NCBI RefSeq assembly: GCF_008692195.1
Contig: NZ_RXOM01000014.1
Location: 1 to 64,000, forward strand
Direction: 5' to 3'
Source of the DNA: Salegentibacter sp. R32
GTDB lineage: Bacteria > Bacteroidota > Bacteroidia > Flavobacteriales > Flavobacteriaceae
DNA: 64,000 nt
Shown here: positions 1 to 64,000 of the stretch, in pieces
How the letters are laid out: each line of letters begins with the position of its first letter
Position numbering within the stretch: the stretch's first letter is position 1
Made by a program: the position numbers and the translations under genes
The notes under the pieces: model-generated
Seen by the model: the letters and a program-made list of their open reading frames with translations, nothing else
Database searches by the model: none
Told to the model about the DNA's origin: nothing

Positions 1-1
1 G

Positions 2-208
2 CCGGACGATCAATTGTTGGTAGTGGTGTACCAACCGGAGCTGCATCAATTTTATTTTGTGGAACAGGTGGCGGAACGGCAAGCCGGACAAGCTACTTTT
101 GGTTTACCGGAAGTTTGGGACCCGGCATCCGAATTTCACGCATGGGTAGGCTATTACCGCCCGGAAGAACAACAAGCTTCGCTGAGTGTTTATTTGGGCA
201 GTTTATAG
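2..208 (+). CDS. C-terminus of a DUF6266-like protein (partial)
   Basis: The reading frame is open from the window edge and stops at 208, so this is the last ~68 codons of a longer gene. The end of the protein, with an aromatic-rich beta segment followed by SLSVYLGSL, resembles the C-terminus of Bacteroidota DUF6266 proteins, which typically end in SVYLG. Those proteins are of unknown function and are predicted to be all-beta. The family call rests on this short tail only. The in-frame TTG at 14 is not a likely start because homologous-looking sequence continues upstream of it. Confidence 0.5.
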   Translation, partial: PDDQLLVVVYQPELHQFYFVEQVAERQAGQATFGLPEVWDPASEFHAWVGYYRPEEQQASLSVYLGSL

Positions 209-298
209 GCCCCTCCCAGCCCTACCTGCCAGCAGGCAGGCTCCCCGAAGGGGAGGGATTTACCTTGACCCTTCGACATGTTGGAGATGGTCAAAAAT

Positions 299-571
299 GA
301 AATTGAAGTTGAAGTTGAAGCTGAAAATGAAGTCTGATTTTTAGCTTTTAGGCTTGAGTCTTTAGCGCACAGTTTACTGTTCACTTCCTTGTTAAAATGA
401 CTTGCTCAATACTACTTCCTGTTTCCAAAAGTCCAATACCTATCACCTCATCCCTACTCACTTGTCTTTAGGGGAGGGGAGTAAGCGAATACTCACGCCG
501 TTGCAGATGGGAAATCCCACTTAGTGAGTGTAAACAAGTACCTCACCTTACGGGTGTGCAAGCACCCTCGA
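299..571. repeat. Intergenic repeat block, copy 1
   Basis: The block opens with a GAAATTGAAGTTGAAG-like simple repeat. It continues with a ~110-base segment (about 329-438) and a 133-base module (439-571). The module recurs at 838-970 and 8077-8209, and the whole block recurs with few differences at about 7920-8209. No open frame is conserved across the copies, so it looks like a dispersed non-coding repeat. Confidence 0.8.
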
Positions 572-608
572 TAAATATCAAAAACTTCAAATTTAAATAA
601 TCAAATTC

Positions 609-740
609 CAAACCTGGCATCCAACCACCCCGTCCTTCGATCCCCCTCCTCAGGAGGGGCTAGGGGAGGAATTTTATGAAATTAAGCCTTCGACAGGAGG
701 ATTAATGAAATTGAAATTGAAATTGAACTTGAAATTGAAG
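609..740. repeat. Second intergenic repeat module, copy 1
   Basis: This module contains the palindromic CCCCCTCCTCAGGAGGGGC and the simple repeat GAAATTGAAATTGAA. Related copies lie at about 7826-7950 and, shortened, at 8233-8297 just downstream of the Cas12f-like gene. It appears to be a dispersed repeat rather than a gene. Confidence 0.7.
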
Positions 741-837
741 TTGAAGTCTTTCCGACTTCCAGCTTTTTTTTCCAAAAAGTCCCAACTCCAAACCTCAAAT
801 CCTCAATAACAACTAGCCAATTCCAGCTGATCAACAA

Positions 838-970
838 CCTATCACCTCATCCCTACTCACTTGTCTTTAGGGGAGGGGAGTAAGCGAATACTCACGCCGT
901 TGCAGATGGGAAATCCCACTTAGTGAGTGTAAACAAGTACCTCACCTTACGGGTGTGCAAGCACCCTCGA
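838..970. repeat. 133-base repeat module, copy 2
   Basis: Same length as, and nearly identical to, 439-571 and 8077-8209. Here it lacks the 110-base segment that precedes the other two copies. The module includes the short inverted arms CACTTAGTGAGTG and CTCACTTG. Confidence 0.8.
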
Positions 971-1228
971 ATATTTCAAATCTAAACCGCTTCTCGATAC
1001 AATTTCATCCTCGGCTCGTCTAAAGGAGTGATTCCTGTAATTCCAATGAAAGAAAAAGTATCGAGAAGTAGTTGGGAGTTCTGATGCTGTTCTCGATACA
1101 GTTTTGTTTCTACTGTTTTTTTACTTTGTGAATCTTCTTAAGCTGATTTTATTTTATTACAAAAAAAACTAATAAATGTAAATTAACAGGAACTAAAAAA
1201 CTTTTCTAAACAAAATGAGGGAGTTTTA

Positions 1229-1236
1229 TATATTTG
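1229..1236 (+). promoter_or_regulatory. -7 promoter box TATATTTG for the LuxR-type gene
   Basis: The octamer matches the Bacteroidota -7 consensus TAnnTTTG. It lies ~30 bases before the ATG at 1267, giving a short leader. A TTG-initiated frame beginning at 1234 would start inside this box, which argues for the 1267 start. Confidence 0.5.
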
Positions 1237-1266
1237 TATGTATGGTGTAATTTTTTCCAAAATCTT

Positions 1267-2067
1267 ATGGGCAATCATTTCGATAAAATTGTCAATTATT
1301 GGCATGCTAATTATTGCGAATCCATTCAACATTCAAAAAAGTATAAAGTTCCGGAACATTTTAAAAAGATGGCCGGCTTGATGGCGCCGGGAAAATCTTA
1401 TTATTATATTGTCAATTTCCATACGTTGGCATTAGAGCTTATTTCTGATTCGGTAGAAGCTTTTATTGGCGAGAAACCTTCTGAAGTGAATATGAATAAG
1501 CTTCTTTCATTAGCACTTGAACAGGAAATTGAAAAACTACATAAAAAAGAACAGGTAATACAAAGTTTTTTTATGGAGTATCTAAATCCCAAAGAAAGGT
1601 TGGACTATAAAGTTACCTATACCTATAAATGTAAAACGCATGATGGTAAAGAAAGGCTCATGCTACATCAAGCTACTGTTCTTACCTTGAATGAGATAGG
1701 GCAATTTGTGCATGTCTTTAGTATACATAGTGATATTTCTCATTTATGTGTAAAAAGTACGGATGCTGTCTCTTTTATACATATAGATAAAGGTCCTTCT
1801 TTTTATAATGTGTCTACTGAATCTGGAAAATTTAATCTAGATGAGCCTACTAAAATTAACAGCCTAAAAGATTTAATTACGCCTAGGGAGTTGGAGATTG
1901 TAAAAGAGGTAGCCATCGGAAAGAGTGTAAAAGAAATTGCCGAAAAACTAAATTTATCCAAGCATACCATTAATACACACAAAAAAAACCTATTGCAAAA
2001 AGTAGATTGCAATAATTCCACTCATCTAGTTACGATCTGTTTGGCGGAAGGCTTAATAAGAGTATAA
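1267..2067 (+). CDS. LuxR-family transcriptional regulator with PAS-like N-terminus
   Basis: The C-terminal ~65 residues form a LuxR/GerE helix-turn-helix: LITPRELEIVKEVAIGKS, then VKEIAEKLNLSKHTINTHKK. The N-terminal ~190 residues contain no recognised motif but have the length and alternating hydrophobic pattern of the PAS-like sensor seen in flavobacterial LuxR proteins of this layout. There is no receiver domain (no early DD and no LDxxMP), so it is not a classical response regulator. I chose the ATG at 1267 because the frame further upstream starts with TTG within a probable promoter box. The gene is monocistronic and flanked by repeats on the left. The target genes and signal are unknown. 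Confidence 0.8.
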   Translation: MGNHFDKIVNYWHANYCESIQHSKKYKVPEHFKKMAGLMAPGKSYYYIVNFHTLALELISDSVEAFIGEKPSEVNMNKLLSLALEQEIEKLHKKEQVIQSFFMEYLNPKERLDYKVTYTYKCKTHDGKERLMLHQATVLTLNEIGQFVHVFSIHSDISHLCVKSTDAVSFIHIDKGPSFYNVSTESGKFNLDEPTKINSLKDLITPRELEIVKEVAIGKSVKEIAEKLNLSKHTINTHKKNLLQKVDCNNSTHLVTICLAEGLIRV

Positions 2068-2143
2068 ATAATACAGTGTTAATTTTCGTGCTTTTTAGAT
2101 TTCTTGTTTAACTATTGAGGAACCTTCTAATGATTGAAAGACA

Positions 2144-2641
2144 ATGAAGTTTACAACTAATGAAAAGCGATTTTGGAAAACTAAATTTTCTTATAAAGGA
2201 TTAAAAAACATTCCAGAGGAGGTTGAACAGTTAACCTTTAGAGATGAATATTTAACAAATAAGGAATTGGGTTTTATCACTTCAAGAATCAAACGGATAG
2301 AAAGGCTAGATTTAGATAGCACGTCGATTGATGATGATGGGATTTTCAACTTATCAGCAATGAAGTATATAGGGGAACTCAGGCTGGTAAATCTCGAAAT
2401 AACCGATAAGGCTATTGATGACCTTTTAAAGTTGCAGTCTCTTAAATTATTACATCTTGGATCTACCAAGGTAAGTTGCGATGGGGTGTTGAGATTAAGT
2501 GAATTGAGGAACTTGAAAGAACTATTTGCAAGCCCTGAAAAAATAGAAAAAGAAAAACTGGATGAATTTCTAAAACATAAACCCGACTGTGAACTTACCA
2601 TAAACAGTAAGCCGTACTCAAAAATAAATTATAATTTTTGA
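2144..2641 (+). CDS. Leucine-rich-repeat-like protein
   Basis: The 165-residue product has no signal peptide. Residues ~45-135 hold three to four short repeats of the type ...ERLDLDSTSIDDDGIFNL... and ...KLLHLGSTKVSCDGVLRL. These fit leucine-rich repeats of the cysteine/RI-like short class (LxxLxLxxTxIxDxGxxxL). Proteins of this kind bind other proteins, and no catalytic domain is visible. It follows the LuxR-type gene by 76 bases on the same strand, which permits co-transcription but does not prove it. The function is unknown. Confidence 0.65.
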   Translation: MKFTTNEKRFWKTKFSYKGLKNIPEEVEQLTFRDEYLTNKELGFITSRIKRIERLDLDSTSIDDDGIFNLSAMKYIGELRLVNLEITDKAIDDLLKLQSLKLLHLGSTKVSCDGVLRLSELRNLKELFASPEKIEKEKLDEFLKHKPDCELTINSKPYSKINYNF

Positions 2642-2656
2642 TTTTATATTTACTCG

Positions 2657-2866
2657 TCATTCAAAGCTTATCTTTCCACTAGTTTGATGAATATCTAAAA
2701 GATACTTTTCCGCTTTTAGATTTTTTCCTTTAAATGGATAAGAATGCATGCTCATCATTGGTATTTCGTATATTTCTAAAACTTGATAGTCAGTTTGTTT
2801 AGTATCAGGTGTGATGATTGCAATCCTGGCCAATGGCAGGTTGAATTCGGTATCTACTCGGAACAC
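2657..2866 (-). pseudogene. Possible remnant of a small hypothetical gene
   Basis: The frame encodes 69 residues with plausible protein-like composition (e.g. LARIAIITPDTKQTDYQVLE). It has no signal peptide, no recognisable domain and no convincing start region, and looks like the C-terminal end of a longer protein. It converges on the LRR gene with a 15-base gap. It could be a real short gene, but I judge a truncated remnant more likely. Confidence 0.3.
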
Positions 2867-3287
2867 TATTTATTGATGAAAATTAATTGTTTAGTGAGTC
2901 ATATCTATACTGTCGCGACCTGTATTTAAATTACTTATATTGTTTAAATGATAATTTCATTTTTGTTTGGTATTTAATCTGAATTCAATTTGTTCTTTTC
3001 TAAAATCTTTTTGTGAGATTTGAATTTATGGTTAGGTATAGTCTTTTCCTAGATTTCTATTTTTTAAACCTCATCACATAGAAAGTGAGTTTTTTTCATC
3101 TCTTATTAAGTTAACTAGAAATCTTTGAATAACCTTATTTTTAACAATTTTGAAAATCAATTTCTTCATTCAGTATACTTTAAATAATACCTAAAAATAG
3201 GTATTTTAAGAATGCTTTAAGATTTTTATCTTGCTATTGATAGTTTAAACCTAGACCTATTGAGTTTACAGTTTAAATTGCATAATT
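2867..3287. other. AT-rich intergenic region, no gene seen
   Basis: About 420 very AT-rich bases with stops in all frames. I see no repeat, hairpin or promoter box that I would defend. Confidence 0.5.
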
Positions 3288-3434
3288 ATGCACTACATCA
3301 GTTGTCTTCTAGTTTTAACTATTATACTAACCACAAATACAAAAATGGTTTTTGTAGCGAATGGTGATTACGGTACAGATCTTTGGGTATTTGATAAAAA
3401 TACAGAAGAATTGAAAGGAAAAACTCATAATTAA
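3288..3434 (+). CDS. Small ORF upstream of the FISUMP/TPR gene
   Basis: This is a 48-codon ATG frame. Residues 5-18 are hydrophobic (CLLVLTIILTT), like a signal peptide, followed by VFVANGDYGTDLWVFDK. It ends 19 bases before the next start. It may be a small secreted peptide, a leader, or the 5' remnant of a beta-propeller gene, as the ANGDYGTDLWVFD stretch resembles the opening of such proteins. Nothing identifies it further. Confidence 0.3.
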   Translation: MHYISCLLVLTIILTTNTKMVFVANGDYGTDLWVFDKNTEELKGKTHN

Positions 3435-3453
3435 TGATTAAACTTAAACTATT

Positions 3454-5622
3454 ATGAAATTTAAAATTTTTATTGTTCTAACGATTTTAGCATCCTCTAT
3501 GGTTTGTAATGCCCAAGGATCTAAAGTGGTATCCCAGGACAAGGTGGGGGGTGACGGTGAGGGTCATCCCATTTCTAGTCCCCCTGACAATACTTCATCA
3601 TCAACACAGTATAAAGACAATTCTCAAGAAGTTATCCCAGAAACAGAATGGTTGGAAATTCAACCATATAATGGGGGCTATGATCAATCACCCGAAGCCG
3701 CAGCACGGGCTAATGCCAACAGAAACCACAACACCCAGCGCAGCAATATGAATAATCCCAATGAAATGTCATACTGGTCTAACATGATGTCACAGGCTTT
3801 CACTAATGCAATGCAAAACAGACGCGAAGAAGAGCAGAGGGCGAAACGGGAATGGGAGGCACAATTAAAGAGGGAAAAAGCAGACCTCCAGCGGCTTAAG
3901 GATGGTTATGAGCAAGAGGTGTTGCGAAGAGGGCGTATAGGAGTAGGCCAAAGAAACATAGCAAATCATCTAATAAATGGTGGAGATATAAGTCAGGCCA
4001 CTCCCTCATCCATCAATGCGATTTTCAATCAAGAAAAATCAGAGTTTTCCATAAAGGATACGCCTTATTATTATACTGCTATCTATGATGATACACCAGG
4101 GGAATATTTTTATATGTTCAACTATTATAATTCAGCCCCTAAAAGTGTTGCCGATTTAGAATTTAGTTTAAAATTAAGTGCTGCCAAGGATTCCTATCTG
4201 GGATGTACTAGCTATAGTTGTTTGTCTAGAAAATTTAGAGAAAGAGGGTATAGAACACCTCATGTTGGAGTGTCAAAAATAGTAGCTATCCCAAAACAGG
4301 ATTTTCTGAAGATTTTTCCAAACAGCTCATCCCTTTCTAATTTTATTTCTGAAAACCGATTAGTAAACAGCTCAAACGGGGCTGCAATTTTTAATAGAAA
4401 GAGCGATGTAATGGACAAGTATCACCTCATGATTTCCAGTAATTACGAAAAAATTCAAGAGTTACATGCCGGTCTTAATACTATTTATGTGCAAGGGGTT
4501 GAAAAGGTGGATATCGATGCTCCTCTGGCGAGCATTGCAAAAATAAAACAGAACATACAGCAGTTTAGAAATAGCAGAACAATAAAACCTTTTTATGATG
4601 ATGATGTTGTTGATTCTCGAAATCACGAAAGTTATAGTACAGTTATAATTGGCATTCAACGCTGGATGGCAGAAAGTTTTAAACTCAATGGAGGGGTATT
4701 TATTAAAAAAGGGGAGGATAAATACTTTTATGATGCTACAACCGCGAGCCAACTTTGCCCAAGCGGTTGGCGATTGCCTACCAAAAATGATATTTATGAA
4801 TTAGGAACATATATTGAACGGACACATGGTGTTGAGTTTAAAGAGGAAAATTCTGAGACTATATATAAAATTTTGAGGGATAATTATGGTTTTATCGATG
4901 ATGAGAGAGAAACGGGCTATGTGCAAATGAATTTTGATTATATAACGTCATCCACGTTCAGTTCTGATAAAGAATATAAACGAAATGAGAAATATAAAGA
5001 AAAATTAAGGAATTGGTATACAAAAAAATGGTTGGATACAAAGGATATCCCTTCTTATCTTCAAGCAGGAAAGTATAACACAATCCCCAATAAATTTCTT
5101 AGCAGATTAGGGCATGGCAGTTATGATTTCTATTGGGATCATACTAAACATAAACAAACAGGTCTACTTTGGTTTTGGTTAAACGATTTGGAATTTAAGG
5201 GTGATGAAATACAAAAATTTTATGTTGCAGGCATTGGTAAGGATAGGTTTGGCTCATTTTACGATGATGATCTTGATGTTTTATACCCCTGTAGATGTAT
5301 TAAAGTATCTTCTGCTGAGGCAACAAAAGCTTTTGAAAAAGTAAATATTAATCAGGCTACGGAAAACGAATTAAATAGATGGGGTTATGTTTTTTTAAAT
5401 TTAGATAGCTTTGAAAAAGCTAAAGAGATTTTTATTAAAAATATTGAAAAACATCCTGACTCTGCCAATTGCTACGATAGCCTGGGTGAATGCTATATGA
5501 AAATGGGGCGAAATGAAGAGGCTATTAAACAATTTAAGAAAGGACTAACTAAGAATCCTACAGAAAGTCTAAGAGAAGTAATTGTTTCTAATTTACAAAA
5601 ATTAGGAATCCAAGTAGATTAG
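3454..5622 (+). CDS. Secreted protein with coiled coil, FISUMP-like domain and TPR tail
   Basis: The 722-residue product starts with a signal peptide (MKFKIFIVLTILASSMVCNA). A low-complexity, Asn/Gln-rich stretch and a charged coiled coil (~120-155) follow. Residues ~415-615 contain FFYDATTASQLCPSGWRLPT-type sequence and end in CRCIKV. This is the pattern of the FISUMP domain (Fibrobacter succinogenes major paralogous domain), here without its usual NVWEW motif. The last ~85 residues are tetratricopeptide repeats (AKEIFIKNIEKHPDSANCYD..., then a second GRNEEAIKQFKKGL unit). The FISUMP call is moderate and the TPR call strong. There is no T9SS sorting tail. The role is probably structural or protein-binding at the cell envelope. 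Confidence 0.65.
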   Translation: MKFKIFIVLTILASSMVCNAQGSKVVSQDKVGGDGEGHPISSPPDNTSSSTQYKDNSQEVIPETEWLEIQPYNGGYDQSPEAAARANANRNHNTQRSNMNNPNEMSYWSNMMSQAFTNAMQNRREEEQRAKREWEAQLKREKADLQRLKDGYEQEVLRRGRIGVGQRNIANHLINGGDISQATPSSINAIFNQEKSEFSIKDTPYYYTAIYDDTPGEYFYMFNYYNSAPKSVADLEFSLKLSAAKDSYLGCTSYSCLSRKFRERGYRTPHVGVSKIVAIPKQDFLKIFPNSSSLSNFISENRLVNSSNGAAIFNRKSDVMDKYHLMISSNYEKIQELHAGLNTIYVQGVEKVDIDAPLASIAKIKQNIQQFRNSRTIKPFYDDDVVDSRNHESYSTVIIGIQRWMAESFKLNGGVFIKKGEDKYFYDATTASQLCPSGWRLPTKNDIYELGTYIERTHGVEFKEENSETIYKILRDNYGFIDDERETGYVQMNFDYITSSTFSSDKEYKRNEKYKEKLRNWYTKKWLDTKDIPSYLQAGKYNTIPNKFLSRLGHGSYDFYWDHTKHKQTGLLWFWLNDLEFKGDEIQKFYVAGIGKDRFGSFYDDDLDVLYPCRCIKVSSAEATKAFEKVNINQATENELNRWGYVFLNLDSFEKAKEIFIKNIEKHPDSANCYDSLGECYMKMGRNEEAIKQFKKGLTKNPTESLREVIVSNLQKLGIQVD

Positions 5623-6118
5623 AGCAGTTTATGTGCTGAACAATTATAATTATAGCTGGAAATCTTATATAAACAAGATGATTTTCATTATCTAGGAGGA
5701 TAGAATTAAAATTTGAAATGAATGCGTAGAATTGTAAGATTTTAAAGAAGTCACTTAATGCTTATAAGGGACCTACAAAAAAAAATCACCGAAACAGTAT
5801 AAAGCGAACTGTTTGAATACCTTAAAAATAGCTGGAAAACATCTTGGATTAAGTGTAATGAGCTCTTCTAAAATTCATGCTAATTACACGCTTATGCCAA
5901 AAGTTTGAGTGATATGATTGGATATTTGAACAACGGTGAGATTCTAAAAGCAAAAAATAAATATAAAAACTCGTAACTGCTTAGCAAGAGGGTATAATTG
6001 AATATTAAATTATTAAGAAGCTTTGCAGGTAAAAGTCTTGATCTTATTTTAAATTTATCAACCTGAAAAACTGATGCTGCCGATAATAAAATTTAACTAA
6101 CAGCGATTGGTAATAGAG
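5623..6118. other. Intergenic region with decayed coding-like sequence
   Basis: About 500 bases between convergent genes. Short frames broken by stops occur on the plus strand around 5700-5980, suggesting an eroded gene, but none is long enough to identify. Confidence 0.35.
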
Positions 6119-6658
6119 TTATTTGTTATTTAAATCGGCAAGTCTGTTAAGTGCCTCTAACGTTTTTTTTAAAAATAAATCATCTTCTTTCCAAGTAGTT
6201 CTCAAGCATATTGAAGTGCTGGAATCAATGATGTTGCTTACTTCACAATTGGAAAGTATAATTGTATGATCGTTGTCTGCTATTTCGGGAACTCCCGTCT
6301 CTTCAAATTTTAAAATTAGAGAACAATGATCATTACAAGAAAGCTTTGCGCTTGTTAAGCAGTTAAGTGCTGCTTTGTACTGTTTTTTTTGCTTTGTGGC
6401 ACGTTTCCAGATAGATACGGTTAAGTGTTCATTTTCAAATCGGTACGCTGTAATTTTTTTAGCAGATATTCGTTCTGTATTTTCATATTCCTTACTATTA
6501 AAAAAACTGATATGTTGTGCAATCACTTCTATAGTTTTTGTCCATGCTGGTAGGTTCTTTTTATTTTCTTGGGTGTAGGCTGTAAATGAGCAGTAATAAA
6601 AAAATAAAAAAAGTTGTAATAATTTTCTTGTGTTGTATAGAGGGAAAGAAGCATTCAT
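6119..6658 (-). CDS. Secreted hypothetical protein
   Basis: The 179-residue protein has an N-terminal hydrophobic segment (LLQLFLFFYYCSFTAYTQ) that reads as a signal peptide. A small cysteine-containing domain follows, with Cys in NCLTSAKLSCNDHC and again in LSNCEV and ICLRT, which would fit disulphides in an exported protein. I recognise no family. It follows the next upstream gene (6662-7363) with a 3-base gap on the same strand, so the two form an operon and may work together. Confidence 0.6.
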   Translation of the reverse strand: MNASFPLYNTRKLLQLFLFFYYCSFTAYTQENKKNLPAWTKTIEVIAQHISFFNSKEYENTERISAKKITAYRFENEHLTVSIWKRATKQKKQYKAALNCLTSAKLSCNDHCSLILKFEETGVPEIADNDHTIILSNCEVSNIIDSSTSICLRTTWKEDDLFLKKTLEALNRLADLNNK

Positions 6659-6661
6659 ACA

Positions 6662-7363
6662 CTATTTTGATTTAGTTATAAATTCATAGGAAACCCCATC
6701 CAGTTTAATATATTGGTAAGGTAATTTATAATATTCAATCGCTGAATATCGAAATATTTCAGCGGGAAGGTTTATTTTAACAGTGTAGGTTGTGTTTGCA
6801 AAACTCTTTACTTTAAAAGTTTCTTTTGTACCGGAAATTTGATAAAGATCATAAGCAAGAAGCTGTCCTTCTTTATTTGTAAAATAAGGGATGGCTATTC
6901 CTGCTTCGTCACTTTGAATAGGCATTGAAATTTTTGTTAGGTTTGGTTTACCGGTAAAACTTATATAATCATCCATATCGGTGAGAGCATTTTGAAGACT
7001 TATATCTTGAGGAAATTGTATAAAATCGAATTTAGATATGGGCTTATTATGAATGTCTAACACCTTAATTCCTGAGAAGTTTTCCGGTTTATTTTTTTCT
7101 ACTACTGTTAGGGTAAAGGATTCTTTGGTTCTAGGATTTAAGTAAATGTTATCTTGTTGCTTTGTCCAGTTACCTATACAGAATTTAAACTTTATCCCTT
7201 CACAAAATTCTTCGTAGAAAAAAGAGTTGTCGTCATAAAGCTTTAAGCTGCTTCCACAATTTTCAAACTCCTTGTTCATTTCTTTCCATATTGTTTTTTC
7301 TTGTGCGTAAGTCTCGTAGAAGATTAGTAGAATAAGAAGGCCTAATAAAAATGAAATTTTCAT
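6662..7363 (-). CDS. Secreted hypothetical protein, first gene of a two-gene operon
   Basis: A longer frame begins at 7417, but the ATG ending at 7363 opens directly with a good signal peptide (MKISFLLGLLILLIFYETYA, then Q), so I use that start. The mature part (~210 residues) begins with a lipocalin-like segment (WKEMNKEFENCGSSLKLYDD... FCIGNWTKQQDNIYL), as in Bacteroidota proteins that open with a 'mass/expression of need' strand pattern. It then continues as beta-rich sequence with no motif I can name. It is tightly coupled to the gene at 6119-6658. Confidence 0.6.
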   Translation of the reverse strand: MKISFLLGLLILLIFYETYAQEKTIWKEMNKEFENCGSSLKLYDDNSFFYEEFCEGIKFKFCIGNWTKQQDNIYLNPRTKESFTLTVVEKNKPENFSGIKVLDIHNKPISKFDFIQFPQDISLQNALTDMDDYISFTGKPNLTKISMPIQSDEAGIAIPYFTNKEGQLLAYDLYQISGTKETFKVKSFANTTYTVKINLPAEIFRYSAIEYYKLPYQYIKLDGVSYEFITKSK

Positions 7364-7417
7364 ATTGGAACATAATGGTAGACCTAAAGATATTAAATTT
7401 TTAAAAACATGATCCAT

Positions 7418-8313
7418 CCATAGGTTCTTGAGAAGAGGGTGATGTTTTATAGGTTTATATCATACGGAGTCCTTTGACACAGCTCAGGACCGTCAGGTCT
7501 TTTCCTACCGTAAAGATCCTTCACCCCGCTGTGCGCCTGTCTTGAGTAAAGCGGAAAGATTCTGGATGACAGTAGCTGACAGTAGCTGTTTTCAATATGG
7601 AGCGTTTTAAAGATTTTTTCTCTTCATTTTTACTTACGTAATCCTCTCCTTACAGTCGTGGGTTATGATAAAAACTAAGAAAAGAGTCTAGGCGCGAGAA
7701 ACTAGCTCTAAATTTGTTGATTGGCTCCGTAAAATTTTGTGAGCTATTTTCTTTAGGCCGGGGGTAAATGTCTAATGTTGTAGTTTTGTCTTATTTAGTA
7801 ACTTATTTTAATAATCAAATTCCAAACCTAGCATCCAACCTCCCCGTCGTCCTTCGATCCCCCTCCTCAGGAGGGGCTAGGGAAGGAATTTTATGGAATT
7901 AAGCCTTCGGCAGGGGATCAATGAAATTGAACTTGAAATCGAAATCGAAATCGAAGCTGAAAAATGAAGTCTGTTTTTTAGCTTTTAGCCTTGAGTCTTT
8001 AGTTCACAGTTTACTGTTCACTTCCTTCTGAAAATGACTTGCTCAATACTACTTCCTGTTTCCAAAAGTCCCAATACCTATCACCTCATCCCTACTCACT
8101 TGTCTTTAGGGGAGGGAAATAAGCGAATACCCACGCCGTTGCAGATGGGAACTCCCACTTAGTGAGTGTAAACAAGTACCTCACCTTACGGGTGTGCAAG
8201 CACCCTCGAATATTTCAAATTTTTAATAACAAATCTAAACCTAGCATCCAACCACCCCGTCCTTCGATCCCCCTCCTCAGGAGGGGCTAGGGGAGGATCA
8301 CCCCCACCGCCTA
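7418..8313. repeat. Repeat-filled intergenic region
   Basis: About 900 bases without a gene. From 7826 it holds the second repeat module. From about 7920 to 8209 it holds the near-complete second copy of the 299-571 block, including the 133-base module at 8077-8209. A shortened copy of the second module lies at 8233-8297, ending against the 3' end of the Cas12f-like gene. A short direct repeat GACAGTAGCT lies near 7570-7590. No terminator hairpin with a T-run was seen. Confidence 0.75.
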
Positions 8314-9411
8314 TCATCCCGAAATCACTTCAATTCCCGCCTTGTTGGCTTTATATTTTATTTTGGTCATCAACTCGAAGTAACTCCAGTTGCGAAGGAC
8401 AAACTCTTCTTCCTTGGCGATGCCGATTTTATCCTCTTGGTTTATCAATAGCAGCGTTCCCGCTTGGTGTTGGATACAAAAATCAATAAGGTGCCGGCTG
8501 TAGAGGTGCAGGCGGGAGCGGATGTAATTCTTCTCCGTTTCCTTGAACTTTTCAACCGCTTTGAGCTTGCGTTGACGCCCCTTGCCCGATCGGGCATAGG
8601 TGGCCCCGACCTGCGCCCGCTTGCGGGCGGACTGTATGGCCAGCCGGCGATGTAAAAATTCTTCCTTCGTCCCAATGTTCAGCCTGTGCTTGCCCACTTT
8701 GACCACCACCGGATGTTCCAAGGAGAGCGAGGCCTCCGCAACGATACCCGGTTGGAGGGCGTGCCGTTCTTTTTCCAGTTCAAAGACCGCCAGCCAAAAG
8801 GTCTTCCCGTCCTTAAGCTGAATATGGGAAGTACAGAGTTTGAGCTCTCCTTTTGCCGCACGGTGCAGCAGTTGGCGCTTATCGGTAAAATCCCGCCCTA
8901 AATAGGTTTTAAAAGGGAGCTGGAACAACTGAAAGCAAAAGGCCTTTTTTTCGGGATCATAGGCAAAACGTTTAAAGGCGTCCATACTAAAGGGAAAGGC
9001 CATGCCCCTGCGGAAGTTGTGCACCGAACGTTCACCCCGCCAGTATTCATCTTTGTAGCGGTGAAAGCTGTTCACTAAATTCTGGTTTAAGCTCGAGAGG
9101 ATATCGGTAGGCACCTGCCCTTTAAAACGATCGACCACCACGCGGTAGGTGGTATTCATCCGGGATCGGTTAAGGATCCCTTGTTCATCTTTCTTTTCAT
9201 CGGCAAGCTTTACCCGTACCCCTTCCGATAAGTAAAAAAACTCCTTGATCATTTCCTGTACATAAAGGTGGGAGGCGATAAGATTGGCCGCCCGGAAGCA
9301 GCGGTTCTGCCATTGGTAGAGTTTGCCAATCGCCTCTTTGCGTTCTTGTGGGGTGGGCAGGTCGATCACCACTTGTATTTTTCGTGTGAGTTTGATCGTG
9401 TTCTTTTTCAT
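8314..9411 (-). CDS. Nuclease-dead Cas12f/TnpB-like RNA-guided protein (dCas12f)
   Basis: The 365-residue basic protein has the TnpB/Cas12f layout: a helical and beta N-terminal half, then a RuvC-like region. Residues 222-235 (GIVAEASLSLEHPV) align with the RuvC-I strand that normally reads GIDLGxxxPV, so the catalytic Asp is Ser228. A bridge-helix-like basic segment follows (RRLAIQSARKRAQ, then GKGRQRKLKAVEKFKETEKN). Residues 319-327 (TLLLINQED) correspond to the RuvC-II strand that normally carries the catalytic Glu, here apparently Asn324. The typical NWSYFELMTKIKYKANKAGI segment then leads to the stop exactly where the zinc finger and RuvC-III would begin. The protein should therefore bind guide RNA and DNA without cutting. 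It starts one base after the sigma-factor stop, so the two are translationally coupled. No TnpA transposase lies nearby. The residue alignment is by eye. Confidence 0.85.
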   Translation of the reverse strand: MKKNTIKLTRKIQVVIDLPTPQERKEAIGKLYQWQNRCFRAANLIASHLYVQEMIKEFFYLSEGVRVKLADEKKDEQGILNRSRMNTTYRVVVDRFKGQVPTDILSSLNQNLVNSFHRYKDEYWRGERSVHNFRRGMAFPFSMDAFKRFAYDPEKKAFCFQLFQLPFKTYLGRDFTDKRQLLHRAAKGELKLCTSHIQLKDGKTFWLAVFELEKERHALQPGIVAEASLSLEHPVVVKVGKHRLNIGTKEEFLHRRLAIQSARKRAQVGATYARSGKGRQRKLKAVEKFKETEKNYIRSRLHLYSRHLIDFCIQHQAGTLLLINQEDKIGIAKEEEFVLRNWSYFELMTKIKYKANKAGIEVISG

Positions 9412-9412
9412 C

Positions 9413-10201
9413 TTAAGCCGATTTTACGGGTTGTGCGTCGTGCTGTTGCTGTAGGTAGTGATAGGCGGTACTAAAGGCTTGGTGCACCTGCTTGGGCGTT
9501 TGCCCCAGCTCTTCGGCAATCTGCGCAAAGGAGAGCTGCTGCTCGCAGCGCAGCCGGAAGACCTTGGACTGTGCCTCGGTAATGCCCCCTTCAAAGCTGA
9601 GCTTGGTCGCCTTCTTGGGGGCGGTCTCCAAGCTATCGCCTTGGTGGAGGATTTCTTTAATCGCCCCAATGGCCGCTTGTACGTCGTGGTACACCTGGAT
9701 GGTAGTGCTACCCAGGGCCTGGCCTATGGCCTTGTATTCAAACCCGAACTTCAGGCAAAGTTCGATCAAGCGCTGCTGCTTGGGGGCGAGCAGGGGCAGC
9801 ACCTTTTCCACCTGTTCCAGGGCCTGCTGTTGTTCCTCTTGCTCCCGCAGGTGTGCCTCGTCCTTAGCGACATCTGCTTTGAGTAAGTAGTCGTTATAAT
9901 TTTCATAATACTCCAAGCGGTTAATCGTCCGGTAAAACCGGTTTCGGGGCCGGGTAAAATAGGAAATACACTCGCGCTTCATCACCAAGCGCAGGAAAAA
10001 GAAGATATGCTTGGGACTTTCGAGGGTCTCGCGGTGCAGCCAGAGCTTTAGAAAGCAGTCCTGTACCAGGTTTTCGACCACAAACTCGTCTTCGAGCCAT
10101 CGCCGACCGAAATGAAACAGCATCCGCCCGTACCTCTGGTAGAGGTAGGTCAGCGCCAAAGGATCGCCCAGTTTTAATTGGGTATAAGGGTGTGTTTGCA
10201 T
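9413..10201 (-). CDS. ECF-type sigma factor with extra C-terminal HTH, partner of dCas12f
   Basis: The 262-residue protein has a sigma-2 region at ~10-83 (LYQRYGRMLFHFGRRWLEDE, ENLVQDCFLKLWLHRETL) and a sigma-4 region at ~128-185 (LAPKQQRLIELCLKFGFEYK, AIGQALGSTTIQVYHDV). It is ~70 residues longer than ordinary ECF factors. Residues ~205-252 (TEAQSKVFRLRCEQQLSFAQ, IAEELGQTPKQVHQAFSTAY) form a second sigma-4-like helix-turn-helix. No anti-sigma gene is adjacent. Instead the dCas12f gene follows after one base. From established knowledge, ECF factors bring RNA polymerase to promoters. I infer that this one is recruited to DNA by the dCas12f-RNA complex, perhaps through the added domain. The gene is clearly richer in G+C than most neighbours, consistent with transfer of the pair. 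Confidence 0.85.
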   Translation of the reverse strand: MQTHPYTQLKLGDPLALTYLYQRYGRMLFHFGRRWLEDEFVVENLVQDCFLKLWLHRETLESPKHIFFFLRLVMKRECISYFTRPRNRFYRTINRLEYYENYNDYLLKADVAKDEAHLREQEEQQQALEQVEKVLPLLAPKQQRLIELCLKFGFEYKAIGQALGSTTIQVYHDVQAAIGAIKEILHQGDSLETAPKKATKLSFEGGITEAQSKVFRLRCEQQLSFAQIAEELGQTPKQVHQAFSTAYHYLQQQHDAQPVKSA

Positions 10202-10231
10202 AAGTGTTCGCTTTTAAGCAGGGGGAATCCC

Positions 10232-10247
10232 CTTAACTTATGAGTTA
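10232..10247. promoter_or_regulatory. Perfect inverted repeat in the sigma-gene leader
   Basis: TTAACT-TATG-AGTTAA is a 6-bp-arm palindrome ~30 bases upstream of the sigma start codon. It is flanked by GGGGGAATCCCC (about 10221-10232). It may be an operator or a leader hairpin. Confidence 0.3.
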
Positions 10248-10336
10248 ATTAAATCATTGATTTTTGCGAACCCTTTAATAGCGTTAAAGAAGTTAAGCTT
10301 TGAAAAGAAGAAAAGTAGCAGCCCTTAGTGGCAAAC

Positions 10337-10507
10337 AAAAAGGCGTGGATACTCAACTTACCAACCTGAGGTACTGGTATACCATGCAACGATAAGTGAG
10401 CCCACGCCCCGGGTCGTGAGCATCCTTGCTTATCATCTCGTTGCAAAAATTACCAGTTTTCAGATTGAGAATCAAAGCGAATGCTTCTAATATTTTTACT
10501 TAAAGAA
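10337..10507 (-). ncRNA. Candidate guide RNA of the dCas12f-sigma system
   Basis: This is a structured, non-coding stretch upstream of the operon, transcribed in the same direction. Nested helices are visible. The outer arms are CTGGTA/TACCAG (10451-10456 with 10374-10379). Inside them are the perfect TGCAACGA/TCGTTGCA (10438-10445 with 10385-10392) and the hairpin GCUCACG/CGUGGGC (10415-10421 with 10400-10406). A long-range pair, 8 of 9, joins 10465-10473 to 10348-10356. A competing 7-bp helix joins 10402-10408 to 10342-10348, extended by 10393-10400 with the UAAGUUGAG segment. It is followed by UUUUU (10337-10341), as in an intrinsic terminator or a pseudoknot. This complexity and position fit a Cas12f/TnpB-type guide scaffold. 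Where scaffold ends and guide begins cannot be read. The start is inferred from the promoter box, and the plus-strand orientation is not fully excluded. Confidence 0.55.
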
Positions 10508-10513
10508 GTTTCG

Positions 10514-10521
10514 CAAATATA
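10514..10521 (-). promoter_or_regulatory. -7 promoter box TATATTTG for the structured RNA/sigma operon
   Basis: On the minus strand the sequence reads TATATTTGCG, matching TAnnTTTG. A second identical octamer lies at 10534-10541, so either may serve. No clean -33 TTTG at the usual spacing is present for either box. The predicted transcript would start near 10507 and run through the structured element toward the sigma gene. Confidence 0.45.
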
Positions 10522-10556
10522 TTAATTGTAACCCAAATATATAAAAAACATTCAAT

Positions 10557-10576
10557 TGTAGTTTGTTTTACCTACA
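10557..10576. promoter_or_regulatory. Inverted repeat in the divergent promoter region
   Basis: TGTAG-N10-CTACA lies between the XRE-type regulator gene and the minus-strand promoter boxes. It is a plausible operator for the adjacent small HTH protein, but there is no direct evidence. Confidence 0.3.
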
Positions 10577-10621
10577 TTTTTTATGTTAAAATTTATGAGA
10601 TTGCCTTTCTAAGCAATTATA

Positions 10622-10849
10622 ATGGAACTTAATAAAACTTATCTTGAAAAATTTGGAGCAAATGTTCTCAAACGAAGAACAGCACTTAAGTTAAGTTACA
10701 GACAATTAGCACAAAAGTGTGATATAGATTTTAGTGCCATTTCGAAAATTGAAAAGGGTCAAAAAAGCTTAGAGTTTCAAACCATCATTGAATTAGCAAA
10801 AGGCTTGGAGATTCATCCCAAAGAGTTGTTTGATTTTGAAATTGAATAG
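10622..10849 (+). CDS. XRE-family HTH regulator
   Basis: The 75-residue protein is essentially a single Cro/CI-type helix-turn-helix: NVLKRRTALKLSYRQLAQKC, then DIDFSAISKIEKGQKSLEFQ and the IELAKGLEIHPKELF helix typical of the family. It has no sensor or peptidase domain. It is divergent from the structured RNA/sigma/dCas12f operon, sharing a ~100-base AT-rich promoter region with the TGTAG-N10-CTACA palindrome. It could therefore control itself and possibly that operon. It could equally be an orphan regulator. Confidence 0.85.
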   Translation: MELNKTYLEKFGANVLKRRTALKLSYRQLAQKCDIDFSAISKIEKGQKSLEFQTIIELAKGLEIHPKELFDFEIE

Positions 10850-10887
10850 CCTCTTATCAGAACCAGCAGTAGTCATTTGAGGAACTT

Positions 10888-11778
10888 ATGAAAAATTTAT
10901 TAAAAGTACTTGTGGTATTCCTGGTGGCTTGCAGTCCGGCTCAGGATAGAATTGAAAATAAGTTGATGCAGTGTAGCTACCAAAGCTTTCAGGATGGGGG
11001 CGTACAGCTTCAGCAACTCATGCACGATTATGAAAACCTGCTCATCAAAGAAGGCTTGTTAAGAGATGTTACCGGAGCAAGTTATCGACGCATGCTTTCG
11101 CAGTTAAGCGAAGAAAACAACATAAAGGGAAAAGCTTTGTATAGTTTTATGGAGCAATGGTCGGGATTGGAAAAGCAGGAAGAATTTGACATGCAAAATT
11201 GCGTTCAACAAATACTTTCAGATTCCACACAGTATAAAAGTCATACTTTTCTAAAATTTCAAGCGACGATGGAAAAGGAGGTCACTCTATTTGGCGATTT
11301 CCAACCGGAGGTATTGTCAACAAAAATGTTAGGGATCTTATCGGCAAAAGATTTGGAGCTTGATTTCTATAAGTTCAGGGTTTTCTTCTTGCTGGATATG
11401 GCATTTGCGAAGAATAAGCTCCCCCAAGACTTACCTCCCTCTACAGCACCTAGGGAAACGGAAAACCCTTTAGAAGTATACCTAGACGCTGAAAATAGGG
11501 TAAAAGTCGATGGAAAAGAGATTGAACAAACGCATGTCCTTTCGTACCTATTAGAGGAGTATAAAGCGCATCCCAATAAAACACTACTAATCGTTAAAAC
11601 CGATCCAAAAACGATGTATGCCGATTATATAGCGCTTCAGAATAAATTGATTAAGGTAATCAACAGCGTACGGGAAAAGGCTGCTCAAAAGGATTACGGA
11701 AAGAAATATTCTGAGTTAACTGAAGCGCAAAAGGAGCTACTTCGTGAAAAATACCCGGAACCGGTCTTGAGGGAGTAA
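10888..11778 (+). CDS. Lipoprotein with C-terminal ExbD/TolR-like domain
   Basis: The N-terminus MKNLLKVLVVFLVACSPAQ has a lipobox ending at Cys15. Residues ~20-185 are helical and unrecognised. Residues ~193-296 resemble the periplasmic half of Bacteroidota ExbD proteins: VYLDAENRVKVDGKEIEQ, TLLIVKTDPKTMYADYIALQ, and the tail KKYSELTEAQKELLREKYPE, which mirrors the ExbD ending. The ExbD transmembrane helix is absent, so this would be a membrane-tethered copy of the domain that contacts TonB-type partners or peptidoglycan. It begins 38 bases after the XRE gene on the same strand. The similarity is by eye. The function is unknown, and energy transduction by itself is unlikely without the membrane helix. 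Confidence 0.6.
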   Translation: MKNLLKVLVVFLVACSPAQDRIENKLMQCSYQSFQDGGVQLQQLMHDYENLLIKEGLLRDVTGASYRRMLSQLSEENNIKGKALYSFMEQWSGLEKQEEFDMQNCVQQILSDSTQYKSHTFLKFQATMEKEVTLFGDFQPEVLSTKMLGILSAKDLELDFYKFRVFFLLDMAFAKNKLPQDLPPSTAPRETENPLEVYLDAENRVKVDGKEIEQTHVLSYLLEEYKAHPNKTLLIVKTDPKTMYADYIALQNKLIKVINSVREKAAQKDYGKKYSELTEAQKELLREKYPEPVLRE

Positions 11779-12438
11779 GGGCTATTGGTTTTCTAAAAAC
11801 TAAGAAGAATACATCCTCTATAGAACTTGAAGTACAGCTTCTTGTTTTTTGGTTCTTTTGTCTAACATTCAGCTCATAGCTTAGTTTTTATAAATAGTAG
11901 CTAAACGGCCTATCCAGAAAAATATTGAAAATCAAGGTGGCAGTGTGGGGAAGAAGATAAAAAGCTGTTTGACCGCAGGGAGTTCTTTTTATCTGTGGAA
12001 GAGGGCACCGTAGTATTTTCTTATGTTTTTCTCGTCAGCCTAGACTTTTGCTTCTTTTCGGCGATGGAAAAGAAGAGGAAATAATTAAGTCAACCTTACT
12101 AACAGAACTACTTCTCGATACAATTTTAACCTCGCTATCGTTTGACTAAAATCGAAGTGACTAATACTACTGTCTTTTCAAGGGGAGTCGGGAAATCTTT
12201 TTTATCTGTACTTGAACAGGAAATTGAAGTTTTAGCTTTTGATTTCAAGTATCCTGTGTTATCGTGGTTTCATGAAAAAAGGCGATTACGGCTATGTCTG
12301 GCCGGCAGCAGCTCAACTTGATCCCCAAGGCTATCATTCTGGAAAGGGATGCGAATGGATAATTTTCAGGTGAAGCTGAGGTAAGCTTATAAATAAATAT
12401 TTAATTGCAGTTTAACAGAGGAAATTTCGTTTCTAAAA
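11779..12438. other. Intergenic region with repeat remnants
   Basis: About 660 bases between convergent genes. It carries an inverted member (12110-12161) of the TCACTTCGAGTGATTTT...TCGAGAAGT repeat family found also at 37373, 49178 and 51742. Short coding-like scraps lie near 12272-12373, but none is identifiable. Confidence 0.5.
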
Positions 12439-13422
12439 TCAATGCAATTCTTTAATGCTTTTTAATTTTAAATCTTCATCCCAAATGGTAAGTACTTTCA
12501 GATCAAAAACCCTAACATCATCAGCTTTCGTTCCGCTGACTTGATAGTTTAAATCGTAGGTGGCGTAGAAATCACCGTTGGGTTGCTCGTTAATAGCAAA
12601 ACTTTCCCAGTCAATCGTACTGCTGGAATGGGGATATTTCTCTCGGTATTGGCGAATGTTTTCTAATACTTCGTTAATAGAAGGATTCTTTGTACCATAC
12701 CAATAGGTAAGCTCTGGAGAAAGGTAGTTAGAAAGCTCTTTTAGGTTATTGGCATCACTCAATTGATAATACTTGGTGATTCGCTCTTTTAAAATTTCTT
12801 CCTGATCGTCTTTAAAATAAGTGATAGAGGCCACGCTTAGTGAGATAATAAGCAAACTTACGAATAATAAGATTTTGCTTTTGCGCTTGCGTATAGTTAC
12901 AGACTCTTGTGGCATTTGAGAGCTTAGCTTTTCAATCGAATTTTGTTCTTCAGATTTCCTCGATTTATTAATTAAGCTACTTGAAACAGCTTCTCTGGCA
13001 ATTCGGTATTCCTGAGCTTTTACTATACTTATTTTCTCTTTTGGATGTTCAGCATAGGGAATCAAACTTACATAGGCCGGATTATTCGCTTTTCCGCCGT
13101 AACCCAGTACGATATAAATAGGAACAGCAGGGGAATGAATTTTAGGAAAGCTGCTTACTTGAGTGGTGCTTAACGTATCATATTCATTTTTATAGGGTTT
13201 CGATCGATACTTCGCTTCGATATGAAATTCTTGCCCGGTGAGCTTACACCGAAATTTAAAATCAGGATGCTTTGAGTTCTCTACAAAACGCTCACTATTT
13301 TGCCTATAGTCGTTGGTTTTATGGAGTAAATCGTACAACTCCTTCGGAAATAGTACCTGTTCTACATAATCTTCAAAGGCTTGCCCTTTGTGAAAGGAAT
13401 CTTTGTTGTAGTTATCATTCAT
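12439..13422 (-). CDS. Membrane-anchored PD-(D/E)xK nuclease-like protein with NTF2-like C-terminus
   Basis: The 327-residue protein has three parts. Residues ~10-125 look like a restriction-endonuclease fold with Asp54 in HPDFKF and Glu69-x-Lys71 in FHIEAKYRSK, the PD-(D/E)xK signature. The following strand PIYIVLGYGG is typical of NERD/Mrr-type nucleases. Residues ~184-202 (ILLFVSLLIISLSVASI) are one membrane helix preceded by basic residues. Residues ~208-327 resemble a SnoaL/NTF2-like domain (ITKYYQLSDANNLKELSNYL ... YATYDLNYQVSG). By the positive-inside rule the nuclease part should be cytoplasmic and the C-terminal domain periplasmic. It is divergent from the type I restriction locus, which suggests a defence role, but no known system has this arrangement to my knowledge. 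Confidence 0.6.
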   Translation of the reverse strand: MNDNYNKDSFHKGQAFEDYVEQVLFPKELYDLLHKTNDYRQNSERFVENSKHPDFKFRCKLTGQEFHIEAKYRSKPYKNEYDTLSTTQVSSFPKIHSPAVPIYIVLGYGGKANNPAYVSLIPYAEHPKEKISIVKAQEYRIAREAVSSSLINKSRKSEEQNSIEKLSSQMPQESVTIRKRKSKILLFVSLLIISLSVASITYFKDDQEEILKERITKYYQLSDANNLKELSNYLSPELTYWYGTKNPSINEVLENIRQYREKYPHSSSTIDWESFAINEQPNGDFYATYDLNYQVSGTKADDVRVFDLKVLTIWDEDLKLKSIKELH

Positions 13423-13733
13423 TGAATAAAATTCTTTTTGGTCTGCTTATCGATGGTGTTTTATGGATGATTTTTCCCCCTGTACCTGCTCGCTTGAAAG
13501 ATCTCAAATAACGAAATTATCAAATTATAATTAAATTTGATTAATAGCTTTTAAATTAAATGTTTAGAAAATATAATTTTACAGAAGGGTTGTATTTGAT
13601 CAATGTTTATTCTCTGTTACCATAAAGGAACTTTATTAATTACGGAATCCCTTATTCTTGTGTTATATTTTATGCTTATTTTCAAACGCTAAATGACAGT
13701 CGTTAATTCTCAAAAATTTCAACGCTCAACGCA
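13423..13733. other. Divergent intergenic region before hsdM
   Basis: About 310 AT-rich bases between the divergent nuclease-like gene and hsdM. It must contain both promoters, but no box close to TTG-N19-TAnnTTTG stands out. Confidence 0.4.
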
Positions 13734-16103
13734 ATGACAACAACTTCTCACAATAAATTAGTTTCTTTTATTTGGTCCATCGCAGACGATTGTTTACGTG
13801 ATGTTTATGTACGTGGTAAATACCGTGATGTAATATTACCTATGGTCGTTTTAAGGAGGTTAGATGCTTTATTAGAACCTACCAAAGATGCCGTGATGGA
13901 AGAGCTTACGTTTCAAAAAGAAGAAGCCGGGTTTACCGAGTGGGATGAAAGTGGCTTACGAGAGGCTTCCGGTTAGGTGTTTTACAATATTAGTAAGTGG
14001 ACACTCCAAAAATTATACAATACCGCGACCAATTCTCAGCAAATTTTACAGGCCAATGTCGAAGATTATTTAAACGGCTTTAGCCCAAATGTGAAAGAGA
14101 TCATCGATAAGTTTAAATTGAAAGCTCAGATTCGCCATATGGCGAATAAAGATGTGTTGTTAGACGTATTAGAAAAATTTACTTCGCCTTATATTAACCT
14201 AACCCCTTTTGAAAAAGAAGATCCGGAGGGCAGAAAGCTACCTGCACTTTCCAATTTAGGGATGGGCTATGTGTTTGAAGAATTGATCCGGAAATTTAAT
14301 GAAGAAAACAATGAAGAAGCCGGAGAACACTTTACGCCAAGAGAGGTGATTGAATTAATGACGCATTTGGTATTTGACCCTATCAAAGAAAACTTACCCC
14401 CGGTGATGACCATTTACGATCCCGCTTGTGGGAGCGGTGGTATGCTTACCGAAGCGCAAAACTTTATAAAAGATGAAGAAGGAGCCATTAGGGCAACGGG
14501 CGATGTTTTTCTCTATGGAAAAGAAATTAACGATGAAACCTACGCCATTTGTAAGAGTGATATGATGATTAAAGGAAACGATCCGGCGAACATCCGAGTA
14601 GGTTCTACGCTTTCTACCGATGAGTTTTCAGGGACGAACTTTAATTTTATGTTGTCCAATCCACCATATGGAAAATCTTGGAGTAGCGAGCAAAAATATA
14701 TCAAAGACGGAAAGGAAGTCATCGATCCCCGCTTTAAAATTAACTTATTCGATTATTGGGGAAATACCGAAGAAATAGATGCAGTACCCAGATCTTCAGA
14801 CGGGCAGCTGCTGTTTTTGATGGAAATGGTGAATAAAATGAAACCGCTTCACCAAAACCCATCAGGTTCTCGTATTGCTTCCGTACATAATGGATCGAGT
14901 TTATTCACCGGTGACGCAGGTAGTGGTGAAAGTAATATTAGAAGATACCTTATCGAAAATGATTTGTTAGAAGCTATCATTCAATTGCCCAATAATTTAT
15001 TCTACAATACCGGCATTACCACTTATATCTGGTTGTTAAGCAATCATAAACCCGAACTTCGAAAAGGCAAAGTACAACTGATTGATGCAGGAGAATTGTA
15101 CCAAAAACTCCGTAAGAACTTAGGAAATAAAAACTGTGAATTTGCCCCGGAACATATTACCGAAATCACTAAGGTTTACACACAATTACAAGCGGTAGAA
15201 AGGGAAACCAATCCGGAAACCAAGGCAGCACTTCCCGGAATCGCTTCCAAAATTTTCGATAATGAAGATTTTGGCTATTATAAAGTAACCATAGAGCGAC
15301 CACAACGATTAAAAGCGCAATTTACTTCAGAAAAAATAGAAGCTTTACGCTACGATAAACAGCTTACCGAATTGATGCAATGGGCATATCAGGAATTTGG
15401 TGATCAAGTGTATACAAATTTAAAAGGACTCCAAGAGCCAATCTTAGCTTATGCCGAAGCTCAGGAACTTAATTTGAGCAGTAAGCACAAAAAGAAATTG
15501 CTAAGCCCGAATACCTGGGAGAAACAACGAGAATTGGTGCAATTAGCTGAACACTTATTCGCTGAATTAGGAGACGAAATTTTTACCGATTTTAATCAAT
15601 TCAGCAAAAAAGTAAATCAAACCTTAAAGAACTTAGCACTAAAACCTTCTGCTAGTGAGAAAAAAGCAGTATTGCAGGCCGTAAGTTGGTATGATGCCGA
15701 AGCGGAAAAAGTGAATAAAAAGAAACATAAGTTCACCGATGAAAAATTGAGTACACTCTTAGCGCATTTCAATTGCAAAGAAAAAGAGCTGGCGCACTTT
15801 GGGTATTTCGCTACCGGCAAACCGGGAGAATACCTGGAATATGAAACCGAGAGTGACTTGCGCGATTATGAAAACGTGCCGCTAAAAGAAAGAATACATA
15901 CCTATTTTCTAGAAGAAGTAAACCCACACGTTCCAGAAGCTTGGATCAACCTCGATAAAACTAAAATAGGTTACGAAATTAGCTTTAATAAATATTTCTA
16001 TAAGCACACACCACTTCGAGATATCGAAGAGGTGACCAAAGATATTTTAGAGTTAGAGCAACAAAGCGAAGGTCTTATTGCAGAAATATTAAATTTAGCA
16101 TAG
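13734..16103 (+). pseudogene. hsdM: Type I DNA methyltransferase HsdM, interrupted by an amber stop
   Basis: One continuous frame encodes a full-length HsdM (~789 codons) except for a TAG at codon 81 (13974-13976). Upstream is the N-terminal helical domain (KLVSFIWSIADDCLRDVYVR, YRDVILPMVVLRRLD). Downstream the same frame continues without any gap (VFYNISKWTLQKLY). The full-frame positions of the methyltransferase motifs are DPACGSGG at 229-236 (S-adenosylmethionine binding) and NPPYG at 309-313 (catalytic). The residue before VFYN is commonly Gln in relatives as I recall them, so CAG to TAG is the simplest origin. The N-terminal domain would then be lost unless the stop is suppressed or translation restarts at GTG 13977. 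The gene precedes rhuM, hsdS and hsdR on the same strand. Confidence 0.88.
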
Positions 16104-16105
16104 GT

Positions 16106-16411
16106 ATGGATTCTGAAATGATTATCTACCAAACCGAAGATGGCCAAACCAAAATACAAACCCGTTTAGAAAATGAAACGGTTTGGTTGTCTCAAGAGCA
16201 AATGAGCGAACTTTTTCAACGGGAGAGAAGTGTTATTACCAAACATATCGGGAAAATTTTTAAAGAAGGAGAATTAGAAGAAGAAAGCAATGTGCAAAAT
16301 TTGCACATTAGTGGTTCAGATTCCGCTGCCTTCGACTCCGCTCAGGCAACGGAATCTAAAGGGAAATCTGAGTGTAGTCGAACCTTGGAATCTGAGCGTA
16401 GTCGAAGATGA
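16106..16411 (+). pseudogene. rhuM: Truncated RhuM-family protein
   Basis: The first ~70 residues match the N-terminus of RhuM/virulence proteins often found inside hsd loci: MIIYQTEDGQTKIQTRLENE, VWLSQEQMSELFQRERSVIT, then GKIFKEGELEEESNVQ. Normal proteins are ~300 residues or more. Here the frame runs into repeat DNA (16319-16411, with GAGCGTAGTCGAAG-type units and their inverse CTTCGACTCCGCTC) and stops after 101 codons. The rest of rhuM is missing, replaced by the GIY-YIG-hsdS gene, whose ATG overlaps this stop by 4 bases. Confidence 0.75.
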
Positions 16412-18123
16412 AGGGATACACCTACATATTAGAATGTTCCGATGGAAGTTACTATACTGGGAGTACCAATAACCTAGAACTGCGAATCAAGCAACACCAA
16501 AACGGTGAAGGTGCTAACCATACCAAAAAAAGACTTCCTGTTAAACTGATATATTTTGAAGAATTTGACAGAATAGACCAAGCTTTTTATAGAGAAAAAC
16601 AAATACAAGGTTGGAGCCGAAAAAAGAAAGAGGCACTTATGGATGGAAAATTAAAAGATTTACATAAAGAAGCTGAATGTAAAAACGATACCCATTATAA
16701 AAACTGGGGTTCGGCTCCGCTCACCCCACGAAATAACCTGAATACTGAGCAAAACCCATTGACCGAGCGTAGCTTGTTGCCTGAGCATAGTCCGTTGACT
16801 GAGCGTAGTCCGTTGACTGAGCGTAGTCGAAGTCAACATTCCCCCAAAAAATACGACAGCTACAAAGCTTCTGGTGTAGAATGGTTAGGAGAGATTCCGG
16901 AGCATTGGGAAGTATTACCTTTATTTGCATTAACTGAATTAAAATCTAAAACAGATAATATAAATGAACAACTTTTGTCTGTTTATTTGGATAAAGGGGT
17001 TATTCGATTTTCCGATGTAACCGCTAAAAGAACAAATGTAACTAGTTTAGATTTATCAAAATATCAACTTGTTGAACCAGGCGACTTTGTATTAAATAAT
17101 CAACAAGCGTGGAGAGGGTCTGTAGGTGTTTCTGAATATAAGGGAATTGTTAGTCCTGCCTATATTGTATTAAAATTAAGCGAAGTTATTAATTCAACTT
17201 TTGCTAATTATCTTTTTCGCAATGGCTTGATGGTAGGACAGTATTTAATAAACTCTAAAGGGGTTGGTACTATTCAAAGGAATTTATATTGGCCTTCCTT
17301 AAGAAGAGTAAATATTAATCTTCCACCCCTCCAAGAACAAAAAGCCATTGCTAGTTTTTTAGATCAAAAAACCAGTCAATTAGATTCTGCCGTAGCGCAA
17401 AAAGAAGCTTTAATCCAACTTTTAAAAGAGCGTAAGCAAATCCTGATACAAAATGCGGTTACAGGAAAAGTGGTTTGGAGCGAGAAAGAACAAAAAATGA
17501 TACCGCTTGCCCTGAGCGGGGTCGTAGGGAAAGACTCAGATGTCGAATGGATAGGTGAGATCCCGGAGCATTGGGAGGTGATGAATTTAAGATATGCTTT
17601 TGAATTTTTAAATAATAGAAGAATTCCATTAAGCGCAATTGAAAGAGAAAAAATGCAAGGGAAATTTCCTTACTACGGGGCTAGTGGAATTATTGATTAT
17701 GTTGATAATTATATTTTTAATGAAAAGTTAATTTTAATTGGAGAAGATGGTGCCAATTTATTAAGTAAATCAACACCTCTAGCTTTTGTTGCAGAAGGTA
17801 AATATTGGGTAAATAATCATGCTCATATTCTAAAGCCACTCTTTGAAGGATTTTCTTATTGGGCAGCATTACTTAGTCTGATAGATTATACAGTTTTTAT
17901 TTCTGGAGCAGCGCAACCGAAGTTATCTAGAGGAAACTTAGGTTCAGTAAAGGTTATTGTTCCATCTCCTGATGATTTAAAAGAGATTTGTGCTTATATA
18001 GAAAAAGAAAGTCAAAAAATAGACAAAGCCATTGCTTTACAACAAGCACAAATTGAAAAGCTAAAAGAGTATAAACAAAGTTTAATAGATGCCGCAGTGA
18101 CGGGGAAGGTAAATGTTTGTTAG
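16408..18123 (+). CDS. hsdS: GIY-YIG nuclease domain fused to type I specificity subunit HsdS
   Basis: Residues 1-80 are a GIY-YIG domain: GIY-like YTYIL at 4-8, YIG-like YYTGS at 15-19, Arg26, and the catalytic Glu63 in YREKQIQGW. Residues ~115-142 are a Thr-Glu-Arg-Ser-rich linker (PLTERSPLTERS) encoded by tandem GAGCGTAGTC repeats. From ~148 on there is a standard HsdS with two target-recognition halves. Each half opens with VEWLGEIPEHWEV or VEWIGEIPEHWEV and closes with the conserved helix (PPLQEQKAIASFLDQKTSQL ... LIQNAVTGKV and SLIDAAVTGKV). No ATG lies near the usual HsdS start, so expression seems to depend on the fusion. HsdS determines the DNA sequence recognised by the HsdMR complex. 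The extra domain might nick DNA, or be a passenger brought in by the repeat. Confidence 0.85.
   Translation: MKGYTYILECSDGSYYTGSTNNLELRIKQHQNGEGANHTKKRLPVKLIYFEEFDRIDQAFYREKQIQGWSRKKKEALMDGKLKDLHKEAECKNDTHYKNWGSAPLTPRNNLNTEQNPLTERSLLPEHSPLTERSPLTERSRSQHSPKKYDSYKASGVEWLGEIPEHWEVLPLFALTELKSKTDNINEQLLSVYLDKGVIRFSDVTAKRTNVTSLDLSKYQLVEPGDFVLNNQQAWRGSVGVSEYKGIVSPAYIVLKLSEVINSTFANYLFRNGLMVGQYLINSKGVGTIQRNLYWPSLRRVNINLPPLQEQKAIASFLDQKTSQLDSAVAQKEALIQLLKERKQILIQNAVTGKVVWSEKEQKMIPLALSGVVGKDSDVEWIGEIPEHWEVMNLRYAFEFLNNRRIPLSAIEREKMQGKFPYYGASGIIDYVDNYIFNEKLILIGEDGANLLSKSTPLAFVAEGKYWVNNHAHILKPLFEGFSYWAALLSLIDYTVFISGAAQPKLSRGNLGSVKVIVPSPDDLKEICAYIEKESQKIDKAIALQQAQIEKLKEYKQSLIDAAVTGKVNVC
16756..16834 (+). 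repeat. Tandem GAGCGTAGTC-type repeats inside the coding sequence
   Basis: Four variants of the unit TTGACTGAGCGTAGTC follow each other in the GIY-YIG/HsdS linker, related to the flavobacterial dispersed repeat with CTTCGACTCCGCTCAG arms seen at 16319-16411 and near 60740 and 62690. They keep the frame open and encode (P)LTERS. Confidence 0.7.
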
Positions 18124-18128
18124 AGGGG

Positions 18129-18221
18129 ATGAATTATACAGGAGGAGATATAAATAGATTAGGAGAGCGTCTTAGAGAGTGTAAAGGAAAACACATTTCT
18201 GATGAAGATTTAGATCTTTAA
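18129..18221 (+). pseudogene. 30-codon remnant of a defence-associated gene
   Basis: The frame MNYTGGDINRLGERLRECKG ... ISDEDLDL stops early. It looks like the N-terminal 30 residues of a larger protein. The IxRLGxRLR...DEDL pattern resembles the start of some RelA/SpoT-domain proteins found in defence islands, but this is a weak recollection. It lies 5 bases after hsdS. It could be a real small ORF or a deletion remnant. Confidence 0.3.
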
Positions 18222-18347
18222 CCTTAAATTTGAATAAAAGTGATAGTTATTTAAAATCAGAAACTTATACATTATATAGGTAGTTTAATAAATAGATAGT
18301 TGTAATTCAAGTAAAATTAAATTAAATTCATTATTTAAATACTAAAA

Positions 18348-19718
18348 ATGAGTGTTGAAATAAATTTAAAAAACAATCAAACAGTAAATCTTAATGCCGT
18401 TAAAAGTTTGGAAGATGAATCTGGAGATATATTACTGAAAGATGAATATGGTAAAGATTGGATTATAATAGAGGTTAAAAATAATGAGACCTCTATCTCT
18501 TTCAAAGATGAAGAAATATCGGAAAGTGAAGAGATTCTTCGAGAAAAAATTGATGCAATTTTTATCGATTTTATAGAGTCTGAACAACAAGGTACAGAAA
18601 AAACAGATATTGATAATGAAACGGAGGTTCAACCATTCGATCCAGAAGCAATAAAAGTTCACGCAAAACAATTTAGTCTTCGTCTTATTTATGATATGAT
18701 TAAAGATGAGGACATTGACTTATCTCCGGATTTTCAAAGAAATGTAGTTTGGTCGTCTAATCAGAAATCTAGATTAATAGAAAGTATTTTATTAAGAATA
18801 CCTCTTCCTATGTTTTATTTTGCTGAAGAATCTGATGGGAGAATTACAATCGTAGATGGTCTTCAGAGATTGACAACTATTCGAGAATTTATGGAAAATA
18901 GATTCCCTTTGAAAGGATTAGAATATTTGAGTGAAAGTTGTGGAGGTAGATATTATGAATCAGAAAAAGGTAAAGATGGTTTAGATAAAAAATATTATAG
19001 ATGGTTTAATCAAACTCAATTTTCTGTTAATGTAATAGATCCCTCTTCTCCTCCAAAAGTAAAATACGATATATTTCGAAGAATAAATACCGGAGGTAAA
19101 CCTCTCAATAATCAAGAGATTAGGAATTGTTTAGCCGGAAAAGGATTAAGGAAAACTATAAGAGATATGGCTGAACTTGATGAATTCAAAATAGCAACAA
19201 ATTATAGTATTCGTTCACGGAGGATGGATGATCAGGAAATAGCTCTTCGATTTATTCTTTTCCATCAGCTATTTGACCAAAATGAAAATGTAGAAAATTA
19301 TTCAGGTTATATGGAGTCTTCATTAAATGACATTACGGAATCAAATAGAAATACTTCTGCAGAAACTCTATCTCATTATGTGACTAAGTTTAGAAATTCT
19401 ATGCTCAATGCAAAATACTTATTTGGATGTCGATACGCATTTAGAAAAATAAGATTGAAAGATATCGAACCTGATGCAAGAAAACAACTTATTAATAAAG
19501 CACTTTTTGTTGCTACATCTGTTCTTTTATCTTATGAGAATCATTCTGATATAATTGATAAAAATAAAGAGCTTGCGCTTTTAAAACCTTTAGCACAATT
19601 AATTGAAAATGATCAGCAATTATTAGACAATTTGTCATATGGCACAAATTCAAGGAATAACATCATATATGTTTTTGAAAAAATTGAAAAATTAATAGAT
19701 GATACATTAATTAGATAG
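18348..19718 (+). CDS. DUF262-domain protein (GmrS/RloF-like)
   Basis: The 456-residue protein carries the DUF262 (ParB-like) core at ~103-270: LSPDFQRNVVW (126-135), SRLIESILLRIPLPMFYFAE and the hallmark DGLQR at 170-174, then FRRINTGGKPLNNQEIRN. DUF262 proteins include the GmrS half of type IV enzymes and RloF proteins encoded inside type I loci. The DGxQR motif is linked to nucleotide hydrolysis. No HNH nuclease (DUF1524) follows, so the nuclease half is missing or supplied by a partner. An acidic N-terminal ~100 residues is unrecognised. The start is ATG, and the next gene begins 2 bases after the stop. Inserted between hsdS and hsdR, this three-gene unit is probably an anti-phage module. 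Confidence 0.8.
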   Translation: MSVEINLKNNQTVNLNAVKSLEDESGDILLKDEYGKDWIIIEVKNNETSISFKDEEISESEEILREKIDAIFIDFIESEQQGTEKTDIDNETEVQPFDPEAIKVHAKQFSLRLIYDMIKDEDIDLSPDFQRNVVWSSNQKSRLIESILLRIPLPMFYFAEESDGRITIVDGLQRLTTIREFMENRFPLKGLEYLSESCGGRYYESEKGKDGLDKKYYRWFNQTQFSVNVIDPSSPPKVKYDIFRRINTGGKPLNNQEIRNCLAGKGLRKTIRDMAELDEFKIATNYSIRSRRMDDQEIALRFILFHQLFDQNENVENYSGYMESSLNDITESNRNTSAETLSHYVTKFRNSMLNAKYLFGCRYAFRKIRLKDIEPDARKQLINKALFVATSVLLSYENHSDIIDKNKELALLKPLAQLIENDQQLLDNLSYGTNSRNNIIYVFEKIEKLIDDTLIR

Positions 19719-19720
19719 TT

Positions 19721-20872
19721 GTGAGTACTCTAGAAATAAAAAATTTTAAGTGTTTTAATAATATATCAATACCTCTTAATCGGTTAACAGTTTTTGCAGG
19801 TAACAATGCAAATGGAAAAAGTACTGCCATACAATCTCTTTTATTCCTTAGGAGGACAATTGAACATTGTGCTATATGGACTGATGATTTTTCTGATAAA
19901 AATTATCATTTTGAAAGAGCTAACGGATTATCCGTAGAATTAAATGGTTCTTATGGCTTATCGCTAGGTACTAGCTCCGAGGTGATTTCTTTTAATGCAG
20001 AAAGTCAATGTATTCAACTTGGTATAAAATCTAATAATGAAAATCTATCTGTCGAATATGATATACCTTCGGAAAGTGTATTATGGTTAAAACCTGAAAA
20101 TGTCAAAAATAGTTTAAATGATGATTTCTTTTTATTCAAACAGGAATTTTATTATTTAAATGCTGAAAGAATAGGTCCTAGACTAAACAATGATATTAAA
20201 TTTTATGATTTTCCAAATACCGGCTATGATGGTTCATTATCTGCTCAACTATTAGGCGATCCTACTTTTGAATATGGGTTTAAGGTTGACGATTTTAGAA
20301 AATTCGATACTAACAATAATTTGAGGTTGGGCTCTCAAGTTAATAGTTGGCTAAATTTTATTATTCCTGGAAATGAAATAGAAAGTAATTTCGATTCTAA
20401 ATTAATGGCTGCACAAATTAGAATGAAGAATAATTTTAGTAATGGAGAGTCTGTATTGGCTACAAATATTGGTTTTGGATTGAGTTATGTTTTACCAATT
20501 ATTCTTACGGGTTTGATAGCAAAGAAAGATACACTATTTTTAGTGGAAAATCCCGAGGCGCATTTGCACCCATCTGCACAATCACGAATAGGTCAATTTC
20601 TAACGAAAGTGGCTTCTGCAGGTGTAAATATTATTCTTGAAACACATAGTGATCATGTACTGAATGGAATACAAATAGCTTTAGCAGAAAAAGTTTTACA
20701 GCCTAATGAGGTTACAATAAATTTTTTCTCGAGATCAAACGATCAAAAGCAACCAGTTGTTAAAAGTATAGAAATCAATGAAAAAGGAGAGTTATCCTCC
20801 TGGCCTGAAGGTTTTTTTGATCAATCTCAAAAAGATTATGCTTCGCTTTTAAAATTAAGGAGGAATGATTAG
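19721..20872 (+). CDS. DUF3696-like AAA/SMC-type ATPase
   Basis: The 383-residue protein starts with GTG. N-terminal LEIKNFKCFNNISIPLNRLT leads into Walker A GNNANGKST (27-35). A signature-like segment NIGFGLSYVLP (249-259), Walker B with LFLVENPEAHLHPSAQS (272-288) and a D-loop/switch ETHSDH (307-312) follow. This is the arrangement of DUF3696/OLD-type ABC ATPases, which often act with nuclease or toxin partners in phage defence. There is no Toprim domain, so it is not a full OLD nuclease. It is flanked within 2 bases by the DUF262 gene and overlaps the third gene by 8 bases, so the three are a translationally coupled unit. It probably senses a phage event and switches the partner on. Confidence 0.8.
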   Translation: MSTLEIKNFKCFNNISIPLNRLTVFAGNNANGKSTAIQSLLFLRRTIEHCAIWTDDFSDKNYHFERANGLSVELNGSYGLSLGTSSEVISFNAESQCIQLGIKSNNENLSVEYDIPSESVLWLKPENVKNSLNDDFFLFKQEFYYLNAERIGPRLNNDIKFYDFPNTGYDGSLSAQLLGDPTFEYGFKVDDFRKFDTNNNLRLGSQVNSWLNFIIPGNEIESNFDSKLMAAQIRMKNNFSNGESVLATNIGFGLSYVLPIILTGLIAKKDTLFLVENPEAHLHPSAQSRIGQFLTKVASAGVNIILETHSDHVLNGIQIALAEKVLQPNEVTINFFSRSNDQKQPVVKSIEINEKGELSSWPEGFFDQSQKDYASLLKLRRND

Positions 20873-21638
20873 TCTATTTTTATTAAATGAATCGATCTCT
20901 GATATAGAATTTGGTGACTTTCAATCTGGAATAGACGATTTAATATTAATTGATTCTGACAAGGATGATATATTTTTTAAAAATTCAAATGTTTATAATA
21001 TAGATAATTATTTAGGGTTATGTGAGAATTATTCTCAAGAAAATCAATTTAGAATTGAATTTTTAGAAAAGTTAGAAAATCATGATTCTAATCCACAATC
21101 GGTAGATGATCTTAGAAAGATCTTTCCCAAAAGAGCCAATGGTTTTCTTGGCATTGATTTCTCTAAAATATGTATAGAAGAAAATTTGTGTGTTGCTAAT
21201 AATAATGACTTTTCAATTTTTAAGGAATATTACACTTCGTTAGTAACTTTTTCAAATTTTAAAGACCTGAAACAAGTTTGCTTTCCTAATATTATTTTTT
21301 CGCAAGATTCAGAAAATCAGCTTATTGCTTATGGGGAGAGTAAATATTTTAAACAATGTATAGAACAATTTGAAATTCTAGAAAAGTATTTGAAATCTTG
21401 GGGTAGAGGTAATTTTAGTTATCAAGACCTGAATGATAAAACAGCAATTACTATAAGCCCAGAATCAACTACTACTATGAGAAAATACCGAGATGATCGA
21501 GTTTTTTCTTTACCTGATGGGGGTACAGGTGTGTTTGAATTACATATAAAACTTGGTAATATAAGAATTCATCTTTTAGAAGATAATATAAAGAAAAAAA
21601 TAATAATAGGATATATAGGTAAACATTTAAAAATTTGA
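20865..21638 (+). CDS. Third protein of the DUF262/ATPase unit, RelE-like C-terminus
   Basis: The 257-residue protein has no match I can name over its first ~205 residues. The last ~45 residues (RVFSLPDGGTGVFELHIKLG, then NIRIHLLEDN and IIIGYIGKHL) have the pattern of a compact RelE-like or similar beta-sheet domain: aromatic-His-x-Lys, Arg-Ile-His strand, then IGYIGxHL. In this position it could be the effector (RNase-like) of the module. That is inference from the tail only. The start overlaps the end of the ATPase gene by 8 bases. The stop is 7 bases before hsdR, which ties the whole unit into the hsd operon. Confidence 0.6.
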   Translation: MISLFLLNESISDIEFGDFQSGIDDLILIDSDKDDIFFKNSNVYNIDNYLGLCENYSQENQFRIEFLEKLENHDSNPQSVDDLRKIFPKRANGFLGIDFSKICIEENLCVANNNDFSIFKEYYTSLVTFSNFKDLKQVCFPNIIFSQDSENQLIAYGESKYFKQCIEQFEILEKYLKSWGRGNFSYQDLNDKTAITISPESTTTMRKYRDDRVFSLPDGGTGVFELHIKLGNIRIHLLEDNIKKKIIIGYIGKHLKI

Positions 21639-21645
21639 TTAAAAG

Positions 21646-24600
21646 ATGCCTAACCAAACCAACGAACAAGCCTTAGAAGCCACGATACAAAAACAACTCA
21701 CCGGTACCAACCTAGAAGCCTTACCAAATGATGAGGTGGCAGAACCGGCAGGTGAATATGCTTCCGGAAAAGACTATGTGATTGGTTGGCCGGAAAACTT
21801 TAACGCGAAATATGCCTTAGATGAAAAGCATTTTTGGAGCTTTTTAGAAAACACCCAACAAGAAGACTTAGAAAAACTACAACGCCATAGCGATTGGAAG
21901 CTTAAAATTTTAGAGCGTTACGACCGGATGGTTAAAAAATATGGTATCCTGCATTTGCTTAAAAAGGGCTTGGCGGTAGAAGATGCGCATTTTACGCTTT
22001 TTTATCAATTACCCTTAGCCAGTAGCAGTCCACGTGTACACGATAATTTTAATAGCAATCAATTTAGCGTTACACGACAATTACGCTATTCAGAAGCCAA
22101 TCCGCGGGAAGAGATCGATATGGTTTTGTTTATCAATGGGATTCCGGTGATCACCATCGAACTCAAAAATCATTGGACGGGACAAAATGCGAGGGTACAC
22201 GGTCAAAACCAATATAAGTTTAAACGCGATAACCGTCAGCCATTGCTTCGTTTTGCTCGATGTTTAGTACATTTTGCTGTCGATACCGATGAGGTATATA
22301 TGACGACTAAACTCAATGGGAAAGATACCTTTTTCTTACCTTTTAATAAAGGCAATCAAAATGGAAAAGGCAATCCTGTAAATCCGTTTGGCCATAAAAC
22401 CGCTTACCTTTGGCAAGAAGTACTCACCCGAAAGAGCTTAGCGAACCTTATTCAGCATTTTATTCGGTTAGATGGTAGCAAAAAAGATGCGTTAAATACG
22501 CGTACCTTGTTTTTTCCGCGTTACCACCAATTAGATGTAGTTCGTAAAATCGTGGAAAATGCTTCCCACAAAGGGGTAGGGCAAACCTATTTAATACAAC
22601 ATTCTGCGGGTTCAGGAAAATCGAATTCCATTACCTGGGCCGCCTATCAGTTATTAGAGACTTATCCGGTTAATGAAAAGGTTCCTGGAAGTAAAGGCAT
22701 AGAGCAACCTTTATTTGATTCGGTAATTGTAGTAACAGACAGACGCTTGCTGGATAAACAGATTCGAGAAAACATTAAAGATTTTTCAGAACAGAAAAAT
22801 ATAGTTGCTCCCGCACATTCTTCAAAGCAGTTACGGGAAAATTTAGAAGTAGGTAAAAAGATTATCATTACCACCATCCAAAAGTTCCCCTTTATCATCG
22901 AAGGAATTTCCGATTTAAGCGATAAACGTTTTGCGGTACTCATTGATGAAGCCCATAGTTCCCAAAGTGGAATTGCTCATGATAAGATGAATCAGGCGAT
23001 GGGTCAGCAGGAAGAAATAGAAGACGCACAAGATAAAATTCTAGCGATGATGCAATCCCGTAAAGTGCGGGGCAATGCTTCTTACCTGGCTTTTACGGCA
23101 ACACCTAAGAATACGACCTTAGAGAAATTTGGCGTAAAGCAAGAGGACGGAAGCTTTCAACCTTTTCATCTTTATTCGATGAAACAGGCGATAGAGGAAA
23201 AATTTATATTAGACGTACTTGCCAATTACACTACCTATAAAAGCTATTATGAAATTGAAAAATCGATTGAAGATAATCCGCTTTTCGACACGGTTAAAGC
23301 ACAGAAAAAGTTAAAAGCTTACGTAGAATCTAACCAGCAAACCATCACGACCAAAGCGGAGGTGATGTTAGATCACTTTATAGGAAAAGTAGTAAACACC
23401 AAAAAGCTAAAGGGGAAAGCGAAAGCCATGGTGATTACCCAAAGTATCCAATCGGCAATTAAATATTACAAATCTTTAAATCGAATTTTAGAACAACGGA
23501 GAAATCCATTTAAAGTATTGATCGCGTTTTCGGGAGAAAAAGAGTTGGAAGGAATCACCTATTCGGAAGCGGAAATGAATGGTTTTGGGGAGAAAGATAC
23601 CAAAGATTTTTTTGATAAAGATGAGTACAGAATTTTGGTCGTCGCCAATAAATACCTTACAGGATTCGATCAGCCCAAGTTAACCACAATGTACGTTGAT
23701 AAGAAACTACAAGGGGTATTAGCCGTACAAGCTTTATCTCGTTTAAACCGTGCAGCTGATAAGTTAGGGAAGAAAACAGAGGATGTTTTTGTGTTAGACT
23801 TTTTTAATACCACAGACGAAATCAAGGAGGCGTTCGATCCATTCTATACTGCAACTTCCTTAAGTAAAGCCACCGATGTAAATGTATTACACGAATTAAA
23901 AGATGCCTTGGATGAGGTAGGAGTTTATGAACAAGAAGAAGTAGAAGAGTTTATTCAGCAGTATTTTGATGGTGTAGAGGGAAACTTGCTAAGCGCTTTA
24001 ATTGACGTGCCGGCAGATCGCTTCAATATCGAATTAGATTGGGAAAAAGAAGAAGACAAAGCTGACTTTAAAATTAAAGCCAAACAGTTCTTAAAGATAT
24101 ACGGTCAAATGGCGGCAATTCTACCGTACGAAATATTGGCTTGGGAGAAGTTATTCTGGTTCTTAAAATTTTTGATTCCAAAGTTAGTCGTCACAGATCC
24201 AAATAGTCCTAACGTAGACGAAGTTTTAGAATCAGTTGATTTATCGACGTATGGCCTGGAGAGAACAAAACTTAATGAGGGAATTCAATTAGAGGAAGAC
24301 GATAGTGAGTTGCAACCCCAAAATCCCGGACCACGTGGTGCACACGGGGAGAAAGAAGAAGATATTCTGGAAAATATCATCAAGAGTTTTAATGAACGTT
24401 GGTTTCAGGGATGGGAAGCGACACCTGACGAACAGCGTATCAAATTTTTACAAATTAGTAAGCAAATTAAAGCACATCCCGATTACGAAACGAAAGTAGC
24501 TCAAAATGCCGACCAACAAAATTCTGATTTAGCACTCAAAAGAATTTTGGAAGAGGTGATGAGAAATCAACGTAAAAATGAACTCGATCTTTACCGTTTA

Positions 24601-24672
24601 TTTGCTAAGGATGATTCATTTTATCAAGCTTTTTTTAACTCGATGAAGGTAATGATAGAGAAAAACTTGTAA
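21646..24672 (+). CDS. hsdR: Type I restriction endonuclease subunit HsdR
   Basis: The 1008-residue protein is full length. The nuclease domain has Asp158 in EEIDMVLFING and Glu172-Leu-Lys174 in ITIELKNHW. The motor has Walker A HSAGSGKSNS (319-328), DEAH at 434-437 in VLIDEAHSSQSG, AFTATPKN (helicase motif III) and a second RecA-like domain with LTGFDQPKLTTMYVDK and ALSRLNR. HsdR translocates DNA and cuts it when the HsdMS complex meets unmethylated sites. No defect is visible, so the restriction subunit is intact while hsdM is interrupted. The complex needs HsdM for assembly, so restriction should be off unless the stop is bypassed. It is the last gene of the hsd operon. Confidence 0.93.
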   Translation: MPNQTNEQALEATIQKQLTGTNLEALPNDEVAEPAGEYASGKDYVIGWPENFNAKYALDEKHFWSFLENTQQEDLEKLQRHSDWKLKILERYDRMVKKYGILHLLKKGLAVEDAHFTLFYQLPLASSSPRVHDNFNSNQFSVTRQLRYSEANPREEIDMVLFINGIPVITIELKNHWTGQNARVHGQNQYKFKRDNRQPLLRFARCLVHFAVDTDEVYMTTKLNGKDTFFLPFNKGNQNGKGNPVNPFGHKTAYLWQEVLTRKSLANLIQHFIRLDGSKKDALNTRTLFFPRYHQLDVVRKIVENASHKGVGQTYLIQHSAGSGKSNSITWAAYQLLETYPVNEKVPGSKGIEQPLFDSVIVVTDRRLLDKQIRENIKDFSEQKNIVAPAHSSKQLRENLEVGKKIIITTIQKFPFIIEGISDLSDKRFAVLIDEAHSSQSGIAHDKMNQAMGQQEEIEDAQDKILAMMQSRKVRGNASYLAFTATPKNTTLEKFGVKQEDGSFQPFHLYSMKQAIEEKFILDVLANYTTYKSYYEIEKSIEDNPLFDTVKAQKKLKAYVESNQQTITTKAEVMLDHFIGKVVNTKKLKGKAKAMVITQSIQSAIKYYKSLNRILEQRRNPFKVLIAFSGEKELEGITYSEAEMNGFGEKDTKDFFDKDEYRILVVANKYLTGFDQPKLTTMYVDKKLQGVLAVQALSRLNRAADKLGKKTEDVFVLDFFNTTDEIKEAFDPFYTATSLSKATDVNVLHELKDALDEVGVYEQEEVEEFIQQYFDGVEGNLLSALIDVPADRFNIELDWEKEEDKADFKIKAKQFLKIYGQMAAILPYEILAWEKLFWFLKFLIPKLVVTDPNSPNVDEVLESVDLSTYGLERTKLNEGIQLEEDDSELQPQNPGPRGAHGEKEEDILENIIKSFNERWFQGWEATPDEQRIKFLQISKQIKAHPDYETKVAQNADQQNSDLALKRILEEVMRNQRKNELDLYRLFAKDDSFYQAFFNSMKVMIEKNL

Positions 24673-24723
24673 ATTCTTTTGAATTCCTATTAGGAAGATT
24701 ACCATACAAGAGTGAACACTAAA

Positions 24724-25243
24724 TGAAGAATAGTTGATTGATTTTGTTTTTCTGTTATAGTTCAAGCCAATTGGATCATCAACTTCAAAAAGGAGTGTAT
24801 GGAATCTATTGGGATGAAAGTACTTATACTGAACTGAAGATAATTGACGAAGAACGCTACGAATATATTCATCAAGCTTTGTTGCTGACGGATACCGTTG
24901 TTCAGGAAACTATTTGATAGACAACGGGACATTAAAATTACTGGGAAGATGTAAAGACGAACGAAAATATAAATTCAACGGAAAATTATATCGCATGCCC
25001 AGGCATTGGAAAATTAAAAAGGATAGTTTAATCAATACAACGGAAATTAGTTTTCCAAATTCGCTAGGGTTTAAACATAATCGAGAATAAAACCCTGGTT
25101 TATACTAAACATGAGAAGTTCACAATAAAAATAGATCGGTTAAGGAAAGGAGGAATTCGATATCAAGTTTGGAATAGCCCCAAACCTATGGTCGATGTCC
25201 CGGATTTCAGTTGGGACAATACCTCCATCTACCTTGGCCTATA
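24724..25243 (+). pseudogene. Frameshifted secreted-protein pseudogene
   Basis: Three consecutive fragments in different frames read as one protein. A start region with LILFFCYSSS is interrupted by TGA after four codons and continues as QLQKGVYGIYWDESTYTELK. Then comes a fragment with LKLLGRCKDERKYKFNGKLY, and finally one with KIDRLRKGGIRYQVWNSPKP ... DNTSIYLGL and a stop at 25243. The chain of plausible sequence with several stops or shifts indicates a decayed gene of ~170 residues. The family is unknown. Confidence 0.6.
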
Positions 25244-25291
25244 GAAAAGAAGCTAAAGCTTGCAAATTAAACCAATAGCTCAACAATTTAA

Positions 25292-25597
25292 ATGACAGAA
25301 AGTATTTCAAAGATTTCTTCACCCCTAGGAAATTCGTTACTCTTCCTTTTAAGTGCGGTATTGGCTTACTTTGTGTTCACCATCGATACCATGATCGTAG
25401 GTTTGATAGGCACTTTGTTGTTGTCTTTGTTTTTAACCGTTTTCGGACTTTTAAAAAGGCTCGGTTTCCGCTACTTCATCGTTTCCTTTTTTCCGTGGTT
25501 ATGCATGTTTATCCTTTCCTTTTTGTTTTTCACCGGACCTGGATGGGTCATATTGGGAGAATTGGGGATGGGAGTGCCCGCACCCTTACCGAATTAA
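25292..25597 (+). CDS. Small integral membrane protein
   Basis: The 101-residue protein is mostly hydrophobic, with three or four predicted membrane helices: LLFLLSAVLAYFVF, MIVGLIGTLLLSLFLTVFGLL, and YFIVSFFPWLCMFILSFLFF. No motif identifies a family. It stands alone between a pseudogene and a secreted protein gene. Confidence 0.6.
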   Translation: MTESISKISSPLGNSLLFLLSAVLAYFVFTIDTMIVGLIGTLLLSLFLTVFGLLKRLGFRYFIVSFFPWLCMFILSFLFFTGPGWVILGELGMGVPAPLPN

Positions 25598-25753
25598 AGA
25601 AGGTTTTGAAAACAACGCGCTAAACATTGGATTCTTTTGGAAGCAAATTGATGGGAAGTATATAAAAAATCCGTTATCAATAGGTAAAAAAAAATGCTGA
25701 ATTGGTAATAAGCACATTAAAAAAATAACGAAATTTACTTTTAAAGAATTATC

Positions 25754-26383
25754 ATGAAAACAATAGCATTACTTTTGACCTTGCTATGTGCAACAGTTGT
25801 TGAAGCACAAGTTGAAATCCAAGAAGACAACCTGACTATTGAATATGAGAATACCAACAAAGCGGGGCAGATAGTAGGCTTGGGGAATATTACCAATGTC
25901 TATTCCAAATCAAAAACTTGGGTTCAATACAGTATTAAAGTTAGAATCGAGATGATCGATAATAAAAAAAGGCCCTTTGATCCCAACAAGTTTTCACTCA
26001 TAGAACCCCAAAATAAAATAAGATTAAGGCCCATTGATATAGCCAACGCAAATTATATGAATCAATGGCACCTGTTTAGATTGATCAAGGATAAACCGAG
26101 TTACAAATCGCTGGAAGAGCGGTACAAACCCGATATAAAAGATACGTATGTGGATTATGAATTCGAAGGGATTGAAAATGTAATTATCCCCGTAAGCTAT
26201 GATGCGTACGATAAATATAAAATAAGTATAAAAGAACCGAAAAAAGTAGCGCACGAATCCTACTTTGAGCCTAGGAATATTAAAAATCAAAACCTAAACC
26301 TATATTTTTTTGTACCGGAAAGTGCGAAAAGTGCCACGCTTTACTATGGAAACCAAAAAATTGCGGAGATAGATTTTAAATAA
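25754..26383 (+). CDS. Secreted hypothetical protein
   Basis: The 209-residue protein has a clear signal peptide (MKTIALLLTLLCATVVEA, then Q) and a predicted beta-rich mature part (LTIEYENTNKAGQIVGLGNI ... KVRIEMIDNKKRPFDPNKFS ... LNLYFFVPESAKSATLYYGN). The ending is typical of small periplasmic proteins with an immunoglobulin-like fold, but I recognise no family. It has no lipobox and no sorting tail. Confidence 0.6.
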   Translation: MKTIALLLTLLCATVVEAQVEIQEDNLTIEYENTNKAGQIVGLGNITNVYSKSKTWVQYSIKVRIEMIDNKKRPFDPNKFSLIEPQNKIRLRPIDIANANYMNQWHLFRLIKDKPSYKSLEERYKPDIKDTYVDYEFEGIENVIIPVSYDAYDKYKISIKEPKKVAHESYFEPRNIKNQNLNLYFFVPESAKSATLYYGNQKIAEIDFK

Positions 26384-26653
26384 AATAGGTGGGTGTAAAA
26401 ATAATGCCTACAAGAATGGATACCCCTACGAATGCGCTGTTTTCTGCGATCTTAAAAGCTCAAGGGGCAAAGTCGGTTCTTTTTTTTATTTTTAATTACT
26501 TAATTTCTACAGTTGAAAGCTAATAAGTCCATCAGCAATGCAAGCCTTGTTTTTGGTTTTTTAGGTTATAGTTTTGGATGCCCCTCAATTACGGTGTTGG
26601 ATGAAACCGAACCACAAATACACATCCGTTGTGACAATAGGCACTAAAAATCA

Positions 26654-27238
26654 ATGGGAAGCATGAAAGAAGCGGAAGAGTTTTGTCCTCAAAATAAAGA
26701 AGAGTGGAGAACATGGCTGGAACGGAACCACGTGAAAAAGGAGTCGGTATGGGTGATTTTTTATAAAAAATCATCGCCCAAGCATAACCTGAGTTGGAGC
26801 GAGTCGGTGGAGGAGTCGCTTTGTTTTGGGTGGATTGATAGTACCAAAAGAACAATGGATGCCGAGCGCTTCAAGCAGTATTTCAGTAAACGAAAACCCA
26901 AAAGCAATTGGTCAAAAATCAACAAAGACAAAATAAAAAACTTAATTGACGAAGGACGGATGACCAAAGCAGGTTTTAAAAGTATAAAAATCGCAAAAGA
27001 AAATGGTTCTTGGTCTGTGTTAGATGCGGTAGAAAACTTGGAAATCCCCGACGATCTACAACAAGAGTTGGCAAAACAACCCACAGCAGCGGAATACTTT
27101 GAGTCTTTGAGCAAGTCTGCTAAAAAAATAATATTGTACTGGATCATTTCCGCCAAAAGGGAAAATACAAGAGAGAAAAGAATTTTGGAAACCCTGGAAA
27201 ACGCAAATCGAGGATTAAAACCAAAACACTTGAGGTAA
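26654..27238 (+). CDS. YdeI/OmpD-associated family protein
   Basis: The 194-residue protein matches this family from the start: FCPQNKEEWRTWLERNHVKK, SVWVIFYKKSSPKHNLSWSE, CFGWIDSTKRTMDAERFKQY and FSKRKPKSNWSKINKDKIKN are characteristic. The helical C-terminus with DLQQELAKQPTAAEYFESLS also fits. Members are small cytoplasmic proteins, sometimes linked to protection from antimicrobial peptides, and their biochemical role is not settled. An ATG three codons downstream (26663) is an alternative start. The preceding 270 bases hold no clear gene. Confidence 0.85.
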   Translation: MGSMKEAEEFCPQNKEEWRTWLERNHVKKESVWVIFYKKSSPKHNLSWSESVEESLCFGWIDSTKRTMDAERFKQYFSKRKPKSNWSKINKDKIKNLIDEGRMTKAGFKSIKIAKENGSWSVLDAVENLEIPDDLQQELAKQPTAAEYFESLSKSAKKIILYWIISAKRENTREKRILETLENANRGLKPKHLR

Positions 27239-27325
27239 ATAAAGGTGTATGATAGAACAATTTAGGAAGGATAAGCGCGAACAAGTCAATGCGTTAGTTT
27301 GACTATCTTCATAAGAAAATAAGAA

Positions 27326-28057
27326 ATGAAAAATATAAGTTATCTCTTTCTGGCCTTAGCCTTGTTAGCAGAAGTGCTGGGGACTATCGGGGGCTTTGGC
27401 TCTTCGGTATTCTTTGTGCCGATGGCCAATTTTTATTTTGATTTTGAGTCGGTACTCGGCTTAACCGCCATTTACCACCTCTCCAGTAATTTAAGTAAGA
27501 TTTTCTTGTTTAAAAAAGGCCTTGATAAAAAACTACTGCTGCATATGGGGCTTCCTTCCGTTGTTTTGGTCGTGCTGGGCGGATTGCTCACCCAAGCTTT
27601 TAACCCGCATTACCTAGAATTGACCTTGGGGATATTTCTCGTGGGATTGGCCCTTTTGTTTCTGATAAAAAAAGAGATAATTATCACTCCCAATCGAAAA
27701 AATGCGATGATCGGGGGAGGGCTGTCCGGATTTTCTGCAGGACTTTTAGGAACGGGAGGAGCCATACGCGGCCTCACCATGGCGGCTTTTAATTTGGAGA
27801 AAAGCGTGTTTATAGCTACTTCGGCTTTTATCGATTTATTAATTGATGCTTCCAGAACCGTGGTTTATTTTTACAATGGCTTTATTCATCAACATGATTT
27901 AATATATGTCCCTTTCCTACTGCTGATAGGGTTAATAGGCACTAGTCTCGGGAAGAGCATCCTCAAGCATATTCCCCAAGATAAGTTTAAGAAAATTTCC
28001 CTCAGCCTTATTTTAATTATTGGGCTCATTACCCTTACCAACTTATTAGTTCATTAA
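27326..28057 (+). CDS. TauE/SafE (TSUP) family membrane permease
   Basis: The 243-residue protein has ~8 hydrophobic helices arranged as two repeats. Each repeat has the family's glycine-rich loop: EVLGTIGGFGSSVFFVPMAN near residue 20 and GLSGFSAGLLGTGGAIRGLT near residue 140. TSUP proteins export or import small organic acids and sulfur anions such as sulfite or sulfoacetate. The substrate cannot be read here, and no sulfur genes are nearby. It is monocistronic, 87 bases after the YdeI-like gene. Confidence 0.85.
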   Translation: MKNISYLFLALALLAEVLGTIGGFGSSVFFVPMANFYFDFESVLGLTAIYHLSSNLSKIFLFKKGLDKKLLLHMGLPSVVLVVLGGLLTQAFNPHYLELTLGIFLVGLALLFLIKKEIIITPNRKNAMIGGGLSGFSAGLLGTGGAIRGLTMAAFNLEKSVFIATSAFIDLLIDASRTVVYFYNGFIHQHDLIYVPFLLLIGLIGTSLGKSILKHIPQDKFKKISLSLILIIGLITLTNLLVH

Positions 28058-28231
28058 ATAACTAAGGAAGTAGGTTTATGAAATTTAAATTCGGTTCTCG
28101 GTCACCTTTCACTCATTAACCTGTACCCAATAACGGGTTTCATAAACTTTTACTAAATTAGACCAAAGATAATCACCTTAAGTGGTTAGACTAGGGAGAT
28201 AAAAGTATTAACCCAGTGAAGCACGCGTATT

Positions 28232-28702
28232 ATGAATTTACAGAAATATATCTTTTTATTAGCCCTGGTGGCAGCTATTTTTTCCTGTAGAAAAGAAAAG
28301 GCATCTTCAACTCATCAAAACCCTTCTGGAAATGCGGTAGAAAATAAAGCAACAGTACACGCATCCGCTAGGTTGCCTATAACTGAAATTATTACAAAAC
28401 TTCAAGGGGAATGGAAAGAGCCGGACTATCCTTTTCGTAGGCTTGAGGTGAAAGGGCAAACTGTTAAATTTACGGAAGAAGGCATAGCCGAGAAACCAAA
28501 ATTTACAGCGTTTGAACTTTCCAATAGCTGTCCTTTTGAAGTAAATAATATTAAGAGTATAGAAGCCGATGAAATCATTTTTAGTATAGCAGAAAACAAG
28601 CGTTGTGAAAAATTGAAGATAAAGGGTGATACTTTAAAGTTAAGGGGCTACAGCACCCATACGAAAGAAGATTATGAAATAATTTACAAAAAAGTGAAGT
28701 GA
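28232..28702 (+). CDS. Small lipoprotein, function unknown
   Basis: The 156-residue product has a lipoprotein signal (MNLQKYIFLLALVAAIFSCRKEK) with Cys at position 19. The mature part is a small beta domain beginning ITEIITKLQGEWKEPDYPFR, with later CPFEVNN and CEKLKIKGDTLKLRG. The pattern resembles lipocalin-like folds common in Bacteroidota lipoproteins. No partner gene is evident. The downstream gene converges with a 46-base gap. Confidence 0.65.
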   Translation: MNLQKYIFLLALVAAIFSCRKEKASSTHQNPSGNAVENKATVHASARLPITEIITKLQGEWKEPDYPFRRLEVKGQTVKFTEEGIAEKPKFTAFELSNSCPFEVNNIKSIEADEIIFSIAENKRCEKLKIKGDTLKLRGYSTHTKEDYEIIYKKVK

Positions 28703-28748
28703 TTTCTTGAGGCATTGAGGAGCTTGATGTGCGATGATTTGCTTAGCA

Positions 28749-29642
28749 CTAGATTTTTAGTTTTAATGCAATCCCCACATAGGGTGAAATTCCAAAGTGA
28801 GTCTCATGGTTAGAGTCCTCAAAAAGTGATTTAAGGTTTCTATCGGTGAAATAAGCCCACCGGGTAGCATTGATCCCCAAAGTGAGGGGGACGCTGATTT
28901 GCTGGTTGATATTTAATTCCGGTTGAATTCCTGCAATAATGTATTGATGGGTGAAGATCACCTCTTTCTCTTTGCTTTCCAGTAAGGCCAGTTGGGCATT
29001 CATCTGAGTGGTGAAGTATAAAGAGAAATTGTCACTAAAGGTATACCCTGCTAATACTTCAAGTCCATTCATCATCGAAACTTTTACCCGGTAACGGCCT
29101 TCGTAGGTGTAATTGAAATAAAAAGCAGGAAATAGCATGGGGTAACCAAAGGCATTATTCAGCACGGCACCCCCTCCGAGTTCGAGATCTTCACTTAGTT
29201 TTTTTATAAAAATAGTCCCTGCATTTCCAAGAATTTGGTTACCTTTTATGGAAGCTAAAGAGGTTTCTGCGGTATAAAGACCCGCTCCGGCTAAAGCCAA
29301 TAGGGACCAATTATTTGTTAACGGCCGAAGGTGAAACAAGGAAACCTGCAGATTAATCATATGGGATAACACTTGATTTTCGCTGAGGTGCCTGTTGTCT
29401 AAATCGGCTATCGCTCCGGTAATGTTTATGCCCCAAACTTTAGGAAGACTATCTTTACTCACGCTAACCGGTAAGGTGATATCGGCTTGATATACCCGGG
29501 CCGAACCTTCCTGATCATTCGATTTTCCTCCATTGTTGAGGTGGTAGGTAGAAGTTCCTAAATATTCTGTTTTCAATGAAACTTGGGCGGTGCTTGCATG
29601 GCTGCAAATTATGAAAAGAAGGATGGTAAATAGCTGTTTCAT
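28749..29642 (-). CDS. DUF6268-like outer-membrane-associated protein
   Basis: The 297-residue protein has a signal peptide (MKQLFTILLFIICSHASTA, then Q) and then regularly alternating beta strands. The last strand ends in GISPYVGIALKLKI, as in outer-membrane beta-barrels. The overall pattern (LKTEYLGTSTYHL ... ITGAIADLDNRHLS ... LELGGGAVLNNAFGYPMLFP) resembles Bacteroidota DUF6268 proteins. The family name is a recollection, not a search result. It is divergent from the LytS-type kinase gene, with 125 bases between them. Confidence 0.55.
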   Translation of the reverse strand: MKQLFTILLFIICSHASTAQVSLKTEYLGTSTYHLNNGGKSNDQEGSARVYQADITLPVSVSKDSLPKVWGINITGAIADLDNRHLSENQVLSHMINLQVSLFHLRPLTNNWSLLALAGAGLYTAETSLASIKGNQILGNAGTIFIKKLSEDLELGGGAVLNNAFGYPMLFPAFYFNYTYEGRYRVKVSMMNGLEVLAGYTFSDNFSLYFTTQMNAQLALLESKEKEVIFTHQYIIAGIQPELNINQQISVPLTLGINATRWAYFTDRNLKSLFEDSNHETHFGISPYVGIALKLKI

Positions 29643-29767
29643 GAGGGATAAAGTTTAAAACAAAACTATTCTTTGATGAAACGACCACGAAAAGCTTTTG
29701 ATCAACCGTCTATATTTTTTGACGAACGGCATAAGCTTGCTATTATAAAAGATATAGATTTGAAAAA

Positions 29768-30802
29768 GTGAGATATTCTTTTAAAAATATACGTTACTTT
29801 ACCTGGGGCTTTATTTTCCTGATGATCCTCCTCCAATTGGTAAACAATAAAGAATTTAAATTTGTTGGGGCATTGTTGTATTCCTTAGGGGTGCTATTGG
29901 TGATAGTGGCCCATGAAGCCTTGGTGAGACGGGTATTTATTCAGAAATATAAATTTTATAAAGTTGGAGCCAAATCGATAATTTGTAATTTGTTGCTGGT
30001 AATGGTTAGTTCTTCGGTATTAACCACGTATGGCTATTTTATATTGTTAGGCTTTTTAAAGCCGGAATATAAAGTAGTAATAAACGATTTGCTGATTTCA
30101 ATGTTTTTCGGCCTCTTTTTAGTGACTACTTTTATCTCCGGTATGAGTTATGCGCTGGAAACTTTAAAAAGAAATTTAGCCTATGAAAAAAAGCAGCGGC
30201 AATTAGAGAAAAATGTGTTGAAAATTGAAATAGAGCATTTGCGCCATCAACTTAGTCCGCATTTTACCTTTAATATTTTAAATAATCTTCAATTCCTTAT
30301 CAGAAAAGATAAAAGTGAAGCTTTAGAATTGCTGTCCCGGTATAGCAAAATATTGAAATATTATATTTACGAATCCCAAAATAAATACATCAAACTGGAT
30401 GATGAGATCACCTTTCTTAGGTATTATTTTCAGTTAGAAAAGGATAAATCTGATGAAGAATTAGCGATTGAATTGACGATGGATTACCCGGAGAATCAGC
30501 TGTTGATTATTCCGTTTTTACTTTCCACTTTTATTGAAAATGCTTTTAAGCATGTGGGCGCTAATGTGCATGGCAATTTTATTCGTTTACATATTTTCGT
30601 AGAAAACGAGGTGCACTTACATTTGAAGATAGAAAATACGTTTATGGAAATGAATGCTGAAGAAAAGAAACCGGGAGTGGGGCTCGAGCAGGCTAGAAAA
30701 AGACTGGAACTGTCTTATCCAGATCACTATAAATTGCAGCAAGAGGCTAGCGAAGGTATATATCAAGTACAGTTGCAACTAAATTTATCTAAAAAGCAAT
30801 GA
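29768..30802 (+). CDS. LytS-type sensor histidine kinase
   Basis: The 344-residue protein starts with GTG. Four membrane helices (~12-24, 33-52, 71-95, 108-127) are followed by a coiled coil and the His_kinase domain of the LytS/YehU class: LRHQLSPHFTFNILNN with the phosphoacceptor His165. An HATPase region includes PFLLSTFIENAFKHVG (N box) and GVGLEQARKRLEL (G box). There is no separate extracytoplasmic sensor domain, so the signal is probably sensed in or near the membrane. The stop overlaps the start of the response-regulator gene by 4 bases, forming a classical two-gene system. The target genes are not evident; the divergent DUF6268-like gene is a candidate. Confidence 0.9.
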   Translation: MRYSFKNIRYFTWGFIFLMILLQLVNNKEFKFVGALLYSLGVLLVIVAHEALVRRVFIQKYKFYKVGAKSIICNLLLVMVSSSVLTTYGYFILLGFLKPEYKVVINDLLISMFFGLFLVTTFISGMSYALETLKRNLAYEKKQRQLEKNVLKIEIEHLRHQLSPHFTFNILNNLQFLIRKDKSEALELLSRYSKILKYYIYESQNKYIKLDDEITFLRYYFQLEKDKSDEELAIELTMDYPENQLLIIPFLLSTFIENAFKHVGANVHGNFIRLHIFVENEVHLHLKIENTFMEMNAEEKKPGVGLEQARKRLELSYPDHYKLQQEASEGIYQVQLQLNLSKKQ

Positions 30803-31500
30803 AATGTATTGTAGTTGATGATGAACGTATAGCCCGCGAGGGCTTAAATGAATTTATAAAGGAATTCGATTTTCTGGAATCTGTTGGCAATTATGCCAAT
30901 GCCCACCTTGCTCTAAATAAACTGAAAAAAGAACCGGTAGATTTGATATTTTTAGATATCCAAATGCCTGTTTGGAATGGGGTAGATTTTGCTGAAACAA
31001 TAAAAGAGTTGGGGGTCATGATTATTTTTACCACCGCTTATCCGGAGTTTGCCCTTAAGGGGTATAAGGTAAATGCGGTCGATTATTTGCTGAAGCCTAT
31101 TTTTTTTGAAGATTTTAAATCAGCGGTGTATAAAGCAAAAAAACTATATGAATTGATGCATGAAAAAGAAAGCTCTTCATCGCCCTTGCTTTTTAAAGAA
31201 AATGGAGCACTTCATAAAATATATCCTCCCCACATCCTTTATATAAGCGCCTTGCAGAATTATATTGAAATTCATCAGGAGGATAAGGGGAAGTTAGTCA
31301 TACACCAAAGGCTGAAAAATATATTAAAAGAACTTCCGGAGGGCGACTTTTTGCAAATTCATAAATCCTATATCGTCAATTTAAAATATTTTAAAAGTAT
31401 GAAAGATTCAAAGATGCTTATAGGGAATCTGGAACTTCCCATTGCCAGAAGCCGAAAGGCTTATGTGCTTAGCTATATAAAAGATTACTTTAATAAGTAA
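30799..31500 (+). CDS. LytTR-family response regulator
   Basis: The 233-residue protein has a receiver domain at 1-~120 with the acidic pair Asp7/Asp8, phosphoacceptor Asp53 in DLIFLDIQMPVWNG, Thr in IIFTTAYPE and Lys in DYLLKPI. A LytTR DNA-binding domain follows at ~135-230 (ILYISALQNYIEIHQE, FLQIHKSYIVNLKYFK, LPIARSRKAYVLSYI). It is partner to the LytS-type kinase immediately upstream (ATG overlaps its stop). LytTR proteins usually activate one or few nearby operons. No direct-repeat operator was located with confidence. Confidence 0.92.
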   Translation: MKCIVVDDERIAREGLNEFIKEFDFLESVGNYANAHLALNKLKKEPVDLIFLDIQMPVWNGVDFAETIKELGVMIIFTTAYPEFALKGYKVNAVDYLLKPIFFEDFKSAVYKAKKLYELMHEKESSSSPLLFKENGALHKIYPPHILYISALQNYIEIHQEDKGKLVIHQRLKNILKELPEGDFLQIHKSYIVNLKYFKSMKDSKMLIGNLELPIARSRKAYVLSYIKDYFNK

Positions 31501-31724
31501 AGCTTAGAAGAAGTAAGTAAAAGAGTATTAATTGTCCCCTTGGCACCCAATAACTACCTTTTCTTACTTAATACTACTCTTTCAAATAGGCTTAGTTATT
31601 CGATAAATTTAATTATTTTTAGGACGAACAAAATCCTATTTAACGTAGAGGGGCACACATAACCTCCTAAAGAGGGAGCGATAAGAAAACCTTTTTACAA
31701 AAATCAATGGTTAATCATTCGCTT

Positions 31725-32813
31725 ATGAAACTTAAAGGCTTATTTGTAGTCATCGGTATTTTCTTATGTATGTCCTGTTCAGATGATTCCGGTTCTGAGG
31801 CTGAGGCAAATCCCACCTTTGAAGACGGTTTTTTTATTGTAAATGAAGGGAATCAAGCAGGGCAAAAGGCATCGATTTTTTTTGATGATTATCAAGGAAA
31901 TCTGGATTACTTAAATGTTGATATTTATGAATTGGCCAATGAAGAACCTGTAGAAGGGGCTATTCGGGACTTAGTGATTGAAGGTGCGTATGCGTATCTT
32001 TTGATCGATAGCCCTGAAAAAGAAAACAATCACATTGAAATTCTAGATAAAACCAATTTTGAGCTTCTTAGAAAAGTAGAGGATGGGGTAGGAAAAGGCG
32101 AGAAACTATTAATAGAAGGGGATAGGGCCTATGTGCTAAGCTATTCGCCCAACAATGGTCAAAATGAATATGTAATTCAAGTAATAGATCTAGAGGCTGA
32201 TTCCTTGATTACTTCGGTGCCCACGGGTTGTTATTTTCAGGAGTTCAATCCATTTGGTGAGCCTTATTTTATTAAAAATAATCAAAAAATATATACGCAT
32301 AGTTTAGTGGCCAATCTTATTGTAGAAATGGACTTGGAGACCAATAGCATTAGCCATACCTATCCTACCACTACCCGACCCACTTCCATGGTTTTTGCCA
32401 ATAACGAATTATATTATAGCGGATTGAATGATGCAGTTCAAGGTGCTTATACAGGACTTTACAAAATCAATGTAAATACGGGAAACATCACTACGTTCTT
32501 AGAAATAGATTACCGACTTATTAAAAACTTAAGCTATTCTAATGGAATGTTTAGTTTAATGTTTTTTGAAAGTCCGCATTTACATGATTATGGAACGATC
32601 TATAGTTGGAATGGGAATGATGCCATTTTATTTGATCCAATCGAAGAAGCTGGGGGCTATTCTTTTGCTAAAAATATGACTACTTATCATCTAAGGAATA
32701 ATAAGCTCTATTTCACCTATGATGACAGTCGGCATATTCTAGATTTGTCTAGCCAATCATTTGTACGGCATAGCATTGCTGGACCGAATACTTCAAAAAT
32801 TGTTTTTGAGTAG
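31725..32813 (+). CDS. Lipoprotein with predicted beta-propeller (YncE/DUF5074-like)
   Basis: The frame extends to an ATG at 31707, but the ATG at 31725 places the lipoprotein signal correctly (MKLKGLFVVIGIFLCMSC, Cys18 in SCSDDSG). The mature ~345 residues start with FEDGFFIVNEGNQAGQKASI, a hallmark opening of Bacteroidota cell-surface propellers of the DUF5074/YncE type. Blade-like units follow (AYLLIDSPEKENNHIEILDK, YVIQVIDLEADSLI, LYKINVNTGNITTFLEI). Such proteins often accompany TonB-dependent uptake genes, and none is present here. It may belong to the LytTR regulon, being next in line 224 bases downstream. Confidence 0.65.
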   Translation: MKLKGLFVVIGIFLCMSCSDDSGSEAEANPTFEDGFFIVNEGNQAGQKASIFFDDYQGNLDYLNVDIYELANEEPVEGAIRDLVIEGAYAYLLIDSPEKENNHIEILDKTNFELLRKVEDGVGKGEKLLIEGDRAYVLSYSPNNGQNEYVIQVIDLEADSLITSVPTGCYFQEFNPFGEPYFIKNNQKIYTHSLVANLIVEMDLETNSISHTYPTTTRPTSMVFANNELYYSGLNDAVQGAYTGLYKINVNTGNITTFLEIDYRLIKNLSYSNGMFSLMFFESPHLHDYGTIYSWNGNDAILFDPIEEAGGYSFAKNMTTYHLRNNKLYFTYDDSRHILDLSSQSFVRHSIAGPNTSKIVFE

Positions 32814-33150
32814 GGGAGGCCAAGTTAGCTATAGAAGCTAGATGCTCGTGAGTCATTCTGAACCTAAACCGCCGGTAGGCAGGCTTGTTTCTTTTTCATC
32901 TTTTAAAGGAAGGTTGGGACTCTGAAAGAAACTAAATATCCTTTTTCTCTTATAGGGAGACGGAAGCTGAATATGAAAAGTAAATCGTTTATTTCAAGTA
33001 AGGGTTATCCCTTTACCTTTTTTACTTTTAGCGCAGACAGTTTAACGCTATAAAAAAGAATGCCAACTTTGAAGGCATTATACTTAAATTTTATTAAATT
33101 CCGTGTACCACAGTTGACAACAGAAATGATATAATCTTGATTTTTTTACT

Positions 33151-33190
33151 TGTAGTACACATCAGTTGATATGGCTAGCAGTACACTACA
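33151..33190 (+). promoter_or_regulatory. Possible operator upstream of the rhamnose genes
   Basis: TGTAGTACAC (33151-33160) and GTACACTACA (33181-33190) form an imperfect inverted repeat 60-100 bases before the aldolase/dehydrogenase start. A related GTGTACCACA lies near 33104. The spacing suits a dimeric regulator, but no rhamnose regulator gene is in the window, so this is tentative. Confidence 0.3.
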
Positions 33191-33253
33191 GGATGGAAGC
33201 CTTTTTGTTAAAAACTACATTTGAAAAGCTTTAATTGAAACAATAAAATTAAA

Positions 33254-35350
33254 ATGGAAAAAACTTTTCAGTACGTAGACTATCTCTGGGATGAAGCTAA
33301 AGCTGCCGAATTGGGTGACGATCAGGTAGCTTTGTTTTTATACCGATCAAATATATTAGGTGCCGATCTAAGAATTACCAATTATGGCGGTGGAAATACC
33401 AGCTGTAAAACCATCGAAAAAGATCCGCTAACTAACGAAGATGTAGAAGTAATGTGGGTTAAAGGTTCTGGTGGTGATATTGGTACGTTGACTCGTAAAG
33501 GAATTGCCGGTTTATATACTGAACGCCTTAGAAACCTTAAAAATGTTTACGGTGGTTTAGAAGATGAAGACCGAATGGTAGGACTTTTCAATCACTGTAT
33601 TTATGATCTGGATAGTAAAGCACCTTCCATCGATACTCCGCTTCACGGATTATTACCTTTTAAACATATAGATCACCTGCACCCAGATGCGCTTATTGCG
33701 GTTGCGGCTGCAAAAGATAGCGAACAGGTTACTAAAGAAATTTGGGGCGATACAATGGGTTGGGTTCCGTGGCAACGTCCTGGTTTCGATTTAGGGCTTC
33801 AGCTAGAAAAATGTTTGGAAGAAAACCCAGGAATTAGAGGAATCGTATTAGGTAGCCACGGTTTATTTACCTGGGGCGATACTTCTTACGATTGCTACGT
33901 AAATAGTCTGGAAGTGATCGAAATGGCTTCAGATTATATTGAAAAGAAAATCAAAGAAAACGAAGAAGTTTTTGGCGGACAAAAACTAAAATCTTTACCT
34001 GCGGAAGAGCGTAAAGAAAAAGCTGCCGAGTTAATGCCGTTACTTCGCGGATTGGCTTCTTCAGAAAATCAAATGATCGGTCATTTTACCGATAGCGACA
34101 CCGTTTTACAATATATAAATAGTAATGATCTGGAGCGTTTGGCACCAATGGGAACTTCGTGTCCTGATCATTTTCTACGGACTAAAATTCAGCCGCTTAT
34201 CTTGACCTTAGATCCATCAGACGATGTAACCGATACCGAAGCTACGCTGAAAAAATTAGAGCCTTCTTTTGAAAAATATCGAGAAGAATATCGCCAATAT
34301 TACGAAAATCATAAACACGCCAATAGTCCGGCAATGCGGGATCCTAATCCGGTGATCATTATTTATCCAGGTGTTGGGATGTTCAGTTTTGCAAAGAACA
34401 AACAAACTACTCGTGTAGCCAGTGAATTCTATGTAAATGCGATCAATGTGATGCGTGGTGCCGAAGCGATTACTGAATATACTTCCTTACCAAGACAAGA
34501 GGCTTTTGATATCGAATATTGGTTATTAGAAGAGGCAAAATTACAAAGGATGCCCGCAGAAAAACCACTTTCGCGCAAAGTAGCAATCGTAACCGGAGCT
34601 GCCGGCGGAATTGGAAAAGCGATCGCCGATAAATTGGTTGCTGAAGGTGCTAACGTAGTGCTAACCGATATTAGTCAGGAGAATTTAGAGGAAGCTTTAG
34701 CGACTTACAAACGTGACGAAGCTGCGATTGCACTTTGCGATGTAACCAAAGAAGAGTCGATAGAAAAGGCTTACAAAGAAGCGAATCTTGCCTTTGGTGG
34801 TGTAGATATCGTGGTTCATTCGGCAGGATTGGCAATTTCAAAATCTTTACCAGATACTACCCTAAAAGATTGGGAACTATTGCAAAATGTATTGGTGAAA
34901 GGTCAGTTTTTGATGGCACAAAAAGGCGTTGAAATTATGCGCAAGCAAGGCTTAGGTGGTGATATTGTAAATATCGCCAGTAAAAACGGACTAGTCTCTG
35001 GCCCCAACAATGTTGGCTACGGAACTGCAAAAGCAGCGCAACAACATATGACGCGTTTATTAGCTGCGGAATTAGGTGGCGATCATATTCGTGTGAATAC
35101 GGTGAATCCAGATGGAGTGATCGTTGGAAGTAAGATTTGGGAAGGCGATTGGGCTGAAGGTCGAGCAAAAGCTCACGGAATTAAAGTTGAAGACCTTCCT
35201 GCGCATTACGCCAAAAGAAACTTATTAAATGAAATTATCTTACCAGAAGATATCGCAAACGGCGTATTTGCCTGCGTAGGCGTCTTGGATAAAAGCACCG
35301 GAAACACCATTAATGTAGATGGCGGTATGGCGAATGCTTTTGTGAGATAA
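33254..35350 (+). CDS. rhaEW: Bifunctional rhamnulose-1-phosphate aldolase / L-lactaldehyde dehydrogenase
   Basis: The 698-residue fusion has a class II aldolase/adducin domain at ~1-400 with metal-binding histidines in HIDHLHPDAL (138-143) and SHGLFTW (His202). A short-chain dehydrogenase follows from ~440 with TGAAGGIG at 447-454, catalytic Tyr589 and Lys593 (YGTAK), and the C-terminal GNTINVDGGMANAF. The known family reaction splits L-rhamnulose 1-phosphate into DHAP and L-lactaldehyde, then oxidises the latter to L-lactate with NAD. The order isomerase, kinase and lactate dehydrogenase downstream completes the route. It is the first gene of the rhamnose cluster, but the genes are separated by 400-600-base repeat-rich gaps, so each may have its own promoter. 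Confidence 0.92.
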   Translation: MEKTFQYVDYLWDEAKAAELGDDQVALFLYRSNILGADLRITNYGGGNTSCKTIEKDPLTNEDVEVMWVKGSGGDIGTLTRKGIAGLYTERLRNLKNVYGGLEDEDRMVGLFNHCIYDLDSKAPSIDTPLHGLLPFKHIDHLHPDALIAVAAAKDSEQVTKEIWGDTMGWVPWQRPGFDLGLQLEKCLEENPGIRGIVLGSHGLFTWGDTSYDCYVNSLEVIEMASDYIEKKIKENEEVFGGQKLKSLPAEERKEKAAELMPLLRGLASSENQMIGHFTDSDTVLQYINSNDLERLAPMGTSCPDHFLRTKIQPLILTLDPSDDVTDTEATLKKLEPSFEKYREEYRQYYENHKHANSPAMRDPNPVIIIYPGVGMFSFAKNKQTTRVASEFYVNAINVMRGAEAITEYTSLPRQEAFDIEYWLLEEAKLQRMPAEKPLSRKVAIVTGAAGGIGKAIADKLVAEGANVVLTDISQENLEEALATYKRDEAAIALCDVTKEESIEKAYKEANLAFGGVDIVVHSAGLAISKSLPDTTLKDWELLQNVLVKGQFLMAQKGVEIMRKQGLGGDIVNIASKNGLVSGPNNVGYGTAKAAQQHMTRLLAAELGGDHIRVNTVNPDGVIVGSKIWEGDWAEGRAKAHGIKVEDLPAHYAKRNLLNEIILPEDIANGVFACVGVLDKSTGNTINVDGGMANAFVR

Positions 35351-35975
35351 AGTTTAGATATGAGTAATTAGATTTTAGAGTCTAGATACTAGAAAATAGA
35401 TTTTAGAACTTAGAGAATCGAGAAAGGAATTAGGAAAAAATTTTTTGTCATCCTGAACCTGACCGTCCGGCAGGCGGGCTTGTTTCAGGATCTCATCCAG
35501 CTGAGAACGTGATGAGATTCCGTGTCAAGCCTGCCTCGCCGGCAGGCAGGCACGGAATGACGATAGAAAAAGGTTTAGATTTAAATTGAGAATATTGTCC
35601 TACTTTTTAATTCCGTAGCAATTGTAGAAAAATGGCGCAGCGCTGGATGTGGAGCAAGGGATTAGTGAAACGGTTTCCCTTGCGCAGGATAAGTTATTTT
35701 TATAACAATTCAAGGAAATAAAAATAAGACTAGACTTTCCTGCCCGCCTGACTGCCGTCAGGCAAGTTCCGGCAGGCGGGTTTGCTACTTTTTTTGGCAA
35801 TGAAAAAAAGTAGGGAGAAGTAAATTGAATAAGAAATTAATAACTCTAAGTTCTAAAATTTTAAAATAAAACAAGTGCGTCACCCTGAACTTGATTCAGG
35901 GTCTCATCCGGAGTCAAAAATACTTGATGAGATCCCGGATCAAGTCCGGGATGACGATAAAAATTCTTTAAAAGG
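35351..35975. repeat. Repeat-rich gap including copy A of a 174-base repeat
   Basis: The gap contains AGATTTTAGAAAATAGA-type degenerate repeats and palindromic elements around GCCTGCCTCGCCGGCAGGC and the inverted pair GATCCCGGATCAAGTCCGGG. Copy A (35598-35813) of a repeat also found at 40891-41064 is the largest element. Copy A is 42 bases longer because of a clean insertion at 35739-35780. No gene. Confidence 0.8.
35739..35780. repeat. 42-base palindromic insertion element
   Basis: GC-rich with arms CCTGCCCGCC / GGCAGGCGGG and an inner hairpin TGCCGTCAGGCA. It sits between two TTT runs in copy A and is exactly absent from copy B at 40891-41064 (216 versus 174 bases), so the comparison defines its ends. 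It looks like a REP/MITE-like unit. Confidence 0.75.
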
Positions 35976-37256
35976 ATGAAAATAAATACTGATCAACTAT
36001 CAGAATTCAATAAAAAGCAAAACGATTCATTCGAAAATGAAATCGATTACATTAAAAATAAGTTTGCTAAAAAAGGAATCTCGATAGATGAAATTATACA
36101 AAAATTAGCCGATTTTCAGGTGGCGATTCCGAGTTGGGCTTTAGGTGCCGGCGGAACGCGATTTGGTCGCTTTTCTTACGGAGGAGAACCTTCTTCTTTA
36201 GAACAAAAGTTAGATGATATTGGCATTTTACACGCGCTCACCAAAACGGCGGGTGCGGTGTCGTTGCATATTCCGTGGGATATTCCGGAAGATGTAAACG
36301 CGATCAAAGATATTGCTAAAAGTCACGATATCATTTTTGATGCAATGAATTCGAATACCTTTCAGGATCAACCTGATGCAAAAGAGAGCTATAAATTCGG
36401 CTCCTTAAATAGCATCAATGAAGCTTCTCGTGAATATGCAGTAGAACACAATAAAGAAGTAATTCGAATTGGAGAACAACTCGGTTCTAAAAGCTTAACC
36501 GTTTGGTTGGCAGATGGAGCAAGTTTCCCGGGACAATTGAATTTTCAAAATGCGTTGCAAAACACCGAAAAAAGCCTGAAAGAAATCTATGCTTCAATGC
36601 CAGAGGACTGGAAGCTTTTTATCGAATATAAACCTTACGAACCTAACTTTTATAGCACGACAATACAGGATTGGGGAACTTCGTTTATGTTAGCCAATGC
36701 TTGTGGGGATCGCGCTTTCACTTTGGTCGATTTAGGTCATCATTTACCAAATACCAATATCGAGCAAATCGTGGCGACCTTAATGTATAAATGCAAGTTA
36801 GGCGGATTCCATTTTAACGATAGTAAATACGGTGACGACGATTTAACGGTAGGTTCCATTAAGCCTTATGCCTTGTTCTTAATTTTTAATGAATTGGTTT
36901 ACGGAATGGAAAATAATCCGCAAAATCCTTATCCAGCCTGGATGATCGATGCGAGTCATAATATCAAAGATCCACTGGAAGATTTATTACAATCACTGGA
37001 AGCTATTTTGATTGCTTATGCTCAGGCGCTGTTAGTCGATCAAAAAGCATTGAAAGAAGCGCAACAGAATAATGACGTTACCAAATGTCAGGAAATTTTA
37101 CAGGATGCGTATAGAACAGATGTTCGCCCGATCGTAAAAGCAGCTAGAGCTAAAAGTGGCGCAGCTGTAAATCCTATTGAAGCCTATCGCGCATTCGATG
37201 TTCGTAAAACGCTAATCGAAGCCCGCGGATTAAAAACGGTAGCAACGGGATTGTAG
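35976..37256 (+). CDS. rhaI: L-rhamnose isomerase (RhaI type)
   Basis: The 426-residue protein belongs to the xylose-isomerase-like TIM-barrel sugar isomerases of the RhaI class. The N-terminal AIPSWALGAGGTRFGRFSYG is followed by metal-site segments in SKSLTVWLADGASFPGQ, FIEYKPYEPNFYSTTIQDWG, LVDLGHHLPNTN and GGFHFNDSKYGDDDL. The C-terminal helix with AIEAYRAFDVRKTLIEARG-like sequence also fits. It converts L-rhamnose to L-rhamnulose in the cytoplasm using divalent metal. It is of the Pseudomonas/Bacillus type rather than the E. coli RhaA family, which explains the 'sugar isomerase' label such genes often get. It lies between the aldolase fusion and the kinase. Confidence 0.9.
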   Translation: MKINTDQLSEFNKKQNDSFENEIDYIKNKFAKKGISIDEIIQKLADFQVAIPSWALGAGGTRFGRFSYGGEPSSLEQKLDDIGILHALTKTAGAVSLHIPWDIPEDVNAIKDIAKSHDIIFDAMNSNTFQDQPDAKESYKFGSLNSINEASREYAVEHNKEVIRIGEQLGSKSLTVWLADGASFPGQLNFQNALQNTEKSLKEIYASMPEDWKLFIEYKPYEPNFYSTTIQDWGTSFMLANACGDRAFTLVDLGHHLPNTNIEQIVATLMYKCKLGGFHFNDSKYGDDDLTVGSIKPYALFLIFNELVYGMENNPQNPYPAWMIDASHNIKDPLEDLLQSLEAILIAYAQALLVDQKALKEAQQNNDVTKCQEILQDAYRTDVRPIVKAARAKSGAAVNPIEAYRAFDVRKTLIEARGLKTVATGL

Positions 37257-37739
37257 AAGTTAGAAGTTAGATTTGAGAAATGAGATTTTTAGAAAATAGA
37301 ATATAGAGAATAGACTAGAGATTAGAAATTAGACAATTTGAAAATATGTTGATTTGAAAATGAAGGTGAATTGTCACTTCGAGTGATTTTATTGAAGCAA
37401 TAGCGGAAATAAAATTATATCGAGAAGTAATTAGGAATGAGATTCTAGAAATTAGAATATAGAGAATAGACTTAAGAATCAGGATACAAAATAAGTTCGT
37501 CATCCCGGACTTGATCCGGGATCTCATCCTGTTTTTAAAAGTTTGATGAAATTCTGAAACAAACCCGCCTGCCGGACTGGCAGGTTCAGAATGACGAAAG
37601 AAAAGTCTAACATCTAAACTCTAAAAGCGAAGCGATCTAAAATCTAAGAAACTGCGCGAGGAATTGCAGCGTAAAGCCTGCCTCGCCGACAGGCAGGCCC
37701 GACCTGTAAGGTCGCGCCCCAAATAAGATTACAATTAAA
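37257..37739. repeat. Repeat-rich gap
   Basis: About 480 bases without a gene. They contain the TCACTTCGAGTGATTTT repeat (37373-37428), several degenerate TAGAAATTAGAATATAGAG copies, the palindrome CCCGGACTTGATCCGGG near 37503, and GCCTGCCTCGCCGACAGGCAGGC near 37677. Confidence 0.75.
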
Positions 37740-39125
37740 ATGAATAAAAAGAAAGTAACTGCTGTTTTTGATATTGGGAAAACCAACAAGAAATTTTTCC
37801 TGTTCGATAAGGATTATCAGGAGGTTTTTCGGGATTATACGCGTTTGCCGCTAACGGTAGATGAGGATGGTTATCCTACCGAAGATATTACGCTTTTACG
37901 ACAGTGGATCAAAGATACGTTTCATTCGATTTTAGAAAGTGAAGAATATGAAGTAAAATCGATCAATTTTTCGACGTATGGGGCGAGTTTAGTGCATTTA
38001 GATCATCACGGAAATGTGTTGACGCCTTTATATAACTACACGAAACCGATTGAGAAGGAAATTACTGATGAATTTTATGCGAAATATGGCGGCGAATTAA
38101 AGATCGCCAAAGAGACCGCTTCACCACAATCGGGAATGCTAAATTCGGGATTACAGTTGTTTTGGCTGAAGAAAAAATACCCCGAGATTTTTAACAAAAT
38201 CAAGTATACGCTTCATCTTCCGCAGTATTTATCGTTTTTATTTACGGGTATTCCAGTGAGCGAATATACCTCGATCGGTTGCCACACTAATTTGTGGGAT
38301 TTTGATAAGGAAGATTATCACAAATGGGTTTATTCAGAAGGTTTCGATCAGTTATTCGGACCAATTATTCCGACCGCGAGTAGTATTAACACTTCTTACA
38401 AAGGAAAAAAGATAAAAATCGGTGTGGGGATTCACGATAGTTCTTCAGCATTATTACCCTATATTTTAAGTAAGAAAAAGCCATTTTTATTGCTATCTAC
38501 GGGAACTTGGAGTATTTCGCTGAATCCGTTTAACGAAGAAAGTTTAGCAGAAGAAGATATTAAAAACAATTGTCTGAACTACCTGCGTGTCGACGGGAAA
38601 CGGGTAAAAGCTTCTCGTTTTTTTATGGGGAATGAATACAGAATTCAGGTAGAAAAACTCGGCGAATACTACGGAAAGGAATACGGGTATCACCGTGATG
38701 TAAAGTTTGATCAAGACCTCTATTTAAGATTGATTGAAAAACCTTCAATTTATTTCAAATTTGAAGGAATTTCATTGCAACGGAAAGAATTACACCAAAC
38801 CGATTTGAAGCCTTTTCCAACTTTTGAAGAAGCCTATCATCAATTAATGATCGAGCTGATGGAATTACAGATTCATACCATTAGAAATGCGATAGGAAAT
38901 TCACCTATTTATAAAATTTACATCGATGGTGGTTTTACCGATAATGATGTGTTTATGAAGTTAATGGCGCATCATTTTAGTGAATTTAAGGTATTATCGA
39001 CGCATTCGCCTTTAGGTTCAGCCTTAGGTGCAGCGATGGTGATTTCTAATAAAAAGGTAGATTCTAAATTTTTAAAAGAAAACTACCGAATGAAGAAATT
39101 AGTTCCGCTGCTGTTAACGAAGTAG
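37740..39125 (+). CDS. rhaB: L-rhamnulokinase (FGGY family)
   Basis: The 461-residue protein is an FGGY carbohydrate kinase. The N-terminal phosphate loop reads VFDIGKTNKKFFLFD. The first domain has FSTYGASLVHLDHHGN, and the ATP-binding domain has LLLSTGTWSISLNP and YIDGGFTDNDVFMKLMA. It phosphorylates L-rhamnulose to rhamnulose 1-phosphate, as the genomic context (isomerase before, aldolase in the same cluster) indicates. Sequence alone would allow other ketose or aldose substrates. The length is normal. Confidence 0.88.
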   Translation: MNKKKVTAVFDIGKTNKKFFLFDKDYQEVFRDYTRLPLTVDEDGYPTEDITLLRQWIKDTFHSILESEEYEVKSINFSTYGASLVHLDHHGNVLTPLYNYTKPIEKEITDEFYAKYGGELKIAKETASPQSGMLNSGLQLFWLKKKYPEIFNKIKYTLHLPQYLSFLFTGIPVSEYTSIGCHTNLWDFDKEDYHKWVYSEGFDQLFGPIIPTASSINTSYKGKKIKIGVGIHDSSSALLPYILSKKKPFLLLSTGTWSISLNPFNEESLAEEDIKNNCLNYLRVDGKRVKASRFFMGNEYRIQVEKLGEYYGKEYGYHRDVKFDQDLYLRLIEKPSIYFKFEGISLQRKELHQTDLKPFPTFEEAYHQLMIELMELQIHTIRNAIGNSPIYKIYIDGGFTDNDVFMKLMAHHFSEFKVLSTHSPLGSALGAAMVISNKKVDSKFLKENYRMKKLVPLLLTK

Positions 39126-39520
39126 TTTTTAGTAGTGAGAAGTTAGTATTGAGAGATTAGATGCTAGAAAATAGACTCTAATTTCTATTTATAGAAGAAA
39201 GTAAAATGGCCTATCGAAAGTTTATCGTAAAATTTGAAGTGAAAATGCCGTAAAATTTTAGGCTGTTTGAGCGATAGCGAGTTCCTAAAATTTAGGCATC
39301 GAATGATAAATTTAGATAAGTGTTCGTAAGCCTTGATTTTTTGGTTCGTTTTGTATCAAGACAAAATGAACAGATTGTGTAAATAAATTTTGATGAGATT
39401 CTGAAACAAGTTCAGAATGACGAAAATAAGAGAAAACTTAAAGCTGAATACATTCAATTTTAAGCTCAAATAATATCAACTGTTAACTAGTAACCGTAAA
39501 CAGTAAACTAAACTAAACCT
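39126..39520. repeat. Repeat-rich gap with an inverted-repeat element
   Basis: About 395 bases. A recognisable flavobacterial dispersed element lies at about 39220-39390: ATGCCGTAAAATTTTAGG ... GAGCGATAGCGAG ... CCTAAAATTTAGGCAT, forming inverted arms. No gene. Confidence 0.65.
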
Positions 39521-40672
39521 ATGGCCTTTCCATTTAACACCGAATATCCGTCGATCGAATCGCTTCGCGAGCGTGCGCAAAAACGTATGCCGCGTTTTGC
39601 ATTCGAATACCTGGACGGAGGCTGTAACGAAAATATCAATATTAAAAGAAATACTGATGAAATTAGGGAAATTCAGCTAAAACCCAGATACCTGAAAAAT
39701 TACAGTAAATCGAGGTTAGAAACTGAATTGTTCGGTATAAAATACGATGCCCCTTTTGGGATTTCGCCCATTGGTTTACAAGGTTTAATGTGGCCAAATG
39801 CACCCGAAATCCTGGCAAAAGCATCCTTGAAACATAACATTCCGTTTGTTTTGAGTACGGTAACTTCCACAAGTATTGAGCGAGCGAGTGAACTCACGGA
39901 AGGTCGCGCCTGGTTTCAGCTCTATCATCCTACCGAAGATTGGTTACGTGACGATATTTTAAAACGAGCTGAAGCTGCTGAAGTTCCGGTTTTGGTGATT
40001 TTATGTGATGTTCCCACCTTTGGCTATCGTCCAAAAGAGATAAGAAACGGACTCGCAATGCCGCCGCAAATGAACATCAGAAATGTATTGCAAGTTATGG
40101 GTAAACCCGCCTGGGCAATCGAAACTTTAAAGCACGGTGCGCCAAATTTTGCAACGATGAAAAAATATATGGAAAAAGGAATGAGCATCAAACAGCTTGG
40201 CGCCTGGATGAATGCTACTTTTTCCGGAAGATTAAATGAAGAAAAAATTAAACCGCTCCGTGATCTTTGGAAAGGAAAACTGGTGCTGAAAGGAGTTGTT
40301 TCTGATGAAGATGCTGAAGAGGCGATTCGATTAGGTTTCGACGGAATTATCGTTTCCAATCACGGCGGAAGACAATTAGACGCCGGAGAATCTACCATAA
40401 AACCACTTTCTCATATTGCCGAAAAGTATAAAAATCAAATTACGGTAATGATGGATAGCGGAATAAGATCCGGTCCCGACATTGCTCGCGTTATGAGTAG
40501 CAGAGCCGATTTTAGCTTTTTAGGACGATCATTTATGTACGGCGTTGGCGCTTTAGGCAATAAAGGCGGCGATCATACCATCGCAATGCTAAAAATGCAA
40601 TTACAACAAGTTTTAGAACAGGTTTGCTGCGAAAAAGTCACCGATCTTCCGAAGTACTTGGTGAAGGATTGA
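39521..40672 (+). CDS. lldD: FMN-dependent L-lactate dehydrogenase (alpha-hydroxy acid dehydrogenase)
   Basis: The 383-residue flavoprotein has the family marks: FEYLDGGCNENINIKRN near the start, ISPIGLQGLMWPNAPEILAK (FMN contact), WFQLYHP, and the active-site IVSNHGGRQLDAGES with catalytic His. TVMMDSGIRSGPDIARVMS and FLGRSFMYGVGALG follow. It oxidises L-lactate to pyruvate and passes electrons to the quinone pool. In this cluster it consumes the L-lactate made from rhamnose by the aldolase/dehydrogenase fusion. The gene name follows function and context; glycolate or mandelate enzymes share the fold. Confidence 0.88.
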   Translation: MAFPFNTEYPSIESLRERAQKRMPRFAFEYLDGGCNENINIKRNTDEIREIQLKPRYLKNYSKSRLETELFGIKYDAPFGISPIGLQGLMWPNAPEILAKASLKHNIPFVLSTVTSTSIERASELTEGRAWFQLYHPTEDWLRDDILKRAEAAEVPVLVILCDVPTFGYRPKEIRNGLAMPPQMNIRNVLQVMGKPAWAIETLKHGAPNFATMKKYMEKGMSIKQLGAWMNATFSGRLNEEKIKPLRDLWKGKLVLKGVVSDEDAEEAIRLGFDGIIVSNHGGRQLDAGESTIKPLSHIAEKYKNQITVMMDSGIRSGPDIARVMSSRADFSFLGRSFMYGVGALGNKGGDHTIAMLKMQLQQVLEQVCCEKVTDLPKYLVKD

Positions 40673-41192
40673 TTAGAGTTGAGATTTTAGATTTTAGAAA
40701 ATAGAATATAGAGATTAGACTTGAAAGCTTAGAGATGAGAATAAAGAAATAAGGAAAAGCGTCATCCTGGTTCTGACCGTCCGGCAGGCGGGCTTGTTTC
40801 AGGATCGCATATAGCTGAGAAGTTCAAAAAATTTCTTGTCAAGAACGTAGTGATAATTGAAAAACGTTGGAATTGACAAAGTGTTTGGTGTCCTACTTTT
40901 TAATTCCGTAGTAATTGTAGTAAAATAGCGCAGCGATGGCTGCGGAGCAAGGGATAAGTGAAACGGTTTCCCTTGCGCAGGATAAGCTATTTTGCTAACA
41001 ATTCAAGGAAATAAAAATAAGACTAGACTTTTTTGCTACTTTTTTTGGCAATGAAAAAAAGTAGAGATTTTAAATGATAATATGAATATGGAATAGTTTG
41101 GAAGTTAAAAAAAAATCAACTAAATCGATTGAAATAAATTAATAACAAAATAAAAGCTGAAAGCTAATCGCTGATAGCTAACATCTAAAAAA
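40673..41192. repeat. Repeat-rich gap with copy B of the 174-base repeat
   Basis: Copy B spans 40891-41064 and matches 35598-35813 closely, without the 42-base insertion. Degenerate TTTTAGAAAATAGAATATAG repeats and a CCGTCCGGCAGGCGGGC palindrome precede it. No gene. Confidence 0.8.
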
Positions 41193-42611
41193 ATGAGTCA
41201 GGCACAAATAGAAGATGAAGTATTAACCGAGGAAGTTTCGGGAGAATTTGAACGCGAACGTATTCCTGAATCCAAGCTAAAAAGTTGGAAAAGCTTTTTA
41301 GGAATGTACGCCGGTGAGCACGCTGCCGGAACCGAGTTTGTGATCGGTCCGCTTTTTTTAACTACCGGAGTTAGTGCTTTCGACTTAATTATTGGATTAC
41401 TTTTAGGGAATTTGATGGCGGTTTTAAGCTGGCGTTTTCTTACCGCAGAAATTGGTACCAAATTTAGATATACACTTTACTATCATTTAGAAAAGATTTG
41501 CGGAAAACGCCTGGTTACAGTTTATAATTTGGCTAACGGAATTTTGTTCTGCTTTTTAGCCGGCGCGATGATCACGGTTTCTGCAACCGCCGTTGGCGTT
41601 CCATTTGATATGGAAATGCCAAAGTTAACCGATACAATGCCTAACAGTGCCACTTGGGTAATTATCGTATTGGCAATCGGGGCAGTAATCTCGGTAATTG
41701 CGGCCAAAGGTTACAGCACGGTAGCGAAAGCCGCCAATTGGATGAGTCCGATTATCGTAGCTGCTTTTGTTATATGCGGAATTGTTTCGCTAGTGAATTT
41801 AGATGTCCATAGTTTCTCTGATTTTTGGAACATTTGGGGCGAAGGAAGCGAACCTTTTCCTGGGCAAATAAAATATACATTCTGGCACGTATTCTTGTGG
41901 TCCTGGTTTGCTAATGCCGCAATGCATATTGGGATGTCAGATCTATCGGTTTTTCGATTTGCCAAAAAACCAAGTTCAGGTTGGACGACGGCTGCCGGAA
42001 TTTATATTGGTCATTACATTGCGTGGATCGCAGCTGCATTGTTATATGCTGTATACTTAAAATCTCCCGAAGCGCAATCTATTTTAGCGAGTGGAGAAGC
42101 ACCTTCGGTAGCGCCGGGGCCATTGGCATATAATGCGATTGGTGTCTTCGGAATTATAGCAGTGATTTTAGCAGGATGGACAACGGCAAATCCAACAATT
42201 TACCGAGCCGGATTAGCTTTTCAGGCTATTATTCCGAAAGTTTCTACGGCTTGGGTCACTATCATTGCAGGAACGGTAGCAACAATCGCAGGATTATTCC
42301 CTGCTTTTGCTATGAAATTATTAGGTTTTGTAGCGCTTTACGGATTCATTTTAGCACCTATCGGAGCCATTATCGTTTTTGAATATTTCTTCGGAAAGAA
42401 ATTTGGCATCCAATCTTTCTATGCTGAAAAATCGGGAACTAAATTTAATCAGGCCGTCTTTTGGGCTTGGGTAATTAGTTTTGGTGTATTCTACTTTATT
42501 TCAGTTCAATTCGATGTTTTCTTATCTTTTGTTACACTACCCGCCTGGCTTTGCTGCGGAATTCTATACTTAGTTTTCAGCAAAATGATGCAGAAGAAAA
42601 AGCTCGTTTAA
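41193..42611 (+). CDS. NCS1-type (cytosine/purine permease-like) transporter
   Basis: The 472-residue protein has ~12 membrane helices after a charged N-terminus (residues 1-30) and opens with SFLGMYAGEHAAGTEFVIGP. Helices with AAKGYSTVAKAANWMSPIIV, WFANAAMHIGMSDLSVFRFA and ILAGWTTANPTIYRAGLAF match the purine-cytosine permease (NCS1) fold. The substrate cannot be read. Its place right after the rhamnose genes, with no RhaT- or FucP-type carrier in the window, suggests that it imports rhamnose, lactate or a related product. That would be unusual for NCS1. Alternatively it is an unrelated nucleobase carrier. Confidence 0.75.
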   Translation: MSQAQIEDEVLTEEVSGEFERERIPESKLKSWKSFLGMYAGEHAAGTEFVIGPLFLTTGVSAFDLIIGLLLGNLMAVLSWRFLTAEIGTKFRYTLYYHLEKICGKRLVTVYNLANGILFCFLAGAMITVSATAVGVPFDMEMPKLTDTMPNSATWVIIVLAIGAVISVIAAKGYSTVAKAANWMSPIIVAAFVICGIVSLVNLDVHSFSDFWNIWGEGSEPFPGQIKYTFWHVFLWSWFANAAMHIGMSDLSVFRFAKKPSSGWTTAAGIYIGHYIAWIAAALLYAVYLKSPEAQSILASGEAPSVAPGPLAYNAIGVFGIIAVILAGWTTANPTIYRAGLAFQAIIPKVSTAWVTIIAGTVATIAGLFPAFAMKLLGFVALYGFILAPIGAIIVFEYFFGKKFGIQSFYAEKSGTKFNQAVFWAWVISFGVFYFISVQFDVFLSFVTLPAWLCCGILYLVFSKMMQKKKLV

Positions 42612-42860
42612 TTTTTAGTGCGTAAGGGATAGAACGGCATGTTTGAGCTCTTTTGGGATTACTATGTGGAAGTAATCTAAAAAAGCGAGTAGTGATAGCC
42701 CGACCCTTGACCAAAGGAAAAGGGAAACGCTAAAATAATTATTTGAATTACAGGAACGTACAGGATGGAATAGGTGAGGAGTTGAATTATTTTTGAGAAT
42801 AGTTTTTTAAAATATTATAAGTAAAACTGTCTAGTGAATAACAGTTTTTGTGTTTGTGCA

Positions 42861-42891
42861 AACCATCATTCTACAGAGTGATGGTTTTTTT
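42861..42891 (+). terminator. Intrinsic terminator
   Basis: AACCATCA / TGATGGTT form a perfect 8-bp stem with a 10-base loop, followed by a run of seven T. It lies 250 bases after the permease gene and 67 before the GH28 gene, separating the catabolic and the secreted-enzyme clusters. Confidence 0.85.
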
Positions 42892-42958
42892 ATTCAGGTA
42901 GGAGCAGGATAGGAATTTTTGTAAATTAAAAGATATTAGCACAAAACCAATTTACTTC

Positions 42959-44437
42959 ATGAAAACTAAACTTTTAGGGGCTTTTATCCTGACATTATTA
43001 TTGATTTCTTGTAAAGAAAAAACACAAGAAACTACCTCAAACTCTAATTTATCTACTACAGAAAACTTTCAGCCGGACTGGATTGCTAAAGTAGGAGCAA
43101 AAGATTTTCAAGTTGAAGAAAAAACCTATTGGGTAAACGATTATGGTATTAAAAATGACACCACAGCGTTAAATACAGAGGCTATTCAAAAAGCGATTGA
43201 CGATTGTGCTAAAAACGGGGGAGGAACAGTTAGTTTTCAGCCGGGAATTTATTTGTCAGGATCTATTTTTGTAAAAGAAGGCGTGCATTTAGAAATTCCG
43301 AAAGGAGTAGAAATTCGTGGAAGTCAAAACATCGAAGATTATCCGGAAATTGACACGCGTGTGGCGGGAATCGAGATGAAATGGCCGGCAGCTTTAATAA
43401 ACGTTCGCAATCAGAAAAATGTGAAAATTGATGGTGAAGGTTTAGTGAACGGACAAGGAAAAGTATTTTGGGATTATTATTGGAATTTACGTAAAGAATA
43501 CGAACCTAAAGGTTTAAGATGGATCGTAGATTACGATGCTAAACGTCCGCGAACTTTTTTAATCTCCAATTCCGAAAACGTTTTCTTGCAGGAGTTAAAT
43601 ATTCAGAAAGCCGGTTTTTGGACTATTCAGGTATTGTACTCGCAATACATTACGGTTGATGGCGTGACGATTAGAAACAATATTGGTGGTCACGGTCCAA
43701 GTACCGATGGTGTTGACATTGATTCTTCGAAATGGATTTTAGTGCAAAATTGTGACATTGATTGTAACGATGATAATTTTTGCTTAAAAGCCGGTCGTGA
43801 TTGGGATGGTCAACGGGTAGATAAACCCACAGAATATGTGGTAATTCGAGATTGTATCGCGCGTGCCGGTTCCGGACTTTTTACGATTGGTAGTGAAACA
43901 GCCGGCGATGTTCGTCACGTCTATGCTTCAAATATCAAAGGTTTAGGCACTAAAAACGGACTTAACGTCAAATCTGCCATCACGCGTGGCGGAACGGTAG
44001 AAGATGTGTATTTAGAAAATATAGAAATGGATAGCGTGCGCACCTTTATTGAAGTCTCGATGAATTGGAATCCCAGCTATAGTTATTCTAAATTACCGGA
44101 AGGCTACGATATAGATTCGGTACCAAAACGATGGAAAACCCTTTTGAAAGAAGTGAAACCTAAAGAAAAAGGAATCCCCACGTTTAAAGATATTTCATTG
44201 TATAATATCGAGGTTCGCGGAGCAAAACGTGCGATCAATGTAAACGGATTAGAAAATTCTTACATCACCAATTTCAATTTAAAAGATGTCCACATTCAAG
44301 CAGCTACTGCCGGACAAATTAATTACAGTAAAAATTGGACTTTAGAAAATGTAAGTCTAAAAACCGATGATCATTCTAAAGTGAAAATCGAAAATTCTCC
44401 GGGAGTACAACTACCGGATTCGCTTTACATTCAATAA
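42959..44437 (+). CDS. GH28 family polygalacturonase / rhamnogalacturonan hydrolase, lipoprotein
   Basis: The 492-residue product has a lipoprotein signal (MKTKLLGAFILTLLLISCKE, Cys19). The right-handed beta-helix of GH28 begins after AIDDCAKNGGGTVSFQPGIY. The active-site regions are GPSTDGVDIDSS (first Asp), DCNDDNFCLKAG (Asp pair), GSGLFTIGSETAG in place of the usual GHG loop, and a basic motif RHVYASNIKG. The GSG loop departs from endo-polygalacturonases, as in exo-acting or rhamnogalacturonan-specific members, so linkage specificity is open. It is first of a run of seven plus-strand carbohydrate-active genes and is tethered at the envelope. Confidence 0.85.
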   Translation: MKTKLLGAFILTLLLISCKEKTQETTSNSNLSTTENFQPDWIAKVGAKDFQVEEKTYWVNDYGIKNDTTALNTEAIQKAIDDCAKNGGGTVSFQPGIYLSGSIFVKEGVHLEIPKGVEIRGSQNIEDYPEIDTRVAGIEMKWPAALINVRNQKNVKIDGEGLVNGQGKVFWDYYWNLRKEYEPKGLRWIVDYDAKRPRTFLISNSENVFLQELNIQKAGFWTIQVLYSQYITVDGVTIRNNIGGHGPSTDGVDIDSSKWILVQNCDIDCNDDNFCLKAGRDWDGQRVDKPTEYVVIRDCIARAGSGLFTIGSETAGDVRHVYASNIKGLGTKNGLNVKSAITRGGTVEDVYLENIEMDSVRTFIEVSMNWNPSYSYSKLPEGYDIDSVPKRWKTLLKEVKPKEKGIPTFKDISLYNIEVRGAKRAINVNGLENSYITNFNLKDVHIQAATAGQINYSKNWTLENVSLKTDDHSKVKIENSPGVQLPDSLYIQ

Positions 44438-44454
44438 CCTCAGATACTTTTTTT

Positions 44455-47400
44455 ATGCGGAATGTTTTCAAAAACATCAGCTTACTTATACTTTTTATTT
44501 TTTCAATAGGAGTTGTTGCGCAAGAAAATTATTGGCACAACAAACCCAGAAAAATCCATTACCAACCAAACGGAAATGCTTTTGAGTTGGTCAACGGCAC
44601 TCGAAAATTCAATCGCGCGCTGTACGGAACCAATACAGGATTTCGGGTAGAAGCCGGCGATTTACCGGAGTTTGCAATGTATATGCCGGGAATGGGCGGT
44701 AATTTTCAATTAGGAATTCTTGCTGCGGAAAATAGCAAATGGATCACCGAAGCCGATAACATAAAGACTTCTTATATTCCTGGAAGAATGGAGTATACGA
44801 TTGAAGATGAATTGTTGAAAGGCGGAAAACTTCAATTACAAATTCTTGCTTTAGCCGATGCTGAAGGTTTTATTTTAAAAGTAATTCCTGAAAATATTTC
44901 TTCGAAAGTCAATTTAGTTTGGGTTTATGGTGGCGCCAGCGGAAAGAAATTTCATCGTGATGGCGATATTGGTGCCGATCCTGAATCTGTTTTTTACCTG
45001 CAGCCCGATTATTGCGAGCATAATTCTTTTAAAATTGCTGAAAATTCGTTTCACTTAGATTATGCCTGGGATAGCAAAAACCATGAAACCCGAAAAGTAA
45101 TGACAGGCGTCTTTCCTGAAGCTGAAGTGAAATTAGCAGATGTAAATCATTTGGAAAATCCGCTCAAGTTATGGAATTCTACTGCGGAAGATTTACCGGT
45201 TCTGGCAGGAAAAATAACCGATTTAGAAACTGAACTTTATTGGAAAATCGGAAATCAACTTCAAGTTGAAAATAAATCACAGACCAATCTTCAGCAAGAT
45301 TTTGAAAAAGCTTTATCAAAAGCGGAAGATTTAGCCAACCGAGTTCAGCTAAAAACACCCGATCCTTATTTGAATACTTTGGGCGGAGCTTTAGCGACCG
45401 CTGCCGATGGTATTTGGGAAGATCCTGCTTTTTTACACGGCTCGGTGGCCTGGCGAATGCACCTCAACGCCTGGCGTGGCGCCTATGTGGCCGATCCATT
45501 GGGTTGGCACGACAGAGCAAAAGCACACTTTTCAAGCTATGCGAACTCTCAGGTCTTACAACCTGAAATCGGTCCGGTAGTTCCCGATACCTCAAGACAT
45601 TTCGCTCGACAAAAAGAGAAAATCGGGACTTCGATGTTTAGTCGCGGCTATATTTCCAGAAGACCTAACAACAACACCATCGCACATCATTACGATATGA
45701 ATTTGGTGTTTTTCGATCAGCTACTAAAGCATTTTCAATGGAGTGGCGATAAAGAATATATCAAAGAAATGTGGCCAACTTTAAAGCGTCATCTCGCTTG
45801 GGAAAAACGAAATTTCGATACTGATGGCGACGGAATTTATGATGCTTATGCCGCTATTTGGGCAAGTGATGCCTTGCAATATTCCGGTGGTGGCGTGGTT
45901 TATACTTCGGCTTACAATTATAGCGCCAATAAAATGGCAGCGAAACTGGCGAAAATTGTTGGTGAGAATCCAAAACCTTATGAAGAGGAAGCTGAAAAAA
46001 TTATAAATGCGCTTCAACAAAAATTGTGGATCAAAGAAAAAGGAATTTTTGCTGAATATAAAGATTTACTGGGCGAACAAAATTTGCACGAACAACCCGG
46101 AATTTGGAGTATTTATCATACGATCGACGAAGCTGTTCCTTCGGAAAAACAGGCGTTACAAATGCTGAATTATGTCTCGACTGAAATTCCGCATATTCCC
46201 GTAAAGGCTGAAGGTTTAGATCGGGAATTGGAACTTATTTCTACCACCAATTGGCAACCCTATACCTGGTCGGTTAACAACGTGGCTTTAGCTGAAAACC
46301 TACATATGGCTTTGGCCTATTGGCAAGGTGGGAATTCTGAAAAAGCTTACGATTTATGGCAAAGTGCGCTGGTGGAAAGTATGTATTTAGGTGCTTCTCC
46401 GGGAGGATTTCAGCAGCTTTCTTTTTATGATGCGATTCGTGGAGAATTGTACCGCGATTTTGCCGATCCTATCGGGATGGCGGCTCGCAGTTTGGTCGAA
46501 GGTTTATTCGGAATTCATCCTGATGCTTTAGAAAATGAATTGAAAATTACTCCGGGTTTTCCTGAAGATTGGAACGATGCTTCTTTGAAAATCCCAAACG
46601 TTTCGGTAGAATTTCATCAGAATAGAAAATCGAAATTGTATAAAATTCAGCAAGATTTTCCGAAGGAATTGACTTTAAAAATGGAAGTAGGAATTACTTC
46701 AGAAAATGTAGAAGAAGTGCTGGTAAACGGAAAATCAATTCCGGTAAAATGGAAAAAAGAAGCCTATAATTCGCCAAAATTAATCATTGAAGTTCCTTAT
46801 GCTGAAAATTATACAGTTGAAATCAAGCAAAGCGGAAATCGCTTAGAAAAACCTGAATTTTCTGGCAAAATCGCTTCCGAAGAAACTTTACAATTAAAAC
46901 TGAATAAAGCTAAAATTATTGCCGTTGACGATCCGCAAGAGATCATTAAAGACTACGATTTAAATTCGGGAGAATTTCAACTAAATTCTGTTACCGGAAA
47001 TAAAAGCTTCTTTGTGCAATTACAACAAGACGAACAAAGCTGGTGGAAAATGATTGCTGTAGAAGTACTTCCAAAATTAGAGATTCTTGAGCAACAAATT
47101 TCAGGAAATCAATTGCAGTTGAGTTTGCAAAATCATACTTCAAAAACTATTGATGCTGAATTAATGCTAAATTCAGCGAAAAAGAGTCAGAAAGATATTC
47201 AGTTGAAAGCTCAATCTCAAAGCTTAATTGAAGTTCCGTTAGCATATGTTGTTTCAGGAACAAATCAGCTTCAATTAAAATTCGAAAATGAAACTTACGA
47301 CTTAGATTTTCAAAATTGGGAGGTGAAAACTTCAGCAAAATCAAAATTTGAACTAGTTAATTTGAGTTCAATTTTCAATAGTGAAGTCAGTGATATTTTT

Positions 47401-48075
47401 ACCGATCAATATCAGGAGCCGCGACCTTTGCGACCAACCTTGCAATTACCAACCACCGGAATTGGCAATTGGTGTTATCCGTGGATCGCTGAAGAAGTGC
47501 ATATCGACGATTCTGGTTTGCGTAAAAAAGCAGGCGAAAAACAGCAAATATCGACTCCGCAGGGAATTCCGTTTCAAACGCCTTCCACAAAAAATAAACA
47601 AAATATTGCTTTTGTATCCCAATGGGAAGTTTATCCCAAAGAACTTGAAATTCCGCTTTCGGGGAAAGCTTCGCACGCTTATTTAATGATGGCCGGCAGC
47701 ACCAATCCGATGCAAAGCAGATTTGTAAATGGTGAAGTAATTGTTACTTATCAAGACGGTTCAAAAGAAATTTTGGAACTTAAAAATCCTGAAAACTGGT
47801 GGCCAATCGAGCAGGATTATTTTGTAGACGGCTATGCGTTTACTACTGATGCACCAAAACCACCGCGAGTTTATTTAAAAACCGGAGAAATTACTCGTGA
47901 TTTTGAGGATTATCATAACATTCACGGTTATTCTAATAAAGGGATTGACGGCGGCGCAGCTACGATTTTAGATCTTCCACTTAACTCGAAAAAGAAGTTG
48001 AAAAGTCTCTCTTTTAGAGCCAGTGCAAATGATGTGGTGATTGGATTGATGAGTTTAAGTTTAAAACGAAAGTAA
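44455..48075 (+). CDS. DUF4450-type secreted putative glycoside hydrolase
   Basis: The 1206-residue protein has a signal peptide (residues 1-22, ending GVVAQ). The N-terminal ~240 residues form a beta domain (YQPNGNAFELVNGTRKFNRA, VYGGASGKKFHRDGDIGADP) as in Bacteroidota DUF4450 proteins. The middle (~300-710) is a six-hairpin barrel with a calcium-loop-like FDTDGDGIYDAYAAIWASDA and WQPYTWSVNNVALAENLHMA. The C-terminal ~450 residues are beta-rich. This suggests a rhamnosidase- or GH63/GH78-like exo-enzyme acting on pectin side chains. I cannot assign a CAZy family. It lies 17 bases after the GH28 gene and overlaps the next gene by one base. Confidence 0.65.
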   Translation: MRNVFKNISLLILFIFSIGVVAQENYWHNKPRKIHYQPNGNAFELVNGTRKFNRALYGTNTGFRVEAGDLPEFAMYMPGMGGNFQLGILAAENSKWITEADNIKTSYIPGRMEYTIEDELLKGGKLQLQILALADAEGFILKVIPENISSKVNLVWVYGGASGKKFHRDGDIGADPESVFYLQPDYCEHNSFKIAENSFHLDYAWDSKNHETRKVMTGVFPEAEVKLADVNHLENPLKLWNSTAEDLPVLAGKITDLETELYWKIGNQLQVENKSQTNLQQDFEKALSKAEDLANRVQLKTPDPYLNTLGGALATAADGIWEDPAFLHGSVAWRMHLNAWRGAYVADPLGWHDRAKAHFSSYANSQVLQPEIGPVVPDTSRHFARQKEKIGTSMFSRGYISRRPNNNTIAHHYDMNLVFFDQLLKHFQWSGDKEYIKEMWPTLKRHLAWEKRNFDTDGDGIYDAYAAIWASDALQYSGGGVVYTSAYNYSANKMAAKLAKIVGENPKPYEEEAEKIINALQQKLWIKEKGIFAEYKDLLGEQNLHEQPGIWSIYHTIDEAVPSEKQALQMLNYVSTEIPHIPVKAEGLDRELELISTTNWQPYTWSVNNVALAENLHMALAYWQGGNSEKAYDLWQSALVESMYLGASPGGFQQLSFYDAIRGELYRDFADPIGMAARSLVEGLFGIHPDALENELKITPGFPEDWNDASLKIPNVSVEFHQNRKSKLYKIQQDFPKELTLKMEVGITSENVEEVLVNGKSIPVKWKKEAYNSPKLIIEVPYAENYTVEIKQSGNRLEKPEFSGKIASEETLQLKLNKAKIIAVDDPQEIIKDYDLNSGEFQLNSVTGNKSFFVQLQQDEQSWWKMIAVEVLPKLEILEQQISGNQLQLSLQNHTSKTIDAELMLNSAKKSQKDIQLKAQSQSLIEVPLAYVVSGTNQLQLKFENETYDLDFQNWEVKTSAKSKFELVNLSSIFNSEVSDIFTDQYQEPRPLRPTLQLPTTGIGNWCYPWIAEEVHIDDSGLRKKAGEKQQISTPQGIPFQTPSTKNKQNIAFVSQWEVYPKELEIPLSGKASHAYLMMAGSTNPMQSRFVNGEVIVTYQDGSKEILELKNPENWWPIEQDYFVDGYAFTTDAPKPPRVYLKTGEITRDFEDYHNIHGYSNKGIDGGAATILDLPLNSKKKLKSLSFRASANDVVIGLMSLSLKRK

Positions 48076-49139
48076 TGAAACGAAGAACTTTTGTACAACA
48101 AAGTAGTTTGGCGGCGTTAGCGAGCTGCTTGCCTTGGCAGTCAATATTGAGTTATGGTAACGATCCTGAGTTGTCGAGTTTCGAAAAGCGTTTAAGTCCG
48201 GTAGGAAGAGCTTTGGAGTTTGAAGATCAATACGTTTGGTGCAATAGCCCAATTGAAGGCCCCGATGGTAAAATTCACGTGTTTTATTCTTGTTGGCCAA
48301 AAAGCGAATCGATGAGCGGATGGACACACAAATCTGAAATCGCTCACGCAGTAGCTGAAAAGCCGGAAGGACCTTACGAATATGTTGATACAGTTTTGTC
48401 TCCACGAGGTGAAGGTTTTTGGGATGCGACAACTTGCCATAACCCAAGCATTCATTTTGTAGACGGGAAATATGCGTTGTTTTTTATGGGGAATTCCAAT
48501 GGCAAATTAAATACGCAACGCATTGGTTTGGCTACAGCAGATTCACTTTACGGCCCTTGGAAACGACCGGATAAGCCTCTTTTATTTCCGGGAGAACCCG
48601 GAAGTTGGGACGATCACTGTACAACCAATCCTTCCTTTTTAAAAATTGAAGATAAATACTGGTTGTATTATAAATCTTTTGATTCAGAAGGCTATTTACA
48701 TCCAAAATTCAGTATTCGAGGAAATCGAAAATACGGTTTGGCGGTGGCTGATCGATTAGAAGGACCGTACAAAAAATATGAAGGCAATCCGGTCATCGAT
48801 TTTTCAGGAATGGGGAATAACGAACAATGCGAAGATGCTTTTGTCTGGCGTGAGAAGGGTAAGTTTAAAATGCTCGCGCGCGATCTAGGAACGTTTGGTA
48901 TCGATAATGGGTTGTATATGGAATCTGAAGATGGCAAGCATTGGAGTCAGCCGAAAATAGGATACCAACCTTTAGACAAATATGTGAAGCAGCCACCTGC
49001 TCCTAAACATTTAAATAGATATGGTAGAGCAGAGCGGCCACAGATTTTATTTCAGAATGGGAAGCCAACTTATCTGTTTACCGCTTCACAAGGTGGAAAA
49101 TATGAAACGGCTTCCTCGTTTATTTTTAAAATTGATTAA
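48075..49139 (+). CDS. Five-bladed beta-propeller glycoside hydrolase (GH43/GH117-like)
   Basis: The 354-residue protein has an export signal with a twin-arginine-like start (MKRRTFVQQSSLAALASC). Propeller blades are visible: EDQYVWCNSPIEGPDGKIHV, EGFWDATTCHNPSIHFVDGK, GSWDDHCTTNPSFLKIEDKY, EQCEDAFVWREKGKFKMLAR. The repeated D/E-containing strand ends resemble GH43- and GH117-type enzymes that remove arabinose, galactose or related sugars. The exact family is uncertain. The ATG overlaps the stop of the DUF4450 gene (TAATG), so the two are translationally coupled and should be used together. Confidence 0.65.
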   Translation: MKRRTFVQQSSLAALASCLPWQSILSYGNDPELSSFEKRLSPVGRALEFEDQYVWCNSPIEGPDGKIHVFYSCWPKSESMSGWTHKSEIAHAVAEKPEGPYEYVDTVLSPRGEGFWDATTCHNPSIHFVDGKYALFFMGNSNGKLNTQRIGLATADSLYGPWKRPDKPLLFPGEPGSWDDHCTTNPSFLKIEDKYWLYYKSFDSEGYLHPKFSIRGNRKYGLAVADRLEGPYKKYEGNPVIDFSGMGNNEQCEDAFVWREKGKFKMLARDLGTFGIDNGLYMESEDGKHWSQPKIGYQPLDKYVKQPPAPKHLNRYGRAERPQILFQNGKPTYLFTASQGGKYETASSFIFKID

Positions 49140-49177
49140 AGCAGTTAGCAGTAAACAGTTTACAGAATTTAGTGAAA

Positions 49178-49232
49178 GTCACTTCGAGTGATTTTGTTGA
49201 AACGGTAGTGAAACAAAATTGTATCGAGAAGT
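49178..49232 (+). repeat. TCACTTCGAGTGATTTT-type dispersed repeat
   Basis: 55 bases from GTCACTTCGAGTGATTTTG to TATCGAGAAGT. Relatives lie at 37373-37428, 51742-51790 and, inverted, 12110-12161. The ends are inverted with respect to each other (ACTTCGAG / CGAGAAGT). Confidence 0.7.
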
Positions 49233-49422
49233 AATGAGGAGCGAGATCCTAATATAAATTTCAATTTTACGATTGAAATTCACTTGAGATGAGAGGAGGT
49301 TGGAGAATATAGGACAGCTAGAATCAGGAAATAAGAAACAAGATAACTGCCTTTAAATAGGCCGAAAATGATGAAATTATATAAATGACCCTAAAATAAA
49401 AACCACTAATAACCCTAATCCT

Positions 49423-51582
49423 ATGAAAAAATATATCTCTTTATTTTGTTTAAGTCTGTTGTTCTTCAGTTGTGCCGAAGAAAAGAAAAAGGAAGAAGCG
49501 TCTTCGGAAAGCGGACAAACCTCTAAAATCGACCGAAAGGCCGTGATCACCCGAAATAATGTACACGTCAACCAATTAGATACATTGGCCTCGTTAAGCG
49601 TCGGTAACGGAAGTTTTGCGTTTACCGTTGATGGTACGGGATTACAAACTTTCCCGGATATGTACCAATATGGCGTTCCATTAGGAACGGAATCGGAATG
49701 GGGTTGGGATTCGTTCCCTAATTCCGGCGATTATAAGTTTGAAGAAACATTGGAAGATTACGATCAATATGGTCGCAAGGTGAGTTATTCGGTACAAAAG
49801 AAAGGCGATCGCGCTAGAAAAGCAGTCGATTTTTTTAGATCGAATCCGCATCGTGTGCAATTAGGAAATCTTGGTTTTGATCTACTCAATAAAAACGGCG
49901 AAAAAGTTCAGCCGCAAGATATTTCCGATATTCAGCAGGAACTAAATGTTTGGACGGGAGAAATTACTAGTACCTTTAAGGTAGAAGGAATTCCGGTGGA
50001 AGTCAAAACACTTTGCCATCAAGAGGAAGATATTATTGGGGTTGAAGTAAATTCTGAATTAATTGAAAACGAACAATTAAAAATAAGACTTCGATTGCCG
50101 TATCCCACTGGCGGATGGACCGATTTAGGCACAAAATGGGAAGCTGAAAATCTAGATTATTCAAGTGAAATTTCAGCAAATGAAAGCAATCACGCTGTAG
50201 TTACCCGACAAATGGATTCATTGAAATACGATATAGGTTTCAATTGGAAAGGCGAAGCAAAATTCGATAAAAAAGAAGCTCAGTATTTTGAATTAATTCC
50301 GCAGCAAAACAAGTTTTCGTTTACCTGTCAGTTCACCAATAAAGCTATTAATAAAGAAACTGATTTTGCTTCTGTAGAAAAAAGTAGTAAGAGCGGATGG
50401 GAAGCACTTTGGAAGAGCGGCGGCATCGTCGATTTTTCTGAATGTACCGATGAACGTGCATCTGAATTAGAACGTCGAGTGGTATTATCGCAATACTTAA
50501 CCAAATTGCAGTGTACCGGAGAAATTCCGCCACAGGAAACTGGATTAACTTATAATTCGTGGTACGGGAAACCGCATTTAGAAATGCATTGGTGGCACGG
50601 AGTTCATTTTCCGTTATGGGGAAGACCAGAGTTGCTCGAGAAGAGTTTACCCTGGTATGATCGCGTTTTCAAAAAAGCGAAACATTTAGCAGAACGTCAA
50701 GGTTTTAAAGGTGCGAGATGGCAAAAAATGACCGATCCCTACGGTGATGAAGGTCCGTCTTCTGTGGGTGCATTCTTACTTTGGCAGCAACCGCATTTTA
50801 TTACGTATGCAGAATTGATGTATCGTGCAGATTCTACTTCAGCAACTTTAGAAAAATATAAAGAGCGAGTGTTTGCTACAGCAGATTTTATGGCATCGTT
50901 TGCCCATTTAAATGAAGAAGGAACTTACGATTTAGGTCCGGGGGTGATTCCGGCGCAGGAACGTTTTCCGAAGATGGAAACATTTAACCCGACATACGAA
51001 TTGGCCTATTGGAACTGGGCATTAACTACAGCGCTAGAGTGGAAAGAACGTTTGGGAGAAGAACCACCTGCAGCTTGGAAAAAAGTAGCCGAAAATTTAT
51101 CGCCACTTCCCGTTCAGGAAGATTATTATTTAGCTACTGAAAATGCAACCGATTCTTACACCAACCCAGAATATTTAACAGATCATCCTTCGGTTTTAGG
51201 AGCTTATGGAATGTTGCCGGTAACGCCAATGCTCGATAAAGAAATTATGGATAATACTTTTAATAAAGTCTGGGATATCTGGACCTGGGAAGATACTTGG
51301 GGTTGGGATTTCCCAATGACAGCAATGGCCGCAGCGCGATTGGGCAAACCTGAAAAAGCAGTAGATGCACTTTTTATGGACGTACAAACCAACACCTATT
51401 TAAAAAATGGTCATAATTATCAGGAAGAGCGCTTAACCTTATATATGCCTGGTAATGGCGGTTTACTTACTGCGGTAGCCATGATGTGCGCCGGTTGGGA
51501 CGAAACCAACGAGAAAAACCCGGGATTTCCCAACAATGGCAAGTGGAATGTGAAGTGGGAAGGCTTGAAAAAAATGCCTTAA
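49423..51582 (+). CDS. Lipoprotein with six-hairpin glycosidase-like domain
   Basis: The 719-residue product has a lipoprotein signal (MKKYISLFCLSLLFFSCAEE, Cys17). The N-terminal ~280 residues form a beta-sandwich opening ITRNNVHVNQLDTLASLSVG and NGSFAFTVDGTGLQTFPDMY. The rest is helical with barrel-type motifs (SWYGKPHLEMHWWHGVHFPL, WQKMTDPYGDEGPSSVGAFL, YELAYWNWALTTALEWKERL, WDIWTWEDTWGWDFPMTAMA). This N-beta plus six-hairpin layout is shared by GH65-, GH94- and GH95-like enzymes. Acidic residues such as Glu in LEMHWWHG and Asp in EDTWGWDF are candidate catalytic groups. No family can be named, but the pectin context suggests action on a rhamnogalacturonan side chain or cap. Confidence 0.6.
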   Translation: MKKYISLFCLSLLFFSCAEEKKKEEASSESGQTSKIDRKAVITRNNVHVNQLDTLASLSVGNGSFAFTVDGTGLQTFPDMYQYGVPLGTESEWGWDSFPNSGDYKFEETLEDYDQYGRKVSYSVQKKGDRARKAVDFFRSNPHRVQLGNLGFDLLNKNGEKVQPQDISDIQQELNVWTGEITSTFKVEGIPVEVKTLCHQEEDIIGVEVNSELIENEQLKIRLRLPYPTGGWTDLGTKWEAENLDYSSEISANESNHAVVTRQMDSLKYDIGFNWKGEAKFDKKEAQYFELIPQQNKFSFTCQFTNKAINKETDFASVEKSSKSGWEALWKSGGIVDFSECTDERASELERRVVLSQYLTKLQCTGEIPPQETGLTYNSWYGKPHLEMHWWHGVHFPLWGRPELLEKSLPWYDRVFKKAKHLAERQGFKGARWQKMTDPYGDEGPSSVGAFLLWQQPHFITYAELMYRADSTSATLEKYKERVFATADFMASFAHLNEEGTYDLGPGVIPAQERFPKMETFNPTYELAYWNWALTTALEWKERLGEEPPAAWKKVAENLSPLPVQEDYYLATENATDSYTNPEYLTDHPSVLGAYGMLPVTPMLDKEIMDNTFNKVWDIWTWEDTWGWDFPMTAMAAARLGKPEKAVDALFMDVQTNTYLKNGHNYQEERLTLYMPGNGGLLTAVAMMCAGWDETNEKNPGFPNNGKWNVKWEGLKKMP

Positions 51583-51906
51583 CAGGAATGCACAGGATAC
51601 CCTTTTTGTTAAGAAAGTCTAATTTTCATTTTTATAAATGACGTCATCCCGGACTTGATCCGGGATCACATCAAAGTTGGGTAAGATAATCAATAATTCG
51701 ACTTTGTTCAGTGTGATATTTCAGCTTGACAATCGTTTTAGCTCTCACTTCTAGTGATTTTGTGAAAGCGGTAGCGAAAACAAAATTGTATTTAGAAACA
51801 GTAAATAAAGTGTTCTTGATATAAATTTTAATTATTGAAATTAATTCCACTTGACAAAGATTTGGAATTTTAAAACTCACTCAGTTACTCATTAATAAAG
51901 TTAGAA
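51583..51906. repeat. Gap with dispersed repeats
   Basis: About 320 bases holding the palindrome TCATCCCGGACTTGATCCGGGAT (near 51643-51665), a degenerate member of the TCACTTCTAGTGATTTTG repeat (51742-51790), and no gene. Confidence 0.7.
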
Positions 51907-53181
51907 ATGATTCAAAAACTGCATACATATTCATTAATTGCTTGTTTGCTAACATTTTCAGCTTTAATTTCTTGTAAAGAACAAACTGATAAAAGTGAAA
52001 AATCAGCTTCAGAAGAAAGGAAAGATGTTATTCCTGTTTTAATGACGGGCGAAGGAGAAATGCCTTCGACTTGGATCGATAAAACCACCGGGCATCAGCT
52101 TAAAAAATTAACTTCCGAAGGAGATAATCGAAGTTTTTACTTTCATAACAATCCATTTGTGAAAGCTGAAAATAATGAAGATTGGTTAATGATTTTTTAT
52201 AAAACTACAGAAGACGGAAATCAGCTATATTCTTTAAATTTAACCACGCAAGAACAAAAAGCCATCACTACCAAACCCGGCAAAAAACGTGGCGAGATTG
52301 TAGGAACTAAATCGAGAAAAGTATTTTACACGTTAAATGATAGTGTTTTCGCAAGTCATATCGATACGCAAAAAACTGACTTTATCAAAAAACTTCCGGA
52401 AGGCGTGAGTGTTGGCACGAATACTTTAAATGCTTCGGAAGAATTGCTAGGTGGAGTTGTAGCTACGGAAGAAGAGGCAGAATTATTCAAAAACAATCCT
52501 AAAAAGTCAGATTACTTCAATTTAATCTATGAAGCACATTTGCCTAGACATTTAATGACGATCGATGTAGGAAATGGAAAGTTAACCAAACTATATCGTG
52601 AAAATGCTTGGCTTAATCACGAGCAATTTTCACCCACAGATCCTAATTTATTAATGTATTGTCACGAAGGTCCTTGGCATAAAGTAGATCGTATTTGGAC
52701 GTATAATTTATCGACTGGCGATACGACGTTAATTCATAAAAGAACGGTACATCGAGAAATTGCCGGGCACGAGTTTTTTAGTCCCGATGGAAAAACCATT
52801 TGGTTCGATTTGCAAATTCCGCGTGGTGAAACATTTTACTTGGCCGGAAAAAATATTGAAACCGGAGAAGAAACCCGTTACCAATTAGAAAGAAATGAGT
52901 GGTCTATTCATTTTAATATTTCACCAGATATGAAAACATTTGCCGGTGATGGTGGCGATAAATCTCAAGTAGCGCACGCTGAAGACGGACAATGGATTTA
53001 TCATTTTACACCTAATGGAAAAGAGTTAGATTCTGAAAAGCTTGTAAATATGAGCAAGCACGATTACGATCTAGAACCTAACGTGCACTTTTCACCTGAT
53101 GGAAAATGGATTATTTTTAGAGCTAATTTTGAGGGAAGCACTCAAATTTATGCCGTAAAAATAGAAAAACACAAAGCCTAA
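51907..53181 (+). CDS. Oligogalacturonate lyase (PL22), lipoprotein
   Basis: The 424-residue product has a lipoprotein signal (LTFSALISCKEQ). The seven-bladed propeller of PL22 is recognisable from WIDKTTGHQLKKLTSEGDNR, FYFHNNPFVK and the highly typical NHEQFSPTDPNLLMYCHEGP followed by WHKVDRIW. IAGHEFFSPDGKTIWFDLQI, WSIHFNISPDMKTFAGDGGD and YDLEPNVHFSPDGKWI follow. His/Gln residues in these blades hold the metal. The enzyme splits short oligogalacturonates, including unsaturated ones, to 5-keto-4-deoxyuronate. PL22 enzymes are usually cytoplasmic in proteobacteria, while here the lipobox places it at the envelope, facing the periplasm. It is followed within 2 bases by the GH106 gene. Confidence 0.88.
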   Translation: MIQKLHTYSLIACLLTFSALISCKEQTDKSEKSASEERKDVIPVLMTGEGEMPSTWIDKTTGHQLKKLTSEGDNRSFYFHNNPFVKAENNEDWLMIFYKTTEDGNQLYSLNLTTQEQKAITTKPGKKRGEIVGTKSRKVFYTLNDSVFASHIDTQKTDFIKKLPEGVSVGTNTLNASEELLGGVVATEEEAELFKNNPKKSDYFNLIYEAHLPRHLMTIDVGNGKLTKLYRENAWLNHEQFSPTDPNLLMYCHEGPWHKVDRIWTYNLSTGDTTLIHKRTVHREIAGHEFFSPDGKTIWFDLQIPRGETFYLAGKNIETGEETRYQLERNEWSIHFNISPDMKTFAGDGGDKSQVAHAEDGQWIYHFTPNGKELDSEKLVNMSKHDYDLEPNVHFSPDGKWIIFRANFEGSTQIYAVKIEKHKA

Positions 53182-53183
53182 GA

Positions 53184-55889
53184 ATGAAAAAATTACTTGT
53201 ACTTAACTTATTATTATTAATAGGAAGCACCGCTTTCGCACAAAACTCTTTTTCGGGATTACCGGAAATGAGCAATACCCAAAAACCTTGGACCAGATGG
53301 TGGTGGATGGGAAATGCGGTCGATAAAGAAAACCTGCGTGAAAATTTAATTCAACTAAGTGAAGCCGGTATTGGCGGGGTAGAAATTACTCCAATCTATG
53401 GGGTGAAAGGAGAAGAAGAAAACTTCATCGATTACCTATCTCCTAAATATATGGAGATGCTGGATTACACTTTGCAAACGGCAGATAGTTTAGGTATGCA
53501 GGTCGATATGGTTTTAGGAACCGGTTGGCCCTATGGCGGTCCGCAAGTTTCTAAAGAAGATGCAGCAACAAAGCTCATTATCAGGAAATATGAATTAAAG
53601 AAAAATGAGCGCATTAAAGAGGAAATTAAGCCGAATGAAAAAGAGGATTATGCAAAACTAAAATATGTAGTGGCTTACGGTCATCAAGGAACTTATATCG
53701 ATTTAACCGATGAGTTAAATGGAGACGAGCTGAACTGGAAAGCCAAAAAAGAACATTTTACGCTTTATGCAGTATTTGTAGGGAAAACTGGTCAAAAAGT
53801 AAAGCGTGCTGCTCCGGGAGGTAAAGGTTTTACCTTAGATCATTATTCTAAAAAGGCTTTTGAAAATTATGTAAAACCATTTGATGAGGTTTTACCACCG
53901 TTTGAAAATAGAATCCGAGCGATTTTTAATGATAGTTACGAAGTTTACGGCAGTAATTTTACTCCGGAGTTTTTTGAAAAGTTTGAAGAATATCGTGGTT
54001 ACGATCTAAAAAAACATTTGCCGGAACTTTTTAGTCGAATGAATACCGAACTCGCTAATCGCGTAAAAGGGGATTACAGAGAAACATTATCAGATTTATT
54101 GTTGAATGATTTTAATAAACCGTGGACAGATTGGGCCAACGATTATGGTTTTAAAACGAAGCTGCAAGCGCACGGTTCACCAGGAAACTTGATCGATCTG
54201 TACGCTTCTGCCGATATTCCAGAATGTGAAACCTTTGGCTCCATGCCTTTTGATATTCCTGGCTTACGCAGAAAAGCTGAAAATATTAGAAATGGTGATG
54301 CCGATCCTGTGATGTTGAAATTTTCTTCTTCCGCAGGACATATTGCCGGCCGACCTTTAATTTCTTCAGAAAGTTTTACGTGGTTGCGCGACCATTTTAA
54401 AACCGCTTTATCACAAACCAAACCTGAAGCGGAAGAATTGTTACTGAATGGTGTAAACCATATGTTTTTTCACGGGACAACCTATTCACCTAAAAGAGCC
54501 GCATGGCCGGGTTGGAAGTTCTACGCTTCCGTTAATATGAGTCCGAATAACACGATTTGGGAAGACGCTCCGGAAATGTTTTCGTATTTAGCGAATGCGC
54601 AACAAATTTTACAGGCGGGAAAACCCGATAGCGAAACTTTGGTGTATTGGCCCATTTACGATGTGTATAACAGTCAGTTAAAAAATAAATTGTTTTTTCA
54701 GTTTAAAATCCATTCGTTAGAAGAGTGGTTACACGGCACTTCTTTTTATGAAATTAGTACCGATTTAATGAAGAAAGGTTACGGGGTAGATTTTATTTCT
54801 GATGCGTTTATTGCGGAAGCGAAAGTAAAAAACGGAGAACTGCAATTGCCGGGTGGTAACTTTAAAGCTTTGGTCATTCCTGAAGCAAAATATATTCCGT
54901 TAGAAACACTGAAAAAATTGCTTCAGCTTAAAAAAGAAGGAGCTAACATTATTTTTAAAGCCTTGCCTAAAAGTGTTCCCGGTTTTAAAGACTTCCGCAG
55001 TAAAGAAAAGCAACTCGTTCAATTATTAAAGTCAAATCAAATAAAACCGCAACAAAATATCGATGAAGCTTTGCAAGCAGCGAATGTTATGCCCGAAAGT
55101 TTTGTGAATACTGGTTTAAAATATATTCGAAGAGAATTAAACGGAGAGAAACTTTACTTTTTAGTAAATCATACCGCTAAGAAAGTCGATGAGTTTATTC
55201 CTATTCAGCATCAGGCGAATCAAGTCACTTTATTTGATGCGCTAAGAAATACTAAAGGAAAAGCTCAAATTCAGAAAGAAGGAAAAGTGACAAAAGTTTG
55301 GGTTCAGTTAGAACCTGGTGAAAGCATTTTCTTAAAAACAGGCGTTGAAAATGATATCGAAGATTGGTTATATGTGGAAGAAGAAGCAAAAGCTTTTGAA
55401 CTTACCGGAACTTGGAAAGTAGACTTTTTAAGAGGCGGCCCGCAATTACCCGCTTCCGCAGCAATGAAAACTTTAAATTCTTGGACGAGCTTAGGAACCG
55501 ATGCTGAAAATTTCTCGGGAACGGCAAGTTACGAGCTTAAATTTGATTCGCCTAAATCAAACGTGAATCTTTGGAAATTAGATTTAGGAGAAGTTCGCGA
55601 AAGCGCTAAAGTTTGGTTGAACGGAGAATATATGGGGAGTAGCTGGTCGATTCCGCATCATTTAATTTTAAAGAATCTAAAAGAGAAAAATAATACACTT
55701 CGTATAGAAGTGACTAATTTACCGGCCAATAGAATTCGGGCCAAAGAGAATCGTGGAGAACAATGGAAAATTTTCTACGAGATCAATATGGTGAATAAAG
55801 ATTATAAAGAATTTGATGCCACAAAATGGGAGGTAACTCCATCTGGATTAGTGAATCCTGTAAAATTAATTCCGCTTAAAAAGAAATAA
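53184..55889 (+). CDS. GH106 alpha-L-rhamnosidase
   Basis: The 901-residue protein has a signal peptide (MKKLLVLNLLLLIGSTAFA, then Q). The N-terminal catalytic region carries the GH106 opening KPWTRWWWMGNAVDKENLRE, EAGIGGVEITPIYGVKGEEE and MVLGTGWPYGGPQVS. Conserved acidic segments follow (IFNDSYEVYGSNFTPEFFEK, LISSESFTWLRDHFKTALSQ, NHMFFHGTTYSPKRAAWPGW). The C-terminal ~150 residues form a galactose-binding-like beta domain (WKLDLGEVRESAKVWLNGEY, NTLRIEVTNLPANRIRAKEN). It releases L-rhamnose from rhamnogalacturonan oligosaccharides in the periplasm, which would feed the rhamnose genes at 33-42 kb. It is coupled to PL22 upstream (2-base gap) and GH105 downstream (10-base gap). Confidence 0.9.
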   Translation: MKKLLVLNLLLLIGSTAFAQNSFSGLPEMSNTQKPWTRWWWMGNAVDKENLRENLIQLSEAGIGGVEITPIYGVKGEEENFIDYLSPKYMEMLDYTLQTADSLGMQVDMVLGTGWPYGGPQVSKEDAATKLIIRKYELKKNERIKEEIKPNEKEDYAKLKYVVAYGHQGTYIDLTDELNGDELNWKAKKEHFTLYAVFVGKTGQKVKRAAPGGKGFTLDHYSKKAFENYVKPFDEVLPPFENRIRAIFNDSYEVYGSNFTPEFFEKFEEYRGYDLKKHLPELFSRMNTELANRVKGDYRETLSDLLLNDFNKPWTDWANDYGFKTKLQAHGSPGNLIDLYASADIPECETFGSMPFDIPGLRRKAENIRNGDADPVMLKFSSSAGHIAGRPLISSESFTWLRDHFKTALSQTKPEAEELLLNGVNHMFFHGTTYSPKRAAWPGWKFYASVNMSPNNTIWEDAPEMFSYLANAQQILQAGKPDSETLVYWPIYDVYNSQLKNKLFFQFKIHSLEEWLHGTSFYEISTDLMKKGYGVDFISDAFIAEAKVKNGELQLPGGNFKALVIPEAKYIPLETLKKLLQLKKEGANIIFKALPKSVPGFKDFRSKEKQLVQLLKSNQIKPQQNIDEALQAANVMPESFVNTGLKYIRRELNGEKLYFLVNHTAKKVDEFIPIQHQANQVTLFDALRNTKGKAQIQKEGKVTKVWVQLEPGESIFLKTGVENDIEDWLYVEEEAKAFELTGTWKVDFLRGGPQLPASAAMKTLNSWTSLGTDAENFSGTASYELKFDSPKSNVNLWKLDLGEVRESAKVWLNGEYMGSSWSIPHHLILKNLKEKNNTLRIEVTNLPANRIRAKENRGEQWKIFYEINMVNKDYKEFDATKWEVTPSGLVNPVKLIPLKKK

Positions 55890-55899
55890 TTTATATAAA

Positions 55900-57027
55900 A
55901 TGAAGAGATTATATTTTGCTTTTGTATTACTATTTGTTTCAACGATATCGATTGCGCAATCTACCGTTGATAGAAAACAAGTCTTAGAAGAAATGATGTT
56001 GGCCAACCAATATTTTATGGATAAATGGCCAGATACCGGGAAAAAAATTGATGCTAAAAACAAACATTATCCCAGTAATATTTGGACGCGTGCCGTTTAT
56101 TATGAAGGTTTAATGGCTTTGCATGAAATTTATCCCAAAGAAGAATATTATCAATATGCCTTAGATTGGGCAAATTCTCATGACTGGGGTTTTAGGAGTG
56201 GTAATACTACACGGAATGGGGATAATTATTGCGCAGCGCAAACCTATATCGATTTATATAATTTAGAACCAAACGCTGAAAAGTTAAAAAATACCCGGGC
56301 ATGTATGCAGAAATTTTTACACACGCCACAAAACGACGATTGGGATTGGATTGATGCCATACAAATGGGAATGCCGGTATTTGCAAAAATGGGTGTACTA
56401 GATAATGATGAGCGTTATTTTGAGAAAATGTACCAGATGTATATGGCTACGCGAAATGAAATAGGAGATAACGGACTTTACAATGAAGAAGACGGACTTT
56501 GGTGGAGAGATGCCGATTTCGACCCACCTTACAAAGAACCCAATGGGGAAGATGCTTACTGGAGTCGTGGTAACGGTTGGGTAATTGGAGCCTTAGCGAA
56601 AACCTTAGCGATTATCCCGGAAGACGCTCCGCATCGTGAACAATATATCAACGACTTAAAAGAAATGGCAGCTGCTTTAAAGAAAGTACAACGTAAAGAT
56701 GGTTTCTGGAATGTGAGTTTGCACGATAAAAAACATTTTGGCGGAAAAGAATTATCGGGAACCGCTCTATTTGTGTATGGAATGGCTTATGGGGTCAATA
56801 ATAATTTATTAGATCGGGAAGAATATTTACCGGTTATTTTAAAAGGTTGGAATGCGATGGTGAAAGAAGGCTTACACGATAATGGCTTTTTAGGTTATTT
56901 ACAATCTACCGGAAAAGAACCAAAAGACGGTCAACCCCTTTCTTATGATAAAATACCGGATTTTGAAGATTATGGTTTAGGCTGCTTTCTATTAGCGGGC
57001 AGCGAAATGTATAAATTGGAACTTTAG
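55900..57027 (+). CDS. GH105 unsaturated rhamnogalacturonyl hydrolase
   Basis: The 375-residue protein has a signal peptide (LYFAFVLLFVSTISIAQ). It is a GH105/GH88-type six-hairpin barrel: NIWTRAVYYEGLMALHEIYP, WGFRSGNTTRNGDNYCAAQT, WIDAIQMGMPVFAKMGVLDN with the catalytic Asp region, GEDAYWSRGNGWVIGALAKT, and KDGFWNVSLHDKKHFGGKEL. It removes the unsaturated galacturonate left at the non-reducing end by lyases, exposing rhamnose for the GH106 enzyme encoded 10 bases upstream. It is the last gene of the run; a terminator follows. Confidence 0.9.
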   Translation: MKRLYFAFVLLFVSTISIAQSTVDRKQVLEEMMLANQYFMDKWPDTGKKIDAKNKHYPSNIWTRAVYYEGLMALHEIYPKEEYYQYALDWANSHDWGFRSGNTTRNGDNYCAAQTYIDLYNLEPNAEKLKNTRACMQKFLHTPQNDDWDWIDAIQMGMPVFAKMGVLDNDERYFEKMYQMYMATRNEIGDNGLYNEEDGLWWRDADFDPPYKEPNGEDAYWSRGNGWVIGALAKTLAIIPEDAPHREQYINDLKEMAAALKKVQRKDGFWNVSLHDKKHFGGKELSGTALFVYGMAYGVNNNLLDREEYLPVILKGWNAMVKEGLHDNGFLGYLQSTGKEPKDGQPLSYDKIPDFEDYGLGCFLLAGSEMYKLEL

Positions 57028-57060
57028 TTTTCTATTGTTTTGATTTGTATTTGGTGATGA

Positions 57061-57089
57061 ATCCTGCAATTTTTATTGCAGGATTTTTT
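57061..57089 (+). terminator. Intrinsic terminator after the pectin cluster
   Basis: ATCCTGCAAT / ATTGCAGGAT form a 10-bp stem with a 4-base loop followed by six T. It lies 33 bases after the GH105 stop and ends the plus-strand cluster before the convergent tandem genes. Confidence 0.88.
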
Positions 57090-57126
57090 GGTAATGAAAA
57101 GATATTTAAAGAGTTAAAATTAATTC

Positions 57127-58890
57127 TTACTCTTTCACGATTTTTTTAACCTGTTTGTTGCCCTGTTGATTGATGGTTTCTATTAGGTAGAGCCCTGAAG
57201 GAAGTTTTTCGATATTAATGCTGTTTTCACCGGTGTTAAGTTTTCCTTGCTTGACCAGCTGACCGGTAATACTATATATACTGTAATTACTGGGCGATAA
57301 TACAGAAATGTGAACAGAACGGTATGCGGGGTTAGGCCATAGTTTTATACTTTGAGTTTTCCAGGTGTTTGAGTTTAATTCAGCACAAGTCTCTGTTGCG
57401 TATTTGGCGATAAAAAAGTTGGTACCTGAAGGATTAGGGTTCATTACCTGCCCGCCATTACTGTCATAGAGAGTGTGTTCAAACTGCCCGCCGATGAGGA
57501 CATCTCCGTTAGCATCAATGGCAAGGGCCGAACCCCTATCGGGATGGCCATTATTTCCCGGTAAAAAATCAAGACCGGTACAGTCTCCTGTAGTTTTATC
57601 AAAAGTTGCTAAAAGAACTTCTGTGCCTTCTCCTGAATTATTAATGTTGACAGTTTGATTGCCCCACGTAAGTTGTTTCCCAGCTTGATTAGTTAGAAAT
57701 AGGGTGTTATTTTTTAACTTTATGTCTCCATTAGCCCAACCTTGACCAGAACTTGTGTTATAATATGAAAACCAATCTACCTGTGTAGCATCAGGGTTGG
57801 TTTTCATGACATAACTTGGAATAATCTGTTCAGAAATATTCTGTCCCAAAAAGGTATCATAACCAAAACCTAAAAAAACTCCCCCCATATAAATATTGTT
57901 TTGGCTATCAAAATCTAATCCATATATATTGCTCCCTATAGCTTGGTTATAGGTGTTCTGCCGGAGCCATTTAAAATTCCCTTGAGCATCAAAACTGGCA
58001 AAATACAATGATCCGGTAACCTGTTGACCGTTTATCGTTGCCGAGGAACTCGGCTCCCTACTTCCCGTAAAATAATAATGGCCATTATAGGGGTTTCGGT
58101 ACATTTTTAAAGAGGACCACGCATAGCCTGTTAATTGCATATCCAAATAAGTGCTTCCCAGAAAATTACCGTTACTATTATATTTAAAAATATGATAGGT
58201 GTTCCCGGGTCTAGTATTTACATAATTTCCATTATCGTATGATCCGGAAGGGATACTAACCAACCAGTGTAGCTCTCCACTGCTCTTGTCTATGGTCATA
58301 CCAACGGAACCAAATTCAGTAGCGCCACCTCCCAAAGTAGAAGAACTATCCCTATCCATAGGTTGTTCGAACCAAAGCATAGTACCATTTTTATCAAATT
58401 TGGTAATGTAACCCAGGCTACAATCTTGATTAGTGTTATTAGAGAGGATAGTGTCATTCTCTATCCGAAAGGGATAATTCTGCCCATCACAACGGTAAGA
58501 GCTCCCTGCCATATAAAGATTGTTGTTATTGTCGGTCTCAATATAGGGGGCGGGTTCATATCCTCTTCCACCAATGATCTTGGACCACCGGTAACTGCCA
58601 TCACAGGCAAAACTTGCGAGGGCATAATCGTTCTGTACATCATTGCCCCCGCCGTAATAATTTTTTTGGTGGCCGTCTATCTGTGGGTTAAGGTAACCGA
58701 TGGGGGAGACCACATAGACATTACGATCGCTATCGGTGGCGATATCGTACACTTCTTCGGGATCGATGGTATTATCAGTAGTGGAACTTGCCCCGCCTTG
58801 TTTGATCCATTGCCATTGTTTTTGTTGGGCAGTTATAGAACTGTTCCATAACAGCAATATCAACAAGAAAATTATATAAATTGGTTTCAT
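57127..58890 (-). CDS. T9SS-secreted tandem paralog 1 (beta-propeller-like)
   Basis: The 587-residue protein has a signal peptide (MKPIYIIFLLILLLWNSSIT, AQ). The body is made of propeller-like units (EEVYDIATDSDRNVYVVSPI, GYITKFDKNGTMLWFEQPMD, IYGLDFDSQNNIYMGGVFLG, SALAIDANGDVLIGGQFEHT). The C-terminal type A sorting domain spans ~70 residues (SIKLWPNPAYRSVHISVLSP ... PSGLYLIETINQQGNKQVKK), which sends it through the type IX system to the cell surface. It is nearly identical to paralogs 2-4 over the first ~330 residues but differs at ~360-420 (LFLTNQAGKQLTWGNQTVN). Its start lies 8 bases after the stop of paralog 2, so it is co-transcribed. The ligand or role is unknown. Confidence 0.85.
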   Translation of the reverse strand: MKPIYIIFLLILLLWNSSITAQQKQWQWIKQGGASSTTDNTIDPEEVYDIATDSDRNVYVVSPIGYLNPQIDGHQKNYYGGGNDVQNDYALASFACDGSYRWSKIIGGRGYEPAPYIETDNNNNLYMAGSSYRCDGQNYPFRIENDTILSNNTNQDCSLGYITKFDKNGTMLWFEQPMDRDSSSTLGGGATEFGSVGMTIDKSSGELHWLVSIPSGSYDNGNYVNTRPGNTYHIFKYNSNGNFLGSTYLDMQLTGYAWSSLKMYRNPYNGHYYFTGSREPSSSATINGQQVTGSLYFASFDAQGNFKWLRQNTYNQAIGSNIYGLDFDSQNNIYMGGVFLGFGYDTFLGQNISEQIIPSYVMKTNPDATQVDWFSYYNTSSGQGWANGDIKLKNNTLFLTNQAGKQLTWGNQTVNINNSGEGTEVLLATFDKTTGDCTGLDFLPGNNGHPDRGSALAIDANGDVLIGGQFEHTLYDSNGGQVMNPNPSGTNFFIAKYATETCAELNSNTWKTQSIKLWPNPAYRSVHISVLSPSNYSIYSITGQLVKQGKLNTGENSINIEKLPSGLYLIETINQQGNKQVKKIVKE

Positions 58891-58898
58891 AGGGTTAC

Positions 58899-60656
58899 TT
58901 ATTCTTTCACGATTTTTTTAACCTGTTTGTTGCCCTGTTGATTGATGGTTTCGATGAGGTAGAGCCCTGAAGGGAGCTTTTCGATGTCAATGCTGTTCTC
59001 GCCGGTGTTAAGTTTTCCCTGTTTGACCCGTTGTCCGGTAATAGTGTACATACGGTAACGACTAGGCGCCAACACCGAGATATGAACCGCACGCTTGGCC
59101 GGGTTGGGCCATAGCTTTATGCTTTGTGTTTTCCAAGTGCTTGTCCCCAGCTCGGGGCAGGGCTCGGTGGCGTACTTGGCAATAAAAAAGTTGGTATTGG
59201 AAGGGTTGGGGTTCATCACCTGCCCGCCATTGCTATCATAGAGGATGTGTTCAAACTGCCCGCCGATGAGGACATCCCCGTTTGCATCAATGGCCAGGGC
59301 AGAACCCCTATCGGGATGGCCATTGTTGCCGGCTATAAAATCAAGGCCGGTACAGTCTCCTGTAATTTTATCGAAAGTTGCAAATAGAATTTCCGTGCCT
59401 TCACCGGATTGTCCTATATTTACGGATTGATTCCCCCAATTCACTTGCGTTGCACCCTGATCTGTAAGGTAAAGTGTATTGCCTTTTAATTGAATATCCC
59501 CTCGACTCCAACCAGACCCATAATCATTGTAAGAAAACCAATCTACCTGTGTGGCATCGGGGTTGGTTTTCATGACATAACTTGGAATAATCTGTTCAGT
59601 GATAGTCTGTCCCAAAAAGGTGTCATAACCAAAACCTAAAAAAATCCCCCCCATATAAATATTATTCTGATTATCAAAATCAAGCCCGTATATATTGCTC
59701 CCTATAGCTTGGTTATAGGTGTTCTGCCGAAGCCATTTAAAATTACCCTGCGCATCAAAACTGGTAAAATACAATGATCCGGTAACCTGTTGACCGTTTA
59801 TCGTTGCCGAGGAACTCGGCTCCCTACTTCCCGTAAAATAATAATGGCCATTATAGGGGTTTCGGTACATTTTTAAAGAGGACCATGCATAGCCTGTTAA
59901 TTGCATATCCAAATAAGTGCCTCCCAGAAAATTACCGTTACTATCATATTTAAAAATATGATAGGTGTTCCCGGGTCTAGTATTTACATAATTTCCATTA
60001 TCGTATGATCCGGAAGGGATACTAACCAACCAGTGTAGCTCTCCACTGCTCTTGTCTATGGTCATACCAACGGAACCAAATTCAGTAGCGCCACCTCCCA
60101 AAGTAGAAGAACTATCCCTATCCATAGGTTGTTCGAACCAAAGCATAGTACCATTTTTATCAAATTTGGTAATGTAACCCAGGCTACAATCTTGATTAGT
60201 GTTATTAGAGAGAATAGTGTCATTCTCTATCCGAAATGGATAATTCTGTCCATCACAACGGTAAGAGCTCCCTGCCATATAAAGATTGTTGTTATTGTCG
60301 GTCTCAATATAGGGGGCGGGTTCATATCCTCTTCCACCAATGATCTTGGACCACCGGTAACTGCCATCACAGGCAAAACTTGCGAGGGCATAATCGTTCT
60401 GTACATCATTGCCCCCGCCGTAATAATTTTTTTGGTGGCCGTCTATCTGTGGGTTAAGGTAACCGATGGGGGAGACCACATAGACATTGCGATCGCTATC
60501 GGTGGCGATATCGTACACCTCTTCGGAATCGATGGTATTATCAGTAGTGGAACTTGCCCCGCCTTGTTTGATCCATTGCCATTGTTTTTGTTGGGCAGTT
60601 ATAGAACTGTTCCATAACAGCAATATCAACAAGAAAATTATATAAATTGGTTTCAT
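58899..60656 (-). CDS. T9SS-secreted tandem paralog 2
   Basis: The 585-residue protein is almost identical to paralog 1 over residues 1-~350 at the DNA level as well. It then switches to a different version at ~355-410 (NDYGSGWSRGDIQLKG, LYLTDQGATQVNWGNQSVNI), which it shares with paralogs 3 and 4. It ends in the same T9SS sorting domain (WPNPAKRAVHISVLAPSRYR). The signal peptide is identical to paralog 1. A 132-base gap separates it from paralog 3, which is transcribed before it. Confidence 0.85.
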   Translation of the reverse strand: MKPIYIIFLLILLLWNSSITAQQKQWQWIKQGGASSTTDNTIDSEEVYDIATDSDRNVYVVSPIGYLNPQIDGHQKNYYGGGNDVQNDYALASFACDGSYRWSKIIGGRGYEPAPYIETDNNNNLYMAGSSYRCDGQNYPFRIENDTILSNNTNQDCSLGYITKFDKNGTMLWFEQPMDRDSSSTLGGGATEFGSVGMTIDKSSGELHWLVSIPSGSYDNGNYVNTRPGNTYHIFKYDSNGNFLGGTYLDMQLTGYAWSSLKMYRNPYNGHYYFTGSREPSSSATINGQQVTGSLYFTSFDAQGNFKWLRQNTYNQAIGSNIYGLDFDNQNNIYMGGIFLGFGYDTFLGQTITEQIIPSYVMKTNPDATQVDWFSYNDYGSGWSRGDIQLKGNTLYLTDQGATQVNWGNQSVNIGQSGEGTEILFATFDKITGDCTGLDFIAGNNGHPDRGSALAIDANGDVLIGGQFEHILYDSNGGQVMNPNPSNTNFFIAKYATEPCPELGTSTWKTQSIKLWPNPAKRAVHISVLAPSRYRMYTITGQRVKQGKLNTGENSIDIEKLPSGLYLIETINQQGNKQVKKIVKE

Positions 60657-60683
60657 AAGTTTCGGTTTTAAATAATTGATTAT

Positions 60684-60788
60684 CCGGAATCTTACCCTAT
60701 ATTGAAAAACAAACTATTGTGATGAGACCCTGAAACAACACTTCGACTCCGCTCAGTATGACAAACGGGTGAGGGTCTTTATGCTTAT
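60684..60788. repeat. 105-base intergenic repeat between paralogs 3 and 2
   Basis: Same length as, and nearly identical to, 62631-62735. It contains the flavobacterial CTTCGACTCCGCTCAG element and GTGATGAGACCCTGAA. The gap is 45 bases shorter than that between paralogs 4 and 3, apparently by loss of the segment with the TCATTCCGGACTTGATCCGG palindrome. Confidence 0.75.
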
Positions 60789-62558
60789 TTACTCTTTCAC
60801 GATTTTTTTAACCTGTTTGTTGCCCTGTTGATTGATGGTTTCGATGAGGTAGAGCCCTGAAGGGAGCTTTTCGATGTCAATGCTGTTCTCGCCGGTGTTA
60901 AGTTTTCCCTGTTTGACCCGTTGTCCGGTAATAGTGTACATACGGTAACTACTGGGCGATAAAACTGAGACGTGAATAGAACGTTTTGCCGGGTTGGGCC
61001 ATAGCTTTATGCTTTGTGTTTTCCAAGTGTTTGTCCCCAGCTCGGGGCATGGCTCAGTGGCGTACTTGGCAATAAAAAAGTTGGTATTGGAAGGATTAGG
61101 GTTCATTACCTGTCCGCCATTGCTGTCATAGAGGATGTGTTCAAACTGCCCGCCGATGAGGACATCCCCGTTTGCATCAATGGCCAGGGCAGAACCCCTA
61201 TCGGGATGGCCATTGTTCCCGGCTATAAAATCAAGGCCGGTACAGTCTCCTGTAGTTTTATCGAAGGTTGCAAATAGAATTTCCGTGCCTTCACCGGATT
61301 GTCCTATATTTACGGATTGATTTCCCCAATTCACTTGCGTTGCGCCCTGATCTGTAAGGTAAAGTGTATTGTTTCTCAGTTTGATGTCTCCTTTGGTCCA
61401 ACCAGACCCATAATCATTATAAGAAAACCAATCTACTTGTGTAGCATCAGGATTGGTTTTCATCACAAAACTTGGGGCTATTTGTTCAGTGATAGTCTGC
61501 CCCAAAAAGGTGTCATAACCAAAACCTATAAACGTCCCCCCCATATAAATATTGTTTTGGTTATCAAAATCAAGGCCATATATATTGCTCCCTAAGCCTT
61601 GGAAAGAGGTGGTGTTTTGCCGGAGCCACTGAAAATTACCCTGAGCATCAAAACTTGCAAGATACAATGATCCGGTAACTTGTTGACCACCTATGGAAGC
61701 AGTACTGGGTTGGTTTCCATTGTCAGCCCTCCTTCCGGTAAAATAGTAATTCCCATTGTTGGGGTTTCTATACATTTTTAAATAGTTTATCGCAATTCCT
61801 GTTAATTGCATATCCAAATAAGTGCCTCCCAGAAAATTACCGTTACTATCATATTTAAAAATATGATAGGTGTTCCCGGGTCTAGTATTTACATAATTTC
61901 CATTATCGTATGATCCGGAAGGGATACTAACCAACCAGTGTAGCTCTTCACTGCTCTTGTCTATGGTCATACCAACAGAACCAAATTCAGTAGCACCACC
62001 TCCCAAAGTAGAAGAACTATCCCTATCCATAGGTTGTTCGAACCAAAGCATAGTACCATTTTTATCAAATTTGGTAATGTAACCCAGGCTACAATCTTGA
62101 TTAGTGTTATTAGAGAGGATAGTGTCATTTTCTATCCGAAAGGGATAATTCTGCCCATCACAACGGTAAGAGCTTCCTGCCATATAAAGATTGTTGTTAT
62201 TGTCGGTCTCAATATAGGGGGCCGGTTCATATCCCCCACCACCAATGATCTTGGACCACCGGTAACTGCCATCACAGGCAAAACTTGCGAGGGCATAATC
62301 GTTCTGTACATCATTGCCCCCGCCGTAATAATTTTTTTGGTGGCCGTCTATCTGTGGGTTAAGGTAACCGATGGGGGAGACCACATAGACATTACGATCG
62401 CTATCGGTGGCGATATCGTAAACTTCTTCGGGATCGATGGTATTATCAGTAGTGGAACTTGCCCCGCCTTGTTTGATCCATTGCCATTCTTTTTGTTGGG
62501 CAGTTATAGAACTACTCAATGCTAAAGTCAAGAAGGTAACTATATAAATTGGTTTCAT
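60789..62558 (-). CDS. T9SS-secreted tandem paralog 3
   Basis: The frame is open further upstream to 62618, but the ATG at 62556-62558 gives the signal peptide MKPIYIVTFLTLALSSSITA matching its paralogs, so I use that start (589 residues). Compared with paralogs 1-2 it has a variant block at ~265-300 (GIAINYLKMYRNPNNGNYYF, RRADNGNQPSTASIGGQQVT) and LRQNTTSFQGLGSNIYGLDF. It then shares the NDYGSGW...NIGQSGEGTE block with paralog 2. It ends with the same sorting domain. It belongs to the same minus-strand array. Confidence 0.85.
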   Translation of the reverse strand: MKPIYIVTFLTLALSSSITAQQKEWQWIKQGGASSTTDNTIDPEEVYDIATDSDRNVYVVSPIGYLNPQIDGHQKNYYGGGNDVQNDYALASFACDGSYRWSKIIGGGGYEPAPYIETDNNNNLYMAGSSYRCDGQNYPFRIENDTILSNNTNQDCSLGYITKFDKNGTMLWFEQPMDRDSSSTLGGGATEFGSVGMTIDKSSEELHWLVSIPSGSYDNGNYVNTRPGNTYHIFKYDSNGNFLGGTYLDMQLTGIAINYLKMYRNPNNGNYYFTGRRADNGNQPSTASIGGQQVTGSLYLASFDAQGNFQWLRQNTTSFQGLGSNIYGLDFDNQNNIYMGGTFIGFGYDTFLGQTITEQIAPSFVMKTNPDATQVDWFSYNDYGSGWTKGDIKLRNNTLYLTDQGATQVNWGNQSVNIGQSGEGTEILFATFDKTTGDCTGLDFIAGNNGHPDRGSALAIDANGDVLIGGQFEHILYDSNGGQVMNPNPSNTNFFIAKYATEPCPELGTNTWKTQSIKLWPNPAKRSIHVSVLSPSSYRMYTITGQRVKQGKLNTGENSIDIEKLPSGLYLIETINQQGNKQVKKIVKE

Positions 62559-62630
62559 AGGTTTTGGTTTTAAATAATTGATTATCCATAATTTGTAATA
62601 ATTGGCTGTTTTTGTCATTCCGGACTTGAT

Positions 62631-62735
62631 CCGGAATCTTACCCTATATTGAAAAACAAACTATTGTGATGAGACCCTGAACCAACACTTCGACTCCGCT
62701 CAGTATGACAAAAGGGTGAGGGTCTTTATGCTTAT
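62631..62735. repeat. 105-base intergenic repeat between paralogs 4 and 3
   Basis: Second copy of 60684-60788, preceded here by the complete palindrome TCATTCCGGACTTGATCCGG. The array unit is therefore gene plus spacer. Confidence 0.75.
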
Positions 62736-63998
62736 TTACTCTTTCACGATTTTTTTAACCTGTTTGTTGCCCTGTTGATTGGTGGTTTCGATGAGGTAGA
62801 GCCCTGAAGGGAGCTTTTCGATGTCAATGCTGTTCTTGCCGGTGTTAAGTTTTCCCTGTTTGACCCGTTGGCCGGTAATGGTGTACATACGGTAACGACT
62901 AGGCGATAAAACCGAGACGTGAATAGAACGGTTGGCCGGGTTGGGCCATAGTTTTATGCTTTGTGTTTTCCAAGTGCTTGTCCCCAGCTCGGGGCAGGGC
63001 TCGGTGGCGTACTTGGCGATAAAAAAGTTGGTATTGGAAGGGTTGGGGTTCATTACCTGCCCTCCATTGCTATCATTGAGGATGTGTTCAAACTGCCCGC
63101 CGATGAGGACATCGCCATTGGCATCAATTACCAGGGCAGAACCCCTATCGGGATGGCCATTGTTGCCGGCTATAAAATCAAGGCCGGTACAGTCTCCTGT
63201 AGTTTTATCGAAAGTTGCTAAAAGAATTTCTGTACCTTCTCCTGAATTATTGATGTTGACAGTTTGATTCCCCCAATTCACTTGTGTTGCACCCTGATCT
63301 GTAAGGTAAAGTGTATTGCCTTTTAATTGAATATCCCCTCGACTCCAACCAGACCCATAATCATTGTAAGAAAACCAATCTACTTGTGTAGCATCAGGAT
63401 TGGTTTTCATCACAAAACTTGGGGCTATTTGTTCAGAGATAGTCTGCCCTAAAAAGGTATCATAACCATAACCTAAAAAAACCCCCCCCATATAAATATT
63501 ATTCTCGTTATCAAAATCTAGCCCGTATATGGTGCTGCCTAAGCCTTGGAAAGAGGTGGTGTTTTGCCGGAGCCACTGAAAATTACCCTGAGCATCAAAA
63601 CTGGAGAGATAAAACGAACCGGAAACCTGTTGACCGCCTATTGTATCAGAACTGGGTTGGCTTCCGTTTGCAGACCTCCTTCCCGTAAAATAATAATGGC
63701 CATTATAGGGGTTTCGGTACATTTTTAAAGAGGACCATGCATAGCCTGTTAATTGCATATCCAAATAAGTGCCTCCCAGAAAATTACCGTTACTATCGTA
63801 TTTTAAAATATGATAGGTATTTCCGGGTCTAGTATTTACATAATTTCCATTATCGTATGATCCGGAAGGGATACTAACCAACCAGTGTAGCTCTTCACTG
63901 CTCTTGTCTATGGTCATACCAACGGAACCAAATTCAGTAGCGCCACCTCCCAACGTAGAAGAACTATCCCTATCCATAGGTTGTTCGAACCAAAGCAT
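62736..63998 (-). CDS. T9SS-secreted tandem paralog 4 (5' end outside the window)
   Basis: The frame runs off the right edge. The visible 420 residues begin at MLWFEQPMDRDSSSTLGGGA, an internal Met that corresponds to residue ~165 of the paralogs, so it is not the true start. It is a mosaic: GRRSANGSQPSSDTIGGQQV resembles paralog 3, NDYGSGWSRGDIQLKG matches paralog 2, and NINNSGEGTEILLATFDKTT resembles paralog 1. The sorting domain is shared. The array probably continues beyond the window. Confidence 0.85.
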   Translation of the reverse strand: MLWFEQPMDRDSSSTLGGGATEFGSVGMTIDKSSEELHWLVSIPSGSYDNGNYVNTRPGNTYHILKYDSNGNFLGGTYLDMQLTGYAWSSLKMYRNPYNGHYYFTGRRSANGSQPSSDTIGGQQVSGSFYLSSFDAQGNFQWLRQNTTSFQGLGSTIYGLDFDNENNIYMGGVFLGYGYDTFLGQTISEQIAPSFVMKTNPDATQVDWFSYNDYGSGWSRGDIQLKGNTLYLTDQGATQVNWGNQTVNINNSGEGTEILLATFDKTTGDCTGLDFIAGNNGHPDRGSALVIDANGDVLIGGQFEHILNDSNGGQVMNPNPSNTNFFIAKYATEPCPELGTSTWKTQSIKLWPNPANRSIHVSVLSPSRYRMYTITGQRVKQGKLNTGKNSIDIEKLPSGLYLIETTNQQGNKQVKKIVKE

Positions 63999-64000
63999 AG

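Follow-up and report, generated by a model that had tools for sequence, protein, structure and literature searches.

The window, by which we mean the whole 64,000-nucleotide stretch of DNA that was analysed, carries a locus that probably encodes an RNA-guided transcription activator built from a nuclease-dead Cas12f (dCas12f) and a sigma factor, and its main native targets in the Flavobacteriaceae studied would be structured leaders that precede susCD uptake operons and the system's own operon. Judging from sequence comparisons, we give this reading a probability of about 70%. Both proteins belong to a known type of system, RNA-guided transcription by dCas12f together with a sigma factor, and the locus encodes a predicted guide RNA for dCas12f. 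The protein-coding features at the centre of the locus are as follows.

8314..9411, minus strand: dCas12f, 365 amino acids (open reading frame; phmmer to the PDB; alignments to Cas12f nucleases)
9413..10201, minus strand: ECF-type sigma factor, 262 amino acids, partner of dCas12f (Pfam Sigma70_r2 and r4; phmmer)
10622..10849, plus strand: divergent Xre-type HTH regulator, 75 amino acids, adjoining the leader (Pfam HTH_3, 8e-12)

As the first-pass annotation had described, the sigma and Cas12f-like genes lie on the same strand and are separated by a single base (9412). The top PDB match of the dCas12f protein (phmmer) was 9n9c, over residues 1-365 (E 1.4e-181), followed by Cas12f nucleases; its alignment to 9n9c, a solved 'Nuclease-deactivated Cas12f', is free of gaps, covers all 365 residues and holds 256 identities (70%). 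A Pfam scan of the protein returned no match, and the NCBIfam model guided_TnpB scored it at 6.9e-14, under the family cut-off. The sigma factor was recognized by Pfam (Sigma70_r2, 8.4e-10; r4_2, 7e-10), scored over the cut-off of the NCBIfam sigma70-ECF superfamily and matched chain C, 'RpoE', of 9n9q over residues 6-257 of 261 (E 6.3e-75, phmmer). The closest solved proteins come from complexes of dCas12f with gRNA, of dCas12f with gRNA and DNA, and from one entry in which dCas12f and RpoE occur together, so that the proposal of an RNA-guided transcription system is supported at the level of homology (9n9c, 9n9q). We take 9n9c, 9n9m, 9n9o and 9n9q to be the Flagellimonas taeanensis dCas12f-sigmaE system, which is reportedly the subject of a 2025 preprint. 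Foldseek likewise gave 9n9m and 9n9c as best matches; the AlphaFold model used has low confidence (mean pLDDT 56.4), and its ranking therefore adds weakly to the sequence match.

The annotation had further stated that the Cas12f-like protein lacks its catalytic residues and the C-terminal part, and this was confirmed, with one residue ambiguous. Ser228 aligns with the RuvC-I Asp of the Cas12f nuclease 9nzo (GVDLG); of the 27 homologues aligned, 26 have Ser in this column and one has Thr. The alignment to 9nzo ends at residue 414 of 506, so that the C-terminal part of the nuclease, including the third RuvC residue, has no counterpart in dCas12f. For the RuvC-II Glu the alignments disagree: that to 7wju places a Glu on E326, a column with Glu in 23 of the 27 homologues, and that to 9nzo does not. 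The nucleases 9nzo, 8hr5 and 7wju are homologous to dCas12f in its C-terminal half or two thirds. It differs from them, and from a CRISPR-Cas12f (type V-F) system, in the replaced Asp, the missing C-terminal part and the lack of short-spaced, CRISPR-like repeats in the window (no direct repeats of at least 22 nt within 120 bp). A scan of eight window proteins, three of them without a Pfam match, likewise showed no transposase or cas family; both results agree with the annotation.

The same annotation had placed a structured element with a -7 box in front of the sigma gene. This element is present, and it is most likely a target bearing a protospacer and not, as the term 'operon with a structured RNA' had implied, the guide RNA.

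10334..10517, minus strand: structured RNA leader of the sigma-dCas12f operon, with a covarying long hairpin and a competing terminator-like hairpin (model R1, 203.7 bits)
10337..10360, minus strand: 3' arm of the terminator-like hairpin (10342-10360) and T-run (10337-10341), read from the sequence
10392..10407, minus strand: protospacer, 15/16 match to the guide on contig C48, and immediately 5' of it a G at 10408 (guide search)
10514..10541, minus strand: two promoter-like TAnnTTTG boxes (10514-10521 and 10534-10541), read from the sequence; we take this motif to be the Bacteroidota -7 box

The long hairpin covaries strongly by pair counts in 17 and 91 leaders; the larger alignment (A5) was fitted to the structure of the model itself, towards which its counts are biased. 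Of five covariation measures, four exceeded all 500 shuffles, whereas 90 of the 500 equalled or surpassed the remaining one, further pair types. Alignment A2 excludes L017 (same letters as L005) and the partial L021, and L161 to L171 fall outside the search behind A5. The competing terminator-like hairpin uses 10389-10408 as its 5' arm, which contains the protospacer. Its cells are paired throughout (272/272), with covariation not above that of shuffles (119 of 500 as high), and the segment that begins at the G and ends with the T-run folds with a median of -27.6 kcal/mol across 103 leaders, compared with -6.6 when the first 20 nt are removed. Rfam 15 holds no family for the leader at threshold; relaxing the limit to E 5 yielded just two matches below threshold, including SNORA35, which falls on the opposite strand. 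The leader before susC on contig C66 of the same genome likewise has a divergent HTH_3 protein.

A guide RNA downstream of dCas12f had been missed in the first pass. It sits 3' of the dCas12f stop codon, and two further copies lie elsewhere in the window.

8120..8210, minus strand: guide RNA with scaffold 8138-8210 and guide 8120-8137 GGCGTGGGTATTCGCTTA (model R2, 79.3 bits)
881..971, minus strand: further guide RNA copy, guide 881-898 GGCGTGAGTATTCGCTTA (model R2 and pattern)
482..572, minus strand: further guide RNA copy, guide 482-499 GGCGTGAGTATTCGCTTA (model R2 and pattern)

Compensatory changes occur in 9 of 18 scaffold pairs in an alignment (A3) of 32 hand-chosen gRNAs. Model R2 detected a guide RNA in all 36 dCas12f genomes searched and in 10 of 199 genomes of the family, including all nine with dCas12f. 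The commonest guide, GCGTGGGCTCTCTTAT, matches the protospacer within the leader.

A fitting leader in the same genome, as would be expected if RNA chooses the target sites in the way the annotation had inferred, exists for one guide of this genome and not for those of the window. Contig C48 holds the system a second time, with a guide that fits leaders of its own genome (4.08 Mb). There this guide has, besides its own four gRNA copies, four sites at no more than two mismatches: the leaders on C66 (none), C14 (one) and C12 (two), which are the three R1 leaders of the genome, and a site outside leaders on C33 (two). The exact site, C66:4339-4354, belongs to a susCD leader, and the leader of the window operon differs from the guide by one mismatch. 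The three window guides had no leader target within three mismatches in the assembly, where they matched only themselves and two sites outside R1 leaders, on C23 and C33. In dCas12f-sigma systems the protospacer is expected to have a G on its 5' flank; a genomic target with this G exists for the C48 guide and for none of the three window guides.

Across 33 genomes, the best guide of the same genome matched at least 14 of 16 positions in 41 of 82 leaders and all 16 in six, a level of 14 that shuffled guides reached in 1 of 2000 trials; some guides are mis-parsed or lack a clean boundary (e.g. G009:C28:67815 and G020:C1:1332432), which lowers some of these scores. The other 41 leaders, matching at fewer than 14 positions, include 11 of the 12 leaders of the five Leeuwenhoekiella genomes, and for several divergent guides the genome that encodes them lacks a leader. 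Genome-specific co-evolution of guide and leader was not found over all 82 leaders: own guides scored 12.83 and guides dealt among genomes 12.71, and 597 of 2000 permutations equalled or exceeded the own-guide value. Because leaders of genomes that lack dCas12f retain the protospacer sequence as well, the conservation of this site does not argue for targeting.

It is unlikely, yet worth weighing, that the GCGTGGGCTCTCTTAT stretch is a fixed 3' part of the RNA and not a guide, its likeness to the leader being due to common descent or a shared fold. The near identity of this stretch across many gRNAs and the absence of a genome-specific fit agree with such an origin. However, in genomes with several gRNAs the stretch is far more variable than the scaffold, and some Salegentibacter copies, which may be decayed, carry wholly different ones. 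The place of this stretch behind the scaffold is that of the guide in Cas12f RNAs. Moreover, a divergent pair occurs within a single genome, G032, where the guide GGCGTGTCATCCCACTT has a matching divergent susCD leader, GGCGTGTCATCCGACTT. Targets of two families of divergent guides were sought in 10 genomes: GCGTGWCATC recovered the G032 guide and leader, gRNAs of G022, G023 and G024 and one site in G027; GGCGTGTTCATCT recovered two gRNAs of G020 and, in a different genome (G026), a single leader.

According to the activator model, a guide RNA supplied by the 3'-terminal part of the operon transcript would load dCas12f, and the complex would bind a protospacer with a 5' G, bringing the sigma factor and RNA polymerase. 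Proteins of the dCas12f-sigma family recruit RNA polymerase, and a system of this kind is expected to start transcription in a guide-dependent manner at a fixed distance without a promoter motif. PDB entries for the family comprise complexes of dCas12f with gRNA, DNA and RpoE. The main target would be the conserved structured leader, which among 82 cases is followed by SusC in 42, sigma-dCas12f in 25, a contig end in five and another gene in 10. Given these positions, the system would turn on uptake operons and its own synthesis, and leaders before sigma-dCas12f itself would constitute a positive feedback loop. In the genome studied here, the C48 guide would address the susCD leader on C66 and the leader of the window operon. 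The R-loop would cover the 5' arm of the terminator, and RNA-guided transcripts may start past it; a transcript starting behind the 5' arm could not form the terminator and would thus escape termination.

Alternatively, the main role of dCas12f-gRNA might be to repress or block transcription at the leader, stopping transcripts from the leader promoter while the sigma factor serves elsewhere, which we regard as quite unlikely. The protospacer does lie inside the leader, downstream of the promoter-like boxes, and PMC13418256 describes the TldR proteins, nuclease-dead TnpB relatives exapted from RNA-guided nucleases to set transcription, as RNA-guided repressors. Unlike the repressing TldR, the protein encoded here has a sigma factor alongside and is closer to Cas12f, and by sequence TldR/TnpB is a distant relative of the window dCas12f. 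Sigma adjoins dCas12f in 38 of 40 related loci (a set that leaves out L043, with 68 residues at 38%), the two exceptions, L019 and L040, both beginning at a contig end, and both protein families are present in the solved entry 9n9q.

Model R1 found leaders in 33 of the 36 dCas12f genomes (82 of 83 matches were analysed, a G025:C38 fragment being left out, and the search leaves out the genome of L024). In the family sample a leader occurred in all nine genomes with dCas12f compared with 27 of 190 without, 'without' meaning no match to the window protein at E 1e-30 or better, and eight of the 27 having weak matches only (<90 bits); from genomes without dCas12f, 21 of 42 leader matches, mostly the stronger ones, were retrieved. 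This distribution suggests that the guide exploits an independent element. The highly improbable notion that the element upstream of sigma, with its own promoter-like boxes, its length of about 180 nt and its T-run end, is itself the guide RNA is rejected because its most variable parts covary as helices and because it occurs in 27 genomes of the family that lack dCas12f. In 26 of these 27 there is no R2 guide RNA either (G056 has one weak match). In the C48 copy, as in many other loci, sigma is not preceded by this element.

Returning to the activator model, a fuller scenario, which we offer tentatively and at less than even odds, is that susCD operons in Flavobacteriaceae are controlled by a conserved family of attenuator RNAs associated with a small, divergently encoded regulator, and that dCas12f-sigma evolved as its key, with one guide serving most leaders in a genome, RNA-guided starts bypassing attenuation and feedback acting through its own leader. 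The leader resembles attenuators and riboswitches in having two mutually exclusive folds, one of them a hairpin followed by a T-run, but differs from them in carrying a protospacer for an RNA-guided sigma factor and in having no Rfam family at threshold. What sets the present system apart from the solved dCas12f-sigma system is the account of native targets, the structured terminator-like leaders worked out here, which may already be in the 2025 preprint. No dCas12f-sigma system appeared in the titles and abstract openings among the literature matches listed, a search with bioRxiv preprints outside its scope.

The analysis adds a testable proposal, drawn from 36 genomes, for the natural role of such a system, covering guide, target, target genes and feedback, as well as a family of structured leaders absent from Rfam 15. 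If the proposed bypass is true, RNA guidance and RNA attenuation would meet at one DNA site, and this would represent a new mode of bacterial operon control.

The locus consists of two adjoining genes on the minus strand, preceded by a structured element and followed by guide RNA (gRNA) copies, two of which stand at the left end of the window, ~7 kb from dCas12f (482–971):

10334–10517, minus strand: structured RNA leader
9413–10201, minus strand: ECF-type sigma gene
8314–9411, minus strand: Cas12f-like (dCas12f) gene, one base after the sigma gene
8120–8210: gRNA copy
881–971: gRNA copy
482–572: gRNA copy

The Cas12f-like protein gave no match in a Pfam search and its predicted structure was poor (mean pLDDT 56.4). 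Its alignment to the ‘Nuclease-deactivated Cas12f’ chain of PDB entries 9n9c, 9n9m, 9n9o and 9n9q needed no gaps (256 of 365 residues identical), and the sigma protein matched chain C of 9n9q, ‘RpoE’ (residues 6–257), which bears out the membership of the Cas12f family proposed by the first-pass annotation. Their Foldseek titles describe 9n9c as dCas12f in complex with gRNA, and 9n9m as a complex of dCas12f, gRNA and DNA with a partial R-loop. The same annotation held that catalytic residues and the C-terminal part were absent; in the alignment Ser228 replaces the RuvC-I Asp and the final part of Cas12f is missing, but the RuvC-II Glu may be retained. Judged from these matches, the sigma-dCas12f pair is a kind of system already known. 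A 2025 preprint reportedly describes such systems in Flagellimonas, with a 5′-G motif and start sites determined by distance from the R-loop; no such paper was among those listed by a literature search for a dCas12f-sigma system of that type.

A scan of species genomes yielded 41 further dCas12f loci, one of which (L043) was too weak and was left out. Sigma adjoins dCas12f in 38 of the 40 counted, both exceptions starting at a contig end, and among named loci the sigma proteins nearest to the window's are from Mesonia (L006, L020). The DNA 3′ of dCas12f contains a conserved RNA, GAGGGTGCTTGTACACCC...ACTCACTAAATGC...GCATATACAAC, behind which comes a short sequence that is often GCGTGGGCTCTCTTAT. 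In a 32-sequence alignment, compensatory changes were found in 9 of 18 scaffold pairs, or 11 of 20 when two pairs within the guide are counted. The covariance model of this gRNA matched all 36 dCas12f genomes (106 matches) and 10 of 199 sampled family genomes, namely all 9 with dCas12f plus, weakly, G056. Leeuwenhoekiella and Salegentibacter carry several consecutive copies with differing stretches behind the scaffold, the behaviour expected of guides.

On contig C48 the Salegentibacter genome (4.08 Mb, 68 contigs) carries another sigma-dCas12f locus, whose dCas12f is 70% and whose sigma is 98% identical to the window copy; four gRNA copies bearing GCGTGGGCTCTCTTAT lie 3′ of its dCas12f. At the DNA level, identity to C48 is 93–100% across the sigma gene (window 9381–10160), 48–78% in 60-base windows across the dCas12f body (8421–9320) and 88–98% across the dCas12f end and the DNA behind it (8181–8420); window 8181–10220 is thus a mosaic, suggestive of gene conversion or exchange. 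Window 1–319 matches the start of C48 at 91%, and the left end may be a copy of that region that was duplicated or interrupted. Beside the C48 locus (L061:4128–6216) lie a patatin-like phospholipase and a DncV-like/SMODS nucleotidyltransferase, which we take to be a CBASS-like pair.

The structured RNA that the first-pass annotation placed in the operon is real; it is an RNA leader, most likely a target rather than a guide, and it contains the common guide as (G)GCGTGGGCTC[T/A]CTTAT. An Rfam search found no family at threshold, and raising E to 5 gave two chance-like matches. Folded by itself, the leader of the window reaches −49 kcal/mol, a value that 2 of 200 shuffles also attain. Across 17 aligned leaders, the proposed long hairpin has standard pairs in 94.9% of cells and a covariation score of 0.241, compared with 0.124 in shuffles (0 of 500 reach it); in 91 leaders, whose alignment was made to the model and is biased towards its structure, 97.3% of cells are paired, with two-sided changes in 416 cells (0 of 500 shuffles). 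A second fold, a hairpin followed by a T-run, shares some of these bases. Its 16 pairs are formed in 272 of 272 cells, dropping to 40–58% on shifting by 1–3 columns, and in 1421 of 1456 cells when summed over the 91 leaders. The columns of this terminator-like fold show little variation and covary no more than shuffled ones (119 of 500 as high), so the fold is supported by conservation, not covariation.

With up to 2 mismatches, the C48 guide GCGTGGGCTCTCTTAT has eight sites in the whole genome, four being its own gRNAs and the others as follows:

C66:4339–4354: 0 mismatches
window 10392–10407: 1 mismatch
C12:28252–28267: 2 mismatches
C33:76138–76153: 2 mismatches

The C66, window and C12 sites fall in the three leaders that the leader model matches in this genome (that of C12 weak, 88 bits), and ~440 nt after the C66 leader lie genes for a SusC/RagA protein, SusD and an M16 peptidase. 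The window guides GGCGTGRGTATTCGCTTA, at up to 3 mismatches, found only themselves and two matches outside these leaders (C23, C33).

Leaders were matched in 33 of 36 dCas12f genomes (83 matches); the 82 fetched and analysed precede SusC (42), sigma-dCas12f (25), a contig end (5) or other genes (10). The best own-genome guide fits next to the G at no fewer than 14 of 16 bases in 41 of 82 leaders (11/25 sigma-dCas12f, 21/42 SusC, 9/15 other) and at 16 in 6; of 2000 trials with shuffled guides, 1 reached 14. Conservation is seen in the guides as well as in the leaders, and co-evolution was not seen when guide sets were dealt among genomes (mean 12.71 versus 12.83 for own sets; 597 of 2000 as high). 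One informative case is G032, whose divergent guide GGCGTGTCATCCCACTT fits a divergent susCD leader GGCGTGTCATCCGACTT at 15/16. Against it count G020 and G022 to G024, whose divergent guides have no leader in their own genomes, and the five Leeuwenhoekiella genomes, where 11 of 12 leaders fall below 14.

The leader is independent of dCas12f. Among the 199 family genomes it occurs in 36 and dCas12f in 9, the leader being present in 9/9 genomes with dCas12f versus 27/190 without (8 of the 27 by weak matches only); the hypergeometric chance of this overlap is about 8e-8, the genomes not being independent. Of 42 matches in genomes lacking dCas12f, 21 were examined, and SusC follows 16. The other five, all from G054 (L229 to L233), lack a SusC match on their downstream side; in four of them a small ORF (about 110–125 aa) begins 80–195 nt further on. 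A divergent ORF of 60–180 aa starts 20–150 nt upstream of 73/82 and 21/21 leaders, and 29 of the 82 have an ORF BLAST-matched to two HTH seed proteins, both HTH_3. Given its presence without dCas12f, the SusC downstream and the divergent ORF upstream, the leader appears to be a control element of uptake operons in its own right, linked to a regulator and read by the guide. Leaders L132 and L161 precede a weakly sigma-like protein (21% and 19% identity), with no dCas12f within the fetched stretch and SusC next in L161. In the window, 10888–11778 encodes an ExbD/TolR-like protein next to the leader's HTH regulator, and at 13734–16103 an in-frame stop behind the first 80 codons interrupts a gene for a type I methylase (HsdM_N plus N6_Mtase).

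From the observed homology, gRNA gene, guide-leader match, leader structure and downstream genes, we infer that gRNA would arise from the 3′ end of the operon, that dCas12f-gRNA would bind leader DNA and that sigma and polymerase would initiate behind the R-loop. The protospacer start lies 47–73 nt from the T-run in 103 leaders (63–72 in 97). Between the G and the T-run they fold with a median energy of −27.6 kcal/mol, which becomes −6.6 once the first 20 nt are taken away; a shorter piece folds worse in any case, and these energies describe geometry and are no proof of termination. The R-loop would cover the 5′ arm, so RNA started anywhere past the loop would lack that arm. We tentatively suggest, at rather less than even odds, that the leader is an attenuator of susCD operons and dCas12f-sigma the key that starts past the terminator 5′ arm, giving bypass and feedback. 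The terminator fold, with covariation within shuffles, slightly lowers our estimate for this reading and for the whole explanation. Positive feedback would follow wherever a leader stands ahead of sigma-dCas12f, and in Salegentibacter sp. R32 the window operon would be turned on by the C48 system. Overall, with a probability of roughly 0.7, gRNA-guided dCas12f and its sigma partner would switch on leader-bearing uptake operons and their own.
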